Below are positions 1 to 49,069 of a stretch of DNA of 49,069 nt, in pieces (positions within the stretch are counted from its first letter, which is position 1; each line of letters starts with the position of its first letter). The notes beneath the pieces were generated by a model, which did not search any database, was not told where the DNA came from, and saw only the letters and a program-made list of their open reading frames with translations. A program made the position numbers and the translations under genes. Origin of the DNA: an uncultured bacterium (GTDB lineage Bacteria > Vulcanimicrobiota > CADAWZ01); contig CADASF010000025.1 in NCBI GenBank assembly GCA_902790465.1, positions 1-49,069 of the forward strand, given 5' to 3'.

Positions 1-1
1 A

Positions 2-745
2 TCAAGAATACATGACCAAGAGATGATACAGAATGATCCAAATTATGTTCCTGCTCCTCCTAAAGTAGGACCATCTCCAGTTCCAGGTGTTGCTGAAGAA
101 GTTGAAGAAGATTTAGGATTAAAATATGGAGATTTTATAGTTTCCAGAGACCCTGAACAAAGCATTGAGCAAATGATAGCATATGCACAGAATAGCGAGC
201 AAATGGTAGCTCCAAAACAGGGCAGTGAAGAAATTAGAACTTTTGCACAATATAGCGATGGAATCGTAGCACATGCACAGGCTAGCGAGCAAATGGTAGC
301 TAATGCACAAAGCATTGAGCAAATGATAGCTTCTGCACAGAATAGCGAGCAAATGGTAGCACCTGTACAGCAAAATGTTCAACCAGTTACAGTTCAAGCA
401 AATGTTAAACCGTTGTCCAAATTAGCACAGTTAAAGGCTCAACAAAATGCTCCAGTAGTTCAAAATGATGTTCAGCAAGTTGCAGTAGAAGATGTAGAAC
501 AAATAATTCAAAATGTCAAAAATGGTCATGTAGATGTCCAAGCTACTCAGTCAGCTATAAATCCAGCAGATGATTTTGGCGTTGCTGTAGCAAGTGATTT
601 TGCAGGTGATAATTATTTATTATTAAATGCGTTAGTAAATAACGGATTAATAGCTCCAGCAGGACAGGGATATGTTCAAAATGACATTCAGAAAGTTGCA
701 GTAGAAGAAAATGCTGTTGCAAAAGTTGATGATACTAAATTTTAA
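2..745 (+). CDS. Repeat-containing low-complexity protein, 5' end outside window
   Basis: The reading frame is open to the left edge (codons before the first Met at position 23 read through without a stop), so this is probably the 3' part of a longer gene. I do not recognise a family. The visible part is acidic and rich in Gln, Val and Ala. Residues 47-116, counted from the Met at 23, are seven tandem 10-residue units of the form (S/N)xEQM(I/V)AxxQ, with two diverged units in the middle. Downstream are further Gln/Val-rich stretches (VQQNVQPVTVQ). No catalytic motif or membrane segment is visible. The frame ends at a TAA at 743-745 directly inside a run of T and A, and a lysine/arginine-rich continuation lies in the next frame (see 744-881). 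It may be a surface or scaffold protein, but no function can be assigned. Confidence 0.6.
   Translation, partial: SRIHDQEMIQNDPNYVPAPPKVGPSPVPGVAEEVEEDLGLKYGDFIVSRDPEQSIEQMIAYAQNSEQMVAPKQGSEEIRTFAQYSDGIVAHAQASEQMVANAQSIEQMIASAQNSEQMVAPVQQNVQPVTVQANVKPLSKLAQLKAQQNAPVVQNDVQQVAVEDVEQIIQNVKNGHVDVQATQSAINPADDFGVAVASDFAGDNYLLLNALVNNGLIAPAGQGYVQNDIQKVAVEENAVAKVDDTKF
161..370 (+). repeat. Seven 30-bp in-frame tandem repeats
   Basis: Seven consecutive 30-bp units encode decapeptides of the type SIEQMIAYAQ / NSEQMVAPKQ. Units 1, 2, 5, 6 and 7 are very similar at the DNA level, whereas units 3 and 4 have diverged. The period is a multiple of three and the frame stays open, so this is a coding repeat that can expand or contract without frameshift. 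Confidence 0.85.
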
Positions 746-881
746 ACATGCTGCTAAAAGGCGTGCTGTAAAAAAACATTCTAACGCCATTTCAAAAAAA
801 TACAGTATAGAGAAGAAAAATACTTCCTACACTGATCAATTGAATAGAGCTGTTTTAAATCCTGATAATAAAGAGATATAA
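744..881 (+). other. Out-of-frame coding continuation of the repeat protein
   Basis: Immediately after the TAA stop at 743-745 the +1 frame reads 45 codons without a stop (AAA CAT GCT GCT AAA AGG ...), giving a strongly basic peptide beginning KHAAKRRAVKKHS and ending LNPDNKEI before TAA at 879-881. The composition resembles a real basic C-terminal tail. It could be the true end of the upstream protein reached by +1 slippage at TTT-TAA-A, a one-base indel (natural or assembly) in the T-run, or a separate short gene starting at the ATG at 729, for which I see no good ribosome binding site. Confidence 0.5.
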
Positions 882-969
882 TATATCTAACATTTTTACT
901 TCAAAAGATAAGATAGGTAAAATAAAAAAACATAGATTAAGAAATTAAATAATTTACTTGATAATGAAT

Positions 970-1010
970 AAAAACAGGGATAAATAATTTTCATCCCTGT
1001 TTTTATTTTT
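970..1010 (+). terminator. Rho-independent terminator
   Basis: A 12-bp perfect stem (AAAAACAGGGAT at 970-981 with ATCCCTGTTTTT at 993-1004) is followed by a T-rich run. It ends the repeat-protein transcript and separates it from the M16 operon. The interval from 882 to 969 holds no gene that I can see. Confidence 0.85.
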
Positions 1011-1027
1011 TAAAAACACAAAATATT

Positions 1028-1055
1028 TTGTATTTTAAAAAAATTATGTTATAAT
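1028..1055 (+). promoter_or_regulatory. Candidate promoter of the M16 operon
   Basis: A perfect TATAAT -10 box lies at 1050-1055. A weak TTGTAT at 1028-1033 gives 16-bp spacing as a -35 candidate. The start codon at 1091 follows about 35 bp downstream. The region is very AT-rich, so the -35 assignment is uncertain. Confidence 0.4.
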
Positions 1056-1090
1056 AATGAAAATTATTTTTTAGAAAATTTTAAACAATC

Positions 1091-2398
1091 ATGAATACTA
1101 AAACTATATTTTTTATAACAATATTTATTTTTTGCTGTTGTTCATCTGTTTTTGCAAAGGTGAATGAACACAAATTGCCTTCTGGTCTAAAAATTTTGAC
1201 ATCTGTAAATAATTTATCTGAAACATCTTCTGTCAATGTTTGGGTAAAGACTGGAAGTGCAAATGAAACTGCAGACAATTCAGGAATATCACATTTTCTT
1301 GAACACATGTTTTTTAGGGGGACAGACAAAAGAGGAGGACTTGAATTTAAATCAGCAATAGAGCGTTTGGGTGGTAGTTCAAATGCTGAAACTTCAAAAG
1401 ATTACACTCGTTATTATATAAATGTTCCTGCAGAAAACACAAAAGAAGCTCTAATGCTTTTGGTAGAGACTTTAAAACATGCTTCTTTTACAAAAGATGA
1501 CACAGAGACAGAGAGAAAAGTTATTTTAGAAGAATATAGAATGAACAAAAATAATCTTTCAAACACTCTTTATGATAAAATATTTGAATTTGCATATCCA
1601 AATCATCCCTATGCAAGAAGTGTGATTGGAACAGAAAAAAATATCAAAAAATTTACTATTGGCGATCTAAAAAATTACAGAAGAGAATTTTACAGCCCTT
1701 CAAATTTAACTTTCATCATAAACGGTTCATTTGATGAAAAAGATATAGTAAAATATATAACTGATGAATTTTCTGATTATGATTCGGCTTCTAAAAATGA
1801 AATTGAAAGATATAAATTTGAATATCCAAAAACAAAACCAATAAGAAAAGATATAAAAAGTTTTGGGAATCCTTCTCTTGTTTTAGCTTTTTATGCTCCA
1901 CCTGCTCATGATGAAAAAGGAATTGTAAATGCAGATTTATTTTGTTTTGTAATGGGAATGGGAAAAAGTTCTATTCTTGAAAAAATGAAAAAAGATAATT
2001 CTGAAAAGATAAAGAATGTTGATATTCAATTTCAGACGATGAGATATCCTGGACTTATTCTTATTGTTGCAGAATACGATAAAAAGGCAAAGTCAATCGA
2101 AATTGAAGAAATTTTGATGAATACAATAAAAAATGTAGCTGAAGGAAAATTTACAGAAGCAGAATTACAAAGAGGAAAAAAGATTTTGACAAATAATCAT
2201 CTGTTTTCCAATGAAACAAATGCAGGACTTGCAGGAAGTTTGGGAATTTATGCGGTCTTAAATAGATGGCAATTTTCTGAGGAATACTGTGATATGATAA
2301 ATAATTTGACTAAAAAAGATATTATGAATTTTGCAAAATCTATCTCAGAATCGCCTGATTTTGTATTTAATATCGGAAGTGGTGAAAAGAGGAAATAA
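1091..2398 (+). CDS. M16 zinc metallopeptidase, active subunit
   Basis: This 435-residue protein belongs to peptidase family M16 (processing-peptidase/pitrilysin superfamily). An N-terminal hydrophobic segment (about residues 4-22, ending SSVFA) looks like a signal peptide, so the enzyme probably acts in the envelope or outside the cell. The inverted zinc motif HFLEH is at residues 68-72, and the distal glutamate lies in ERKVILEEYRM near residue 147, as expected for an active M16B enzyme. The length is usual for the family. The TAA stop overlaps the ATG of the next gene by one base (TAATG), so the two subunits should be translationally coupled and probably form a heterodimer. The ribosome binding site upstream of the ATG is weak. 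The substrate is unknown. Confidence 0.92.
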   Translation: MNTKTIFFITIFIFCCCSSVFAKVNEHKLPSGLKILTSVNNLSETSSVNVWVKTGSANETADNSGISHFLEHMFFRGTDKRGGLEFKSAIERLGGSSNAETSKDYTRYYINVPAENTKEALMLLVETLKHASFTKDDTETERKVILEEYRMNKNNLSNTLYDKIFEFAYPNHPYARSVIGTEKNIKKFTIGDLKNYRREFYSPSNLTFIINGSFDEKDIVKYITDEFSDYDSASKNEIERYKFEYPKTKPIRKDIKSFGNPSLVLAFYAPPAHDEKGIVNADLFCFVMGMGKSSILEKMKKDNSEKIKNVDIQFQTMRYPGLILIVAEYDKKAKSIEIEEILMNTIKNVAEGKFTEAELQRGKKILTNNHLFSNETNAGLAGSLGIYAVLNRWQFSEEYCDMINNLTKKDIMNFAKSISESPDFVFNIGSGEKRK

Positions 2399-3723
2399 TG
2401 AGGTATTTTAAATTATTTTTTACTTTCATAATTTTATTTTTTTGTTTATTCTTTCAAGTAAATGCAGAAGAGAAAAGATTGCCAAATACTCCTGATTTTT
2501 CATCTAAGAGAGATATACACATAATATACAACACAGGAAAAAATGATAAAATATGTGGAATAACACTTCTTTTCAAGTGGGGAGTTGCTGATGAAGAGTC
2601 ATATATCCAAGGAATGAGATCTTTTATTGCCGAGCTAATTTACAAGCAAATTGAAGATATAAAAACAGATGAAGGAATAACAGCTCTTGAAGCTTATGGA
2701 ATTGGGATAAAAACAGAAGTTGAATCAGATTATATCCTTTTTAAATCTTCATGTATGAAGGAAGATTTTCCATTTGTTCTTGAAAAAATTTGCGAAGCTG
2801 TATCAAATCCTTTTAAAGATGAAAAACTTTTTGAAAAAGCAAAAGAAGATTATGTAAAAAAATATAAAGATAAAAATGGCGTTATAAGTGATGTATATTC
2901 ACTTTTTTTGACTGAATTTTATAAATATCATCCATATAGACATATAAATTCATATAGTGTCAGAAATATTGAAAAACTCAATTTTAAACAGGCACAAGAT
3001 TTTTTGTCAAAACTTTTGAAAAGGGATAAAATATATATTTCGGCTAGTGGAAGATTTAATCAGGAAAAAGCAGATAAAATAATAAATAAATATTTTTCAA
3101 ATTTTGGACTTTCTGAAATAAAACCAGAAGAAATACAATGGGATACAGAAGCAGGGGAAAAGCAAAAATTTTTAACAGCTTCATCTCCAAATGGATATCT
3201 TCTCATAGGTTATTCTGCCCCATCTTATAGTTCTTCAGATTATTTTACAATGCTTGTTGCAAACAATTTGACAGGAAATGGTTTTGGCTCTAGATTTTGG
3301 AGAGAGATAAGAGAAAAAAATGGAATGGCTTATGGATTAGGAGGTATTTATCCTGCTCTTGAAGGTCCAAATCATGTCATGTTTTATGTCATGATCAATC
3401 CTAAAAATGCAATGAAAGTTCGCAAACTTGCAATTGATTCGATAAATGATTTAAAATCAAATGGTTTTAGTGATGAAGAATTAAAGACTGCAAAAGAAAA
3501 AACTATTGGCACTCTTTTGCTTGAAAGAGAATCATCTGCAGGATTTACATCTCAAAAGGCATCATCTTTTGCTTTGGGGTTATCTCCTGCAATAGATGAA
3601 ATAAAGCAAATCAAAAAAGTTAAAAAAGAAGATATAGTAAAGGTGATGGATAAATATTTTAAAAATCCTACTGTTATAATTGTGAGACCTCCTGGACTTT
3701 ATATTCAAGATACTTGGCTATAG
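2398..3723 (+). CDS. M16-family partner subunit, catalytically degenerate
   Basis: This 441-residue second M16-type protein overlaps the upstream active subunit by one base. Residues 4-23 form a hydrophobic signal-like segment ending VNA. The first domain has no HxxEH, so it cannot bind zinc in the usual way. The C-terminal half keeps the R...Y signature, REKNGMAYG (about residues 305-313), which contributes to substrate binding in the partner subunit of M16B heterodimers. The layout matches the active/inactive pairs known from bacterial M16B families and mitochondrial processing peptidase. A strong hairpin terminator follows 33 bp after the stop. Confidence 0.88.
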   Translation: MRYFKLFFTFIILFFCLFFQVNAEEKRLPNTPDFSSKRDIHIIYNTGKNDKICGITLLFKWGVADEESYIQGMRSFIAELIYKQIEDIKTDEGITALEAYGIGIKTEVESDYILFKSSCMKEDFPFVLEKICEAVSNPFKDEKLFEKAKEDYVKKYKDKNGVISDVYSLFLTEFYKYHPYRHINSYSVRNIEKLNFKQAQDFLSKLLKRDKIYISASGRFNQEKADKIINKYFSNFGLSEIKPEEIQWDTEAGEKQKFLTASSPNGYLLIGYSAPSYSSSDYFTMLVANNLTGNGFGSRFWREIREKNGMAYGLGGIYPALEGPNHVMFYVMINPKNAMKVRKLAIDSINDLKSNGFSDEELKTAKEKTIGTLLLERESSAGFTSQKASSFALGLSPAIDEIKQIKKVKKEDIVKVMDKYFKNPTVIIVRPPGLYIQDTWL

Positions 3724-3756
3724 CAGAGAATGTCGGAAATTATTTTTTATTAAAAA

Positions 3757-3796
3757 AAAGGGACTGTGAAAAAAGTATTTTTTTTACAGTCCCTTT
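3757..3796. terminator. Bidirectional terminator between converging genes
   Basis: The arms AAAGGGACTGTG+A-run (3757-3774) and T-run+ACAGTCCCTTT (3778-3796) form a long stem with A- and T-runs on both sides. It can terminate the plus-strand M16 operon and the minus-strand kinase gene. It resembles the hairpins at 24115-24164 and 29171-29280, which share the core CTGTGAAAAAA. Confidence 0.85.
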
Positions 3797-3799
3797 CAC

Positions 3800-6700
3800 C
3801 TATACATTCACTTTTTCTTTAAGAGCTAATATCTCATCTCTATCCTTTTCGGATTCGCAAGTTTCAAGTGCTGAATTAAGATATGGTTCAGCCTCATCTG
3901 ATCTATTTCTCGAAATTAGGAAATTGACATAATCTTTTGTATAATGCCATTTTCCACCACTTAGATTCATTGCCTCAATTCTTTCTTTTTCTTCCATTAG
4001 ATAATCTTTTTTCTTATGGGCAAGATATGCTTTGAGAGAATGGTAATAATAAGCCTTATCTGGATTTTGTTTTAAAAGTTTGTCAATTAAAGCATTTGCT
4101 TCTGTAAATCTACCTGCAGAGACAAATATATCTATTTTCAATGGATATAAATCATCTCTATCTGGTGCCATTTCTTTGACAGCATTCCAAGTTCTAAGAG
4201 CATTTTCATAATCACCAATAAGAATATTTGCTCTTGCAAAATCAACCAAAATATTGGCATTAGCAGGTTGAGCTTTTAAAGCCTTAACCAAATAGTCATA
4301 AGCCTGTCTTCCCTTTTTCTCATGAATAGATATAACACCAAGCAAATGACTTACTGTTACATTATCTGAAACCAATTTTTCAGCAGAAATCAACAGTTGT
4401 TTGGCCTTTGTAAATTCTCCATTATCTATGGCTGACCGTGCTGAATCAATATAGGCTTTTGCCATAACAGAACCATATTCGCCGACCTTCTTTGATGGCA
4501 TTAAATTTAATGCCTGTTTAAATGAACTTATAGCCATATCTGGCTGTTTTTTCTTTGCATAAGCCTTGGCAATGTAAATATAATAGAGATAATTTGTTGG
4601 TTGAAGATTTAAAGCCTTTTTATATTCAATAATAGCCATACTTACAAGACCTTGAGTGAAATATACTTTACCTATAAGTGCAGGTATCTGTGAATCTCTC
4701 GGTGATAATGTTTCGGCTTTTTTTAACATCTGAATAGCTTCTTCAAATCGACCTTCTTCTTCCATCATAACACCTATTGCCTTGTAATAATCGACATTTC
4801 TGCTGTCTAAGGTTGCTGCTTTTTTGAGTTCATCAATAGCCCTTGCTTTATCACCATGGCAATAATAAGCCATACCCAAATCTTCTCTGTATTCAGGATT
4901 GACTGGATTCATTTGAACAGCTTGTCTGTATTCCATAATTCCAAGCTGTGTATAATCTTTTTTCAAATATAGCATTCCGAGTTTATTGTGGGCTTCTGCA
5001 TTTGTTGAATCAGAATCAGCTTCTACAGACTTTTCATAATGGGTCATTGCGTTGTCATAAGCACCCATTGTCATATATAGATCGCCCAAATTTCTGTGAA
5101 TATCTGTATCACCAGGATGTGTCAATACAACATGTTCTAACTCGGCCGCAGCCCTTGCAGTATCTCCTCTTTCAAGATACATATCTGCGAGTTGTAATCT
5201 CGCCTCTTTGTTGTTTTCTTCAATTGAGAGAGCATTACCGATAGTTTTATAAGCTAAATCATCTCTATTTTCTCTTATGTAGAGATCACTTAAAGATGTA
5301 TATAAATCTGGATTATCAGGATTTAAATTAATTGCATTTGAATAATTTCTCTCAGCTTGTCCAAATTTGCGTTTCTTTTTATATAAATCACCGAGCCAAG
5401 CATAAATCTGAGAGTTTTCTGGCTCATATTTTAAAACAGTTTCAAATTCTTTTATAGCAGAGTCTATTTGATTTATACTCGAATATAAATAACCAAGTTG
5501 TTTATGGGCTTCAACATAATCAGGGTCTATTGCTAAAATATAGCCATATTCTTTTATTGCTTGTGCAACATTTCCCTGTTGTGTATAAAGCGAAGCAAGT
5601 GCTTCTCTGACTTTTACATTGTTTTGATCAAGTCTAAGTGCAATTAAATAATATTTTACTGCTTCTCCTGGCTCGTCATTTCTTCTATAATACTCAGCTA
5701 AATTTACGCCTGAATCTGGATCGTCTGGGAACATATCCATAGCTTCTGAAAAAGCTCTGAAAGCATGTGGCATGTCATTTTGTTCAAGCCAAATTTTACC
5801 TATATTATAATATGGTTGTGAATAATCTGGATTTGCTCTTTTTGCGATTTCAAATTGTTCCAATGCCTCTGAATAATCACCAGACTCAAGAAATTTTAAT
5901 CCCCTACTATTGGCATATTCAGCCTGTAAACTATTTTGGGAAATAGAAGATAAATCAGCATTACACCTTGAACACGCAAGTTGTCCCACAACATTTTCTT
6001 GACCACAATGCGGACAAATAATAGAACCACCCGAGAACTCAAAATCTCCCTTGTACTCGCTTGCATCCTTTTTCATTCTGTCTATATAATTATTATAATT
6101 ATTTTTATCAGAAACTTCAGAATCTTTTTCAGCAACCATTGGAGTGGCTTGCGGAATTATAGGAAGAACGAGTGATTCTTCATTCAAATCTTCATTATCA
6201 TCTGTATCAATAGATTCTTGTTTTTTCTTTTCTTCTTCTAATTTTTTAGCTTCTGCCTCTTTTTTCTTTGCCTCTGCCTCTTTCATCTGTTGCATTTTAG
6301 ACATTTTAGGAGGCTCTTCTTTAGGTTCTTCTTTCTTTACTTTTAGTTCAGAAGAATTAATTTCAGGCACTGTTGATACAATAGAAGCATTTTGTTTTTG
6401 CTCCTCTTCTACTTCTGCCATCAAACTGCTCAATGCAGCACTCGGATTTATTGGCATAACTGTAGGTGTATAATCAACATTTTTATATTTTTCTACAGTA
6501 TAAAAAGTTTTATCTTTTTTAAAAAGAGTAGAGGAGGTTGGAGCTTCAACTTTTTCAACAGAAGATTTTTTGTTTGGAATAGAATTTCCAAAATCGGTTT
6601 TATCATTGTTTAAACTTGCCAAAAGTTCAGCTTTCAATACGGCTATTTTGTCATCTTGTAGTTCTTTTACAACTGATTGAACTTTTGATTGTCCTGTTAA

Positions 6701-7507
6701 ATAATCCCTTACTATTGTTTCCATTTCAGATGCTGATGAAAAACGAAGATCAGGGACTTTTTCCATACATTTTAAAATTAGGTCTTCAAAAACTTTTGGA
6801 ATATCTGGATTTCTTCTTGTTGGATAAATTGGCTTGTCATATAGATGTTTATTCAACATATCTGGCAGTGAAGATGCTTCAAAGGGCAACATCTTTGTGA
6901 GCATTTCATAAAAAACAATACCCATTGAATAGATATCAGCCCTATAATCAGCTTCTTCACCTCTTGCCTGTTCTGGTGAAAAATAGGCAATAGTTCCCAT
7001 TACACTTCCTGTAGCAGTTAATGAATGGTTATCATCTAAGACGGCGATACCAAAATCCATTACTTTTATTTTATTGTCGAGAGTTACTTTTATATTTTCT
7101 GGCTTTATATCTCTATGTGTAATATGTTGAGAATGAGCATAGGACATGGCATTGCAAAGTTGAGCAAATAATTCTGCCATATATGGAATATCAATTTTTC
7201 CTTCTGTCTCTATTAAATCTCTCAAAGAATCACCTGGAACATATTCCATAACGATATGAAACATTCCATCTTCTTCGCCAATGTCATATATTTTGACAAT
7301 ATGTGGATGGTCAAGTCGAGCAGAGACACGAGCCTCTCTCAAAAATCTTTGAACAGATTTTTTAGAAGCTGTTTTCTTTGGAGGAAGAACTTTTATTGCA
7401 ACAGGTCTATCTAATATAGGGTCTGTGCCTTCATAGACAATTCCCATGCCACCTCTTCCTAATTCTCTTATAACTTGATATCTTCCAATATATAACTCTT
7501 TTCCCAT
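3800..7507 (-). CDS. Ser/Thr protein kinase with zinc ribbon and long TPR array
   Basis: This is a 1235-residue cytoplasmic PknB-type (Hanks-type) kinase fused to a TPR superhelix. Kinase motifs are intact: glycine loop GRGGMG 17-22, Lys39, HRDIKPEN 131-138, DFG 151-153 and SPE 177-179. A linker follows with a Lys/Glu-rich coiled-coil-like stretch near 400-430. A CPHC...CSRC zinc ribbon lies near 496-513, then about 20 TPR-like units run to the C-terminus. I see no transmembrane segment, unlike classic PknB receptors. It starts 102 bp downstream of the large Hsp70 gene on the same strand and may be co-transcribed with it. A moderate AGAG ribosome binding site precedes the ATG. Substrates and activating signal are not visible; TPRs usually bind proteins. 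Confidence 0.9.
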   Translation of the reverse strand: MGKELYIGRYQVIRELGRGGMGIVYEGTDPILDRPVAIKVLPPKKTASKKSVQRFLREARVSARLDHPHIVKIYDIGEEDGMFHIVMEYVPGDSLRDLIETEGKIDIPYMAELFAQLCNAMSYAHSQHITHRDIKPENIKVTLDNKIKVMDFGIAVLDDNHSLTATGSVMGTIAYFSPEQARGEEADYRADIYSMGIVFYEMLTKMLPFEASSLPDMLNKHLYDKPIYPTRRNPDIPKVFEDLILKCMEKVPDLRFSSASEMETIVRDYLTGQSKVQSVVKELQDDKIAVLKAELLASLNNDKTDFGNSIPNKKSSVEKVEAPTSSTLFKKDKTFYTVEKYKNVDYTPTVMPINPSAALSSLMAEVEEEQKQNASIVSTVPEINSSELKVKKEEPKEEPPKMSKMQQMKEAEAKKKEAEAKKLEEEKKKQESIDTDDNEDLNEESLVLPIIPQATPMVAEKDSEVSDKNNYNNYIDRMKKDASEYKGDFEFSGGSIICPHCGQENVVGQLACSRCNADLSSISQNSLQAEYANSRGLKFLESGDYSEALEQFEIAKRANPDYSQPYYNIGKIWLEQNDMPHAFRAFSEAMDMFPDDPDSGVNLAEYYRRNDEPGEAVKYYLIALRLDQNNVKVREALASLYTQQGNVAQAIKEYGYILAIDPDYVEAHKQLGYLYSSINQIDSAIKEFETVLKYEPENSQIYAWLGDLYKKKRKFGQAERNYSNAINLNPDNPDLYTSLSDLYIRENRDDLAYKTIGNALSIEENNKEARLQLADMYLERGDTARAAAELEHVVLTHPGDTDIHRNLGDLYMTMGAYDNAMTHYEKSVEADSDSTNAEAHNKLGMLYLKKDYTQLGIMEYRQAVQMNPVNPEYREDLGMAYYCHGDKARAIDELKKAATLDSRNVDYYKAIGVMMEEEGRFEEAIQMLKKAETLSPRDSQIPALIGKVYFTQGLVSMAIIEYKKALNLQPTNYLYYIYIAKAYAKKKQPDMAISSFKQALNLMPSKKVGEYGSVMAKAYIDSARSAIDNGEFTKAKQLLISAEKLVSDNVTVSHLLGVISIHEKKGRQAYDYLVKALKAQPANANILVDFARANILIGDYENALRTWNAVKEMAPDRDDLYPLKIDIFVSAGRFTEANALIDKLLKQNPDKAYYYHSLKAYLAHKKKDYLMEEKERIEAMNLSGGKWHYTKDYVNFLISRNRSDEAEPYLNSALETCESEKDRDEILALKEKVNV

Positions 7508-7609
7508 GTTAAATTCTCTTTTATTTTTTATTTTTTTTATAATTATTTCTCTTTAGTCTTATATTTCTCTTTTCGTCAGAAAAAATATTTTTAAATAATA
7601 TATTAAAGT

Positions 7610-10402
7610 TTATACCAAGTTGCCAGTTCTTGTCTTTAATGTCAAACCTGCAGGAATAGAATCACCCAAAAATACTTCTTCAGAAGCAGGCTCTTCTTCT
7701 ATTATCTCAGATAAAGATTTTATCAAATCCTCTGAAGCCGAATTATCAACAAGAAACTTTTTAGCCTTTTCTCTTACTTCCTCCGAAATATCCCTACTTC
7801 TATCACCTGTAAGCATAGCCATAGAAGCAACAGCAGAAAGAGCCGATTTCTCATGAAAATCACTTGCAATTATAGCATTTATGATTTTTTCAGCTTCAAT
7901 AGGAGGAATTATAAAATTATAACTGCCATAAATATTTTTTCTTCCTACTATTCTTTTCAGCATTTGACATGAAAAATCTTTTTCTTTTTTAAAAATATTT
8001 CCCATTATATATTCACACAATTCAAGCTTTAAGTTAACAGGTATTTTATCAAAATATGAGGCCATTTTTAAAATTTCGCTGAGTTCGGCTTTTGAAGGGA
8101 TTGGTCCAGAAAAAGCCTTTATATGTTTTTTCCCTTTTAAAAACCAAGGAGAAACCCTGTCAAAAATCAATCTCTGAGCTTCACCAGAAAGTCCACCTGC
8201 ACATCTTCTCCAAAATACCCACCACTCAAATCTATTTTGAAATTCTTTGTTATATTGGAGATATTTTACTGCAAGAGATTCTGCTTTTTCGATTCTCCAT
8301 TCATCGAGTGGAAAACCATATCCTGGTCTAATTGTAAATCCTGCGACATTAAACCAGATACCTTCTGATTTATCATCAAGTCTTCTCTTTGAAGAAATCG
8401 CCATTAACGCATCAAAAATAGCCCTGTTCAAAGCTATATTCCATTGTGATTTTGGCAAATTCCAAATTTTTTCAATATCTGACAATAAATTTTTATAACC
8501 ACCTTTTGATCTCTTTGTAAACGCATTTGAAATCAAATCAATAGTTTCACCAAGTAATTTTGAATCGAGGGAAGAAGGACTTTTTTCTGAAGAATCAGTT
8601 TTTTCAGGTTTTGAAGAATCAGAAGAATTTTCTTGATTTTCATTTCTTCCAACACCAAATTTTAATTTCCACTCACCATTTCCGTCAAACCCTGCACAAC
8701 TCAATTCAAGTGTACCTATTTCAGTCAATTTAGATTTTAAATAGACATCTTTTAATTTTATGCCTGATTTTCTCTCTGAACCACCAAGTACGGTAAACAA
8801 AGGAGGAAGTGCATAAAGAGTTGATGAAGGAACAGAAATTATATCACCTGGGAGATCGGAATCTCTTTTATTTGAACTAAAAATAGAAAAGCTGACAGGA
8901 TAGTCAAGTCTAAGTGAAAACACTTGATTTTTTATTTCTTGTACACTCTCTGTCATCAAATCTTTTGGGATAAGACATAAAAAATCTTCACTGTCAGAGC
9001 CTGTCACATCAATTTTTACATAATAAGACCTTGGAGAACCTCCCCCAATTCTGATTCCGTCACCAATCCCGACATTTGAAAAATAGGCAGCACCACCAGC
9101 AACAGCTAAATCAAGACTTTCATTTTCAAGAACTCTTATGGAACCGTTTCCCCAGTCTTCAAGTTGTTCTCTAAGTCTATTTCTAAGGGCTTCTGATCTA
9201 AAAACTCCGCCATTGAACAAAACAGCATTTGGAAATGTGCCACTTTTCATGTGTGTTTTTATAAAATCAGCCATATGTGCTGTAATTTTTGGATTTTTTT
9301 GATATGGAAGTCCCCATTCAGAAAGACCAGCTGACAAATTTTTCGAGATCTTAAATTCCTCTTTTGGGAAAAATCCATTTTCAAGTTCAAAAATACAGTC
9401 ATCTCTTCTGAGTTCTGCATGTATAGAAGAATTAATCAATCTGCTTCCTCTACCTAATACAGTTATAGGTGCTTTTTCCATTCCGTCTTTTTCAAGCATT
9501 TTTTCTTTTGCGAGACGACATTCACCACAGAGTGAGGCAAACATGACAGGATCGAGTTTTTTCTTACCCAAATATTCTTTTTCTGTCTTTAGTGCTAAAG
9601 CCATATCCATGTTATCACCACCTAAAAGAAGGTGATCACCGACAGAAGCTCTTTTTAAAAATACATCTCCGTCTTTTTCTTCTGCTCTTATTATTGTAAA
9701 ATCAGTAGTTCCACCACCGACATCACATACAAGAATATCTGAAAGTCCTTTTAATTCTCTTTTCCACATTGACTCATGATTTGCAAGCCAATCATAAAAA
9801 GCTGCCTGTGGTTCTTCAATGAGTGAAATATTTAAATAGCCTGCTTTTTCTGCAGCTTCAACAGTCAGTTCTCTTGCAACATCATCAAATGAAGCAGGAA
9901 CAGTCAAAGCTATTATCTGGTCTTTAAAATTTGAATCCTCAAATTCAGCCATTTTGTAATTCCAAGCATTTTTTATATGCTCTAAAATTCGCACAGAGGC
10001 TTCAAAAGGCGAAATTTTCATCGTTTCATCAGTCTGTGTCCAAGGAAGAACAGGCGATTTTCTGTCAATAACAGAATTACAAAGCCACGATTTAGCAGAG
10101 GATACAACCCTTTGAGGAGATGAAACCGACCTTTTTCGTGCCAATTCACCAACAGCAAAATCCATATCCTTTTTCCAAGGCAGAGAAAGAGAACCCTCTG
10201 AAATCTCAAATTTTTGAGGTATATATATAAAAGAAGGAAGAAGGCGACGCTCGGCAACTTCACCTAATTCTATACATTGGGGAATGTCAAGAAAATGAAT
10301 AGTCCTTCCAGTTTTTCCCTCTTCGACTTTTTCATATCTATCTATATAGGCACAACATGAATTTGTTGTTCCTAAATCTATACCTATAGCATATCTCGCC
10401 AT
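7610..10402 (-). CDS. Large Hsp70-family protein with DUF3731-like C-terminal region
   Basis: The 930-residue protein starts with an actin-fold ATPase of the Hsp70 family: GIDLGTTNS at 7-15 and CDVGGGTTDF near 226-235. The substrate-binding part differs from DnaK. The last ~330 residues are helical and contain aromatic-rich segments (WNLPKSQWNIALNRAIFDAL, FEWWVFWRRCAGG) that I associate with the DUF3731 extension of atypical Hsp70s. A Ser/Lys/Glu-rich linker lies near residue 600. A good ribosome binding site (AAAGGAAG) precedes the ATG. In genomes where I recall this family, it sits beside a shorter Hsp70 and a DUF2760 gene. Here those two are at 17215-19494, beyond an accessory block. The client proteins are unknown. 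Confidence 0.88.
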   Translation of the reverse strand: MARYAIGIDLGTTNSCCAYIDRYEKVEEGKTGRTIHFLDIPQCIELGEVAERRLLPSFIYIPQKFEISEGSLSLPWKKDMDFAVGELARKRSVSSPQRVVSSAKSWLCNSVIDRKSPVLPWTQTDETMKISPFEASVRILEHIKNAWNYKMAEFEDSNFKDQIIALTVPASFDDVARELTVEAAEKAGYLNISLIEEPQAAFYDWLANHESMWKRELKGLSDILVCDVGGGTTDFTIIRAEEKDGDVFLKRASVGDHLLLGGDNMDMALALKTEKEYLGKKKLDPVMFASLCGECRLAKEKMLEKDGMEKAPITVLGRGSRLINSSIHAELRRDDCIFELENGFFPKEEFKISKNLSAGLSEWGLPYQKNPKITAHMADFIKTHMKSGTFPNAVLFNGGVFRSEALRNRLREQLEDWGNGSIRVLENESLDLAVAGGAAYFSNVGIGDGIRIGGGSPRSYYVKIDVTGSDSEDFLCLIPKDLMTESVQEIKNQVFSLRLDYPVSFSIFSSNKRDSDLPGDIISVPSSTLYALPPLFTVLGGSERKSGIKLKDVYLKSKLTEIGTLELSCAGFDGNGEWKLKFGVGRNENQENSSDSSKPEKTDSSEKSPSSLDSKLLGETIDLISNAFTKRSKGGYKNLLSDIEKIWNLPKSQWNIALNRAIFDALMAISSKRRLDDKSEGIWFNVAGFTIRPGYGFPLDEWRIEKAESLAVKYLQYNKEFQNRFEWWVFWRRCAGGLSGEAQRLIFDRVSPWFLKGKKHIKAFSGPIPSKAELSEILKMASYFDKIPVNLKLELCEYIMGNIFKKEKDFSCQMLKRIVGRKNIYGSYNFIIPPIEAEKIINAIIASDFHEKSALSAVASMAMLTGDRSRDISEEVREKAKKFLVDNSASEDLIKSLSEIIEEEPASEEVFLGDSIPAGLTLKTRTGNLV

Positions 10403-10605
10403 ATTTTCTTCCTTTCGAGTTACCTATTTAATGTCAATTTAACAGTTCTTATTATCTTATCATAATAAGAATAAAAAAACAAGATTATTTACAGCAAAAA
10501 TGCAAATTATGTTATAAATTATATTTATATTTATATTCTGCTTATAAAAGGCAAAATAGCAACTTTGTAGAATTTTTTTATAACAATCGACACAAGAGAG
10601 AAGAT

Positions 10606-10750
10606 AGTGTGTAAAATTTTTTCTGTATTTTTCTAAATAGTTTTCTGTTTAATACGCTAACTTCAACTCCGCTTCGCTCTATTCAGTTCGCTGTATTACA
10701 CAGAAAACTAAATGCTCATTTTTAAATTTACAGAAATTTTTGCACATACT
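10606..10750. repeat. Long imperfect inverted repeat upstream of the R-M gene
   Basis: The segment 10606-10655 (AGTGTGTAAAATTTTTTCTG ... TAGTTTTCTGTTTAATAC) pairs imperfectly with 10692-10750 (GTATTACACAGAAAACTAAA ... ACAGAAATTTTTGCACATAC). The ~36-bp loop is more GC-rich and contains CTCCGCTTCGCTCT. The element ends 25 bp before the ATG of the restriction-modification gene. It looks like a MITE-like or palindromic element that now forms the gene's leader. The rest of 10403-10605 is AT-rich with no gene visible. Confidence 0.7.
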
Positions 10751-10775
10751 CAGAGAAGAGACACTGGGAGAAACT

Positions 10776-13700
10776 ATGAATTTCGAGCAAATTATACAAA
10801 AGCTAAATACAGAATCAACGAGTGAGAGGGACAAAGGCTATAAATTTGAGCTTTTGATTCTCAACTGGTTTAAAATAGACAAGCTCTATTGTGAGAACAT
10901 AGACAAAATTTATCTTTGGAATGACTTCCCACTAAAAACGCAATTTGGAAGTGGTCAAGACATAGGCATAGACATTGTAGCCATAACAAAAAATGGCGAA
11001 TATTGGGCTATTCAGTGTAAATGCTATGATGATACTACACAAGTCAGCAAAGAAGGTGTTGCAAAATTTGTTGCGGCCTCAAATCGACTGTTTGCAAAAG
11101 ATACCAACAAGCCTGATGAAAAAACAACATTTGAGCAACGCTTTTTTATTGCTTCCACCAACAACTGGACAGATCACGCAATTCACGAAGCCCACGATAG
11201 AGAAAAACCCATAATAACGCTTACAAAAACAAATCTTGAAAATGCCAACATTGACTGGCTCGAACTTTACAACAAAGTTATTTTAAACGATTCAAAAAGT
11301 GATCCCACTATTAAATTAAAAGAGATTCGCCCTCATCAACAAGAGGCACTCGAAGCCGTCCATAAACACCTTTTGACCCACGAGAGGGGCAAATTGATTA
11401 TGGCTTGTGGCACAGGCAAGACTTTTACTTCTTTAAAAATTGCAGAACAAGAGACGAACGGCAAAGGTTTTGTATTGTTTCTTGTTCCTTCTATTGCTCT
11501 TTTGGGTCAGACTTTGCGTGAGTGGAAATACCAATATAACGGAGTGATGAAGGCTATTTGCGTTTGTTCAGATAAAGATGTTTCTAAAAAGACAAAAAAA
11601 GATGAGGACACAAATTTAGAATCTGTAAGTGATTTGGCATATCCTGCCTCGACCGATCCAGAAGAGATAGCAAGGCAGATTGCAGAGGGTCGCTCTCAAG
11701 ATATTTTTACTGTCATTTTCTCGACTTATCAGTCAATCGAGGCTGTAAAATTGGCTCTTGATAATTACGAAAAAGAATATAACGAAGATTACACGCTTGA
11801 CCTAATAATCTGTGATGAGGCACACCGCACGACAGGTTATGCCGAAAATGAAGATACAAGAAGTGCTTTTACGAAGGTACACGACAACGATTTTATAAAA
11901 GCCGAAAAGCGAATATATATGACAGCTACACCTCGTATTTACACAGCACAGGCAAAAAATAAAGCTAAAGAAAAAGACGAATCTGTCCTCTATTCAATGG
12001 ACGATGAAGCTACTTATGGCGAGGAGATGTTTCGCCTCAATTTTTCACGAGCTGTTGATGAGGGATTATTGACAGATTACAAGGTCTTTATTTTGTCAAC
12101 TTCAAAAGATCTCCTTGAAGATATTAATTTTGATGATTATGGAGATTTGAAGAAGCCAAATGTTGACGATTTGAATTTGCAGGCTCGAATAATGGGCAGT
12201 GTTTCTGCATTGTCAAAATTGATGATGGACACTGATGAAAGCGTTACAAATGCCGATCCAAATCCAATGAAGCGTGCTGTTGCTTTTTGTGGTACTATAG
12301 CCCTTTCGAGATATTCTCAAAAGACTTTTGATATAATTAATCAACATCTTAAAGAGCATAGAGATAGGGGAAACAATTCTAAAAAAATACTGATACACGC
12401 TAAGCATATTGACGGATCGATGAATGCACTACAGCGTGAACAACTTTTGGACGAATTGAAAAGTGAGCCTGCAGAAGGTACTTGTAATATTTTGACAAAT
12501 GCAAAATGTCTTTCAGAAGGTGTCGATGTTCCAAGCCTTGACGCTGTGATTTTCCTAAGTCCCAAAAAGTCAAAGGCTGATATTGTGCAGTCTGTAGGTC
12601 GTGTTATGCGACTTGCTCCAAACAAAAAATACGGCTACATAATTATTCCGATTTGTTGTGATGGCTACAAGTCAGCAAATGAAGCTATAGAAAAATCTGA
12701 TGAATTTGCTATGGTTTGGGAGGTTTTGAACGCTTTGAGGTCTCACGATGATAGAATTCAAAGCGAAGTTAATCTCATAAAAGCAGGTGGCAAAAGCAAA
12801 ATAATTAACTTTGTACAGCCCCAAGAAGTTGAAGAAGTAGATGAGCCAACAACAGAATATGTAACACAAGCCGATCCACAACTTCCTAAAAAGTCAATTC
12901 AGATGAGCTTGAGATTTAGTGAGTTTGAAAGTGAATTTTATGCAAAACTCGTTGAAAAAGTCGGCTCTCGTAATTATATTGAAAACTGGGCAAAAGAAGT
13001 TGCTGACCTTGCTATCAAGGAATATGACCGCATAAATAATCTAATTTCAAAAAATCTCAAAACACAGAATATTTTCAATAAATTTTTAAAGAGCCTTCAC
13101 AGAAATGTAAATCCTACAATCACAAAAGAGCAGGCAATAGAAATGCTTACTCAACAGATGATTACAAAGCCTATTTTCGAGGCTTTGTTTGGAGATGAGA
13201 ATTTATCAAAAGCAAACGGAATTTCAAAAGATTTACAAAATGTAATTACACATTTAGAAAAAGCCTCTATAAGCGATTCTACGACAGAAGAGCAGAAGAT
13301 TTATAAGAAATTAGATGAATTTTATAGGTATGTCAAAAATCGTGTTGCTCATTTAAATGACAGTTCTCTTAGTTATGCCCAAAAGAAAACAGCTCGTCAA
13401 GAGATTATAAAAGAACTTTATGGCAAATTTTTTAAAACTGCATTTCCAAGAGTTCAAGAACAACTCGGCATTGTCTATACACCTATAGAAGCAGTTGATT
13501 TTATGATAAATTCTGTTGATGATATTTTAAAAGCAGAATTTGGAAAATCTATTGCTGATGAGGGGATTAAGATTTTAGACCCATTCACAGGTACAGGAAC
13601 TTTTATTACTCGCCTGCTTGAAAAAATTTCTTCTATTTCACGAAAAAATAAAGATGTGTTACGCAGAAAATTTAAGAAAGAACTAAACGCAAATGAGATC

Positions 13701-15824
13701 GTCCTTCTCGCATATTACATTGCAAGTGTAAATATTGAGATGACATACAGGGATTTGACAAATGAATATTTGCCATTTAAAAAGTTGTGTTTGCAAGATA
13801 CATTTTTGAGCTATGAAGCACAGTATTCAGAAGAAAATGAATTGCCCACAATGGAAGAATCTTTTTTTGAAAATGCAGAAAATTCAAGAGAGCAGAGAAA
13901 AGACAATATAACAGTTATAATCGGAAATCCGCCTTACTCTGTTGGGCAAAAATCAGTTAATGATAATGCAAAAAATCAAAGATATAAAAATCTTGAAGAA
14001 AAAATTGCAAATACTTATGTAAAAAAATCTAATTTAACAAATAATAATAAAATTTATGATTCTTATATAAAAGCATTTAGATATGCCACAGATAGAATAA
14101 AAGACAAGGGAATAATTTGCTTTATTACAAATGGTGGTTGGATTGAAGGGGCTTCTTTTGATGGTTTTAGAAGATGTCTTGAAAATGAATTTGACAAAAT
14201 ATATATTTATAATTTAAAGGGTGATTTGAGAAATAAGGGAGAACAAGCCAAAAAAGAAGGTGGAAATGTTTTTGGATTAGGTTCAAGAACAAGTGTTTCT
14301 ATAGTTCTTTTGGTAAAAAATGGCAAAAATGAAGATTGCAAGATTAAATATTGTGATATTGGCGATTATCTTAATTATAAAGAAAAACTTGCAATAATTG
14401 ATAAAGAAAAATCTTTTGCAAATCTCAATTTAATCGACATTGAACCTGATAAATATGGATTTTGGTTTAATAAAAGAGATGATTCTTTTGATAATTTTAT
14501 TCCTGTATATCCTGAAAAAAAATTTGATCCGAAAACAAAAAGTTTTTTTACAACTTACTCTTTGGGATATAATACAGGACAGGATACACTATTTTATAAT
14601 TTTTCAAAAGAAAGATTACAAGATTATTTTTCAGAAGCACTTGATTTTTATAATTTCGAGAGAGAACGCTATCAAAATTCTGATAAAAAAATATCTGTTG
14701 ATAATTTTGTAAACAGAAAAGAACAAAAAATAAATTTTAATAGAGAAATTTTAGGTAAAATAAAGTCAAATTTGAAAGTTAATTTTTCTGACTCTATAAA
14801 TAGAAAAACAATTTACAGACCATTTTGTGTCCAAAACTTGAGAAATGAAAATAAATTATTTGATCAGAATTATCAAATGTCAAAATTATTTCCAAATGGT
14901 AATTTTGAAAATTTAACTATTTGTTTAAATGGAATTGGAAATAGAAATAAAGGAAGATTTTCTTGTATAACTTCAGATAAAATAACTGATCTTGAATTAA
15001 ATTATCATGGACAAAATTTTCCTCTCTATTGGTATGAAAAGCAAGAAAAGCCAGCACAGGCTACTTTATTTGACAGCATAGGGGAGGATAAAGTATCAAA
15101 TTTAGCCTCTCAGCCCTCTGTGTTGTCATTGCGAGGCGAAGCCGTGGCAATCTCAGGCGATCAGTTGGCAAATAGTACAGAAAAAGTAAATACAGAACAG
15201 TATATCCGCCACGATGGCATAAGCGACTGGATTTATAAACGAGCAAAAGACCAGTACAGTGGACAATATGCTTCACTTACTAAAGAGGATATCTTCTACT
15301 ATGTCTATGGCTTCCTTCATCTTGAAAGCTATAGAAAAAAATTTGCAAACAATCTTCAAAAAGAACTCCCAAAGATTCCACTTGTGGAGGATTACGCAAT
15401 TTTTGAAAAAATAAGCAAAGCAGGGCGAGACCTTGCAGAATTGCATTTACATTTTGAACCTGAGCCAAAAGAAAATGCAATTGAGGCAGATTATGAGAAA
15501 AACTATGTCAAAAAAGTAGAAGAAAGCAAAGACAAAAGAGAACTTTTATTTTTTGATAGAGGAAATAATATATTTGAAAGATTGCCAATACCTGAAGAAG
15601 TCGAAAAATGGCAGATTGACGGAAGCACCTGTACTTGGTGGATTGAGAAAATGTACAAGGTAACAACAGACCCAAAGACAGGCAGAATCAACGATCCAAA
15701 TGACTATGCAAGAGAATATGGCAACCCACGCTATATCTTCGAGTTGGCAAAAAATGTAATCAACATCGCAGTTCGCACAGTCGCAATCTTGGACGAACTA
15801 AACAAAATCGAAGTAGAGATATAA
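10776..15824 (+). CDS. Type ISP single-polypeptide restriction-modification enzyme
   Basis: This 1682-residue protein combines nuclease, translocase and DNA methyltransferase, as in LlaBIII-type ISP enzymes. Domains in order: an Mrr-like PD-(D/E)xK nuclease (GIDIVA with Asp66, QCK at 80-82); an SF2 helicase with MACGTGKT 209-216, DEAH 347-350, TATPRIY and the QSVGRVMR motif VI; a helical coupler; a gamma-type adenine methylase with DPFTGTGTF from 935 and NPPY 1051-1054; then a C-terminal target-recognition region. I chose the ATG at 10776 because GGGAG sits just upstream; a TTG start at 10740 would add 12 residues and has no ribosome binding site. A REP-like palindrome is inserted in frame in the C-terminal part (15125-15158). 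All catalytic motifs look intact. The recognition sequence cannot be read from the protein. Confidence 0.95.
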   Translation: MNFEQIIQKLNTESTSERDKGYKFELLILNWFKIDKLYCENIDKIYLWNDFPLKTQFGSGQDIGIDIVAITKNGEYWAIQCKCYDDTTQVSKEGVAKFVAASNRLFAKDTNKPDEKTTFEQRFFIASTNNWTDHAIHEAHDREKPIITLTKTNLENANIDWLELYNKVILNDSKSDPTIKLKEIRPHQQEALEAVHKHLLTHERGKLIMACGTGKTFTSLKIAEQETNGKGFVLFLVPSIALLGQTLREWKYQYNGVMKAICVCSDKDVSKKTKKDEDTNLESVSDLAYPASTDPEEIARQIAEGRSQDIFTVIFSTYQSIEAVKLALDNYEKEYNEDYTLDLIICDEAHRTTGYAENEDTRSAFTKVHDNDFIKAEKRIYMTATPRIYTAQAKNKAKEKDESVLYSMDDEATYGEEMFRLNFSRAVDEGLLTDYKVFILSTSKDLLEDINFDDYGDLKKPNVDDLNLQARIMGSVSALSKLMMDTDESVTNADPNPMKRAVAFCGTIALSRYSQKTFDIINQHLKEHRDRGNNSKKILIHAKHIDGSMNALQREQLLDELKSEPAEGTCNILTNAKCLSEGVDVPSLDAVIFLSPKKSKADIVQSVGRVMRLAPNKKYGYIIIPICCDGYKSANEAIEKSDEFAMVWEVLNALRSHDDRIQSEVNLIKAGGKSKIINFVQPQEVEEVDEPTTEYVTQADPQLPKKSIQMSLRFSEFESEFYAKLVEKVGSRNYIENWAKEVADLAIKEYDRINNLISKNLKTQNIFNKFLKSLHRNVNPTITKEQAIEMLTQQMITKPIFEALFGDENLSKANGISKDLQNVITHLEKASISDSTTEEQKIYKKLDEFYRYVKNRVAHLNDSSLSYAQKKTARQEIIKELYGKFFKTAFPRVQEQLGIVYTPIEAVDFMINSVDDILKAEFGKSIADEGIKILDPFTGTGTFITRLLEKISSISRKNKDVLRRKFKKELNANEIVLLAYYIASVNIEMTYRDLTNEYLPFKKLCLQDTFLSYEAQYSEENELPTMEESFFENAENSREQRKDNITVIIGNPPYSVGQKSVNDNAKNQRYKNLEEKIANTYVKKSNLTNNNKIYDSYIKAFRYATDRIKDKGIICFITNGGWIEGASFDGFRRCLENEFDKIYIYNLKGDLRNKGEQAKKEGGNVFGLGSRTSVSIVLLVKNGKNEDCKIKYCDIGDYLNYKEKLAIIDKEKSFANLNLIDIEPDKYGFWFNKRDDSFDNFIPVYPEKKFDPKTKSFFTTYSLGYNTGQDTLFYNFSKERLQDYFSEALDFYNFERERYQNSDKKISVDNFVNRKEQKINFNREILGKIKSNLKVNFSDSINRKTIYRPFCVQNLRNENKLFDQNYQMSKLFPNGNFENLTICLNGIGNRNKGRFSCITSDKITDLELNYHGQNFPLYWYEKQEKPAQATLFDSIGEDKVSNLASQPSVLSLRGEAVAISGDQLANSTEKVNTEQYIRHDGISDWIYKRAKDQYSGQYASLTKEDIFYYVYGFLHLESYRKKFANNLQKELPKIPLVEDYAIFEKISKAGRDLAELHLHFEPEPKENAIEADYEKNYVKKVEESKDKRELLFFDRGNNIFERLPIPEEVEKWQIDGSTCTWWIEKMYKVTTDPKTGRINDPNDYAREYGNPRYIFELAKNVINIAVRTVAILDELNKIEVEI
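15125..15158 (+). repeat. REP-like palindrome inserted in frame in the R-M gene
   Basis: GTCATTGCGAGG-CGAAG-CCGTGGCAATCTCAGGC folds as an ATTGC/GCAAT hairpin with an inner GGC/GCC stem. The same two arms occur at 29201-29240 around a different loop. Here the repeat is translated within the type ISP enzyme as LSLRGEAVAIS (about residues 1451-1461) without breaking the frame, similar in principle to Rickettsia palindromic elements in coding genes. Confidence 0.85.
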
Positions 15825-15835
15825 AAAGACAAAAA

Positions 15836-15871
15836 AGCCCCTTTCCTTGTTTGCAATCAAGGAAAGGGGCT
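15836..15871 (-). terminator. Terminator of the Rpn-like gene
   Basis: A 14-bp GC-rich stem (AGCCCCTTTCCTTG with CAAGGAAAGGGGCT) is followed on the minus strand by six T residues. On the plus strand no T-run follows the stem, so it best serves the minus-strand gene ending at 15887. It may also stop plus-strand transcripts partly. Confidence 0.8.
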
Positions 15872-15886
15872 GGGGATAGATTTAAG

Positions 15887-16795
15887 TTATAAAGTTATAG
15901 CTTTAATATCAGCAAGACTAAGATTTGTTATTTGCATTATTTTTTCAATAGAAAATCCATCTTTTAGCATTCTTTTAGCAGTTTCTAAAAAAGCATTTGC
16001 CATTCCGAGCTTTTCGCCCTTTTCAATTCCGAGCTTTTCGCCCTCGGCTTTGCCCTTTGCAATATATTTATCTTTATTTGCTTTTATATATTTGTCAGCA
16101 GTTTTTCTCAATGAATCTGATATTTCCATTTTACCCTCCTTTGTTCTCTTAAAAAATCTTACTTTCTCAGCTAATTCTTCAAAATAAAACTCTTCTGGTT
16201 TTTGGCATTGAAAATCATGTACGAGCTTGGCTATATTATCATTGCCTTTATAGTCACCATTTACATAATATATATAAGAACGATCATTGAATGGTTCTTT
16301 ATTATCCTCAAAATATCTTTGTATTTTATAAATAGGTAAACCTCTACCGAAGATGTCTTCTTCAGTAATAAAGATAACATAAGTCGTAGGTAAGCTTCTA
16401 AAATTGTGATTTTTCTTCAAATTATGGGTATCATATATATCAACATGATACCTTGCTCGCTCAGGACTTGCTCCATCTCCATATTTTGCTCGCTGAATTT
16501 CAATATTATATATAGTATTTGTTACTTTGTTTCTTGCAATTATATCAAGTGTAACAGAATGACCTCTAAAATTTGTAAAGTCTTCTTGTACTTTGAGATT
16601 GATAATTTCTAAATTTTCATCATCAAAAATAATCCGTAAAATAAGATTAACTGCTTTCACATTATCTTTAAAACAAGCATTGAAAAATTCATCATCAAAA
16701 AGTCTGAAGTTTTCAATATCTCTTTCGATATCTTCTGTTAAAGTTATTTTCTTTACTTTCTTTTTTATAGGCTTTTTCTTTAGACATTTAGCCAT
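15887..16795 (-). CDS. Rpn-family PD-(D/E)XK nuclease / putative transposase
   Basis: This 302-residue protein resembles the Rpn/PDDEXK_2 group of recombination-promoting nucleases, often annotated as transposases. The core TLDIIARNK...YNIEIQR (about residues 78-100) supplies the Asp and ExQ residues of the nuclease fold. The N-terminus is very basic. Near the C-terminus a 19-nt direct repeat (16002-16020 and 16026-16044, period 24) encodes a duplicated GEKLG peptide. This tract is commonly seen in this family and probably arose by slippage. GGAG precedes the ATG at 16795. A MITE-like hairpin element lies about 50 bp upstream. Whether the protein mobilises that element is not known; Rpn proteins are thought to promote RecA-independent recombination. 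Confidence 0.85.
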   Translation of the reverse strand: MAKCLKKKPIKKKVKKITLTEDIERDIENFRLFDDEFFNACFKDNVKAVNLILRIIFDDENLEIINLKVQEDFTNFRGHSVTLDIIARNKVTNTIYNIEIQRAKYGDGASPERARYHVDIYDTHNLKKNHNFRSLPTTYVIFITEEDIFGRGLPIYKIQRYFEDNKEPFNDRSYIYYVNGDYKGNDNIAKLVHDFQCQKPEEFYFEELAEKVRFFKRTKEGKMEISDSLRKTADKYIKANKDKYIAKGKAEGEKLGIEKGEKLGMANAFLETAKRMLKDGFSIEKIMQITNLSLADIKAITL

Positions 16796-16846
16796 ATGTC
16801 ATCTCCATTTCTATTATACAATAATTAATGACTTAAAATCAAGTTA

Positions 16847-17060
16847 TTATAGCAATTTTCAAAAATACTAAGAAAATAAACTATTCAGTAGCCAATTTTG
16901 TGCGGTGCAATAAAACGAACGCATCAGTTTTTTTCATAGTAAATATAATAAAAAAGCTCTTAATTTACAAAAAAAACTGTCTAAGTGAGTGTATTGCACC
17001 CAAAAATTGGCGTGTAAGCAAAATAAGTCAAATTCACACTAATTTTGAAAATTGCTATAA
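16847..17060. mobile_element. MITE-like nested inverted-repeat element 1
   Basis: Outer terminal inverted repeats TTATAGCAATTTTCAAAA (16847-16864, and its complement ending at 17060) bracket about 214 bp with no gene. A second, inner inverted repeat runs from GCCAATTTTGTGCG at 16891 to CCAAAAATTGGC ending at 17011, with stems GCCAA/TTGGC and GGTGCAATA/TATTGCACC. TA dinucleotides flank the outer ends, compatible with a Tc1/IS630-type target, although this is weak. The inner module recurs with compensatory base changes at 37409-37642. The rest of the gap 17061-17163 is AT-rich without a gene. Confidence 0.7.
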
Positions 17061-17163
17061 CTCATTGTATTTCATTTATAACAGACCATTATTAAAATTC
17101 TGTGCATTATTTTGTTAAAAGAAATGAATTTTTGTTAAATTATTAGTACAATAAAATAGAAAT

Positions 17164-17206
17164 AAAAAAGGTCTTGCAGTTCATTTTGTACTGCAAGACC
17201 TTTTTT
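17164..17206. terminator. Bidirectional terminator downstream of the short Hsp70 gene
   Basis: AAAAAAGGTCTTGCAGT (17164-17180) and ACTGCAAGACCTTTTTT (17190-17206) form a perfect 17-bp stem with A/T runs at both sides. It lies 9 bp beyond the stop of the minus-strand Hsp70 gene. Confidence 0.9.
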
Positions 17207-17214
17207 TGCACTCT

Positions 17215-19017
17215 TTATTCTTCTTCACTATGCCTTATATCAAATTCAAGTTTTCTCTTTTTTCCATTTCTCGAAACACACCAGAGCTCTATTGTTCCAA
17301 TCTCTGTTATATGCGTTTCCAAAGTTACTGGAATAACTCCGCTTTTTTCTTCTCCTTCAGCTTCAAGGAAAATTTTCATTGAAGGCATTTCGGAAATATC
17401 TTCATCTTCCCAATCTTCCAAAATATCTCCTATTTTGTCATCTCCTCTTGATGGAGAAGAGAAAAATCTAAATTCGGCATCACAACCAACAGAAAGGGCA
17501 AATTCTCTTCCTTCAAGTGGAACTTCTGATCCCTCTTCGATTCCTTTTTCTGCTATACAAAGTGCATTTACAGGAGGCTCAAAACCTGGGACAGAAGGCA
17601 TTGGAACTTCAAGACCGATATAATAAGATCTCGATGTACCACCTTTAATTCTTATTCCCTTTCCTCTTCTCGAAAGAGCATAAGAAGCAGCCCCTTTTGC
17701 AACTGCTAAATCCAAATCTGCACCATCAAGAACATCTATTTTTTGTCCTTTTGGATACCATTTATTCACAGAGTTTATAAATTTTTCTGATAATTTCTTT
17801 GATTTAAAAACACCGCCATTTAAAAGAACATGTGTTGGAAGTAAACTACAGCCTTTTTTCTCAAGTTCAGAGGCATTTGCACTCAAAAATAAAGCCAAAT
17901 GTCTTGTTATTGCTGGGTCTGATTCATAGGGAAGCCCTATTTCTGAAAGTCCCCTGTTTCTGACTGCAGGAGTTGAGTCAATATCACATTCAGGGAAAAA
18001 GCCATCACAGACAATTTTCTCAAGGAGTTCTCTTTTTAATGTAACTGTTATAGAACCGCCAAAAAGACTACTTGTTCTTCCAGGTATTACAATGTCTATT
18101 TCATTAATCGAATCATCTGATAACATCTTTTCTTTTGCAGATGAACAACCACGACAAAGAGCATTTAACTGCCAAGAATCAAGTTTTTTCTTTTTGGTTG
18201 CCCTAAGTTCTGCAGAAAGTGCCATAGCAGCTGCCAAATCCATATTATCTCCACCCAAAAGTAAATGATTTCCAACTGCAATTCTTTCAAGTTCAAGATT
18301 TCCATCATTTTCTGCAACAGCAATTAAACTAAAGTCAGTTGTGCCACCTCCGACATCGCAAACAAGGACAGTATCACCGACTTTTAAAATCTTTCTCCAA
18401 TTATCACCTTGTTCAAAAAGCCAAGCATATAATGCCGCCTGTGGTTCTTCAAGAAGAATTACCTCCATATTTGAAGCAATGGCAGCTTTTACAGTCAAAT
18501 CTCTTGCTGCTGCGTCAAATGAAGCAGGAACAGTCAAAATTATTGTTTGACTTGCAAAATTTTCGCCTTTTCCTGTGAAACGCTGATTCCAAGCCTCATA
18601 AAGATGATCAAGACACTTCATAGCAGATTCAACAGGTGAAATTTTAGAAACTTTTTTAGGGTCTGCACTCCAAGGCAAAATCATTCCTTCTCTATCTATA
18701 TTTGAACAAAGCCAAGATTTAGAAGAAGATACGAGCCTATCAGGTACTCTTGTTCCCTGTTTTAATGCAAATTCACCAACTATATATGGATAATCTCCCC
18801 AAGGAAGTGTTGTTGCTCCTTCTGGCAGTTCATGTGAACCTGGCAAATATACAAAAGAAGGTAGAGTATTTCTTTCATTGACTTCTCCAACAGCCGTTAT
18901 CTGTGGAATTTTAAAAATTTCAGCAACAGGCTTTTCAGAATCAACTCTGCAATAAGCCATAGCTGTATTTGTAGTTCCTAAATCTATTCCTATTACAAAA
19001 GGTGAATCATTATTCAT
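17215..19017 (-). CDS. Hsp70-family protein, short form partnered with DUF2760
   Basis: This 600-residue actin-fold ATPase has GIDLGTTN near residues 10-17 and CDVGGGTTDFSL near 225, followed by a short C-terminal beta-rich domain instead of a full DnaK substrate domain and lid. The start is the ATG at 19017: a GGAGG lies 8 bp upstream, and the alternative GTG at 19032 would use that same ribosome binding site as codons. It follows the DUF2760 gene by 15 bp on the same strand, so the two are one operon. It is homologous to the ATPase part of the 930-residue protein at 7610-10402. The role is presumably an atypical chaperone, with unknown clients. Confidence 0.9.
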   Translation of the reverse strand: MNNDSPFVIGIDLGTTNTAMAYCRVDSEKPVAEIFKIPQITAVGEVNERNTLPSFVYLPGSHELPEGATTLPWGDYPYIVGEFALKQGTRVPDRLVSSSKSWLCSNIDREGMILPWSADPKKVSKISPVESAMKCLDHLYEAWNQRFTGKGENFASQTIILTVPASFDAAARDLTVKAAIASNMEVILLEEPQAALYAWLFEQGDNWRKILKVGDTVLVCDVGGGTTDFSLIAVAENDGNLELERIAVGNHLLLGGDNMDLAAAMALSAELRATKKKKLDSWQLNALCRGCSSAKEKMLSDDSINEIDIVIPGRTSSLFGGSITVTLKRELLEKIVCDGFFPECDIDSTPAVRNRGLSEIGLPYESDPAITRHLALFLSANASELEKKGCSLLPTHVLLNGGVFKSKKLSEKFINSVNKWYPKGQKIDVLDGADLDLAVAKGAASYALSRRGKGIRIKGGTSRSYYIGLEVPMPSVPGFEPPVNALCIAEKGIEEGSEVPLEGREFALSVGCDAEFRFFSSPSRGDDKIGDILEDWEDEDISEMPSMKIFLEAEGEEKSGVIPVTLETHITEIGTIELWCVSRNGKKRKLEFDIRHSEEE

Positions 19018-19032
19018 CTTGTCTTCCTCCAC

Positions 19033-19494
19033 TTATCTAATCTCTATTTCAGCAGGACAAACAGCGTCTTTTGAAGCGAGAGAAGAAGGAAATTCTGCTT
19101 TTTTCAATCTCCAACCGTGATGTATCAAAATTCCTCTAAAAGGCGGTTCTCCTGATACATTACCTGAAAGTATCATGCTGTTTGGATTATATCCCTTTTC
19201 AACTTTTACTTCTGAATTTTCCTCTTGATCAATTATGCTTTCAAATTCGGCATAATCTTTAAGTGTCTTTTTACAACCCTGTTGAACAGTTCTTGCAACA
19301 GAGCCAACTTGTGCATCTGTATATTCAGAAATATCTTCCATTAAAAAATCAATAAATCTTCCGTCTCTCTGAAGAAGAGAAAAAACAACAGAAGGCTCAC
19401 AAAATTTTCCCTGTGTCAAAAGAACAACATTATCAAAAAACTTTTTATCAAAAAGCATTTTAAAAAAGAATGAAAATGCCTTAAAAAAACGCAT
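19033..19494 (-). CDS. DUF2760 domain protein
   Basis: This 153-residue protein matches what I know of DUF2760: a hydrophobic N-terminus (residues 1-15), a central helical part (FSLLQRDGRFIDFLMEDI) and a C-terminal part with PPFRGILIHHGWRLKK. Genes of this family typically sit directly before an Hsp70-like gene, as here. A strong ribosome binding site (GGGGGAG) precedes the ATG. The biochemical role is unknown; the conserved linkage suggests a co-factor or client adaptor for the atypical Hsp70. Confidence 0.85.
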   Translation of the reverse strand: MRFFKAFSFFFKMLFDKKFFDNVVLLTQGKFCEPSVVFSLLQRDGRFIDFLMEDISEYTDAQVGSVARTVQQGCKKTLKDYAEFESIIDQEENSEVKVEKGYNPNSMILSGNVSGEPPFRGILIHHGWRLKKAEFPSSLASKDAVCPAEIEIR

Positions 19495-19574
19495 AACTCC
19501 CCCTTCTTCATCTCTTTAATCTATTTAGTCTGAATCAAATTTGAAAAAAAATCTCAATCAATCTGCCAATAAAT

Positions 19575-21008
19575 TTATTTCCAATAATCCAAAGTATCAG
19601 GATCCATTCCTATATTTTTAGAAAGAAAAACAGGATTTTTTCCTTCTTTTCTTTGTTTTTCGTAATCAGCAAGTGCTTTATATGCAACTCCTCCAAGAAT
19701 AACAATAGAAGGAATATTTATGAGAGCCATTCCTCCCATTGTTATATCTGCAAATGCCCAAGCCATAGACATTGGAGTAATAGCACCAAAGAAAATAACA
19801 AGTACACATCCGATGCGGAAGAATGTTATAAAAGTTTTGCTTGGCATTTTTTTATTATTGATAAAAGTAAGTACATTATCCATATAAAAAAGATTTCCCA
19901 AAAGAGTTGTAAAAGCAAATAAAACCATTGCAACTGTAAGAAATATAGGACCAAATGCCCCCAAATTTGTTGACATTGCAGTTTGGACATATGGAGCTCC
20001 AGCAACTTCATGAGTTATTGGAACTTTTGACATCAAACACATAAAAGCTGTTGCTGTACAAATTAAAAGTGTATCAATATAAACTGATAACATTTGAACA
20101 AGACCTTGTTTTACTGGATGAGATGTTGTTGCAGCAGCTGCAGCATTTGGAGCAGAACCAACTCCAGCTTCGTTGGAATAAAGTCCACGTTTAATACCAT
20201 AGACAAGACAAGAACCAGCAAGACCGCTTCCAATAGCTTTAAAGTTAAAAGCATCAGAAAAAATAAGTTTAAATATTTCTGGCAAAGTATGTATATTTAT
20301 AAGCATAAGAACAATTGTTACACAAACATACAAAACTCCCATTATTGGAACTAAATAACTTGTTACATTAATTATTGTTTGTCCACTGCCTCTTTTTTTA
20401 TCGCTAAATAAGCATATAGCAGTTAAAATTGCAATTGTTGTTCCTATAATTATTGGAGTAATTTTAACATCATAAAAACTGTATGCGACAAAAGTGGATT
20501 GAAGATTGTATGAAGTAAGTAGATTAAATCCAAAGCCATAAGTTGCAATCAAGAATATAGAAAATAAAACTGCTACCCACCTATTTTTTAAAACTTGTTC
20601 AATATAGTAAGCAGGACCTCCATAACTCCCTCCTGTTTCTTGATTATGACGCTTGTATATTTGGGCTAATGTACTTTCTATAAAAGCACTTGCACCACCT
20701 AAAATTGCCAAAACCCACATCCAAAAAACAGCACCTGGACCGCCTAAACATATTGCAGTAGAAACACCGATTATATTTCCTGTTCCTACTCTTGAAGCTG
20801 TTGAAACCATTAGTGCTTGAAATGGTGATACTTTATTTTTGTCTCCAGAACTTTCTTTAATTACACGAATAGATTCTATTACAAGCCTAATTTGAGCAAA
20901 TTTTGTTCTTATCGAAAAATATATTCCTGCACCCAGTAAAATCAAAATTAAAATCGGATAATAAAGCACATCATCAACTGCATTTAAAAAGTTTACAACA
21001 GATTCCAT
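19575..21008 (-). CDS. AGCS-family alanine/glycine:cation symporter
   Basis: This 477-residue polytopic membrane protein belongs to the alanine or glycine:cation symporter family (AlsT/DagA/AgcS type). Typical signatures are present: GGPAYYIEQVL around residue 123-133, and YSNEAGVGSAPNAAAAA around 265-285. About 10-11 hydrophobic segments are visible. It imports alanine or glycine with sodium or protons. A GAGG ribosome binding site lies just upstream of the ATG. The gap to the downstream DUF2760 gene is 80 bp and shows no clear terminator, so read-through into the chaperone genes is possible. Confidence 0.95.
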   Translation of the reverse strand: MESVVNFLNAVDDVLYYPILILILLGAGIYFSIRTKFAQIRLVIESIRVIKESSGDKNKVSPFQALMVSTASRVGTGNIIGVSTAICLGGPGAVFWMWVLAILGGASAFIESTLAQIYKRHNQETGGSYGGPAYYIEQVLKNRWVAVLFSIFLIATYGFGFNLLTSYNLQSTFVAYSFYDVKITPIIIGTTIAILTAICLFSDKKRGSGQTIINVTSYLVPIMGVLYVCVTIVLMLINIHTLPEIFKLIFSDAFNFKAIGSGLAGSCLVYGIKRGLYSNEAGVGSAPNAAAAATTSHPVKQGLVQMLSVYIDTLLICTATAFMCLMSKVPITHEVAGAPYVQTAMSTNLGAFGPIFLTVAMVLFAFTTLLGNLFYMDNVLTFINNKKMPSKTFITFFRIGCVLVIFFGAITPMSMAWAFADITMGGMALINIPSIVILGGVAYKALADYEKQRKEGKNPVFLSKNIGMDPDTLDYWK

Positions 21009-21075
21009 AAAACCTCTTCATTTTTTCTCCCAATTTTTTAGGAGTTAATTTATCCTATAAAGATTCTTTTAGAAA

Positions 21076-21119
21076 CAACAAATCCCCTTTATCATATTTA
21101 ATAATAAAGAGGATTTGTT
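21076..21119. terminator. Hairpin between symporter and toxin/immunity region
   Basis: AACAAATCCCCTTTAT and ATAAAGAGGATTTGTT form an imperfect stem of about 15 bp. No long T-run follows on either strand, so terminator function is likely but not certain. It lies between the end of the immunity-type gene (minus strand) and the start region of the symporter. Confidence 0.55.
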
Positions 21120-21125
21120 ATTTAC

Positions 21126-21190
21126 TTATTGACCTTCAAATGGTACTATATCCCAATTTATCATTTTAGCACCGATCTTTGTTAATCTAT
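21126..21190 (-). other. Possible frameshifted tail of the 128-residue immunity-type protein
   Basis: Downstream of the stop at 21182 another minus-strand frame reads NRLTKIGAKMINWDIVPFEG and then a Gln codon before TAA at 21126-21128. Adding one base to the A-run just before the stop would join the immunity-type protein to this peptide. The peptide looks protein-like (WDIVPFEG), but the segment is short and coincidence is possible. Confidence 0.35.
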
Positions 21191-21568
21191 TTTTACAAAC
21201 ACAGAATAACAATGTTCTTTTGCATACAATAGATAATTATATAAAGCATGAACAGCTTCTGATGTTTCAGGAAAATGAAATTTTAAATTCAAATATCCTT
21301 TCACATCTTCTATATATTCTTCTATATTCTCTATTTTAACTTTTTCAAATGTATCCCAATTCCAAGTTCTAACATCCAATTGATAATCTTTTGTAAATCC
21401 CTTCCAATTATCTCCAGGGAATTCACATTTATCAAAAATATCACTAAAAAAACCACCCCATATACGAAATAATGGTATATTTTCTTTCTCCATTGTCAAT
21501 ATTATTTCTTCTTCACCTTCAAAACCACTGTAAAAATCTGTATTAATATTAAACTTTCCAGTGTCCAT
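21182..21568 (-). CDS. Candidate immunity protein of an orphan toxin module
   Basis: This 128-residue acidic, soluble protein has no motif I recognise. Its position suggests an immunity role: its ATG overlaps the 3' end of the upstream toxin-tip frame by 20 bp, and AGGAGG lies inside that frame about 12 bp before the ATG. Small acidic proteins directly downstream of CdiA/Rhs-type toxin tips typically bind and block the toxin. Notable features are an aromatic-rich middle (FRIWGGFFSDIF, TWNWDTFEKV). The C-terminus may be shortened by a one-base indel (see 21126-21190). It could also be an unrelated hypothetical protein. Confidence 0.6.
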   Translation of the reverse strand: MDTGKFNINTDFYSGFEGEEEIILTMEKENIPLFRIWGGFFSDIFDKCEFPGDNWKGFTKDYQLDVRTWNWDTFEKVKIENIEEYIEDVKGYLNLKFHFPETSEAVHALYNYLLYAKEHCYSVFVKID

Positions 21569-21863
21569 TTTTCAATAATTCCTCCTGTTCTTTTGTAGCT
21601 GTACCAACTTTTCTGGCTTTTATTGCATCTTCCCAAACATTTTTAAAAACCCATATATTTTTTTTACCTTTTTTGCCAATAAGAATATAATCTATGTGTT
21701 GGGTTCTACTATCTCCCATTCGTCTTCGTTCAACAATCCAAGTGGTTCCCTGTTCAGGTGGAGCGTCTGGAGTTCTTGTATGCCATCTGAGAGTGTATTT
21801 AAATTTTCCTTTTTTCCAACGATATTTTACCGAAATGCACCGTAATGCCCCTAAATTTGGGGT
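21549..21863 (-). pseudogene. Orphan polymorphic-toxin C-terminal tip, no start codon
   Basis: The frame is open for 104 codons but contains no ATG before residue 49. The sequence includes YTLRWHTRTPDAPPEQGTTW, then ERRRMGDSRTQHIDY, and ends KEQEELLKNGHWKV. This pattern (RWHT-P-TP, GTTW..ER, terminal GHWK) matches my memory of C-terminal toxin domains of Rhs/CDI-type proteins, possibly the type 17 polymorphic toxin group; the exact family is uncertain. The delivery part is missing, so this is a displaced tip. An immunity-type gene overlaps its 3' end. The DUF4417 gene ends 12 bp upstream on the same strand. Such orphan toxin-immunity pairs can recombine into a full-length toxin gene elsewhere. 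Confidence 0.55.
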
Positions 21864-21875
21864 TCACTTCATCAT

Positions 21876-22697
21876 TTATGGGGAGTATGTCAATGTTTGT
21901 GCTTCGCATTTTAATCTCCTTTTTTCACTTCTGATTTTTTTGTTTATTCTGTTTCTTATTTTTAGTTTATTGTCAGGAATAACAATCTTAATGCCTTTTT
22001 GAATTGCATAAGAAAATATGTCTTTAGCATTGTCATCTTCAGCACATACATCAAAAACAATAATTGTTTTTAATTTTTTCAAATACTTAACAGTGTATTT
22101 AATAGCTTCTTGTAATATTTGTCTTTCAATTAAATCTTTTATTATTCCCATTGTGCTGAAAGCAACAACATTACAATCTTCTAATCCACTTAGATAGGTG
22201 TCTAATTCATCAAGAGTGGGGAATGTTATATTTGGAATTACAGAAGCATGGAGTTCTTTCATTAACCAAAGAGAAGTAACTCTTGATTTTTTCAATCTAT
22301 GTAAATTTTCAATAAGATCAATATCTCCAAGTTGTGAATAATCAGGAGATATAAAAAATTTAACACCTTCAAATCTTTTCTTAAATTCCTTTAATCGTTT
22401 TTCATTATTAAAATAAATGGCATTATATAATCCATTTTCACCATCAAAAACATTATCAAATAAATAAAAAGCAACTGCTGTCTTGTCTGTTTTGTGATAA
22501 TCTTTTGGATTATTATAAAGGGCAATATGATCTGGATATACATCTATGTCACAAGCTAAAGCAGGCAAACCATATTTTCCAACAGGATAAGTCGAATTTG
22601 TTATATCCAAATAAGTGGCATTTAATTTTTTCTTCAAATTTTTTGGTATTTGTTTACAAGTTCCATTTTTTCTTTTTTTCTTCTCGAACTTTTTCAT
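21876..22697 (-). CDS. DUF4417 family protein (phage-like)
   Basis: This 273-residue protein resembles DUF4417, a family of unknown function found in phages, plasmids and accessory regions. Features include a basic N-terminus (KKFEKKKRK), the segment PDHIALYNNPKDYHK, and FISPDYSQLGDIDLIENL with ASVIPNITF further on. These are typical of the family as I recall it. A strong ribosome binding site (GAGGAG) lies 7 bp upstream of the ATG. It is divergent from the XRE-IrrE gene, and they share the AT-rich intergenic region 22698-23030. The C-terminal ~30 residues are very basic, as in the toxin-tip frame that follows. The function is unknown. Confidence 0.7.
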   Translation of the reverse strand: MKKFEKKKRKNGTCKQIPKNLKKKLNATYLDITNSTYPVGKYGLPALACDIDVYPDHIALYNNPKDYHKTDKTAVAFYLFDNVFDGENGLYNAIYFNNEKRLKEFKKRFEGVKFFISPDYSQLGDIDLIENLHRLKKSRVTSLWLMKELHASVIPNITFPTLDELDTYLSGLEDCNVVAFSTMGIIKDLIERQILQEAIKYTVKYLKKLKTIIVFDVCAEDDNAKDIFSYAIQKGIKIVIPDNKLKIRNRINKKIRSEKRRLKCEAQTLTYSP

Positions 22698-22915
22698 AAT
22701 TATCTCCTCTCTAATAATTTAAACCTAAATGGTTATTTTTTTATATATTATATTTTAATTATATAATTTTAAAAAATGTATATATAAATATTAAATTTTT
22801 GTAATATATAAATTAAAAATTATTTCTTTTTCTACTTATTTTATATATGTTATTTTTTAGATATAAAGCTAAATATAAAAAAAAGCAGTTTTGTTGTAAA
22901 AATTAAAAAGGAAAT

Positions 22916-22944
22916 TTGAATATTATATATAATTATGATATAAT
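22916..22944 (+). promoter_or_regulatory. Candidate promoter of the XRE-IrrE gene
   Basis: TTGAAT (22916-22921) and TATAAT (22939-22944) are separated by 17 bp. The start codon is 87 bp downstream. The gap 22698-23030 is extremely AT-rich and must also hold the divergent DUF4417 promoter, which I cannot place. Nothing else is seen in this gap. Confidence 0.55.
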
Positions 22945-23030
22945 AAAAATTTTATATATTTTATTAAAAATAGAAAAGATTATTTTACAAAACAAAAATT
23001 TTGGGAGATAATAAAAGGGGGGATTTTTAT

Positions 23031-24116
23031 ATGAAAAATAAACATCCAGGTATTGAATTAGAAAGAAAATTAAAATCAATAGGCATGAAAAATAAAGAAC
23101 TTGCAATAAGAACTGGAGTTACTGAAAAGCATGTATCAACAATTATAAATGGCATGAAAGCAATAACAAATAATTTTGCAAGAAAATTAGAATATGCACT
23201 TGATGAACCTAAGGCAGAATATTGGGTTACTTTACAAGCAAAATATGACAAAGAATTTAGTGAAGAACAAGACAAATACAATATAGATAAGGATGAATCA
23301 AAAGTATTAAAAGAGATAAAAATTATAATGCCATATCTATATGAAATCGGTGTTTTAAATGAAAATGATGACAATATCAAAAAAATACTCGATTTGAGAA
23401 GATTTGCAAGAATAAGTAATTTAATCAATATTGCCAATCTGCCACATTATGGAGCATATAGAATACAGTTAAAAACAAATGTAAATATTAATCCTTATGT
23501 CCTCTATATTTGGCAATGTGCTTGTGAATATATAGCAAAAAAAGTAAAAATTGAAAATGAAGTAAATTATACTTTATTAAAAGAAAAACTTCCACAAATA
23601 AAAAGCCTAATGTTCTCAGACCCTCAAAACATAGAAAATGAATTGCAAAAAATTTTTTATGAATGTGGAATAATTTTTAAAATAGTCAAATATTTTAAAG
23701 GAGCTCCTGTACATGGATTTATAAAAAAATTAGGTCAATCAAACAATGTTGTTTTATGTATGACATTTAGACAGAAAAGAGCAGATGTTTTTTGGTTCAC
23801 TCTATTGCATGAGATAGGACATATCCTAAACAAAGATGAAAATAATTACTTAGTTGATTTTGAATTTGCAAAAGGAGATGAAGAATTAGAGGCAGACAAT
23901 TTTGCAAATAAAGAATTGATAAATCAGAATGACTATAAGAGATTTGTTGATAATGATGTTTTTACTTTGCCTGCTATAAAAAAATTTGCAAAATCTCAAA
24001 ATGTACAGCCATATATTGTAATAGGGCGACTTCAGCATGATCAAATCATCGGTTGGAATGAATATGTAAATGAAATTCCAAAATACGAATTTATTGAAGA
24101 GCAAATAAACAAGTAA
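23031..24116 (+). CDS. XRE HTH regulator fused to ImmA/IrrE-type metalloprotease domain
   Basis: This 361-residue protein has an N-terminal helix-turn-helix (about residues 8-60: ERKLKSIGMKNKELAIRTGV, then TEKHVSTIINGMK) of HigA/XRE type. Its C-terminal COG2856-type domain contains the zinc motif HEIGH at 260-264. I chose the ATG at 23031, which follows a strong AAAGGGGGG ribosome binding site; a TTG at 23001 would add ten residues and absorb that site. Proteins of this architecture act as repressors that may be inactivated by self- or partner proteolysis, or as antitoxin-like regulators. No paired HigB-type toxin is next to it. It sits between the two orphan toxin-immunity modules and may regulate the region or a mobile element. 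Confidence 0.88.
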   Translation: MKNKHPGIELERKLKSIGMKNKELAIRTGVTEKHVSTIINGMKAITNNFARKLEYALDEPKAEYWVTLQAKYDKEFSEEQDKYNIDKDESKVLKEIKIIMPYLYEIGVLNENDDNIKKILDLRRFARISNLINIANLPHYGAYRIQLKTNVNINPYVLYIWQCACEYIAKKVKIENEVNYTLLKEKLPQIKSLMFSDPQNIENELQKIFYECGIIFKIVKYFKGAPVHGFIKKLGQSNNVVLCMTFRQKRADVFWFTLLHEIGHILNKDENNYLVDFEFAKGDEELEADNFANKELINQNDYKRFVDNDVFTLPAIKKFAKSQNVQPYIVIGRLQHDQIIGWNEYVNEIPKYEFIEEQINK

Positions 24117-24164
24117 AAACTTGGGCTGTGAAAAAAATACTTTTTTTCACAGCCCAAGTTTTTT
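24115..24164. terminator. Bidirectional terminator, CTGTGAAAAAA family
   Basis: AAAAACTTGGGCTGTG plus seven A (24115-24137) pairs perfectly with seven T plus CACAGCCCAAGTTTTTT (24141-24164), giving a stem of over 20 bp with a 3-nt loop. It lies between the converging XRE-IrrE gene and the 110-residue immunity-type gene and terminates both. Confidence 0.92.
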
Positions 24165-24175
24165 AGTTTGCTTAA

Positions 24176-24508
24176 TTAATCTCTTAATTCACCTTCTGCA
24201 TAGATTATACATTTTTCATAATGTGCGTCCCAAGTTTTAGGAAATTTACTTTTCAATTTCTTCAAACAATCTACAAATTTTCTACTTTGTGTTTCTTTTG
24301 CTACATAATCCATTACTTCACTAATCCAGCCATATTCATCTTCTGCACACTCTGTTTTCAAAAATTCTATTGTGCTGTCAATGTCTTTAGAAAGAATTTT
24401 AGTTTCTTCTTGAAAACATTGATTTATTCCATAATCCCATTCATCGTTAGTTTCTTTACAAATTCTTCTTCTTTCTTCCAAAACTTTCCTAAATTTCTCA
24501 ATATCCAT
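24176..24508 (-). CDS. Candidate immunity protein for the EndoU toxin tip
   Basis: This is a 110-residue, Glu/Lys-rich, mostly helical soluble protein with no recognised motif beyond a WxxxxDYVAKET-like helix. It starts 3 bp after the stop of the EndoU-type toxin frame, with GAGG about 9 bp upstream inside that frame. Position, size and charge fit an EndoU immunity protein, but I cannot name the Imm family. A strong terminator follows it. Confidence 0.7.
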   Translation of the reverse strand: MDIEKFRKVLEERRRICKETNDEWDYGINQCFQEETKILSKDIDSTIEFLKTECAEDEYGWISEVMDYVAKETQSRKFVDCLKKLKSKFPKTWDAHYEKCIIYAEGELRD

Positions 24509-24511
24509 CTG

Positions 24512-25060
24512 TTATTTCCTCTTCTTTCTTTTCTTTATTTTTTTTATAGGTTGAATTGAATCAGGAAAAATTGTAGCTACTTCTCCTTTAGTTTTAATTA
24601 TACCTACTCTAACACCTTTCCAATTTCCAAATCCTATATGACCATTTTTAAGATGTTTATTGGATTTTAAACTTGCAACATGCTCCCCAGCACATCTTAT
24701 TTCTTTTTTTGTCCAATTTTTAGGAAACCAAGATTGCCCTATGCCAGTTTGTTTATCTTTTTTTCTATGATCTGGAATATGCCCTACTCTAACTCCATTA
24801 GGATAAGTTTTTACTATTTTATATTCTATTCCATACTTTTTTAATAATTTTATATTAGCCTCTCCATGTCCGCCACTATCTAATCTTATGCGTTTGGGTT
24901 TGAAAGCTTGAATAAATTTACCCTCATTTGCATGGCTTAAAGCTGAATTACTAATAATTTTCTTCTTATTAGATTTTCTCTTAACATAATTTTTGCTTGC
25001 AGAACTTCCATTTGAAGAACTTCCATTTGAAGAACTTCCATTTGCAGAACTTCCAAATGA
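24512..25060 (-). pseudogene. Orphan EndoU-type toxin tip without a start codon
   Basis: A 182-codon minus-strand frame, bounded upstream by a TAA at 25061-25063, contains no methionine codon at all, so it cannot be translated alone from ATG. Residues 62-131 match the bacterial EndoU nuclease domain of CDI/Rhs toxins: GGHGEANIKLL (63-73), TYPNGVRVGHIPDHRKK (85-101) and GQSWFPKNWTKKEI (108-121). Conserved histidines needed for RNA cleavage are present in GGH and VGHIPDH. A Gly-Ser-Asn repeat leads in (residues 1-21), and the C-terminus is Lys-rich. The delivery portion is absent. The downstream gene is a candidate immunity gene. It may serve as a silent tip cassette for recombination. Confidence 0.85.
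25001..25060 (-). repeat. Four 15-bp tandem repeats at the EndoU tip boundary
   Basis: AGAACTTCCATTTGA is repeated four times with small changes and encodes NGSSS-type units in the EndoU frame. The repeat begins exactly next to the upstream stop codon, so it marks the junction where the toxin tip was cut from a longer gene. It is not CRISPR: there are no spacers. Confidence 0.85.
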
Positions 25061-25153
25061 TTAGATTAACTTAATACAATCTAAAGGAAATTTTATAATA
25101 AAATAAAATATATACTTTATTATTTATTGCCCAAAATATAGAAAGTGCAAATC

Positions 25154-26584
25154 ATGAAAAGACGAGAATTTTTGATAAATAGTGCAATTACTGTTGCTGG
25201 TCTATCACTTCTCATGGGAACAGGGGAAGCAAAAGCCGTAACAGGAAAGAAAGGTATAAAAAAAATGAAAAAAAGCATAACACTCAACTATGAAAACATA
25301 ATGCCATTTATAAATGGAAATGATATTGACAATATCATTCCAAAAGTAAAAGAAGCAAGAAAAATTCTTGTTGAAAAATCTGGAGCTGGAAAAGATTACT
25401 TAGGTTGGCTCGATCTTCCTGTAACAATGAGTCAAGACTTGATCAAAGACATTGAAGAGACAGGAAAGAGAATAAGAGAGACAAGCGATGTTCTCATTTC
25501 AATAGGAATTGGTGGTTCATACTTGGGAGCAAGAGCTGCCATATCTGCAGTAAATGGAACTTATGCAAATGAATTGGCACTTCTCAATTCAAATGGTCTT
25601 GCAATCTGTTATTCAGGTTGTGATATGTCAACATCACACCTAAGATCTCTACTCGATCTAATCAAAAACAAAAGAGTTTTTGTAAATGTTATTTCTAAAT
25701 CAGGAACAACAACAGAGCCAGCAATCGCTCTTAGGGTTATCTATGAAGCATTAAAAGAAGCTGTTGGCGAAGCAGAAGCAAACAAGAGAATAATAGCAAC
25801 AACAGACAGCAAAAAAGGTGCTTTAAAGACACTTGCTGATTCAAAAGGTTGGAAGAGATTTATAGTTCCTGACGATGTTGGCGGTCGTTACAGTGTTATG
25901 ACACCTGTAGGACTTCTTCCAATATCTGCAAGTGGAATGGATATTAAGGCAATGCTCGAAGGTGCAAAGATTGCAAGAGAAGATGTAAAAGAAGAAGACA
26001 TCAAAAAGAATATAGCATGTCTATATGCAGGTCTCAGAAATATTCTTTACAAAAAGGGCAAAACAGTTGAAATAATGTCAACATTTGAAGATGGACTTCA
26101 CTATTTTGGTGAATGGTGGAAACAGCTCTATGGAGAGAGCGAAGGAAAAGAGAACAGAGGAATTTATCCTGACAGTCTCGACTTCTCAACAGACCTTCAC
26201 TCAATGGGTCAGTATATCCAAGAAGGCGAAAGAATGTTGATGGAAACATTTATTGATGTAGAAAATGGCAAATTTGACATCAAAGTTCCACATGCTGAAA
26301 CAAATGACGATGGTCTTGGATATCTCGAAGGAAAGACATTGAGATATGTCAACAGAACTGCACTAAAAGGAACAGCTGAAGCTCACAAAGACGGTGGAGT
26401 TCCAAACATGACATTCACAGTTCCTGAAATAGATGAATATTATTTAGGATATTTGTTCTATATGTTTGAATATGCCTGTGGAGTAAGTGGATATATGGGT
26501 AAGGTAAATCCATTTAATCAGCCAGGTGTTGAAGCATACAAAAAGAACATGTTCCGCCTTTTAGGAAAACCAGGTTCTAAATAA
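25154..26584 (+). CDS. pgi: Glucose-6-phosphate isomerase with Tat-like signal peptide
   Basis: The enzyme interconverts glucose-6-phosphate and fructose-6-phosphate. Both GPI signatures are present: DDVGGRYSVMTPVG near residue 239 and GKVNPFNQPGVEAYKK near 455, plus SIGIGGSYLGA and SKSGTTTEPA. What is odd is the N-terminus. Residues 1-28 read MKRREFLINS-AITVAGLSLL-MGTGEAKA, a near-canonical twin-arginine signal with an AxA cleavage site. The usual GPI start, MKKSITLNYEN, lies at residue 38 (ATG at 25265), preceded by its own AAAGG about 9 bp upstream. Two products are therefore possible: exported and cytoplasmic. The ribosome binding site for the ATG at 25154 is weak. TatC is encoded 6 kb downstream. 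Confidence 0.93.
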   Translation: MKRREFLINSAITVAGLSLLMGTGEAKAVTGKKGIKKMKKSITLNYENIMPFINGNDIDNIIPKVKEARKILVEKSGAGKDYLGWLDLPVTMSQDLIKDIEETGKRIRETSDVLISIGIGGSYLGARAAISAVNGTYANELALLNSNGLAICYSGCDMSTSHLRSLLDLIKNKRVFVNVISKSGTTTEPAIALRVIYEALKEAVGEAEANKRIIATTDSKKGALKTLADSKGWKRFIVPDDVGGRYSVMTPVGLLPISASGMDIKAMLEGAKIAREDVKEEDIKKNIACLYAGLRNILYKKGKTVEIMSTFEDGLHYFGEWWKQLYGESEGKENRGIYPDSLDFSTDLHSMGQYIQEGERMLMETFIDVENGKFDIKVPHAETNDDGLGYLEGKTLRYVNRTALKGTAEAHKDGGVPNMTFTVPEIDEYYLGYLFYMFEYACGVSGYMGKVNPFNQPGVEAYKKNMFRLLGKPGSK

Positions 26585-26605
26585 AATATAATTATATTTT
26601 CCAAG

Positions 26606-26646
26606 AATAGTCTGTGATTCTTTTCACAGGCTATTTTTATTTTTCC
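26606..26646 (+). terminator. Terminator after pgi
   Basis: AATAGTCTGTGA (26606-26617) pairs with TCACAGGCTATT (26624-26635) with one G-T pair, followed by a T-rich run. It ends the pgi transcript. Confidence 0.85.
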
Positions 26647-26763
26647 ACTTGTAAAAGGAAATTTGACAATAAAATAAAAAATATAGAGTCTGTATAGAAA
26701 TTTCTGTAAATAAGAAATGTTATTTATTTTTCTGTGTAAATATCAAAAAAGCTGGTGATAAAA

Positions 26764-29154
26764 ATGCTTACTTATGATCCAACAGGTCTCGAAGGCGGAT
26801 ATAGATGTGTTGAATTTTTGAAAGAAAAAGGGATTGAAATTAGTCAAAAACTCGGAGCAAAGTTGATATATCTATCTGAACATAATATTCAGTTGACATT
26901 GGCAGCTCTTGAAGATTGCTCACCAAAAAGTGATGAAGAAAAATTTCTTCTGTCAATAAAAAACGATTCTCTTCCAACAACTCCTGAAAAAAAATCCGAA
27001 CTGAAAAATAAAATATCTGAGGCAGGTTTTAACTATTGTGAGGAAGACGGCATTTTAAAAATTTTGTCAGATGTTGAAGAACCTGAAATAGTTGAAAAAA
27101 ACGAATATCTTCCTGTAACTGCAATATCTGCTTCAAATTTGATTCAACAGCGTTCAATTTCTGGAAATAGTCTTTTAAATGACAGAAAATATATAGAGAC
27201 ACTTGCATTTAATTTTTTAGACAGTGAAGACGAAGAAGTTATATGTGAAAACATGAAAAAATTAGTTCGTATTTCCAAGATGTCTGATCAAAGTCCAAAA
27301 AATATATTTATTGAAGCAATCGAAAAAGGAAATAAAAATGTTTGGATCAAAACATCAGAAGTAATAAAAGAATTATGTGATAGACCATTTGGCGAAAATT
27401 TGATGACATTTTTAAATAATTTATCTGATGATGAAAACATATCAAATTTGTTATTTAGAATGTGCAGAAATTCAGACAATGATTTAAGAACTTCTGTTTT
27501 ATTGGCTTTGATTCCAAATATCACAGTAGAAGAAAAATCTTTGGAAATAATACTCAAAAATAAAGAAGATTTAATTGAGCTATTGAGTAGAGATATTTAT
27601 AGCTGTTCAAAAATGGTCAAGATAATTCCTGAAATATCGAGGGAAGAAGACCCATTAAAAGTAAAAGAATTTCGCTTTTTATTGAAAGATTTAAATAAAA
27701 TAGCTCCTATTGCAAAAATTATTGAAAAAGAAATTGATTCAGGTCTTTCTGACAGAGATACAACAAATATGTTGTGGTTTTTGTCAGCAATGGATGGATT
27801 GAGCAGTTTTGAAAAGACAAAATATTCAAAATTGGCTTCGAAAACAATAGACATAGAAGAAAAATCTATGTACATGTTTGAAACTTTAAAAACTGTTTTA
27901 AAGAATTTTTTGCCAGAAAGTTTGGAAGCAATAGAAAATCTTGCAGATGATTTTCCAAAAATGACACAAGATACTAAATCTGAAATCATAACTATTTGGA
28001 ATGAAATATATGGCAAAAATGAAGAAATTCTTCCTGAAAGCATTGCAAATAATCTAAAACTCGAAATAAATGGAAAAGATGACACAATAACAAAACAGAT
28101 ATTGAGTTCAAACATAATAGATAAAATATCAAAGCCATTTGAAATAAAAAATAGTGAAAAACTATTGAAAAACGCAATAGAGATTTTTTCTGCAGACAAA
28201 ACAGGACTTTTAAAAAAATCAATGCCAACAAGAGTTTCTGAATTGATTGAAAATTCTTGTGAAATGCTTATCGAAATGATAAGTAAAAGCGACTCAATAC
28301 CATCAACAGATGACTTAGAATTTCTATCAAGTCTTTACATAACAGAACTAAAAAAAGGTAAAAAATTTGAACAAAATATTCCTATGATTATGAGGAAACT
28401 ATCTAAAAGAGGTTCAAATGCAATACTTTCTGAGGCAGAAATAGTTCATAAATCAGGTGGTCCAAAAGATAGAGCCGAAGAACTTATAAAATCTGCGGAA
28501 GATTTGAGAAACATTGACAAATTTAAAGTTGTATTTCCACTGCTTCATTTGATAGATGAAAATTATTCTGATGAATTAATAACAAAAATACTTGATAAAA
28601 TAGAAGAATATACATCTGAAGAAATAGAGACAATTATTGATGAATCTCTAAAAGAGTTTAAGGAATTTGTTCCAAAAGGAACAGACAAAATACTTAGACT
28701 TTTCATGAGAAAAAATGCAATGAGAATAACAATGCCTTCAATGAATATGAAATTTTCTTTAGATGAAGAAACAATAAATTCAAGTGTATATTTACAGAGA
28801 TATGAAAAAGAAAAATGGAGTTGGGAAAATTGTGGTCAATCATTATTTGTAAGTGAGGCAATACTCGAAAATAAAAATGCAGACCAACAGATAAAAAAAC
28901 TCGCCTCTTCTGTAATTTTGTATGTGTTGAGACATTGGAGCATTGAATCAAGAAAATTTTTACTAAATCACAATCTTGTATTTAGAATAATAAAAATGTG
29001 TGCTGAATTACAGGACAAAAAAAATGATTTGGAAATTCAATCACTTATTTCAGAACTTGCTCCAATACTAAAAAAATACATATCAAATGCTAAAGATGAT
29101 GAATACAAATATAATGACGATTTTATTATAACCAAAGAGTTATTAAAAATATAG
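26764..29154 (+). CDS. Large alpha-helical repeat protein of unknown function
   Basis: This 796-residue soluble protein is Ile/Lys/Glu-rich and nearly all helical. I recognise no family. Repeating helix pairs such as SLLNDRKYIETLAFNFLDSE, then DEEVICENMKKLVRIS, suggest a HEAT/ARM-like solenoid in the middle. The N-terminal ~60 residues (MLTYDPTGLEGGYRCVEFLK, then LGAKLIYLSEHNIQLTLAAL) may be a separate domain. No nucleotide-binding, metal or membrane motif is visible. I chose the ATG at 26764 with GGTGAT just upstream; the GTG at 26755 would add three residues. It stands alone between two terminators. A scaffolding role is possible but unproven. Confidence 0.75.
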   Translation: MLTYDPTGLEGGYRCVEFLKEKGIEISQKLGAKLIYLSEHNIQLTLAALEDCSPKSDEEKFLLSIKNDSLPTTPEKKSELKNKISEAGFNYCEEDGILKILSDVEEPEIVEKNEYLPVTAISASNLIQQRSISGNSLLNDRKYIETLAFNFLDSEDEEVICENMKKLVRISKMSDQSPKNIFIEAIEKGNKNVWIKTSEVIKELCDRPFGENLMTFLNNLSDDENISNLLFRMCRNSDNDLRTSVLLALIPNITVEEKSLEIILKNKEDLIELLSRDIYSCSKMVKIIPEISREEDPLKVKEFRFLLKDLNKIAPIAKIIEKEIDSGLSDRDTTNMLWFLSAMDGLSSFEKTKYSKLASKTIDIEEKSMYMFETLKTVLKNFLPESLEAIENLADDFPKMTQDTKSEIITIWNEIYGKNEEILPESIANNLKLEINGKDDTITKQILSSNIIDKISKPFEIKNSEKLLKNAIEIFSADKTGLLKKSMPTRVSELIENSCEMLIEMISKSDSIPSTDDLEFLSSLYITELKKGKKFEQNIPMIMRKLSKRGSNAILSEAEIVHKSGGPKDRAEELIKSAEDLRNIDKFKVVFPLLHLIDENYSDELITKILDKIEEYTSEEIETIIDESLKEFKEFVPKGTDKILRLFMRKNAMRITMPSMNMKFSLDEETINSSVYLQRYEKEKWSWENCGQSLFVSEAILENKNADQQIKKLASSVILYVLRHWSIESRKFLLNHNLVFRIIKMCAELQDKKNDLEIQSLISELAPILKKYISNAKDDEYKYNDDFIITKELLKI

Positions 29155-29170
29155 GGAAAATATCTCAATA

Positions 29171-29280
29171 GGGGCTGTGAAAAAAGTAAATAAAGGCGAT
29201 GTCATTGCGAGGGAGCTATGCGACCGTGGCAATCTCAGGCACTTTTTTATTAACTAACACAACGAGTTTTTCACAACCCC
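29171..29280. repeat. Terminator-type inverted repeat interrupted by a REP-like palindrome
   Basis: GGGGCTGTGAAAAAAG (29171-29186) and GAGTTTTTCACAACCCC (29264-29280) are the two arms of a CTGTGAAAAAA-family terminator like those at 3757 and 24115, but they are separated by 77 bp. The spacer contains the REP-like palindrome at 29201-29240. Nested insertion of the palindrome into an older terminator explains this best. Confidence 0.7.
29201..29240 (+). repeat. REP-like palindrome, intergenic copy
   Basis: GTCATTGCGAGG and CCGTGGCAATCTCAGGC are identical to the arms of the copy at 15125-15158. The loop here is GAGCTATGCGA instead of CGAAG. The intergenic region 29155-29588 holds this element, two terminator hairpins and AT-rich DNA, but no gene. 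Confidence 0.85.
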
Positions 29281-29359
29281 GGAGTAAAATTTTCTTCACA
29301 CAACTTTTTTGTTGTTAATTATCATTTTGTTCTTATTAATTTTACCTTTATTAACAACC

Positions 29360-29402
29360 AAAAAACTCCAGTTGAAATTTATTTTCTCAACTGGAGTTTT
29401 TT
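29360..29402. terminator. Bidirectional terminator
   Basis: AAAAAACTCCAGTTGA (29360-29375) pairs perfectly with TCAACTGGAGTTTTTT (29387-29402). It is the second terminator after the solenoid gene and probably replaces the interrupted one upstream. Confidence 0.9.
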
Positions 29403-29588
29403 GCATTGCTTACAGCAATTTGATATATTGGTAAATTCAAAAACTTACCTATAAAAGGGGATTTTTTGTTTGCTTTTTTGCTTGTGATATTGTATAATAG
29501 AAAAAATATTAAGATGAGCATTGAAGCTCCCAATTTATTTTCTCCTTGCTTGCAAGGAGCTGAATGAGTAACGAAGGAAAAAATATAT

Positions 29589-31142
29589 ATGCAAGAATTA
29601 CCAATAGGAATGCAAGATTTTGAAAGTATTAGAGAAGATAATAATTATCTTTATGTTGATAAAACAGAAAAATTACTTCAACTTGCTAAAACCAAAAAAA
29701 GTTATTTTCTTTCTCGTCCTCGTCGTTTTGGAAAATCTCTTACTTTGTCAACATTAGAAGCTATGTTTAAAGGCAAAGCTGAATTATTCAAAGGGCTTTA
29801 TGCAGAGGAATGGGTAGAAGAACAAGCAAAACATCCAAGTCCAGTTATAAAATTAGATATGAGTCTTTTAGGAGATTACACAAACAGACAAGAATTAAAA
29901 TCTGCACTTATTGATTATCTTGAAGAGATTATAGATGATTATAATTTAAATATTGAATTAAAAGAAAATGCAGGTCGTATTCTTTTAAAAATTATAAAAG
30001 CATTATATAAACAATTTGGATATGTAGTACTTCTTATAGATGAATATGATAAACCAATAACAGACAATATAAATAATTTAGAAAAAGCAAACGAAATGAG
30101 AGAAACTCTTCGTTCATTTTATGGTGTTTTAAAGGGATGCAGTCAAATAAAATTTATAATGATAACTGGTGTTTCAAAATTTAGTAAAACAGGTGTGTTT
30201 TCTTGTTTAAATAATTTAGAAGATATATCAATGTCAAAAGAATATTGTGATATAGTTGGATATACTCAACAAGAGCTTGAAGATAATTTTGTTGATTGGC
30301 TTAAAAAAATAGAAAAAGAATTATCTATGAGTAGAGAAGAGTTAATTGCTAAAATAAAAGAATATTATGATGGTTTTTCATTTGATGGAATAGTAAGAGT
30401 ATATAATCCATTTTCAGTATTAAATTTTTTAAAACAAGGATATTTTGATAATTACTGGTATTATTCAGCTACTCCATCTTTTCTTACTAAATATTTAAAA
30501 GATCACAAAATCAAAGAACCGAAAGAATATATACAAAAAAAAGTAACTTCAAATTTTACGGATTCCCACGAAATAGAAAATGCAAGTGTAGAGAGTTTCT
30601 TATATCAAGCAGGTTATTTGACAATAAAAGAAAGAAAAGGTAATATCCTTATTCTTGATTATCCAAATGAAGAAGTAAAAAGTTCAATGGATAGTCTTTA
30701 TCTTGAAAATTTTTATAATATTAAAGATTTTGCTGGATTTAGTAATGATATTTGGGAATCTTTGGAAGCAGAAAATATTCCACAAATAGTGAGTATATTT
30801 AATGAAGCATTAAAAGGTGTTCCCTATGACGACTACAAAGATAGAGACGAATCTTGGTATCGTTCATTATTTTTGATGTTACTTAGTGGTGCTAAAATAA
30901 CATATTTTTCAGAAGTACATACTTTTAGAGGTCGTTCTGATGTAGTCATAACATTTAAAAACAAGTTAGTTGTAGTTATTGAATTTAAATTTGCCCCAAC
31001 TTCAAAAGATGTTGACAAAAAGCGACAAGAAGGGGAAGATCAAATAAAATCGAGAGATTATGCTTCTACTTATAAGGCTACAAAAAAGATAATTACAGCT
31101 GTTTTTGTGGCAGATGATGAAACACGACAAATTGTAATGTAA
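29589..31142 (+). CDS. AAA-ATPase-like protein with C-terminal PD-(D/E)XK nuclease domain
   Basis: This 517-residue protein has the well-known AAA-ATPase_like/DUF1703 architecture. The N-terminal part has the characteristic YVDKTEKLLQL, then FLSRPRRFGKSLTLSTLEAM with the P-loop (about residues 38-57), and LLIDEYDKPI as Walker B near 152. The C-terminal domain shows FRGRSDVVI and VVVIEFKFA (about residues 448-470), the Asp and ExK of a PD-(D/E)xK nuclease. A GAAGGA ribosome binding site precedes the ATG. Such proteins occur in many paralogous copies in gut and host-associated bacteria; their role is unknown, perhaps defence or mobile-element related. tatC follows after 24 bp and may be co-transcribed. 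Confidence 0.9.
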   Translation: MQELPIGMQDFESIREDNNYLYVDKTEKLLQLAKTKKSYFLSRPRRFGKSLTLSTLEAMFKGKAELFKGLYAEEWVEEQAKHPSPVIKLDMSLLGDYTNRQELKSALIDYLEEIIDDYNLNIELKENAGRILLKIIKALYKQFGYVVLLIDEYDKPITDNINNLEKANEMRETLRSFYGVLKGCSQIKFIMITGVSKFSKTGVFSCLNNLEDISMSKEYCDIVGYTQQELEDNFVDWLKKIEKELSMSREELIAKIKEYYDGFSFDGIVRVYNPFSVLNFLKQGYFDNYWYYSATPSFLTKYLKDHKIKEPKEYIQKKVTSNFTDSHEIENASVESFLYQAGYLTIKERKGNILILDYPNEEVKSSMDSLYLENFYNIKDFAGFSNDIWESLEAENIPQIVSIFNEALKGVPYDDYKDRDESWYRSLFLMLLSGAKITYFSEVHTFRGRSDVVITFKNKLVVVIEFKFAPTSKDVDKKRQEGEDQIKSRDYASTYKATKKIITAVFVADDETRQIVM

Positions 31143-31166
31143 AATAAGTGAAAAAGAAATAAAACT

Positions 31167-31919
31167 ATGGAAGAATCTAAGAAAGAAAAAAAACAAGATA
31201 ATAACACCGATAAAGAACAAACTTTAATTGAACATATAGAAGAACTAAGAAAAGTTTTAATTAAATGTTTAATTGCTATTGTTATTGTGTTTATTCCTGC
31301 CTTTTATCTTTCTCCTTATTGTATCGACTTTCTTATAAAAACAATAGTTAAAGGAAAGATTACACTTAATTATTTTGCACCAATGGAAGTTTTTTTGATT
31401 CAGTTGAAAATATCACTTGTGATCGATCTTCTCATCTGTTTTCCATATCTTGCAAAACAAATATGGAGTTTTATTGTTCCTGCATTATATGACAATGAAA
31501 GAAAATTCATAAAAAGCATTGTTTTTATATCAAGTTTTCTTTTTATTTTTGGAGTTACATTTTGTATAATATTTATATTGCCATTTTTGATAAATTTTGG
31601 TATGAGCTTTTCAACTCAAAATATAACTCCACTATTTGGTATATCAAATGTAATAGACCTTACTCTGTGGATGTCATTACTTTTTGGCTGTATGTTTCAA
31701 GTTCCATTGATTGTCAATATGTTGATAAAATGGGATATAATATCTTATGAATCAGTAAGCTCAAAGAGAAGTTATGTAATCGTATTTTTACTTATATTTG
31801 CAGGTTTATTTACTCCTCCTGACATAATAAGTCAATTGATGTTATTTATTCCGACATATCTACTTTTTGAATGCGGACTTTTATTTTCAAAAAAGAAAAA
31901 AGAAAAAAAGGTAAAATAA
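31167..31919 (+). CDS. tatC: Sec-independent translocase subunit TatC
   Basis: TatC is the receptor and core of the twin-arginine translocase in the inner membrane and recognises RR signal peptides. The 250-residue protein has the family N-terminal motif LIEHIEELRKVLIK (residues 21-34), six hydrophobic segments, the FAPMEVFLIQLKISL loop, and FVPALYDNERKF-type sequence IVPALYDNERKFI before the third helix. A charged Lys-rich tail ends the protein. No TatA or TatB gene is visible in the window. It starts 24 bp after the AAA/PD-(D/E)XK gene with a poor ribosome binding site. The Tat-like signal on the pgi product is the only candidate substrate in the window. Confidence 0.93.
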   Translation: MEESKKEKKQDNNTDKEQTLIEHIEELRKVLIKCLIAIVIVFIPAFYLSPYCIDFLIKTIVKGKITLNYFAPMEVFLIQLKISLVIDLLICFPYLAKQIWSFIVPALYDNERKFIKSIVFISSFLFIFGVTFCIIFILPFLINFGMSFSTQNITPLFGISNVIDLTLWMSLLFGCMFQVPLIVNMLIKWDIISYESVSSKRSYVIVFLLIFAGLFTPPDIISQLMLFIPTYLLFECGLLFSKKKKEKKVK

Positions 31920-31973
31920 TTTTCACATATAATTAATATTTTTATGATTTTCATTAAACGAGGTTGTTTTTAA

Positions 31974-32450
31974 ATGAGTTTTTTTGATGATTTGCGTGAA
32001 AAAGTAAGTGCATTATTTCAAAAGGGAGTTAATGTAGCTTCTAAAGGCATTGATGTCGCTGGAAAGCGTATGGTTGCTGAAGCATTTAAAATTGCAGATA
32101 AATTTGATGATCCTGAAATTGTAGCAAACAGACCAAAATATGGTACTTGTGAAAATATTTTAGTATTGCAAACAAAAGTAAGGAAAAAATATGTAAATGA
32201 AAGAATGAAAAAACTTACAGACGCATTTAAAAATAACAAAGATGAAAAAGGTTTAGAGCTTACAGCAACAGAGCGTGGATGTATTGCAGAAATAATAAAA
32301 AAAGCAAGACAAATACAACAAATTGATAAAACAAACCCTGAAGAAAAAGTATTTGACATGTCGTTGGATGATGCAATAAAAGAAATGAATAATGTTATAA
32401 GAGAATCTAGAGAAAGAGAAAGAAAGAAAGCAGAAAAGAAGAAAAAATAA
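31974..32450 (+). CDS. Small charged helical protein, unknown
   Basis: This 158-residue protein, rich in Lys and Glu, is probably all helical and ends in a run of basic residues (RERERKKAEKKKK). I do not recognise it. The N-terminal helix FFDDLREKVSALFQKGVNVA may be amphipathic, but there is no transmembrane helix, so it is not a standard TatA/B despite following tatC by 54 bp. ACGAGG lies about 10 bp upstream of the ATG. A terminator follows at 32499. Confidence 0.7.
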   Translation: MSFFDDLREKVSALFQKGVNVASKGIDVAGKRMVAEAFKIADKFDDPEIVANRPKYGTCENILVLQTKVRKKYVNERMKKLTDAFKNNKDEKGLELTATERGCIAEIIKKARQIQQIDKTNPEEKVFDMSLDDAIKEMNNVIRESRERERKKAEKKKK

Positions 32451-32498
32451 TTTTGACACACTAATAATTTTTTCTCTAACCAAGCAATTCAGTTAATG

Positions 32499-32540
32499 AA
32501 AAAAGCTCTTGTAGTTCACAATTTCTACAAGAGCTTTTTT
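32499..32540. terminator. Bidirectional terminator between converging genes
   Basis: AAAAAAGCTCTTGTAG (32499-32514) pairs perfectly with CTACAAGAGCTTTTTT (32525-32540). It serves the plus-strand small protein gene and the minus-strand plsY operon. Confidence 0.92.
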
Positions 32541-32541
32541 A

Positions 32542-33291
32542 TTATTTTTCTTCTTTTTCTTTAAACTCGCTTACATTCTTTTTCTCTTTTGTTGACATTT
32601 TCAATTCTTCACCATTGATCAATCGTTTTATATTAGATCTATGCAGATAAATAATCAAAAGGCAAGCTACTATAGAAAAAATCAACAATGGCATATCATT
32701 TGTTTTAAAAAATATATAAGTAGTTATAGGAAATGCAATTGCTCCTGTCATAGAAGCAACAGAACTTATTTTTGTAGTCAAAACAACAATTCCCCAAATT
32801 CCAAGACATATAAGAGCTACATACCAGCACATAGCCACGATGACTCCAAATGAAGTAGCAACTCCTTTTCCACCTGTAAATTTTAAAAAAACGGAGTAAG
32901 TATGTCCTAAAATTGCACATATTCCGACAGCAATTTGGGCTATTGTCCTCATGTCAAGTGGAATTAATTTTGGAACTAAAAAAGCAATCACAAGAACTGG
33001 AATTGATCCTTTCAATGTATCTGCTAAAAATACAAGACTTCCACCTAAAGGTCCCAATGCTCTAAAAGCATTACTTGTACCTATATTTCCACTTCCTGTT
33101 GTTCTTATGTCTATTCCCTTTAACATTTTTCCTATAATTACACCAAATGGAATAGAACCAAGTAAATATGATATTATACATATTCCAATTAATATTAAGT
33201 ATGTTGTCATAGTTGGTGCAGTTGAGGCAACAGCTCCACCTTGTGGAGGATCAACGATACAACCTCCAACAGTTATAAAACATGGTGTCAT
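32542..33291 (-). CDS. plsY: Glycerol-3-phosphate acyltransferase PlsY
   Basis: PlsY is an inner-membrane enzyme that transfers acyl groups from acyl-phosphate to glycerol-3-phosphate, the first step of phospholipid synthesis. The three family motifs are clear: SGNIGTSNAFR, GHTYSVFLKFTGGKGVATSFG (split here as GHTYSVFLKF / TGGKGVAT) and HRSNIKRLINGEE. Several membrane helices are visible. The frame starts with an ATG overlapping the der stop (ATGA), giving 249 residues, about 27 more than usual at the N-terminus and a charged C-terminal tail. The conventional start would be the Met at residue 28 (33210), but that one has no ribosome binding site. It is the last gene of the cmk-plsC-DUF512-der-plsY operon. 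Confidence 0.92.
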   Translation of the reverse strand: MTPCFITVGGCIVDPPQGGAVASTAPTMTTYLILIGICIISYLLGSIPFGVIIGKMLKGIDIRTTGSGNIGTSNAFRALGPLGGSLVFLADTLKGSIPVLVIAFLVPKLIPLDMRTIAQIAVGICAILGHTYSVFLKFTGGKGVATSFGVIVAMCWYVALICLGIWGIVVLTTKISSVASMTGAIAFPITTYIFFKTNDMPLLIFSIVACLLIIYLHRSNIKRLINGEELKMSTKEKKNVSEFKEKEEK

Positions 33292-34661
33292 TTTTTTAGC
33301 ATTCCCCCAGGCTTTTCTTCGTCATCCCCTTTGTTATTTTTGAAATTCAATATTATTGGAGAACCGATAAATCCAAAAGATTTTCTCACATAGTTTTCCA
33401 AATATCTCTCATAAGAAAAATGAATAAGTTTTGTTGAATTTACTTTTACTGTAAAAACAGGTGGAGCAGAAGATGTCTGACAGGCAAAATATATTCTCAA
33501 CTGTTTACCTTTATAAGAAGGAGCAGGTCTCATTTCCTGTGCTTCTCTAAACATCTTATTTACAATAGGAGTATCTATTCTTTTATTGTATTCACTTAAA
33601 ACCTGTTCAACAGTAGAACGAAGTTTATCAAATCCTTTTCCTGTTTTTGCAGATGTAAATAAAATAGGAGATGAAGAAAGAAAATAGATTATTCCCTTGA
33701 TATCTTCAAGCCATTTTTTTCTTTGCTCTAAAATCAACTGTTTTTTGCCTTTACATTTTTCTTCTATCAAATCCCATTTATTTACGATTATGATTGAAGA
33801 TTTTCTTGCTTTTTGAATTTGTTCAGCAACTTTTAAATCTTGGTTTGTAATACCTTCATCTGCATTTAAAACGAGAATTACACACTCAGATTCTTCAATA
33901 GCCTGTAATGTTCTTATTGTGCTGTAAAATTCTACTTTTTCGCTTATTTTACCTTTGCGACGAAGTCCAGAAGTATCTGTAACAGTGAAATTTCTACCTC
34001 CCAATTTTACTGCACTTTCCACATTGTCTCTTGTTGTACCACCTGTATTATGGACAATACTTCTATCTTCACCACACAATACATTTAATATAGAGGATTT
34101 ACCTACATTTCTTCTTCCTGCAAGTGAAATTCGAGGAAAATCATTGTCTTCTTTATCACTCTTATCAATTTTTAGTATGGCAAACATCTTGTCCATAAGG
34201 TCTGCTACACCTGTGCCATGAAGTGCAGAAATACAAAATGGAATTCCAAATCCCAATGAAGCAAATTCATAGGATTCGTTTTCTATTGCCAAATTGTCTG
34301 CTTTATTTCCAACAATTAAAATAGGCTTTTTCAATTTTTTTAATTCGACGGCAATTTGTTCATCTTGAGTTGTTATACCAGCCCGAATATCAACAACAAA
34401 AAGAATAAGAGAAGCCTCTTCGAGTGCTTTTCTTACCTGAACCTGAGCCATGGCTTTTATGGGGTCTGTAATATCTTCATCAATTCCACCTGTGTCAACA
34501 AGAAGACATCTTCTCCCTGTCCATTCACATTCAGAATATATTCTATCTCTCGTTATTCCTGGCTCATCTTGAACTATGGAAATTGTCTTTCCCAACATTT
34601 TATTAAATAGCTGTGATTTACCAACATTAGGTCTTCCAGCTATTGCTATTATCGGTTTCAT
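33288..34661 (-). CDS. der: Ribosome-associated GTPase Der (EngA)
   Basis: Der carries two tandem GTPase domains and a KH-like C-terminal domain and acts in 50S ribosome assembly. Two P-loops are visible, GRPNVGKS (residues 8-15) and GRRNVGKS in the second domain, with the G4 motifs NKAD and NKWD and G3 motifs DTGG and DTSG. The length of 457 residues is normal. I chose the ATG at 34661 because GGGAG lies about 10 bp upstream; a TTG at 34697 would add 12 residues. The stop overlaps the start of plsY by 4 bp. Confidence 0.96.
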   Translation of the reverse strand: MKPIIAIAGRPNVGKSQLFNKMLGKTISIVQDEPGITRDRIYSECEWTGRRCLLVDTGGIDEDITDPIKAMAQVQVRKALEEASLILFVVDIRAGITTQDEQIAVELKKLKKPILIVGNKADNLAIENESYEFASLGFGIPFCISALHGTGVADLMDKMFAILKIDKSDKEDNDFPRISLAGRRNVGKSSILNVLCGEDRSIVHNTGGTTRDNVESAVKLGGRNFTVTDTSGLRRKGKISEKVEFYSTIRTLQAIEESECVILVLNADEGITNQDLKVAEQIQKARKSSIIIVNKWDLIEEKCKGKKQLILEQRKKWLEDIKGIIYFLSSSPILFTSAKTGKGFDKLRSTVEQVLSEYNKRIDTPIVNKMFREAQEMRPAPSYKGKQLRIYFACQTSSAPPVFTVKVNSTKLIHFSYERYLENYVRKSFGFIGSPIILNFKNNKGDDEEKPGGMLKK

Positions 34662-34741
34662 AAAAATCTTCTCCCATATCTTATCGTCTTTTTTCAAAAT
34701 GTTTGTGACTTAGATCATAAGTAAAAAGAAACTATCACAAT

Positions 34742-36037
34742 TTAGCCTTCAATTGCTTTTCGTAAATCTTTAAATTCATTGCTAACAGTTATTATATGTT
34801 TTTTTGTTTTTTCTTGTAATTCATCTAGACTCATGCCATCAAGAAAATATTTACCATCTTTTAAACAATGACTTGGAATTATGACCTCATTAAAAACATC
34901 TTCATTTTCAATAACATGCAAAATATCTGTTCCTGTCATAAGTCCACAAACATCTACACTGCTTCCCCAAAATACACTTTCTGCCTTGTGAACTCTAAGT
35001 TCAAGATTTTTTGTATCATCAAAAAATTCAGCAATTTTTTTCATATAATCATAAGTCAAACAACCTGTTATTATACTAACGTTTCTTTTATTTGGCAATT
35101 CTTTTGATATATATTTTTTCCCCTTCATAAAACTTGTCAAAAAAAGCCTCATCATGCCTATTCCATTTTCAAGTTGTGGAAAATCTCCATAATATTTAGT
35201 TTTAGGAATTTCTGTTCCTGTCTTTATAAAAAATTCATCGGCTAAATATAAAAAATTATCTACATTATGGCGTTTTTTAAATCCTCTCATGAATTTATTA
35301 GCTATTTCCATGACATCTTTCATTTCTTCAACAGTGAAAGAGCGAACTCTGTTTTGGGCATGGTATTTAGTTAAACCAACAGGTACACATGCTATAGATT
35401 CAATATTTGGATAAAAAGCCTCTAAATCTGTAAGTGTCTTTTTTAAATGTTCTCCGTCATTTATACCTGGGCATAAAACGATTTGAACATGAAGTGAAAC
35501 ATCGAGCTCAACAAGTCTTTTTATATTTTCAAGAATATTACCTGCTTTTTTATTGTTCATTAAAGATTCTCTGACTTCTGGTTCAGTTGCATGAACAGAA
35601 ACATATAAAGGTGTTAATCTCTGTTTTTCTATTCTTTCCCAATCTTCTTCTGTCAAATTTGTAAGTGTTATAAAATTTCCAAATAAAAATGACAATCTAT
35701 AATCATCATCTTTTATTTGCATAGTCTTTCTGACATCTCTTGGGTCTTGATCGACAAAACAAAAATCACATCTATTTTGACAAATTTTTATTCTGTCAAA
35801 AATTGGATTTTCAAAAGATACACCTACTGGCTCATATATAGATTTTTTTAATGAGACAGTATTTTCTTTGCCATCTCTGATATATGTTACTTTAAATTTC
35901 TTTTCAGATGTAGCAATCATCCAATCTAAAACATCTCTTAATTCTGTGTCATTTACCGATTTAACTATGTCTCCTGCCTTTAATCCTGCCTTATCAGCAG
36001 AAGAACCCTTTTCTACTTCCTGTATAATTCCAGCCAT
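34742..36037 (-). CDS. DUF512 radical SAM protein with N-terminal PDZ-like domain
   Basis: This 431-residue protein belongs to the DUF512 family that combines a short PDZ-like domain (residues 4-65, GSSADKAGLKAGDIVKSVN), a radical SAM core with Cys86, Cys90 and Cys93 (CQNRCDFC) and the DUF512 C-terminal domain (TGCLTYDYM... and SVDVCGLMTGTDIL). The cysteine triad should hold a [4Fe-4S] cluster that cleaves SAM. The reaction is unknown. It is commonly encoded next to der, as here. An AGAGGA ribosome binding site lies 7 bp upstream of the ATG, within the duplicated plsC tail (36046-36094). Confidence 0.92.
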   Translation of the reverse strand: MAGIIQEVEKGSSADKAGLKAGDIVKSVNDTELRDVLDWMIATSEKKFKVTYIRDGKENTVSLKKSIYEPVGVSFENPIFDRIKICQNRCDFCFVDQDPRDVRKTMQIKDDDYRLSFLFGNFITLTNLTEEDWERIEKQRLTPLYVSVHATEPEVRESLMNNKKAGNILENIKRLVELDVSLHVQIVLCPGINDGEHLKKTLTDLEAFYPNIESIACVPVGLTKYHAQNRVRSFTVEEMKDVMEIANKFMRGFKKRHNVDNFLYLADEFFIKTGTEIPKTKYYGDFPQLENGIGMMRLFLTSFMKGKKYISKELPNKRNVSIITGCLTYDYMKKIAEFFDDTKNLELRVHKAESVFWGSSVDVCGLMTGTDILHVIENEDVFNEVIIPSHCLKDGKYFLDGMSLDELQEKTKKHIITVSNEFKDLRKAIEG

Positions 36038-36045
36038 TATCTATT

Positions 36046-36094
36046 CCTCTGTTTTTTTATCCTCAATCTGTTTTCTTGCTTCCTCAACAGGCTT
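36046..36094. repeat. 49-bp direct repeat, copy A (plsC tail scar)
   Basis: Positions 36046-36094 are identical to 36616-36664 over 49 bp. The latter is the genuine 3' end of plsC. This copy lies between the YoeB-type toxin and the DUF512 gene. On the minus strand it would encode the plsC C-terminus (KPVEEARKQIEDKKTEE) followed by TAG, then ATAATG of the DUF512 gene, so it is probably the original plsC end. Confidence 0.9.
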
Positions 36095-36351
36095 TAATAA
36101 TGATTTTTATATTGTGCAATTTCTATTGAATCGCCAACAACTCTATAAATAAGCCTATTTTTTTCATCAATTCTTCTACTAAACCAACCAAATAAATCAT
36201 GTTTTAATGCTTCTGGCTTTCCTATTCCATTCAAAACTCCATTTGATTCAATGTCTTTTATCAAAGCATTAATTCTTTTCACTGTCTTCTTATCTTCTGC
36301 TTGCCAAGATGTATATTCTTCCCAAGAACGATCAGACCAAATTTTACGCAT
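36094..36351 (-). CDS. Txe/YoeB-family mRNA interferase toxin
   Basis: This 85-residue protein matches the Txe/YoeB toxin family over its whole length: IWSDRSWEEYTSWQAEDKKT, then KRINALIKDIE, IGKPEALKHDLFGWFSRRID and a C-terminal YKNHY in place of the usual CRYHY. YoeB toxins cleave mRNA at the ribosome. The catalytic Glu, Arg and His residues appear retained (the last His in NHY). Its ATG overlaps the end of the antitoxin gene by 8 bp, as usual for this type II system. The pair sits between plsC and DUF512 inside a 49-bp direct repeat. Confidence 0.92.
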   Translation of the reverse strand: MRKIWSDRSWEEYTSWQAEDKKTVKRINALIKDIESNGVLNGIGKPEALKHDLFGWFSRRIDEKNRLIYRVVGDSIEIAQYKNHY

Positions 36352-36604
36352 CTACTAAATTATGCTCCTTACCTTTTCCATTTTCTAATTGTTCTATTGA
36401 GTCTTTCAAATAAAGTTGATTTGTTTCAGAATAAAAAGGATCGTTTGCTTCTATTGTAAATGGAATTGAACGAGTTCTAACTATAGCTTTTAAAAGCATT
36501 GTATAAGCAGTTGACAAAGTTAATCCCATATCTTTACATAAAGATTCTGCCTGTCTTTTTAATTCACTATCAACAGACATTGTAACTTTTACTGTTTTTT
36601 CCAT
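36344..36604 (-). CDS. RelB/DinJ-family antitoxin
   Basis: This 86-residue RelB/DinJ-type antitoxin has the N-terminal ribbon-helix-helix (VKVTMSVDSELKRQAESLCK, GLTLSTAYTMLLKAIV) and a C-terminal toxin-binding part. It should neutralise the YoeB-type toxin encoded directly downstream with 8-bp overlap and autorepress the pair. Its ATG follows the plsC TAA with no gap, and its ribosome binding site (GAGGAGG) is inside the plsC 3' end, so translation is coupled to plsC. No separate promoter is visible. Confidence 0.9.
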   Translation of the reverse strand: MEKTVKVTMSVDSELKRQAESLCKDMGLTLSTAYTMLLKAIVRTRSIPFTIEANDPFYSETNQLYLKDSIEQLENGKGKEHNLVDA

Positions 36605-37276
36605 TTACTTTTCCTCCTCTGTTTTTTTATCCTCAATCTGTTTTCTTGCTTCCTCAACAGGCTTCATGATTTCAGAAATCAAATTATGTGCAAAATTTTC
36701 CATATTCTCTTTTTCTTCCTTTGCATTTGAAGCCTTTACATATTGAATTGGTTTTCCAATAACAACTTTTACTCCACGTTTAAAATGAGGAATCCCTTTT
36801 TTAATAGTGATACTATCTTTTCCATTTATAATAGAAATAGGCAATACAGGGACACCACTCATTTTAGCCAAAAGAGAAACTCCCCTTCTGCTTTCTTTTC
36901 CTTCATCTTCTTCACTTTTCATTCTTCTTCCCTCTGGAAAAATACCAACAATTTCGCCTTTTTTCAAGAGTTCAACAGCTTTTTTTATAGTTGTCATTTC
37001 TGTTTTATCTCTATCAACTGGAATTGCACCAAGAGAACGAATAAGTGGAGCTAAAAATGGAACTGTGAAAAGTTCTTTTTTAGCCATGCAGTTAACTCTT
37101 CTTGCTGATATGGCTCCAAAAATTGGAGGATCCATATAACTTGTATGATTTGCAGCAAAAAGACAACCACCTTTAAATTTTAAATTTTCTTTTCCCTCTA
37201 TTTTAAGTCCACACCCCAAAGTAAATATAGTGTTTAAAACTAAATGGACAAAATAAAACCATATATGACCGAGCAT
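36605..37276 (-). CDS. plsC: 1-acyl-sn-glycerol-3-phosphate acyltransferase PlsC
   Basis: PlsC acylates lysophosphatidic acid to phosphatidic acid at the inner membrane. The catalytic HX4D motif is NHTSYMDP (His44, Asp49), and the FPEGRR motif, equivalent to FPEGT, follows near residue 113. An N-terminal hydrophobic helix (WFYFVHLVLNTIFTLG) anchors it. I chose the ATG at 37276, just after a strong GGGAGGAG; the longer frame to 37372 lacks a site. The C-terminus ends KKTEEEK. Its last 49 coding bases are exactly repeated at 36046-36094, beyond the inserted toxin-antitoxin pair. Confidence 0.93.
   Translation of the reverse strand: MLGHIWFYFVHLVLNTIFTLGCGLKIEGKENLKFKGGCLFAANHTSYMDPPIFGAISARRVNCMAKKELFTVPFLAPLIRSLGAIPVDRDKTEMTTIKKAVELLKKGEIVGIFPEGRRMKSEEDEGKESRRGVSLLAKMSGVPVLPISIINGKDSITIKKGIPHFKRGVKVVIGKPIQYVKASNAKEEKENMENFAHNLISEIMKPVEEARKQIEDKKTEEEK
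36616..36664. repeat. 49-bp direct repeat, copy B (within plsC 3' end)
   Basis: This copy is identical to 36046-36094 and forms the functional end of plsC. The two copies are 570 bp apart and bracket the toxin-antitoxin pair exactly, like attachment or duplication scars of an integrated cassette. Confidence 0.9.
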
Positions 37277-37383
37277 TCTCTCCTCCCTCTTCTGTCCTGT
37301 AAAATAGTAAAAACTGAAAGTCTCACAATTAACCACTTTTTCTCTTAGTCTTCTTACTTTTACGGAAATCAATTTTTGTTATT

Positions 37384-37698
37384 AGGGGTGTTGGTAAACT
37401 ACCAATTAGCCACTTTTGTGCGATATAAGTAACACATTTACGCTCCTTGCCTTAATTTTTTCTCCTAAATTTTTAATTTAGGAGCTTATTTGCTCCAAGG
37501 AGAAAAAATACTAGAACGATATCCATTTTTCTGCAGTAGTTCCATGCAAATTTTACTTAGAAAACGAATGATTGTTATTATAATTTAGTATTTTTAAAGA
37601 GGAAAAAATGGCCTAGTGAACATCTTATATCCAAAAAGTGGCGTAAGCTGAAAATAAACAATGTAAATTTATAAGAAATAAAGTTTACCAACAGCCCT
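37384..37698. mobile_element. MITE-like nested inverted-repeat element 2
   Basis: Terminal inverted repeats AGGGGTGTTGGTAAACT (37384-37400) and its complement (37682-37698) match at 16 of 17 positions and are flanked by a 3-bp direct repeat ATT (37381-37383, 37699-37701). The 315-bp element has no gene. Inside is the same nested hairpin as in element 1: GCCACTTTTGTGCGATATAAG from 37409 with CTTATATCCAAAAAGTGGC ending 37642. A smaller hairpin CTCCTAAAT/ATTTAGGAG lies in the centre. It was inserted directly after the cmk stop codon and fills the gap between cmk and plsC. Confidence 0.75.
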
Positions 37699-37700
37699 AT

Positions 37701-38381
37701 TCACTTTCCTCTTTCTTCAACCAATTTCACAACTTCATCAATTACCTGTTCTGCAGTCATGTTTGTTGAATCCAAAATTATTGAATCTTCACTTGCCTTT
37801 AAAGGGGAATCCTCCCTTTCAGAATCTATTTTATCTCTATTTTCAATACTTTTTTTGATATCCTCAAATTTGACATCTTTACCAGATTCTATCTCTTCCT
37901 TAAATCTTCTTTTTGCTCTCTCTTCAACAGATGCATCGAGATAAATTTTTAACTCTGCATTTGGCATTACAACAGTTGTTATATCTCTTCCAACCATTAT
38001 AACTCCACCATTTTCTGCCATTTTTTTCTGTTGAGCAACAAGACATTTTCTCACTTCACTAATTTTGGCAACATCAGAAACATTTTTATTTACACCTGCA
38101 GATTTAATCTCTGTTGTTATATCATTGTCTGCAATATAAACTCTGCAACCTGAAGGTAAAGAAAAATCTTGTTTTAAAATAACTGGATTTTCTTTTGCAA
38201 GTTTTATGACAGAATCTTTATCAGAAATATCTATATTATTTTTTAATGCAAGCCAAGTAACAGCTCTATACATAGCCCCTGTATCAACAAAAAGCCAACC
38301 AATTTTTTTGGCAACAGATATTGCAACAGTAGTTTTTCCACTTGCTGCAGGACCATCAAATGCAATATTTATTTTTTTCAT
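37701..38381 (-). CDS. cmk: Cytidylate kinase
   Basis: This 226-residue CMP/dCMP kinase has the P-loop GPAASGKTT (residues 9-17), the DTGAMYRAVTW motif (37-47), GRDITTVV (about 126-133) and ASVEERAKRR in the lid. It is a cytoplasmic nucleotide-metabolism enzyme. A good AAAGGAAA site precedes the ATG. cmk heading a cmk-plsC-DUF512-der-plsY run is a common gene order, although a MITE-like element now separates it from plsC. It is divergent from priA with a 230-bp intergenic region that must hold both promoters; AT-rich, no clear boxes. Confidence 0.95.
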   Translation of the reverse strand: MKKINIAFDGPAASGKTTVAISVAKKIGWLFVDTGAMYRAVTWLALKNNIDISDKDSVIKLAKENPVILKQDFSLPSGCRVYIADNDITTEIKSAGVNKNVSDVAKISEVRKCLVAQQKKMAENGGVIMVGRDITTVVMPNAELKIYLDASVEERAKRRFKEEIESGKDVKFEDIKKSIENRDKIDSEREDSPLKASEDSIILDSTNMTAEQVIDEVVKLVEERGK

Positions 38382-38611
38382 AAGTTTATTTCCTTTATGT
38401 TATTTCTCTATTTGAATTAGACATTTAATTATCTCAATTTAAACTTATAAAAAAGAATTTTCTATAAACAAAAAATACCCTTTTATTAATTTTATACGGC
38501 TTTTATGCTTATACAAAAATGAATTGAAAACAGGAATTTAAGTTTTATATAGCAAAAAACATCATACCTGATTTGCACATTTTCACTGGAAAAATGTAGA
38601 TAGAGGTTTTG

Positions 38612-40816
38612 ATGTATAGATATGCAAGTGTTGCTACAGATTTAGCATTTAGAGGTTTTGATACCCTTTACCATTATAAAATTCCAGATTCACTTCTTGG
38701 TAATATTTTTGTTGGAACAATAGTTGTTATTCCCTTTGGAAAATCGTTTAGGAGTGGTATAGTTGCCGAACTATATGAAAATGATGATAATGTTCCAAAG
38801 GGAATTTCTCTTAAATATATATCTTCTATTTCCGTACATTCAAATAAATGGCTTGAACAGGGAATAAAAATTGTTTTATGGATGCATGATTATTATGGTT
38901 GTCCATATACAGATTCTCTTTTAACTGTTTTGCCTTTCTATTTTTCTAAAAGTATCAAAAATGAAAAAAAACAGATGACCTTAAAATTGATCTGTTTTGA
39001 TTTTGATTTGATGAGTGAAAAATTAAAGCGTTCAGAAAAGCAGCGTGAAATAATTGAGGTTTTAAAAAATGCTCCACATAATGAAGTTTTGAGAGCCCCT
39101 GTAATGGATATAAATTCTTTGCGTGCATTGGAGAAAAAGGGATTTATACAAATTTGTTACGGAACTGAATATAGACCTCCTAATGAATTGAAAAGAGATA
39201 TTGATAGAACCGCTTCTGATATAAAATTGACAGAACAACAACAAAATGCTTTTGATAAAATTAAAAGTTTAATCGATCTTGAAAAGCCAAATGGAGTTTT
39301 GCTTCAAGGAGTTACTGGAAGTGGAAAAACACAGGTTTATATAAATTGCATAAAATACACTCTTTCAAAGGGAAGAAATGCTATAATTCTTGTTCCAGAA
39401 CTTTCTTTGACAGCACAATTTGCAGATATTTATAGGAGAGAATTTGGAAATTCAATGGCATTTATACATTCTGCGATGTCTCTTTCTGAAAAAAGTGATG
39501 AGTTGAGGCGTATTGCAAATGGTGAGGCAAGAGTTGTTTTGGGAGCGAGAAGTGCTATTTTTTCACCCCTTGAAAATGTCGGTTTGATTATTATTGATGA
39601 AGAACACGATCAGGCATATAAACAGGAGAGTTCGCCAAAATACCATGCAAGGCATATTGCAATAAAGAGGTCTTTATTTGATAACTCTGTTATAGTTTTT
39701 GGTTCAGCAACTCCTTCCTTGGAATCTTATGTGAGAGCATATAATGGCAATTATTCTTTGGTTTCAATGACATCTCGTGCATCTGGAAATTTTCCAACTG
39801 TAAAAATAATAGACATGAGAATGCCATATAACAGAATTAAAGATTCGATGTTTACAGTGCCGTTGGTCAGGAAAATATCTCAGGTTCTCGAATCTAAACA
39901 TCAAGTTATTTTGCTTATAAACAGAAGAGGTTTTTTCAACTATCTTTTCTGCTCAGATTGTGGTTATGTTTTTTCTTGTCCTTCTTGCGATATTTCTCTT
40001 AGATTTCATCAGTCGCCACCAAGGCTTTTATGTCATTATTGCGATCATGAAGAAGAGGTTCCAGATGTATGCCCTGAGTGTGGCGGATTAAATATAACAT
40101 CTTTTGGTGGGGGAACTCAGAGAACAGAAGAGGAAATTAAAAATTTTTTCCCAAAAGCTCGTGTTTTGAGACTTGACAGAGATATAGCTTCTCATAGAAA
40201 TTCTGCTTCTGAAATTTATGATAAATTTAAAAATTGTGAAGCAGACATACTCGTTGGTACTCAAATGGCTTCAAAGGGGTTTGATTTTTCAAATGTCGAG
40301 CTTGTTGCCGTGATGTTTGCAGATTTTTCTTTTTCTATGCCTGATTTTAGAGCTTGTGAAAAATCATGGCAACTTTTCATGCAATCGGCAGGAAGGGCTG
40401 GAAGGCATTTATCTCGTTCTTATTTTTATTTGCAGACATATAATCCTTGTAATCCGTCTGTTATGGCAATAAATGGTAGAGCTGAAGATTTTTTTAAATC
40501 TGAACTTATTGAGAGAAAAGAATTTTCCTATCCTCCATTTATGCACTTGATAAGAATTGTGTTTTCAAATGAAAATTCTGAGTTGTGTGAAAAAATTGCA
40601 AATGATTTTTCAACTTTTTTTAATTTTGAAGATGAAATAAAATTGGGTCCTTCACAATGTCCAATATTTAAGATAAAAGATTTATATAGATTTCAACTAT
40701 ATATAAAGACAAAAAATGTCTTGTCAAGTGTGGCTAAATATAGAGATGTGCTTTCAAAACTTGATTGCAAAAATGTGAATATTTCAATAGATGTTGATTC
40801 TTATTCTTTTTTGTAA
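38612..40816 (+). CDS. priA: Primosomal replication restart helicase PriA
   Basis: PriA reloads the replicative helicase at stalled forks. This 734-residue protein shows an N-terminal DNA-binding domain, helicase motifs (GVTGSGKTQVY near 232-242, DEEH near 329, GSATPSLES), and the insertion with four CxxC pairs: CSDCGYVFSCPSCDI then CHYCDHEEEVPDVCPECGG (about 450-490), which bind two zinc ions. The C-terminal motif VI region (QSAGRAGRH) is present. I chose the ATG at 38612, with AGAGG 6 bp upstream, over the TTG three bases earlier. Confidence 0.95.
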   Translation: MYRYASVATDLAFRGFDTLYHYKIPDSLLGNIFVGTIVVIPFGKSFRSGIVAELYENDDNVPKGISLKYISSISVHSNKWLEQGIKIVLWMHDYYGCPYTDSLLTVLPFYFSKSIKNEKKQMTLKLICFDFDLMSEKLKRSEKQREIIEVLKNAPHNEVLRAPVMDINSLRALEKKGFIQICYGTEYRPPNELKRDIDRTASDIKLTEQQQNAFDKIKSLIDLEKPNGVLLQGVTGSGKTQVYINCIKYTLSKGRNAIILVPELSLTAQFADIYRREFGNSMAFIHSAMSLSEKSDELRRIANGEARVVLGARSAIFSPLENVGLIIIDEEHDQAYKQESSPKYHARHIAIKRSLFDNSVIVFGSATPSLESYVRAYNGNYSLVSMTSRASGNFPTVKIIDMRMPYNRIKDSMFTVPLVRKISQVLESKHQVILLINRRGFFNYLFCSDCGYVFSCPSCDISLRFHQSPPRLLCHYCDHEEEVPDVCPECGGLNITSFGGGTQRTEEEIKNFFPKARVLRLDRDIASHRNSASEIYDKFKNCEADILVGTQMASKGFDFSNVELVAVMFADFSFSMPDFRACEKSWQLFMQSAGRAGRHLSRSYFYLQTYNPCNPSVMAINGRAEDFFKSELIERKEFSYPPFMHLIRIVFSNENSELCEKIANDFSTFFNFEDEIKLGPSQCPIFKIKDLYRFQLYIKTKNVLSSVAKYRDVLSKLDCKNVNISIDVDSYSFL

Positions 40817-40857
40817 ATCTTGAAAATGTATTGACAAAATCAAGATGAGGTAGTATT

Positions 40858-41493
40858 ATGGAAGAGAAAAATTGTCCTAAAAAATGTTGTAACAATAATA
40901 ATTCTTGGGGAGGAAAAAGAGAACAGGCAGGTAGGAAAAAGACATGCTTAAATAAGGTTTCCTTTAATAGGCGGATTAATGAAAATATTTTGAATATTTT
41001 AAAAAAATATGCCAATTTGCATGGGATTACTGTTACAGAGGCATTGGAAAGTGCAATTCTTCTTCAAAATAATATTTATACATTAAAGGGAGATGGTATC
41101 GTGAAGATAGTTATTCCTACAAAAAATGAAAAATTATGTAGTCATTTTGGAAATTGTGAATCATTTACATTTGTTGAAGTTGATCAAAAGGCAAATAATA
41201 TTATAAGTATTGAATCAAGAATTCCTGAAGAGGGAATATCTTGTCAGTCTGCAAGTTGGATTTCAGAACAGGGTGCAAATATTGTTTTGGTTGGAGGAAT
41301 GGGAATGAGACCAACTAATATTTTTAATCAAAATGGAGTTAAAGTAGTTGCTGGTTGTCCAGAACTTCCAATTAGAGAACTTGTAGAAAAATATTTGGCA
41401 AATGAATTGTCTTTGGGTGAAAATTCTTGTTCTGGTGGTCATCATGATTGCCACGGACACCACCATGGACAAGGACATAATTGCCATCATTAG
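40858..41493 (+). CDS. Fusion of RHH-like domain with NifX/NifB-type domain and His-rich tail
   Basis: This 211-residue protein joins three parts. Residues 1-80 carry a Cys-rich start (CPKKCC), a WGGKREQAGRKK motif and a helical part (FNRRINENILNILKKYANLH, TVTEALESAI) like small ribbon-helix-helix DNA-binding proteins. Residues ~82-190 match the dinitrogenase iron-molybdenum cofactor biosynthesis (NifX/NifB C-terminal) fold: KLCSHFGNCESFTFVEVD and VLVGGMGMRPTNIF. The last 20 residues are His/Cys-rich (GGHHDCHGHHHGQGHNCHH), suited to metal binding. No nif genes are nearby, so it is more likely a metal- or cluster-sensing protein. GAGG precedes the ATG; priA ends 41 bp upstream. Confidence 0.82.
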   Translation: MEEKNCPKKCCNNNNSWGGKREQAGRKKTCLNKVSFNRRINENILNILKKYANLHGITVTEALESAILLQNNIYTLKGDGIVKIVIPTKNEKLCSHFGNCESFTFVEVDQKANNIISIESRIPEEGISCQSASWISEQGANIVLVGGMGMRPTNIFNQNGVKVVAGCPELPIRELVEKYLANELSLGENSCSGGHHDCHGHHHGQGHNCHH

Positions 41494-41497
41494 TTTT

Positions 41498-42148
41498 TTA
41501 GGTGAAACAGTGATAAACAGGATTTAGATGTTCTTCTGAACATAAAATAGCACAAAAATTGTTATCTGTTGTAATTAAAGATTCAAAAGCCAAGTTATAA
41601 CAACTTGGCTTTTTTATTTTCATTTTATCTATATCAAAAACTAACTCGTCATTTGAAAGGAGATTAGAAAGACCTTCTCCTGTCATTTTTGCCATTGATT
41701 CCCTCATGCACCACGATTTATAAAATATTTTTTTCTTTAGTTCCACATTTTTTGTGTTGAATATAATTTCATGTTCTTCTTTGCTGAAAAATCTCTGTGA
41801 TATTTTATCAAAATCTTTGTTTGCCATGAATTCACAATCAATGCCGACTTTGATATCAGAAATAGCAAGAATACAGGTATTTTGTGAGTGTGAGAGATTA
41901 AATTCAATATCACCTTTTACAAAAGGCTTTCCGAATTTGCCATATTCAAATTTGACTTCACTTGGCTTTAAAAAAAGATAACGAGCAAGAACAGTTCTCA
42001 AAAATCCTCTGCAGAGAATAAAAGATTTTGAAACTTTTTCTATTTTAAATCTTTCTGCTCGTTTTTTTTCATCTTCACTTAAAATATTTATAAAAATAGA
42101 TGGTTCAAATTTTGATAAATCCATCTCAAACCAATCACACCAAACCAT
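41498..42148 (-). CDS. 4'-phosphopantetheinyl transferase (Sfp-type)
   Basis: The enzyme moves phosphopantetheine from CoA to a carrier-protein serine. This 216-residue protein has the family core: FNLSHSQ, VGIDCE (Asp and Glu Mg2+ ligands near 104 and 106) and FYKSWCMRESMAKMTGEG. I chose the ATG at 42148, which overlaps the end of the oleD-like gene by 14 bp and lacks a strong ribosome binding site; the next Met (42124) is also possible. It closes the ole operon, suggesting that an acyl carrier protein is used there, or that this is the housekeeping AcpS substitute. A plus-strand terminator hairpin for the converging gene is embedded in its coding region (41589-41616). Confidence 0.85.
   Translation of the reverse strand: MVWCDWFEMDLSKFEPSIFINILSEDEKKRAERFKIEKVSKSFILCRGFLRTVLARYLFLKPSEVKFEYGKFGKPFVKGDIEFNLSHSQNTCILAISDIKVGIDCEFMANKDFDKISQRFFSKEEHEIIFNTKNVELKKKIFYKSWCMRESMAKMTGEGLSNLLSNDELVFDIDKMKIKKPSCYNLAFESLITTDNNFCAILCSEEHLNPVYHCFT
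41589..41616 (+). terminator. Terminator of the RHH-NifX gene, inside the opposite-strand gene
   Basis: GCCAAGTT (41589-41596) pairs with AACTTGGC (41602-41609), followed by six T residues on the plus strand. The stem is about 100 bp beyond the stop of the plus-strand gene and lies within the coding sequence of the phosphopantetheinyl transferase. Confidence 0.7.
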
Positions 42149-43142
42149 TTTCTTTAGCCCATTTTCCAAAAATTTTAAATCCTTCTTCCATACTGATAAG
42201 CGGAGAGTAGCCGAGATCTTTTTTGGCTGCTGAAATATCAAACCAATGGTTACAGGCCAATTCTTTTACAACAAAACGAGTTAAAGTTGGTTCATCTTTT
42301 CTTCCTGAAATAAAATAAAATAACTCTGATAGACAACCTGCAAAATAAGCAATAGGCTCTGGAATGCTATACTTTACTTCTTGAAATCCTGAATATTTCA
42401 AAAGAGAATTTATTATTTCTTTTACTTCCATAGGCTCATCATTTGTTATAAAATATTTTTTACCATTACAAATACTGCCATCTGGAGAACTCAATTTTTG
42501 AAGAGCAAGTACATGAGCATAAGCTACATTATCAACAAAAGTTGCGTCAACTTTATTTTTTCCATTATTTATAAGCATTGGCTTTTTTTCTTTAGCTCTT
42601 GCTACAATTCTTGGATATAAATTTCTATCTCCAGGTCCCCATATCAAATGAGGTCTTAACGAGATTGTCATAAAATCATCAGAAGTTTCTTTTATCACAA
42701 ACTGCTCTGCTTCTGCTTTTGTTCGAGGATAAAATGTGCTAAATTTTTTTGGATATGGTACAGTTTCATCTATCCCATTTTGATCTTTCATGTCAAAAAC
42801 ACAACTCGGAGAACTTGTATATATAAAATATTTTACACCATGCTTTTTGCATGATGAAATCAAGTTTTGAGTTGTTTTTACATTTGCGTCAAAATATGAT
42901 TGATAAGAACCCCAAGAACCTGATTTCCCTGCTGTGTGTATGACTGCATCTGCATTTGACACACATTCATCAGCAAATTCAGGATCAATTAAATCACCCC
43001 TAATGATTTTATCTGCTAATTTTGTAAGAGATTCAGAGGGATTACTTCTAAGTGTTGCTATTAGTTCATATCCGTTTTTTTTGAGTAAATTAGCAAGAGA
43101 ACCGCCCAAAAAACCAGATGAACCTGTTAGGAGAACTTTCAA
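42135..43142 (-). CDS. oleD: OleD-like NAD(P)-dependent 2-alkyl-3-oxoalkanoate reductase
   Basis: OleD reduces the 2-alkyl-3-ketoacid produced by OleA during long-chain olefin synthesis. This 335-residue extended SDR protein has the Rossmann motif TGSSGFLGG (residues 6-14) and the catalytic YPRTK (Tyr-x-x-x-Lys near 143-147). The start is unusual: no ATG is near the natural N-terminus. The TTG at 43142 gives MKVLLTGSSGFLGG, and a TTG at 43157 would add five residues. Order oleA-B-C-D supports the assignment over other epimerase-like enzymes. It overlaps the downstream transferase gene. Confidence 0.85.
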   Translation of the reverse strand: MKVLLTGSSGFLGGSLANLLKKNGYELIATLRSNPSESLTKLADKIIRGDLIDPEFADECVSNADAVIHTAGKSGSWGSYQSYFDANVKTTQNLISSCKKHGVKYFIYTSSPSCVFDMKDQNGIDETVPYPKKFSTFYPRTKAEAEQFVIKETSDDFMTISLRPHLIWGPGDRNLYPRIVARAKEKKPMLINNGKNKVDATFVDNVAYAHVLALQKLSSPDGSICNGKKYFITNDEPMEVKEIINSLLKYSGFQEVKYSIPEPIAYFAGCLSELFYFISGRKDEPTLTRFVVKELACNHWFDISAAKKDLGYSPLISMEEGFKIFGKWAKENGLV

Positions 43143-43181
43143 GATATTGAAACCCAATCCTTTTTCAGTTATAATTCTTTA

Positions 43182-44843
43182 TTATTTTCCAATAGCCCAA
43201 ACAGCTAATTTTTCTCTAAATATTTTTGCATTGTGGCGAACATCTACAGGAAATTTTGGATGAATTAAAAATTTTTCGATATTTTTTGTATGATCGAATT
43301 TTTTTGCAATTTCCCTCAATTCGTCAATTAGTACATTATCTTTAATTTTAGAATTTTTTTCCTTTTCAACACATAGTACAGGTTTTTGATATTCTCCATC
43401 TTGTACCCCTACTAAAGCTGTTCTAAATACTTCAGGATGAACATTAAAAACGCCTTCACAACAAACAGTGAACATGTCGCCGTCTTTTGTTTTTACTCTG
43501 TGTGATTTTCTTCCACAGAACCAAAATTTTCCTTCTTTATCTTTATAACCTATATCTCCCATTCTGTGGATAACTGTTTTTCCGTCATATATTTTAGCAA
43601 GTGCTGTCTGTTCTGGAAGGTTGTAATATTCTTTTGTAACAATATCAGCACTTACAACAATTTCTCCCATTTCTCCATCAGGAAGTTCTAAATCGTCAGT
43701 CCATTTTTCAATTTTTTCATCTGTTATCTTGATGACTTTTAAATTTATACCTTTATTTGGAAAACCAATGCAGGTGCCTAGACCATGCTCTGTTTTATAT
43801 CTTGCATTTTTTAATATTTCAATACTTCCTATATTACATAGCGGGAGTGCTTCAGTTGCTCCATAAGGTGTGAATATTTCGACTCCGTCAAGAAGAGCAT
43901 TTTGCAAACGCTCTAAAGCATCAGGGCGTGCTGGAGCTCCTGCAGATATAATTCGTTTTACTGAAGGAAACATTATATTTTCAGATTCAGCATATCTTCC
44001 AAGTATATTTACTATTGTTGGATTTGCAAATATATTAGTTGTTCCGAAATCTTCTATTGCACTTACCAATTTTTTGGGATCGGCTGTTGCAGGTTTCATT
44101 GGATTCATGTCTGGAATTACAGAAGTCATACCTAATGCTGGACCAAATAGGGCAAAAAGTGGAAATGTTGATAAATCCATCTCACCAGGTTGTATATTAT
44201 AGACTGTTTTGAGATATTCTACTTGATTGTTGAAAATTGAATGTGTATATACAGCACCTTTTGGAACTCCTGTGCTTCCACTTGTAAATAAAATAGCAGC
44301 CATATCATCATCATTTGGTACAGCCATGTCGTAATCTTCAGTCTGACAACCTATTTTTCTGAGATCAGATAGGGTATGTCCTCCCCAAAACCATCTTTTA
44401 CCAACAGTTACAATGTGCTTTATTGTCTTTTTACCCCAACCACAAAATATTCTAGCGACATGGGCTATTGGAATTCCAATAAATGCTTCTGGCTCTGCCT
44501 CTTTTAGACATTTTCCCATGCTTTTAAGCCCCATGCCTGAATCAATCATTACGATGACTGCTCCAACTTTGAAAAGTGCAAATACAAGAGCAAAAAAAGC
44601 AGGAGATGGTTTTACTAAAAGAGCTGTTTTTACATTTTTAGTTATACCTATTGATTCAAGACCATTTGCAATATGGTCGCTTTCATCATTTAATTGACCT
44701 GATGTCAAATGAATATATGCAGTTCTACCCATTTCATCTGTTTTATATGGAGCTACAACTGCAAGTTCGTGAGGTCTTTCTGTTGCTTCTCTTACAAGAT
44801 ATGAAGCGATATTTGTATTTTTATTTATACTGTCTATGTCCAT
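43182..44843 (-). CDS. oleC: OleC-like AMP-dependent ligase (beta-lactone synthetase)
   Basis: OleC converts the 2-alkyl-3-hydroxy acid from OleD into a beta-lactone using ATP. The 553-residue protein belongs to the ANL superfamily: the P-loop-like LFTSGSTGVPKGAVYTHS lies near 188-205, with TPYGATEALPL near 327 and GDIGYKDKEGKFWFCGR near 435. The length fits. It starts 8 bp after the oleB stop. The ribosome binding site before the ATG is poor, so translational coupling with oleB is likely. Confidence 0.88.
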   Translation of the reverse strand: MDIDSINKNTNIASYLVREATERPHELAVVAPYKTDEMGRTAYIHLTSGQLNDESDHIANGLESIGITKNVKTALLVKPSPAFFALVFALFKVGAVIVMIDSGMGLKSMGKCLKEAEPEAFIGIPIAHVARIFCGWGKKTIKHIVTVGKRWFWGGHTLSDLRKIGCQTEDYDMAVPNDDDMAAILFTSGSTGVPKGAVYTHSIFNNQVEYLKTVYNIQPGEMDLSTFPLFALFGPALGMTSVIPDMNPMKPATADPKKLVSAIEDFGTTNIFANPTIVNILGRYAESENIMFPSVKRIISAGAPARPDALERLQNALLDGVEIFTPYGATEALPLCNIGSIEILKNARYKTEHGLGTCIGFPNKGINLKVIKITDEKIEKWTDDLELPDGEMGEIVVSADIVTKEYYNLPEQTALAKIYDGKTVIHRMGDIGYKDKEGKFWFCGRKSHRVKTKDGDMFTVCCEGVFNVHPEVFRTALVGVQDGEYQKPVLCVEKEKNSKIKDNVLIDELREIAKKFDHTKNIEKFLIHPKFPVDVRHNAKIFREKLAVWAIGK

Positions 44844-44851
44844 GATATTTT

Positions 44852-45739
44852 TTAGTCAATGGGGTTCTTTTTTAAAAAAGTTTCTATTTCTTCTATTACA
44901 TCATTTGAGGCATCTTCGAGGATATAATGTCCTGCATCTGGAAAATGTTTTACTTGTGCATTTGGCAGATATTTGATCCATTTTTCAAGGAAATATTTGT
45001 CAAAAACAAAATCTTTATCAGCCCAACATATTAAAATTGGTAGATTGTTGAAATTCTTTACACTTTCTTCAGTCTCTTGTAGCTCTTTCCAAGAGACATG
45101 GTCTGGAGTTAAAGGTACATCGAGTATAAAAGCAAGAACACCATATCTATTTTTTATGTTATTGTAAGGTTTTAAATACATATCTCTTACATTTTTTTCC
45201 ATTTTGTTTTTTACACAAAACATGCAAGAGCCTATGCAAAAAGCATTTAAAACTTGAACTAAAAAGGGACCAGTTATTGGATTTTTACATAAACCTATTG
45301 ACCATGGAAAAGGTCTTTGTTCTGGAAGTCCAAATGCTGCTGAATTTAAGACAATTATTCTTTTTATATTTTCAGGATATTTTCTTGCATAGTCAAATCC
45401 TATTAAAGCTCCCCAGTCATGTACTACTAATGTTATATTTTTTAAATCCAAACTTTCAACTAATGATTTTATATTATCTGCTCTTTCTGCAAGTGTGTAG
45501 CTGTATAAATCTTTTGAAGGTTTATCTGAAAGTCCATTTCCAATATGATCAGGAACTATACATCTATATTTTTTTGAAAATGCTTTTATCAAATCTCTAT
45601 AAAAAAAAGACCAAGTTGGATTTCCATGCAGCATCAAAAGTGGTTCTCCACTTCCTTCATCTAAGTAGTGCATTTTTATTTTTTTTATATCGAGATAATT
45701 GCTTTTAAAAGGATATAAGTTGTTATTTTCCTCTTTCAT
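44852..45739 (-). CDS. oleB: OleB-like alpha/beta hydrolase (beta-lactone decarboxylase)
   Basis: OleB decarboxylates the beta-lactone to the final cis-olefin. This 295-residue alpha/beta hydrolase resembles haloalkane dehalogenases: HGNPTW at 38-43 (oxyanion region), the nucleophile Asp108 in VVHDWGAL, and the catalytic His in DAGHYILED near 275. It lies 3 bp from oleA and 8 bp from oleC. In some bacteria OleB and OleC are fused; here they are separate genes. Confidence 0.88.
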   Translation of the reverse strand: MKEENNNLYPFKSNYLDIKKIKMHYLDEGSGEPLLMLHGNPTWSFFYRDLIKAFSKKYRCIVPDHIGNGLSDKPSKDLYSYTLAERADNIKSLVESLDLKNITLVVHDWGALIGFDYARKYPENIKRIIVLNSAAFGLPEQRPFPWSIGLCKNPITGPFLVQVLNAFCIGSCMFCVKNKMEKNVRDMYLKPYNNIKNRYGVLAFILDVPLTPDHVSWKELQETEESVKNFNNLPILICWADKDFVFDKYFLEKWIKYLPNAQVKHFPDAGHYILEDASNDVIEEIETFLKKNPID

Positions 45740-45742
45740 TTT

Positions 45743-46783
45743 TTACCATTCCACTCCAAGCATCATGCAGTTAAGACCACTTCCAATTCCCATGAAAGAA
45801 GTTTTCATGCCATCTTTTAAAAAACCTCTCTCTTCAGCTATTGCTGCTGTTATAGGAAGTGATACAGGTCCTATATTACCTAAATAGGGGTATGTAACAA
45901 AATCTAAATCAAGTGGAATAGAAAGTGCTTTTAAAAGGCTATTTTGATGTGCCATTCCAACTTGATGACAGATAGTCCTTTTTATGTCATTTATGGTCCA
46001 ACCTGTTGTTTTTAAGAATGATTGCCAAGTTTTTAGTGCTAGTATTATTCCATTTTTTAATACAGCGGAGGAATTTGTAAGCATGAACATTCTTTCAAGT
46101 CCATTTTGTAATTTTTCCATGCCCCATCTACAAAGGCGATTAAATTGGGAGGCAGATTTTATAACAGCACAGTCAAGTTTTCTTCTCTGTTCGCCAAAAG
46201 AACCATCTGTTACAATTATTCCAACTGCTCCACTTCCGCCAGTTAAAGTAGCTATTGAGGAAAGGAAAAATTCAAGACTTCCTCCTTCAAGAAGTCTTTT
46301 TATTGTGAGTTCGTTTATTTCTCTTGCGGATTCTGCTGATATTACAAGTCCTGCTTTTATATGACCTAATTCAATGTGATTTGCAACTTCAAGAATTGCA
46401 TTCATTACACCTAAACAAGCATTACTTACATCAAATATTATTGAATCTTCACTTATACCAAGTTTTGATGCTACCATTGTAGAAGCAGCTGGTTCAAATT
46501 CTTCTCTATAAACTCCCGAGTAAACGACCATGCCTATATCTTCAGGTTTTACATTGCATTTATCGAGAGCTTTTTGTCCAGCTTTTGCTGCACATTCTGC
46601 AAGATTTACACCTGGCTCCCACCATCTTCTTTCATATATACCTGTAAGTGCTTCTATCTGCCCCATTGGAATATGTAATCTGTCGAATACACTAGCCAGC
46701 TGTTCTTCTAAATCAGATGTAAGAACAGTTAGACTTGGAAGTTCATAACCTATGGAATCTATAAAAACTTTTGAGTATTTCAT
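45743..46783 (-). CDS. oleA: OleA-like thiolase condensing two fatty acyl groups
   Basis: OleA performs a head-to-head Claisen condensation of two fatty acyl-CoAs, the first step of long-chain olefin synthesis. The 346-residue protein is of the KAS III/thiolase fold: the active-site Cys123 is in FDVSNACLGVMNA, and the motifs GGSGAVGIIV and PYLGNIGPVSLPI near the C-terminus carry His and Asn regions (ICHQVGMAHQ). A KAS III (FabH) role is the main alternative, but adjacency to oleB-C-D homologues favours OleA. It is the first gene of a tightly packed five-gene operon. Confidence 0.88.
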   Translation of the reverse strand: MKYSKVFIDSIGYELPSLTVLTSDLEEQLASVFDRLHIPMGQIEALTGIYERRWWEPGVNLAECAAKAGQKALDKCNVKPEDIGMVVYSGVYREEFEPAASTMVASKLGISEDSIIFDVSNACLGVMNAILEVANHIELGHIKAGLVISAESAREINELTIKRLLEGGSLEFFLSSIATLTGGSGAVGIIVTDGSFGEQRRKLDCAVIKSASQFNRLCRWGMEKLQNGLERMFMLTNSSAVLKNGIILALKTWQSFLKTTGWTINDIKRTICHQVGMAHQNSLLKALSIPLDLDFVTYPYLGNIGPVSLPITAAIAEERGFLKDGMKTSFMGIGSGLNCMMLGVEW

Positions 46784-46842
46784 TTTCTTTATGTTTTATC
46801 TTTTTAATATTTACAATTTTATTTTTAAATGAAAATTTATAT

Positions 46843-46886
46843 AAAAAAATTCGACTGAAATCCCCTTATTATTGGATTAAAGTCGC
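46843..46886 (-). terminator. Terminator of the ECF S-component operon
   Basis: On the minus strand, GCGACTTTAATCC ... GGATTTCAGTCG forms a stem with a small internal loop (CGACT/AGTCG and AATCC/GGATT), followed by seven T. It ends the transcript running from the SpoU-type gene. The AT-rich gap 46887-46987 shows no gene; the ole promoter should lie in 46784-46842 but is not clear. Confidence 0.7.
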
Positions 46887-46987
46887 TTAATTACTAAATA
46901 TGTTTTAATAGTTAGTATTATACTATATATATTTTATCTTGTTATAAAATTTCCTTTAGAGTGTAGTTTTTTGTTTTTTTATAATAG

Positions 46988-47524
46988 TTATTTCTCTATT
47001 TTTAGATAAGAATCTGGGATTTTTTTCAGTATTGAGTATGAAAAAAAAGAATAAATAGGAATATGTATTAACTCTGTTATGAGACATTTTGTAAAAGAAA
47101 TAAAAAATGGAATCCCAAAACAAAACTGCATTGTCAATGGAATTATGAATAATTTTGTCAATGATTGGGGGATCATTATTGCAATAAGTATTGATAGAAA
47201 AGAAACATTATGTCTTTTTTTTATCAATGTTATTATCAATGGTGGTAATAATCCTATTAACATTGAAGTTATAGTAAATATTGGAATGTAAGGACCACGA
47301 GGAAATATCATATATCCTGTGATATCACTCAATATTCCTGTGATGGCTCCAGCATAAGGACCTAAAAATAATCCTGAAAATATGATAGGAAAACCGCCAA
47401 AATTTAAAATTCCAATGGGAAGAGGAATTGTCATAAATCTTTTGAGTATAATGGACAATGCAATTAACATTGCCATGTTTACTATCAGTTTAGCATTTAA
47501 TTTCATTTCTAAATTTTTATCCAT
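46988..47524 (-). CDS. ECF transporter S component, folate-type (FolT-like)
   Basis: This 178-residue membrane protein has about five or six hydrophobic helices and the pattern ILNFGGFPIIFSGLFLGPYA, then GAITGILSDITGYMIFPRGPYIP and FTITSMLIGLL, typical of folate-type S components that bind vitamins in energy-coupling factor transporters. The exact substrate is uncertain (folate or another vitamin). The EcfA/T energising module is not in the window, as is usual for group II systems. The ATG at 47524 overlaps the end of the upstream gene by 16 bp; the next Met (47506) is also possible. Confidence 0.8.
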   Translation of the reverse strand: MDKNLEMKLNAKLIVNMAMLIALSIILKRFMTIPLPIGILNFGGFPIIFSGLFLGPYAGAITGILSDITGYMIFPRGPYIPIFTITSMLIGLLPPLIITLIKKRHNVSFLSILIAIMIPQSLTKLFIIPLTMQFCFGIPFFISFTKCLITELIHIPIYSFFSYSILKKIPDSYLKIEK

Positions 47525-48309
47525 TCTTCTTTAAAATCTGAAATAAAATTATCTCCTCTTATTCCTGATCTTGTCAATGCAAAATCGTATTTTGCAGGGT
47601 CTTTAGGATTGTATTGAGCAAAGCCTTCAGTTATAGCCTCAGCTGTTTTTGCAGAAGCATTTCTATTTCTTGTGAATCCAAGCATTTGTCCTATGCTTAG
47701 CATGTGAGTATCGAGAGGAACGAGAAGTTTAGACTTATCAAGTCCTTCCCAACAACCAGGATCGACATTGTCTTTTCTAATCATCCATCTAAAATATAAA
47801 ATCAATCTCTTACAAGGTGAAGTTGATTCAGGTTCTGGCAATAGACTCATTCTATTTTTGTCAAAAAATCCGCTTGCTTCTCTCAATTTTTTAGAAAATC
47901 TTAGGGCTGAATTAAAAATATTTTTTTCTGTATTGTCATAACAAGATACAAAACATTCTTGTAAACTGCCATATTCTTTTAATGTCTTTTTTATGCCTGA
48001 CAGAAAATTTACAATTTCAGTACCTGTTGTGAATCTATATTCCATATTTTCAAATTCATGTTTTATATCTTCATTAGATGAATTTATTAAATATTCTCTT
48101 GGTGTTGAATTCATTTTTTCAAGTATATTGCCAACTATTTTTAAAATAGCCCAAACTCTGCCATAGGCAAAAGATGAGGCAATTAAACCTGTTACTTCTT
48201 TTTCAGAATCAGGACATTTTAAAACATATTCGAGAGGATCAGGGTGTACGAATGAAGCATCATTATATTTTTCATATAAATCTTCAAGCATTTTTAATCT
48301 ATTGTTCAT
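47509..48309 (-). CDS. TIGR02757 (DUF2400) family protein
   Basis: This 266-residue soluble protein matches TIGR02757/DUF2400: ASSFAYGRVWAILKIV near residue 45-60, CKRLILYFRWMIRKD-NVDPGCW near 165-185 and LLVPLDTHMLSIGQMLG near 195-210. The function is unknown; the fold is thought to be related to helix-hairpin-helix DNA glycosylases. It overlaps the upstream SpoU-type gene by 11 bp and the downstream S-component gene by 16 bp, so the three form a tight operon. Confidence 0.88.
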   Translation of the reverse strand: MNNRLKMLEDLYEKYNDASFVHPDPLEYVLKCPDSEKEVTGLIASSFAYGRVWAILKIVGNILEKMNSTPREYLINSSNEDIKHEFENMEYRFTTGTEIVNFLSGIKKTLKEYGSLQECFVSCYDNTEKNIFNSALRFSKKLREASGFFDKNRMSLLPEPESTSPCKRLILYFRWMIRKDNVDPGCWEGLDKSKLLVPLDTHMLSIGQMLGFTRNRNASAKTAEAITEGFAQYNPKDPAKYDFALTRSGIRGDNFISDFKEEWIKI

Positions 48310-48841
48310 TTAATTTTTCTCCATGTCTTCTAAAATACTCATAAATAGTTGCTGAAAAAGCATTTGCTACATTTAGTGAATTTTTCATTCCACAGGCAGG
48401 AAGTTCTATTACTTTATCTGATAAAGATAAATAATCACTTTGTAAGCCATCTTTTTCATTTCCAAAAATAAATGCAACCTTTTCAGGTAATTCTGTTTTA
48501 AAAAGATTTTCTGCTCCCTCTGCCGTTTCCATTGAAATTATGAAATAATTTTCTTCTTTAAGCCTTTTTATAGCCTCTTCTGTTTTGGAAAAATATTCCC
48601 ATGGCACAAATTCTTCTGCTCCAAGTGATGTTTTTGTAAGTTTTGGATTTAATGGGGTAGGTGTACTTCCACAGAGATATAATTTTCCTATTCTAACAGC
48701 ATCAGCTGTTCTAAATATGCTTCCAGTATTATATGCACTTCTTAAATTGTCAAGAACAGCAACTGCTTTTGTTCTTTCTTTGAGCATAAATTTTTCAGGT
48801 GTTGTCTGTTGGTCTTTATTTCTTATTGTATATGTCTGCAT
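48299..48841 (-). CDS. SpoU/TrmH-family RNA 2'-O-methyltransferase
   Basis: This 180-residue SPOUT enzyme carries the three SpoU motifs: NLRSAYNTGSIFRTADA (32-48), FIFGNEKDGL (motif 2) and the knot segment LPACGMKNSLNVANAFSATI (split around residues 147-166). It methylates the 2'-OH of tRNA or rRNA with SAM; the target nucleotide cannot be told from sequence. The protein lacks the N-terminal L30e-like domain found in RlmB-type members. It is the first gene of a three-gene operon. Confidence 0.9.
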   Translation of the reverse strand: MQTYTIRNKDQQTTPEKFMLKERTKAVAVLDNLRSAYNTGSIFRTADAVRIGKLYLCGSTPTPLNPKLTKTSLGAEEFVPWEYFSKTEEAIKRLKEENYFIISMETAEGAENLFKTELPEKVAFIFGNEKDGLQSDYLSLSDKVIELPACGMKNSLNVANAFSATIYEYFRRHGEKLNEQ

Positions 48842-48934
48842 TTTTATAAAATTTTCAAAAATTTTGATTAAGTTGAATATATTTTTATCTTTATATAAAA
48901 TATCCTTTAAGTAGATTTTTTTTACATATTTTTT

Positions 48935-48971
48935 GTTTTTTCAAAAATTTTTAAAAAATTTTTGAAAAAAC
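48935..48971. repeat. 37-bp perfect palindrome upstream of the rRNA-type promoter
   Basis: GTTTTTTCAAAAATTTTT (48935-48952) and its exact complement (48954-48971) flank a single central A. The palindrome ends 2 bp before the -35 box. Its A/T-runs resemble an UP element; a hairpin without loop is less stable, so its function is open. Confidence 0.85.
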
Positions 48972-48973
48972 CC

Positions 48974-49002
48974 TTGACAAACCCAAAGTTTTGTTATATA
49001 CT
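48974..49002 (+). promoter_or_regulatory. Consensus sigma-70-type promoter, probably of an rRNA operon
   Basis: A perfect TTGACA -35 (48974-48979), a 17-bp spacer and TATACT -10 (48997-49002) form the strongest promoter in the window. Downstream 49005-49069 has a more GC-rich, hairpin-prone leader (TAGCGAAAGCGAAAC) and ends in ACCTTAAAAATTGA, which resembles sequences just before 16S rRNA genes. The rRNA gene itself would begin beyond the window, so this is an inference. Confidence 0.75.
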
Positions 49003-49069
49003 ATGTGAGCTGTCGGAGATAAGTTAGCGAAAGCGAAACAAATCTTCGAAGTAGAACCTTAAAAATTGA

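Follow-up and report, generated by a model that had tools for sequence, protein, structure and literature searches.

The locus described here raises the question of how a small toxin-antitoxin (TA) pair came to lie between plsC and a PDZ/radical SAM/DUF512 gene, inside a housekeeping operon, with both neighbours left whole. It bears on the means by which small TA pairs of the chromosome can move when no plasmid, phage or integron carries them. The whole stretch of DNA analysed (49,069 nucleotides) is referred to as the window and the genome that contains it as G000. The features of the locus are listed in Table 1. As the preliminary description had stated, the pair sits between plsC and the DUF512 gene; plsC lies directly upstream and the DUF512 gene directly downstream of it, and all of these genes are on the same strand.

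Table 1. Features of the plsC/DUF512 locus, with positions given as those of the window
Feature	Position	Strand	Remarks
PDZ/radical SAM/DUF512 gene	34742..36037	-	PF19238, PF04459
Downstream repeat copy	36045..36094	-	duplicated plsC 3' end, no longer translated, immediately ahead of DUF512
YoeB toxin (mRNA interferase family)	36094..36351	-	85 aa, PF06769, E 2e-29
Between repeat copies	36095..36614	-	520 bp: last 10 bp of plsC, antitoxin, toxin
RelB/DinJ-type antitoxin	36344..36604	-	86 aa, PF04221, E 3e-11
plsC acyltransferase, target gene, intact	36605..37276	-	PF01553 E 4e-30; orthologue in G001
Upstream repeat copy	36615..36664	-	last 50 bp of native plsC end before final codons

The exact duplication of the plsC end on both sides of the pair was confirmed, with its length corrected from 49 to 50 bp and its previously given coordinates accurate to within one base. 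The two copies were 100% identical, with a start-to-start spacing of 570, and formed the strongest isolated short-spaced repeat of this kind in the whole window. When four whole genomes were searched with an 80-base probe of the plsC end, two sites were found in G000 and one in G001 (a genome of the same genus), with only short weak matches elsewhere. The downstream copy overlaps the toxin stop codon by 1 nt, and the remnant past the toxin reads ...KKTEE-TAG-ATAATG, just as had been reported. The 11 bp next to the repeat differ between the copies while the 50 bp are identical, so the exact duplicated length is uncertain; that 50 bp have stayed identical points to a recent event. Inside the 520 bp between the copies only two genes were found and no recombinase, integrase or transposase gene, in agreement with the earlier claim that the insert has no integrase, and no terminal inverted repeats were found at the insert ends. 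A transposon was considered and rejected on the basis of terminal inverted repeats, a transposase within the 520 bp and a short fixed target duplication, which the insert does not display. An integrative element was rejected for want of an integrase gene within the attL-attR bounds, where there are two genes only.

The toxin scored 102 bits against the PF06769 cut-off of 27 and matched YoeB in the PDB with an E value of 6e-24. Its sequence is identical to that of E. coli YoeB at 44 of 85 residues, and E47, R66, H84 and Y85 align with E46, R65, H83 and Y84 of the latter, respectively; since these catalytic residues are all kept, the toxin is probably functional. The antitoxin, encoded upstream of and overlapping the toxin gene, scored 43.5 bits against the PF04221 cut-off of 22.4 and matched DinJ chains in the PDB (E 2.5e-4). 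Its ATG directly follows the plsC stop with no gap, and the antitoxin and toxin reading frames overlap by 8 bp. The toxin family, the catalytic residues and the overlapping two-gene operon are shared with YoeB/YefM-type and RelB/DinJ-type pairs, whereas the partner of YoeB is here a RelB/DinJ-type protein instead of a Phd/YefM antitoxin, a pairing that is annotated elsewhere too. No PhdYefM antitoxin was found in G000 or G001.

The statement that plsC and the DUF512 gene are normally adjacent was borne out by two other genomes: in G001 the plsC stop is directly followed by the ATG of the DUF512 gene (protein 96% identical), and in G002, which belongs to another genus, only 3 bp separate them. 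An empty site, which the preliminary description had proposed to look for in relatives, was present in G001, with one copy of the segment and plsC running straight into DUF512. Positions 559-619 of the G001 locus aligned to both the upstream and the downstream window copies, which is what the duplication of one target segment of at most 61 bp would give, and on the side of the upstream copy the homology runs on through the antitoxin ATGG. The insert is bounded by an exact repeat of 50 bp, of which the unoccupied G001 locus has one copy only; this argues for insertion with long target duplication, and the insertion proposed earlier was thereby upheld. As had also been proposed, plsC was kept whole, its last residues being KKTEEEK as compared with KKIEEK in G001. 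The 16 bases GAGGAAAAGTAAATGG, which in G001 precede and include the DUF512 start, are found in the window ahead of and at the start of the antitoxin gene, and the DUF512 start in the window carries the variant GAGGAATAGATAATGG and keeps an upstream GAGGA. The suggestion that the antitoxin borrows the plsC ribosome-binding site is plausible insofar as the antitoxin start lies on the native junction GAGGAAAAGTAAATGG, as before DUF512 in G001. No relative was found that has the pair without the duplicated segment, an arrangement that had been named as evidence against the insertion.

On this basis, it is concluded with a probability of roughly 0.7 that an illegitimate event, independent of any recombinase, placed the YoeB/RelB pair at the plsC/DUF512 junction and in doing so duplicated about 50 bp of the target. 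The exact and unique repeat, the empty site, the intact flanking genes and the recurrence at other TA families described below are what make this the best explanation. The inserted unit would comprise little more than its two reading frames, and the duplicated target would not exceed about 61 bp. A staggered break or a template switch may have captured the TA fragment; the short junction matches (AAATCAT beside the downstream junction and ATGG at the upstream one) would fit such capture, as weak evidence in AT-rich DNA. Owing to the duplication, the insertion would have done no harm: the end of plsC is preserved, the native start context now serves the antitoxin, and a GAGGA still lies upstream of DUF512. 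This would explain the cost-free landing of a toxin gene inside a housekeeping operon. An insert between such repeats should be prone to deletion, and deletion may be counter-selected by the killing of cells that lose the pair, so that addictive genes would be the ones to remain.

For the survey of other TA loci, those of G000 and G001 (two genomes of the genus, both draft assemblies) were collected by using the RelB, YoeB, ParE, MNT and HicA profiles, and their flanks were read. Thirteen loci with enough flank on both sides were testable; the contig-edge loci L083-L087 and L092 and the truncated locus L082 were left out. Similar scars, which the preliminary description had proposed to look for at other TA loci, were seen: 6 of the 13, the plsC locus included, have flank-to-flank repeats, and no flanking repeat was present at the other 7. 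Bracketing repeats at TA loci are recurrent across TA families in one genus. The repeat was site-unique at four of the six bracketed loci, namely those of plsC, hsdS, HicAB and an aldo-keto reductase gene, with variable lengths of about 50, 141, 38 and 35 bp, respectively. At G000:C107, a RelB/YafQ-like pair follows hsdS, the 3' end of which is repeated over 141 bp with 89% identity. At G000:C8, the terminator upstream of HicAB recurs on the far side of the pair as an exact copy of 38 bp, a repeat found nowhere else in a 578-kb sample; no empty site was found for this locus, whose upstream gene belongs to a dispersed family. At G001:C45, a RelB/YafQ-like pair lies beside the aldo-keto reductase gene with a repeat of 35 bp at 91% within a weaker 60-bp match, and an empty site with flanks 98% identical is present in G000:C9. 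The copies of this repeat differ at 3 of 35 to 12 of 60 bases, so that this could be an older insertion, or the empty site could have arisen by loss of the pair. An empty site is accordingly present for only two of the four site-unique cases.

The two remaining bracketed loci are a RelB-PIN pair upstream of an MFS gene at G001:C19 (L090), with a promoter-side repeat and a one-copy site in G000:C78, and a RelB-fused MNT/HEPN pair between terminators at G000:C77 (L077). Both were rejected as clean cases, since both repeats are dispersed in the genome, and they may reflect recombination at dispersed repeats. A phylum-wide YoeB search gave hits in 11 of 149 genomes, too few loci for a wider test. 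The loci differ from one another in repeat length, target and TA family, and none has a recombinase inside; this makes a host-driven illegitimate event likelier than a site-specific one. The idea of a minimal integrated cassette, put forward in the preliminary description, is supported as regards insertion without a recombinase; a dedicated cassette system is not indicated, the other loci being different in repeat and TA family.

The flank test was done by taking the best local alignment of the left against the right flank, and the control consisted of 4000 placements drawn at random within 449 kb of G000. Five of ten RelB-type loci scored above 99.6% of the random placements, and the other five did not rise above background. 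As a second control, 160 intervals bounded by genes and similar in size to a TA pair were scored. Only 2 of the 160 reached a score of at least 25, namely the plsC locus and an Rpn-type gene that lies between copies of the dispersed terminator. Fisher's test gave p 4e-7 for bracketed TA loci (6/13) against control intervals (1/159), p 4e-6 with the plsC locus itself removed, and p 3e-4 for site-unique repeats without the plsC locus (3/12 versus 0/159), all of these figures being based on few loci, controls from one genome and a score cut-off chosen after seeing the data. They show that repeats are enriched at TA loci, and they do not fix the exact size of the enrichment.

The same final structure would result if a tandem duplication of the plsC end had come first (or if plsC had already been accompanied by a truncated second copy) and the pair had then arrived between the copies by ordinary recombination, and an lplA-like gene elsewhere does carry a remnant of its own 3' end without a TA pair (G000:C9 6711-7706, where the reading frame opens with an 89-bp copy of that end at 79%). 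Such a course is unlikely: it requires two independent events, the segment is single-copy in G001, and the bracketing of 6 of 13 TA loci would be left unexplained. A small circle with the pair and a plsC-end copy could have entered through one homologous crossover, and could leave by the same route; this fits the geometry exactly, and repeats of 50 bp suffice for rare RecA-dependent or slippage events. It is nevertheless judged quite improbable, as no donor was found in which the pair adjoins a plsC end, plasmid and viral searches gave no close donor (YoeB relatives there were below 60% identity), and an illegitimate event would still be required to link the pair to the plsC end in the first place.

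The 3' ends of genes are often targeted by integrases, the gene being rebuilt through an identity of tens of bp, and TA pairs are common cargo, so the repeat could be read as attL and attR of a site-specific integrative element at the plsC 3' end that was later reduced to the TA pair. The locus resembles such elements in the duplicated 3' end and the whole target gene; it differs from them in having no integrase and in the variation of target and length between loci. The insert spans the antitoxin start to the toxin stop with no room for remnants, no element was found at plsC in G001 or G002, and the other bracketed TA loci have unrelated targets with repeat lengths from 35 to 141 bp, all of which makes this origin very unlikely. 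An assembly artefact or strain chimera, conceivable in a draft genome of 121 contigs with an exact repeat, is the least credible of all, as the two copies have different edges, one of which equals the G001 junction, the toxin-to-plsC-end junction would require a source of its own, and similar structures occur in two separate genomes.

Illegitimate insertion with target duplication, the reading preferred here, has a counterpart in restriction-modification genes, for which insertion with long, variable target duplication is described (Nobusato 2000 and Furuta 2010, as cited in section 7 of PMC3874152; also PMC3031569 and PMC1643837). The two have in common long variable direct repeats (order of 100 bp) with a single copy in the empty genome, and an addictive cargo linked to no known mobile element. 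They differ in that the cargo here consists of type II TA pairs of several families, the repeats are 35-141 bp and the host is a gut bacterial genus. With a TA pair as the cargo, the locus is a variant, not a strict member, of the restriction-modification class. A TA review cites work on long target duplication for restriction-modification systems only (PMC2654758), and no report of it for TA pairs was found in the open-access literature, most subscription papers being outside this search. The ccdAB-O157 pair of E. coli, at folA-apaH, is likewise a chromosomal TA pair that is polymorphic between two conserved genes; unlike the present pair, it stands in place of an intergenic segment, with 86% of the site covered in two pieces and nothing duplicated. 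The footprint of long target duplication is thus not left by every TA insertion.

TA pairs are in this way tied to an insertion pattern described for restriction-modification genes, and the duplication footprint yields insert boundaries, empty sites and ages, which makes the movement of such pairs testable across genomes. It is tentatively put forward, as a possibility held at less than even odds, that in this genus unrelated TA families repeatedly enter alone by recombinase-free events that duplicate 35-140 bp and leave the flanking genes whole, that addiction filters which of the insertions escape deletion between the repeats, and that the same insertion is a general route for restriction-modification and TA units.

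Several minor observations were made on the repeats and TA genes of these genomes. A dispersed terminator family (AGCCGTTGCGG...CCCAACGGCT) occurs at L077 2017, 2670 and 3646 and at G000:C5 1732 and 2908, and brackets the Rpn-type gene on C5 and the MNT/HEPN pair on C77. In the latter (L077 2786-3229), a RelB-like N-terminus and an MNT nucleotidyltransferase form a fusion in one reading frame, and a HEPN-like gene comes next. Another dispersed repeat (TTTGGCGAAC...AAATAGGGA) is intergenic and often close to the start of a gene; it was found at L090 136-205 and at G000:C5 7754, C9 37635 and C10 2056 and 19953. At the same hsdR-like stop codon (L088 774, L122 1946), G001 has a YoeB/RelB pair and G000 an AAA-ATPase gene, with nearly the same ribosome-binding site; this AAA-ATPase gene resembles one at window 29589-31142. 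A RelB antitoxin intact in G001 is truncated at the orthologous place in G000 (L082 3568-3717, L086 161-433), a case of TA decay. In the window itself, a MITE-like element with 23-bp imperfect inverted ends (GTTATTAGGGGTGTTGGTAAACT...) lies at 37378-37704 between cmk and plsC, and a similar sequence is present in G000:C78 (L119 about 250-520).
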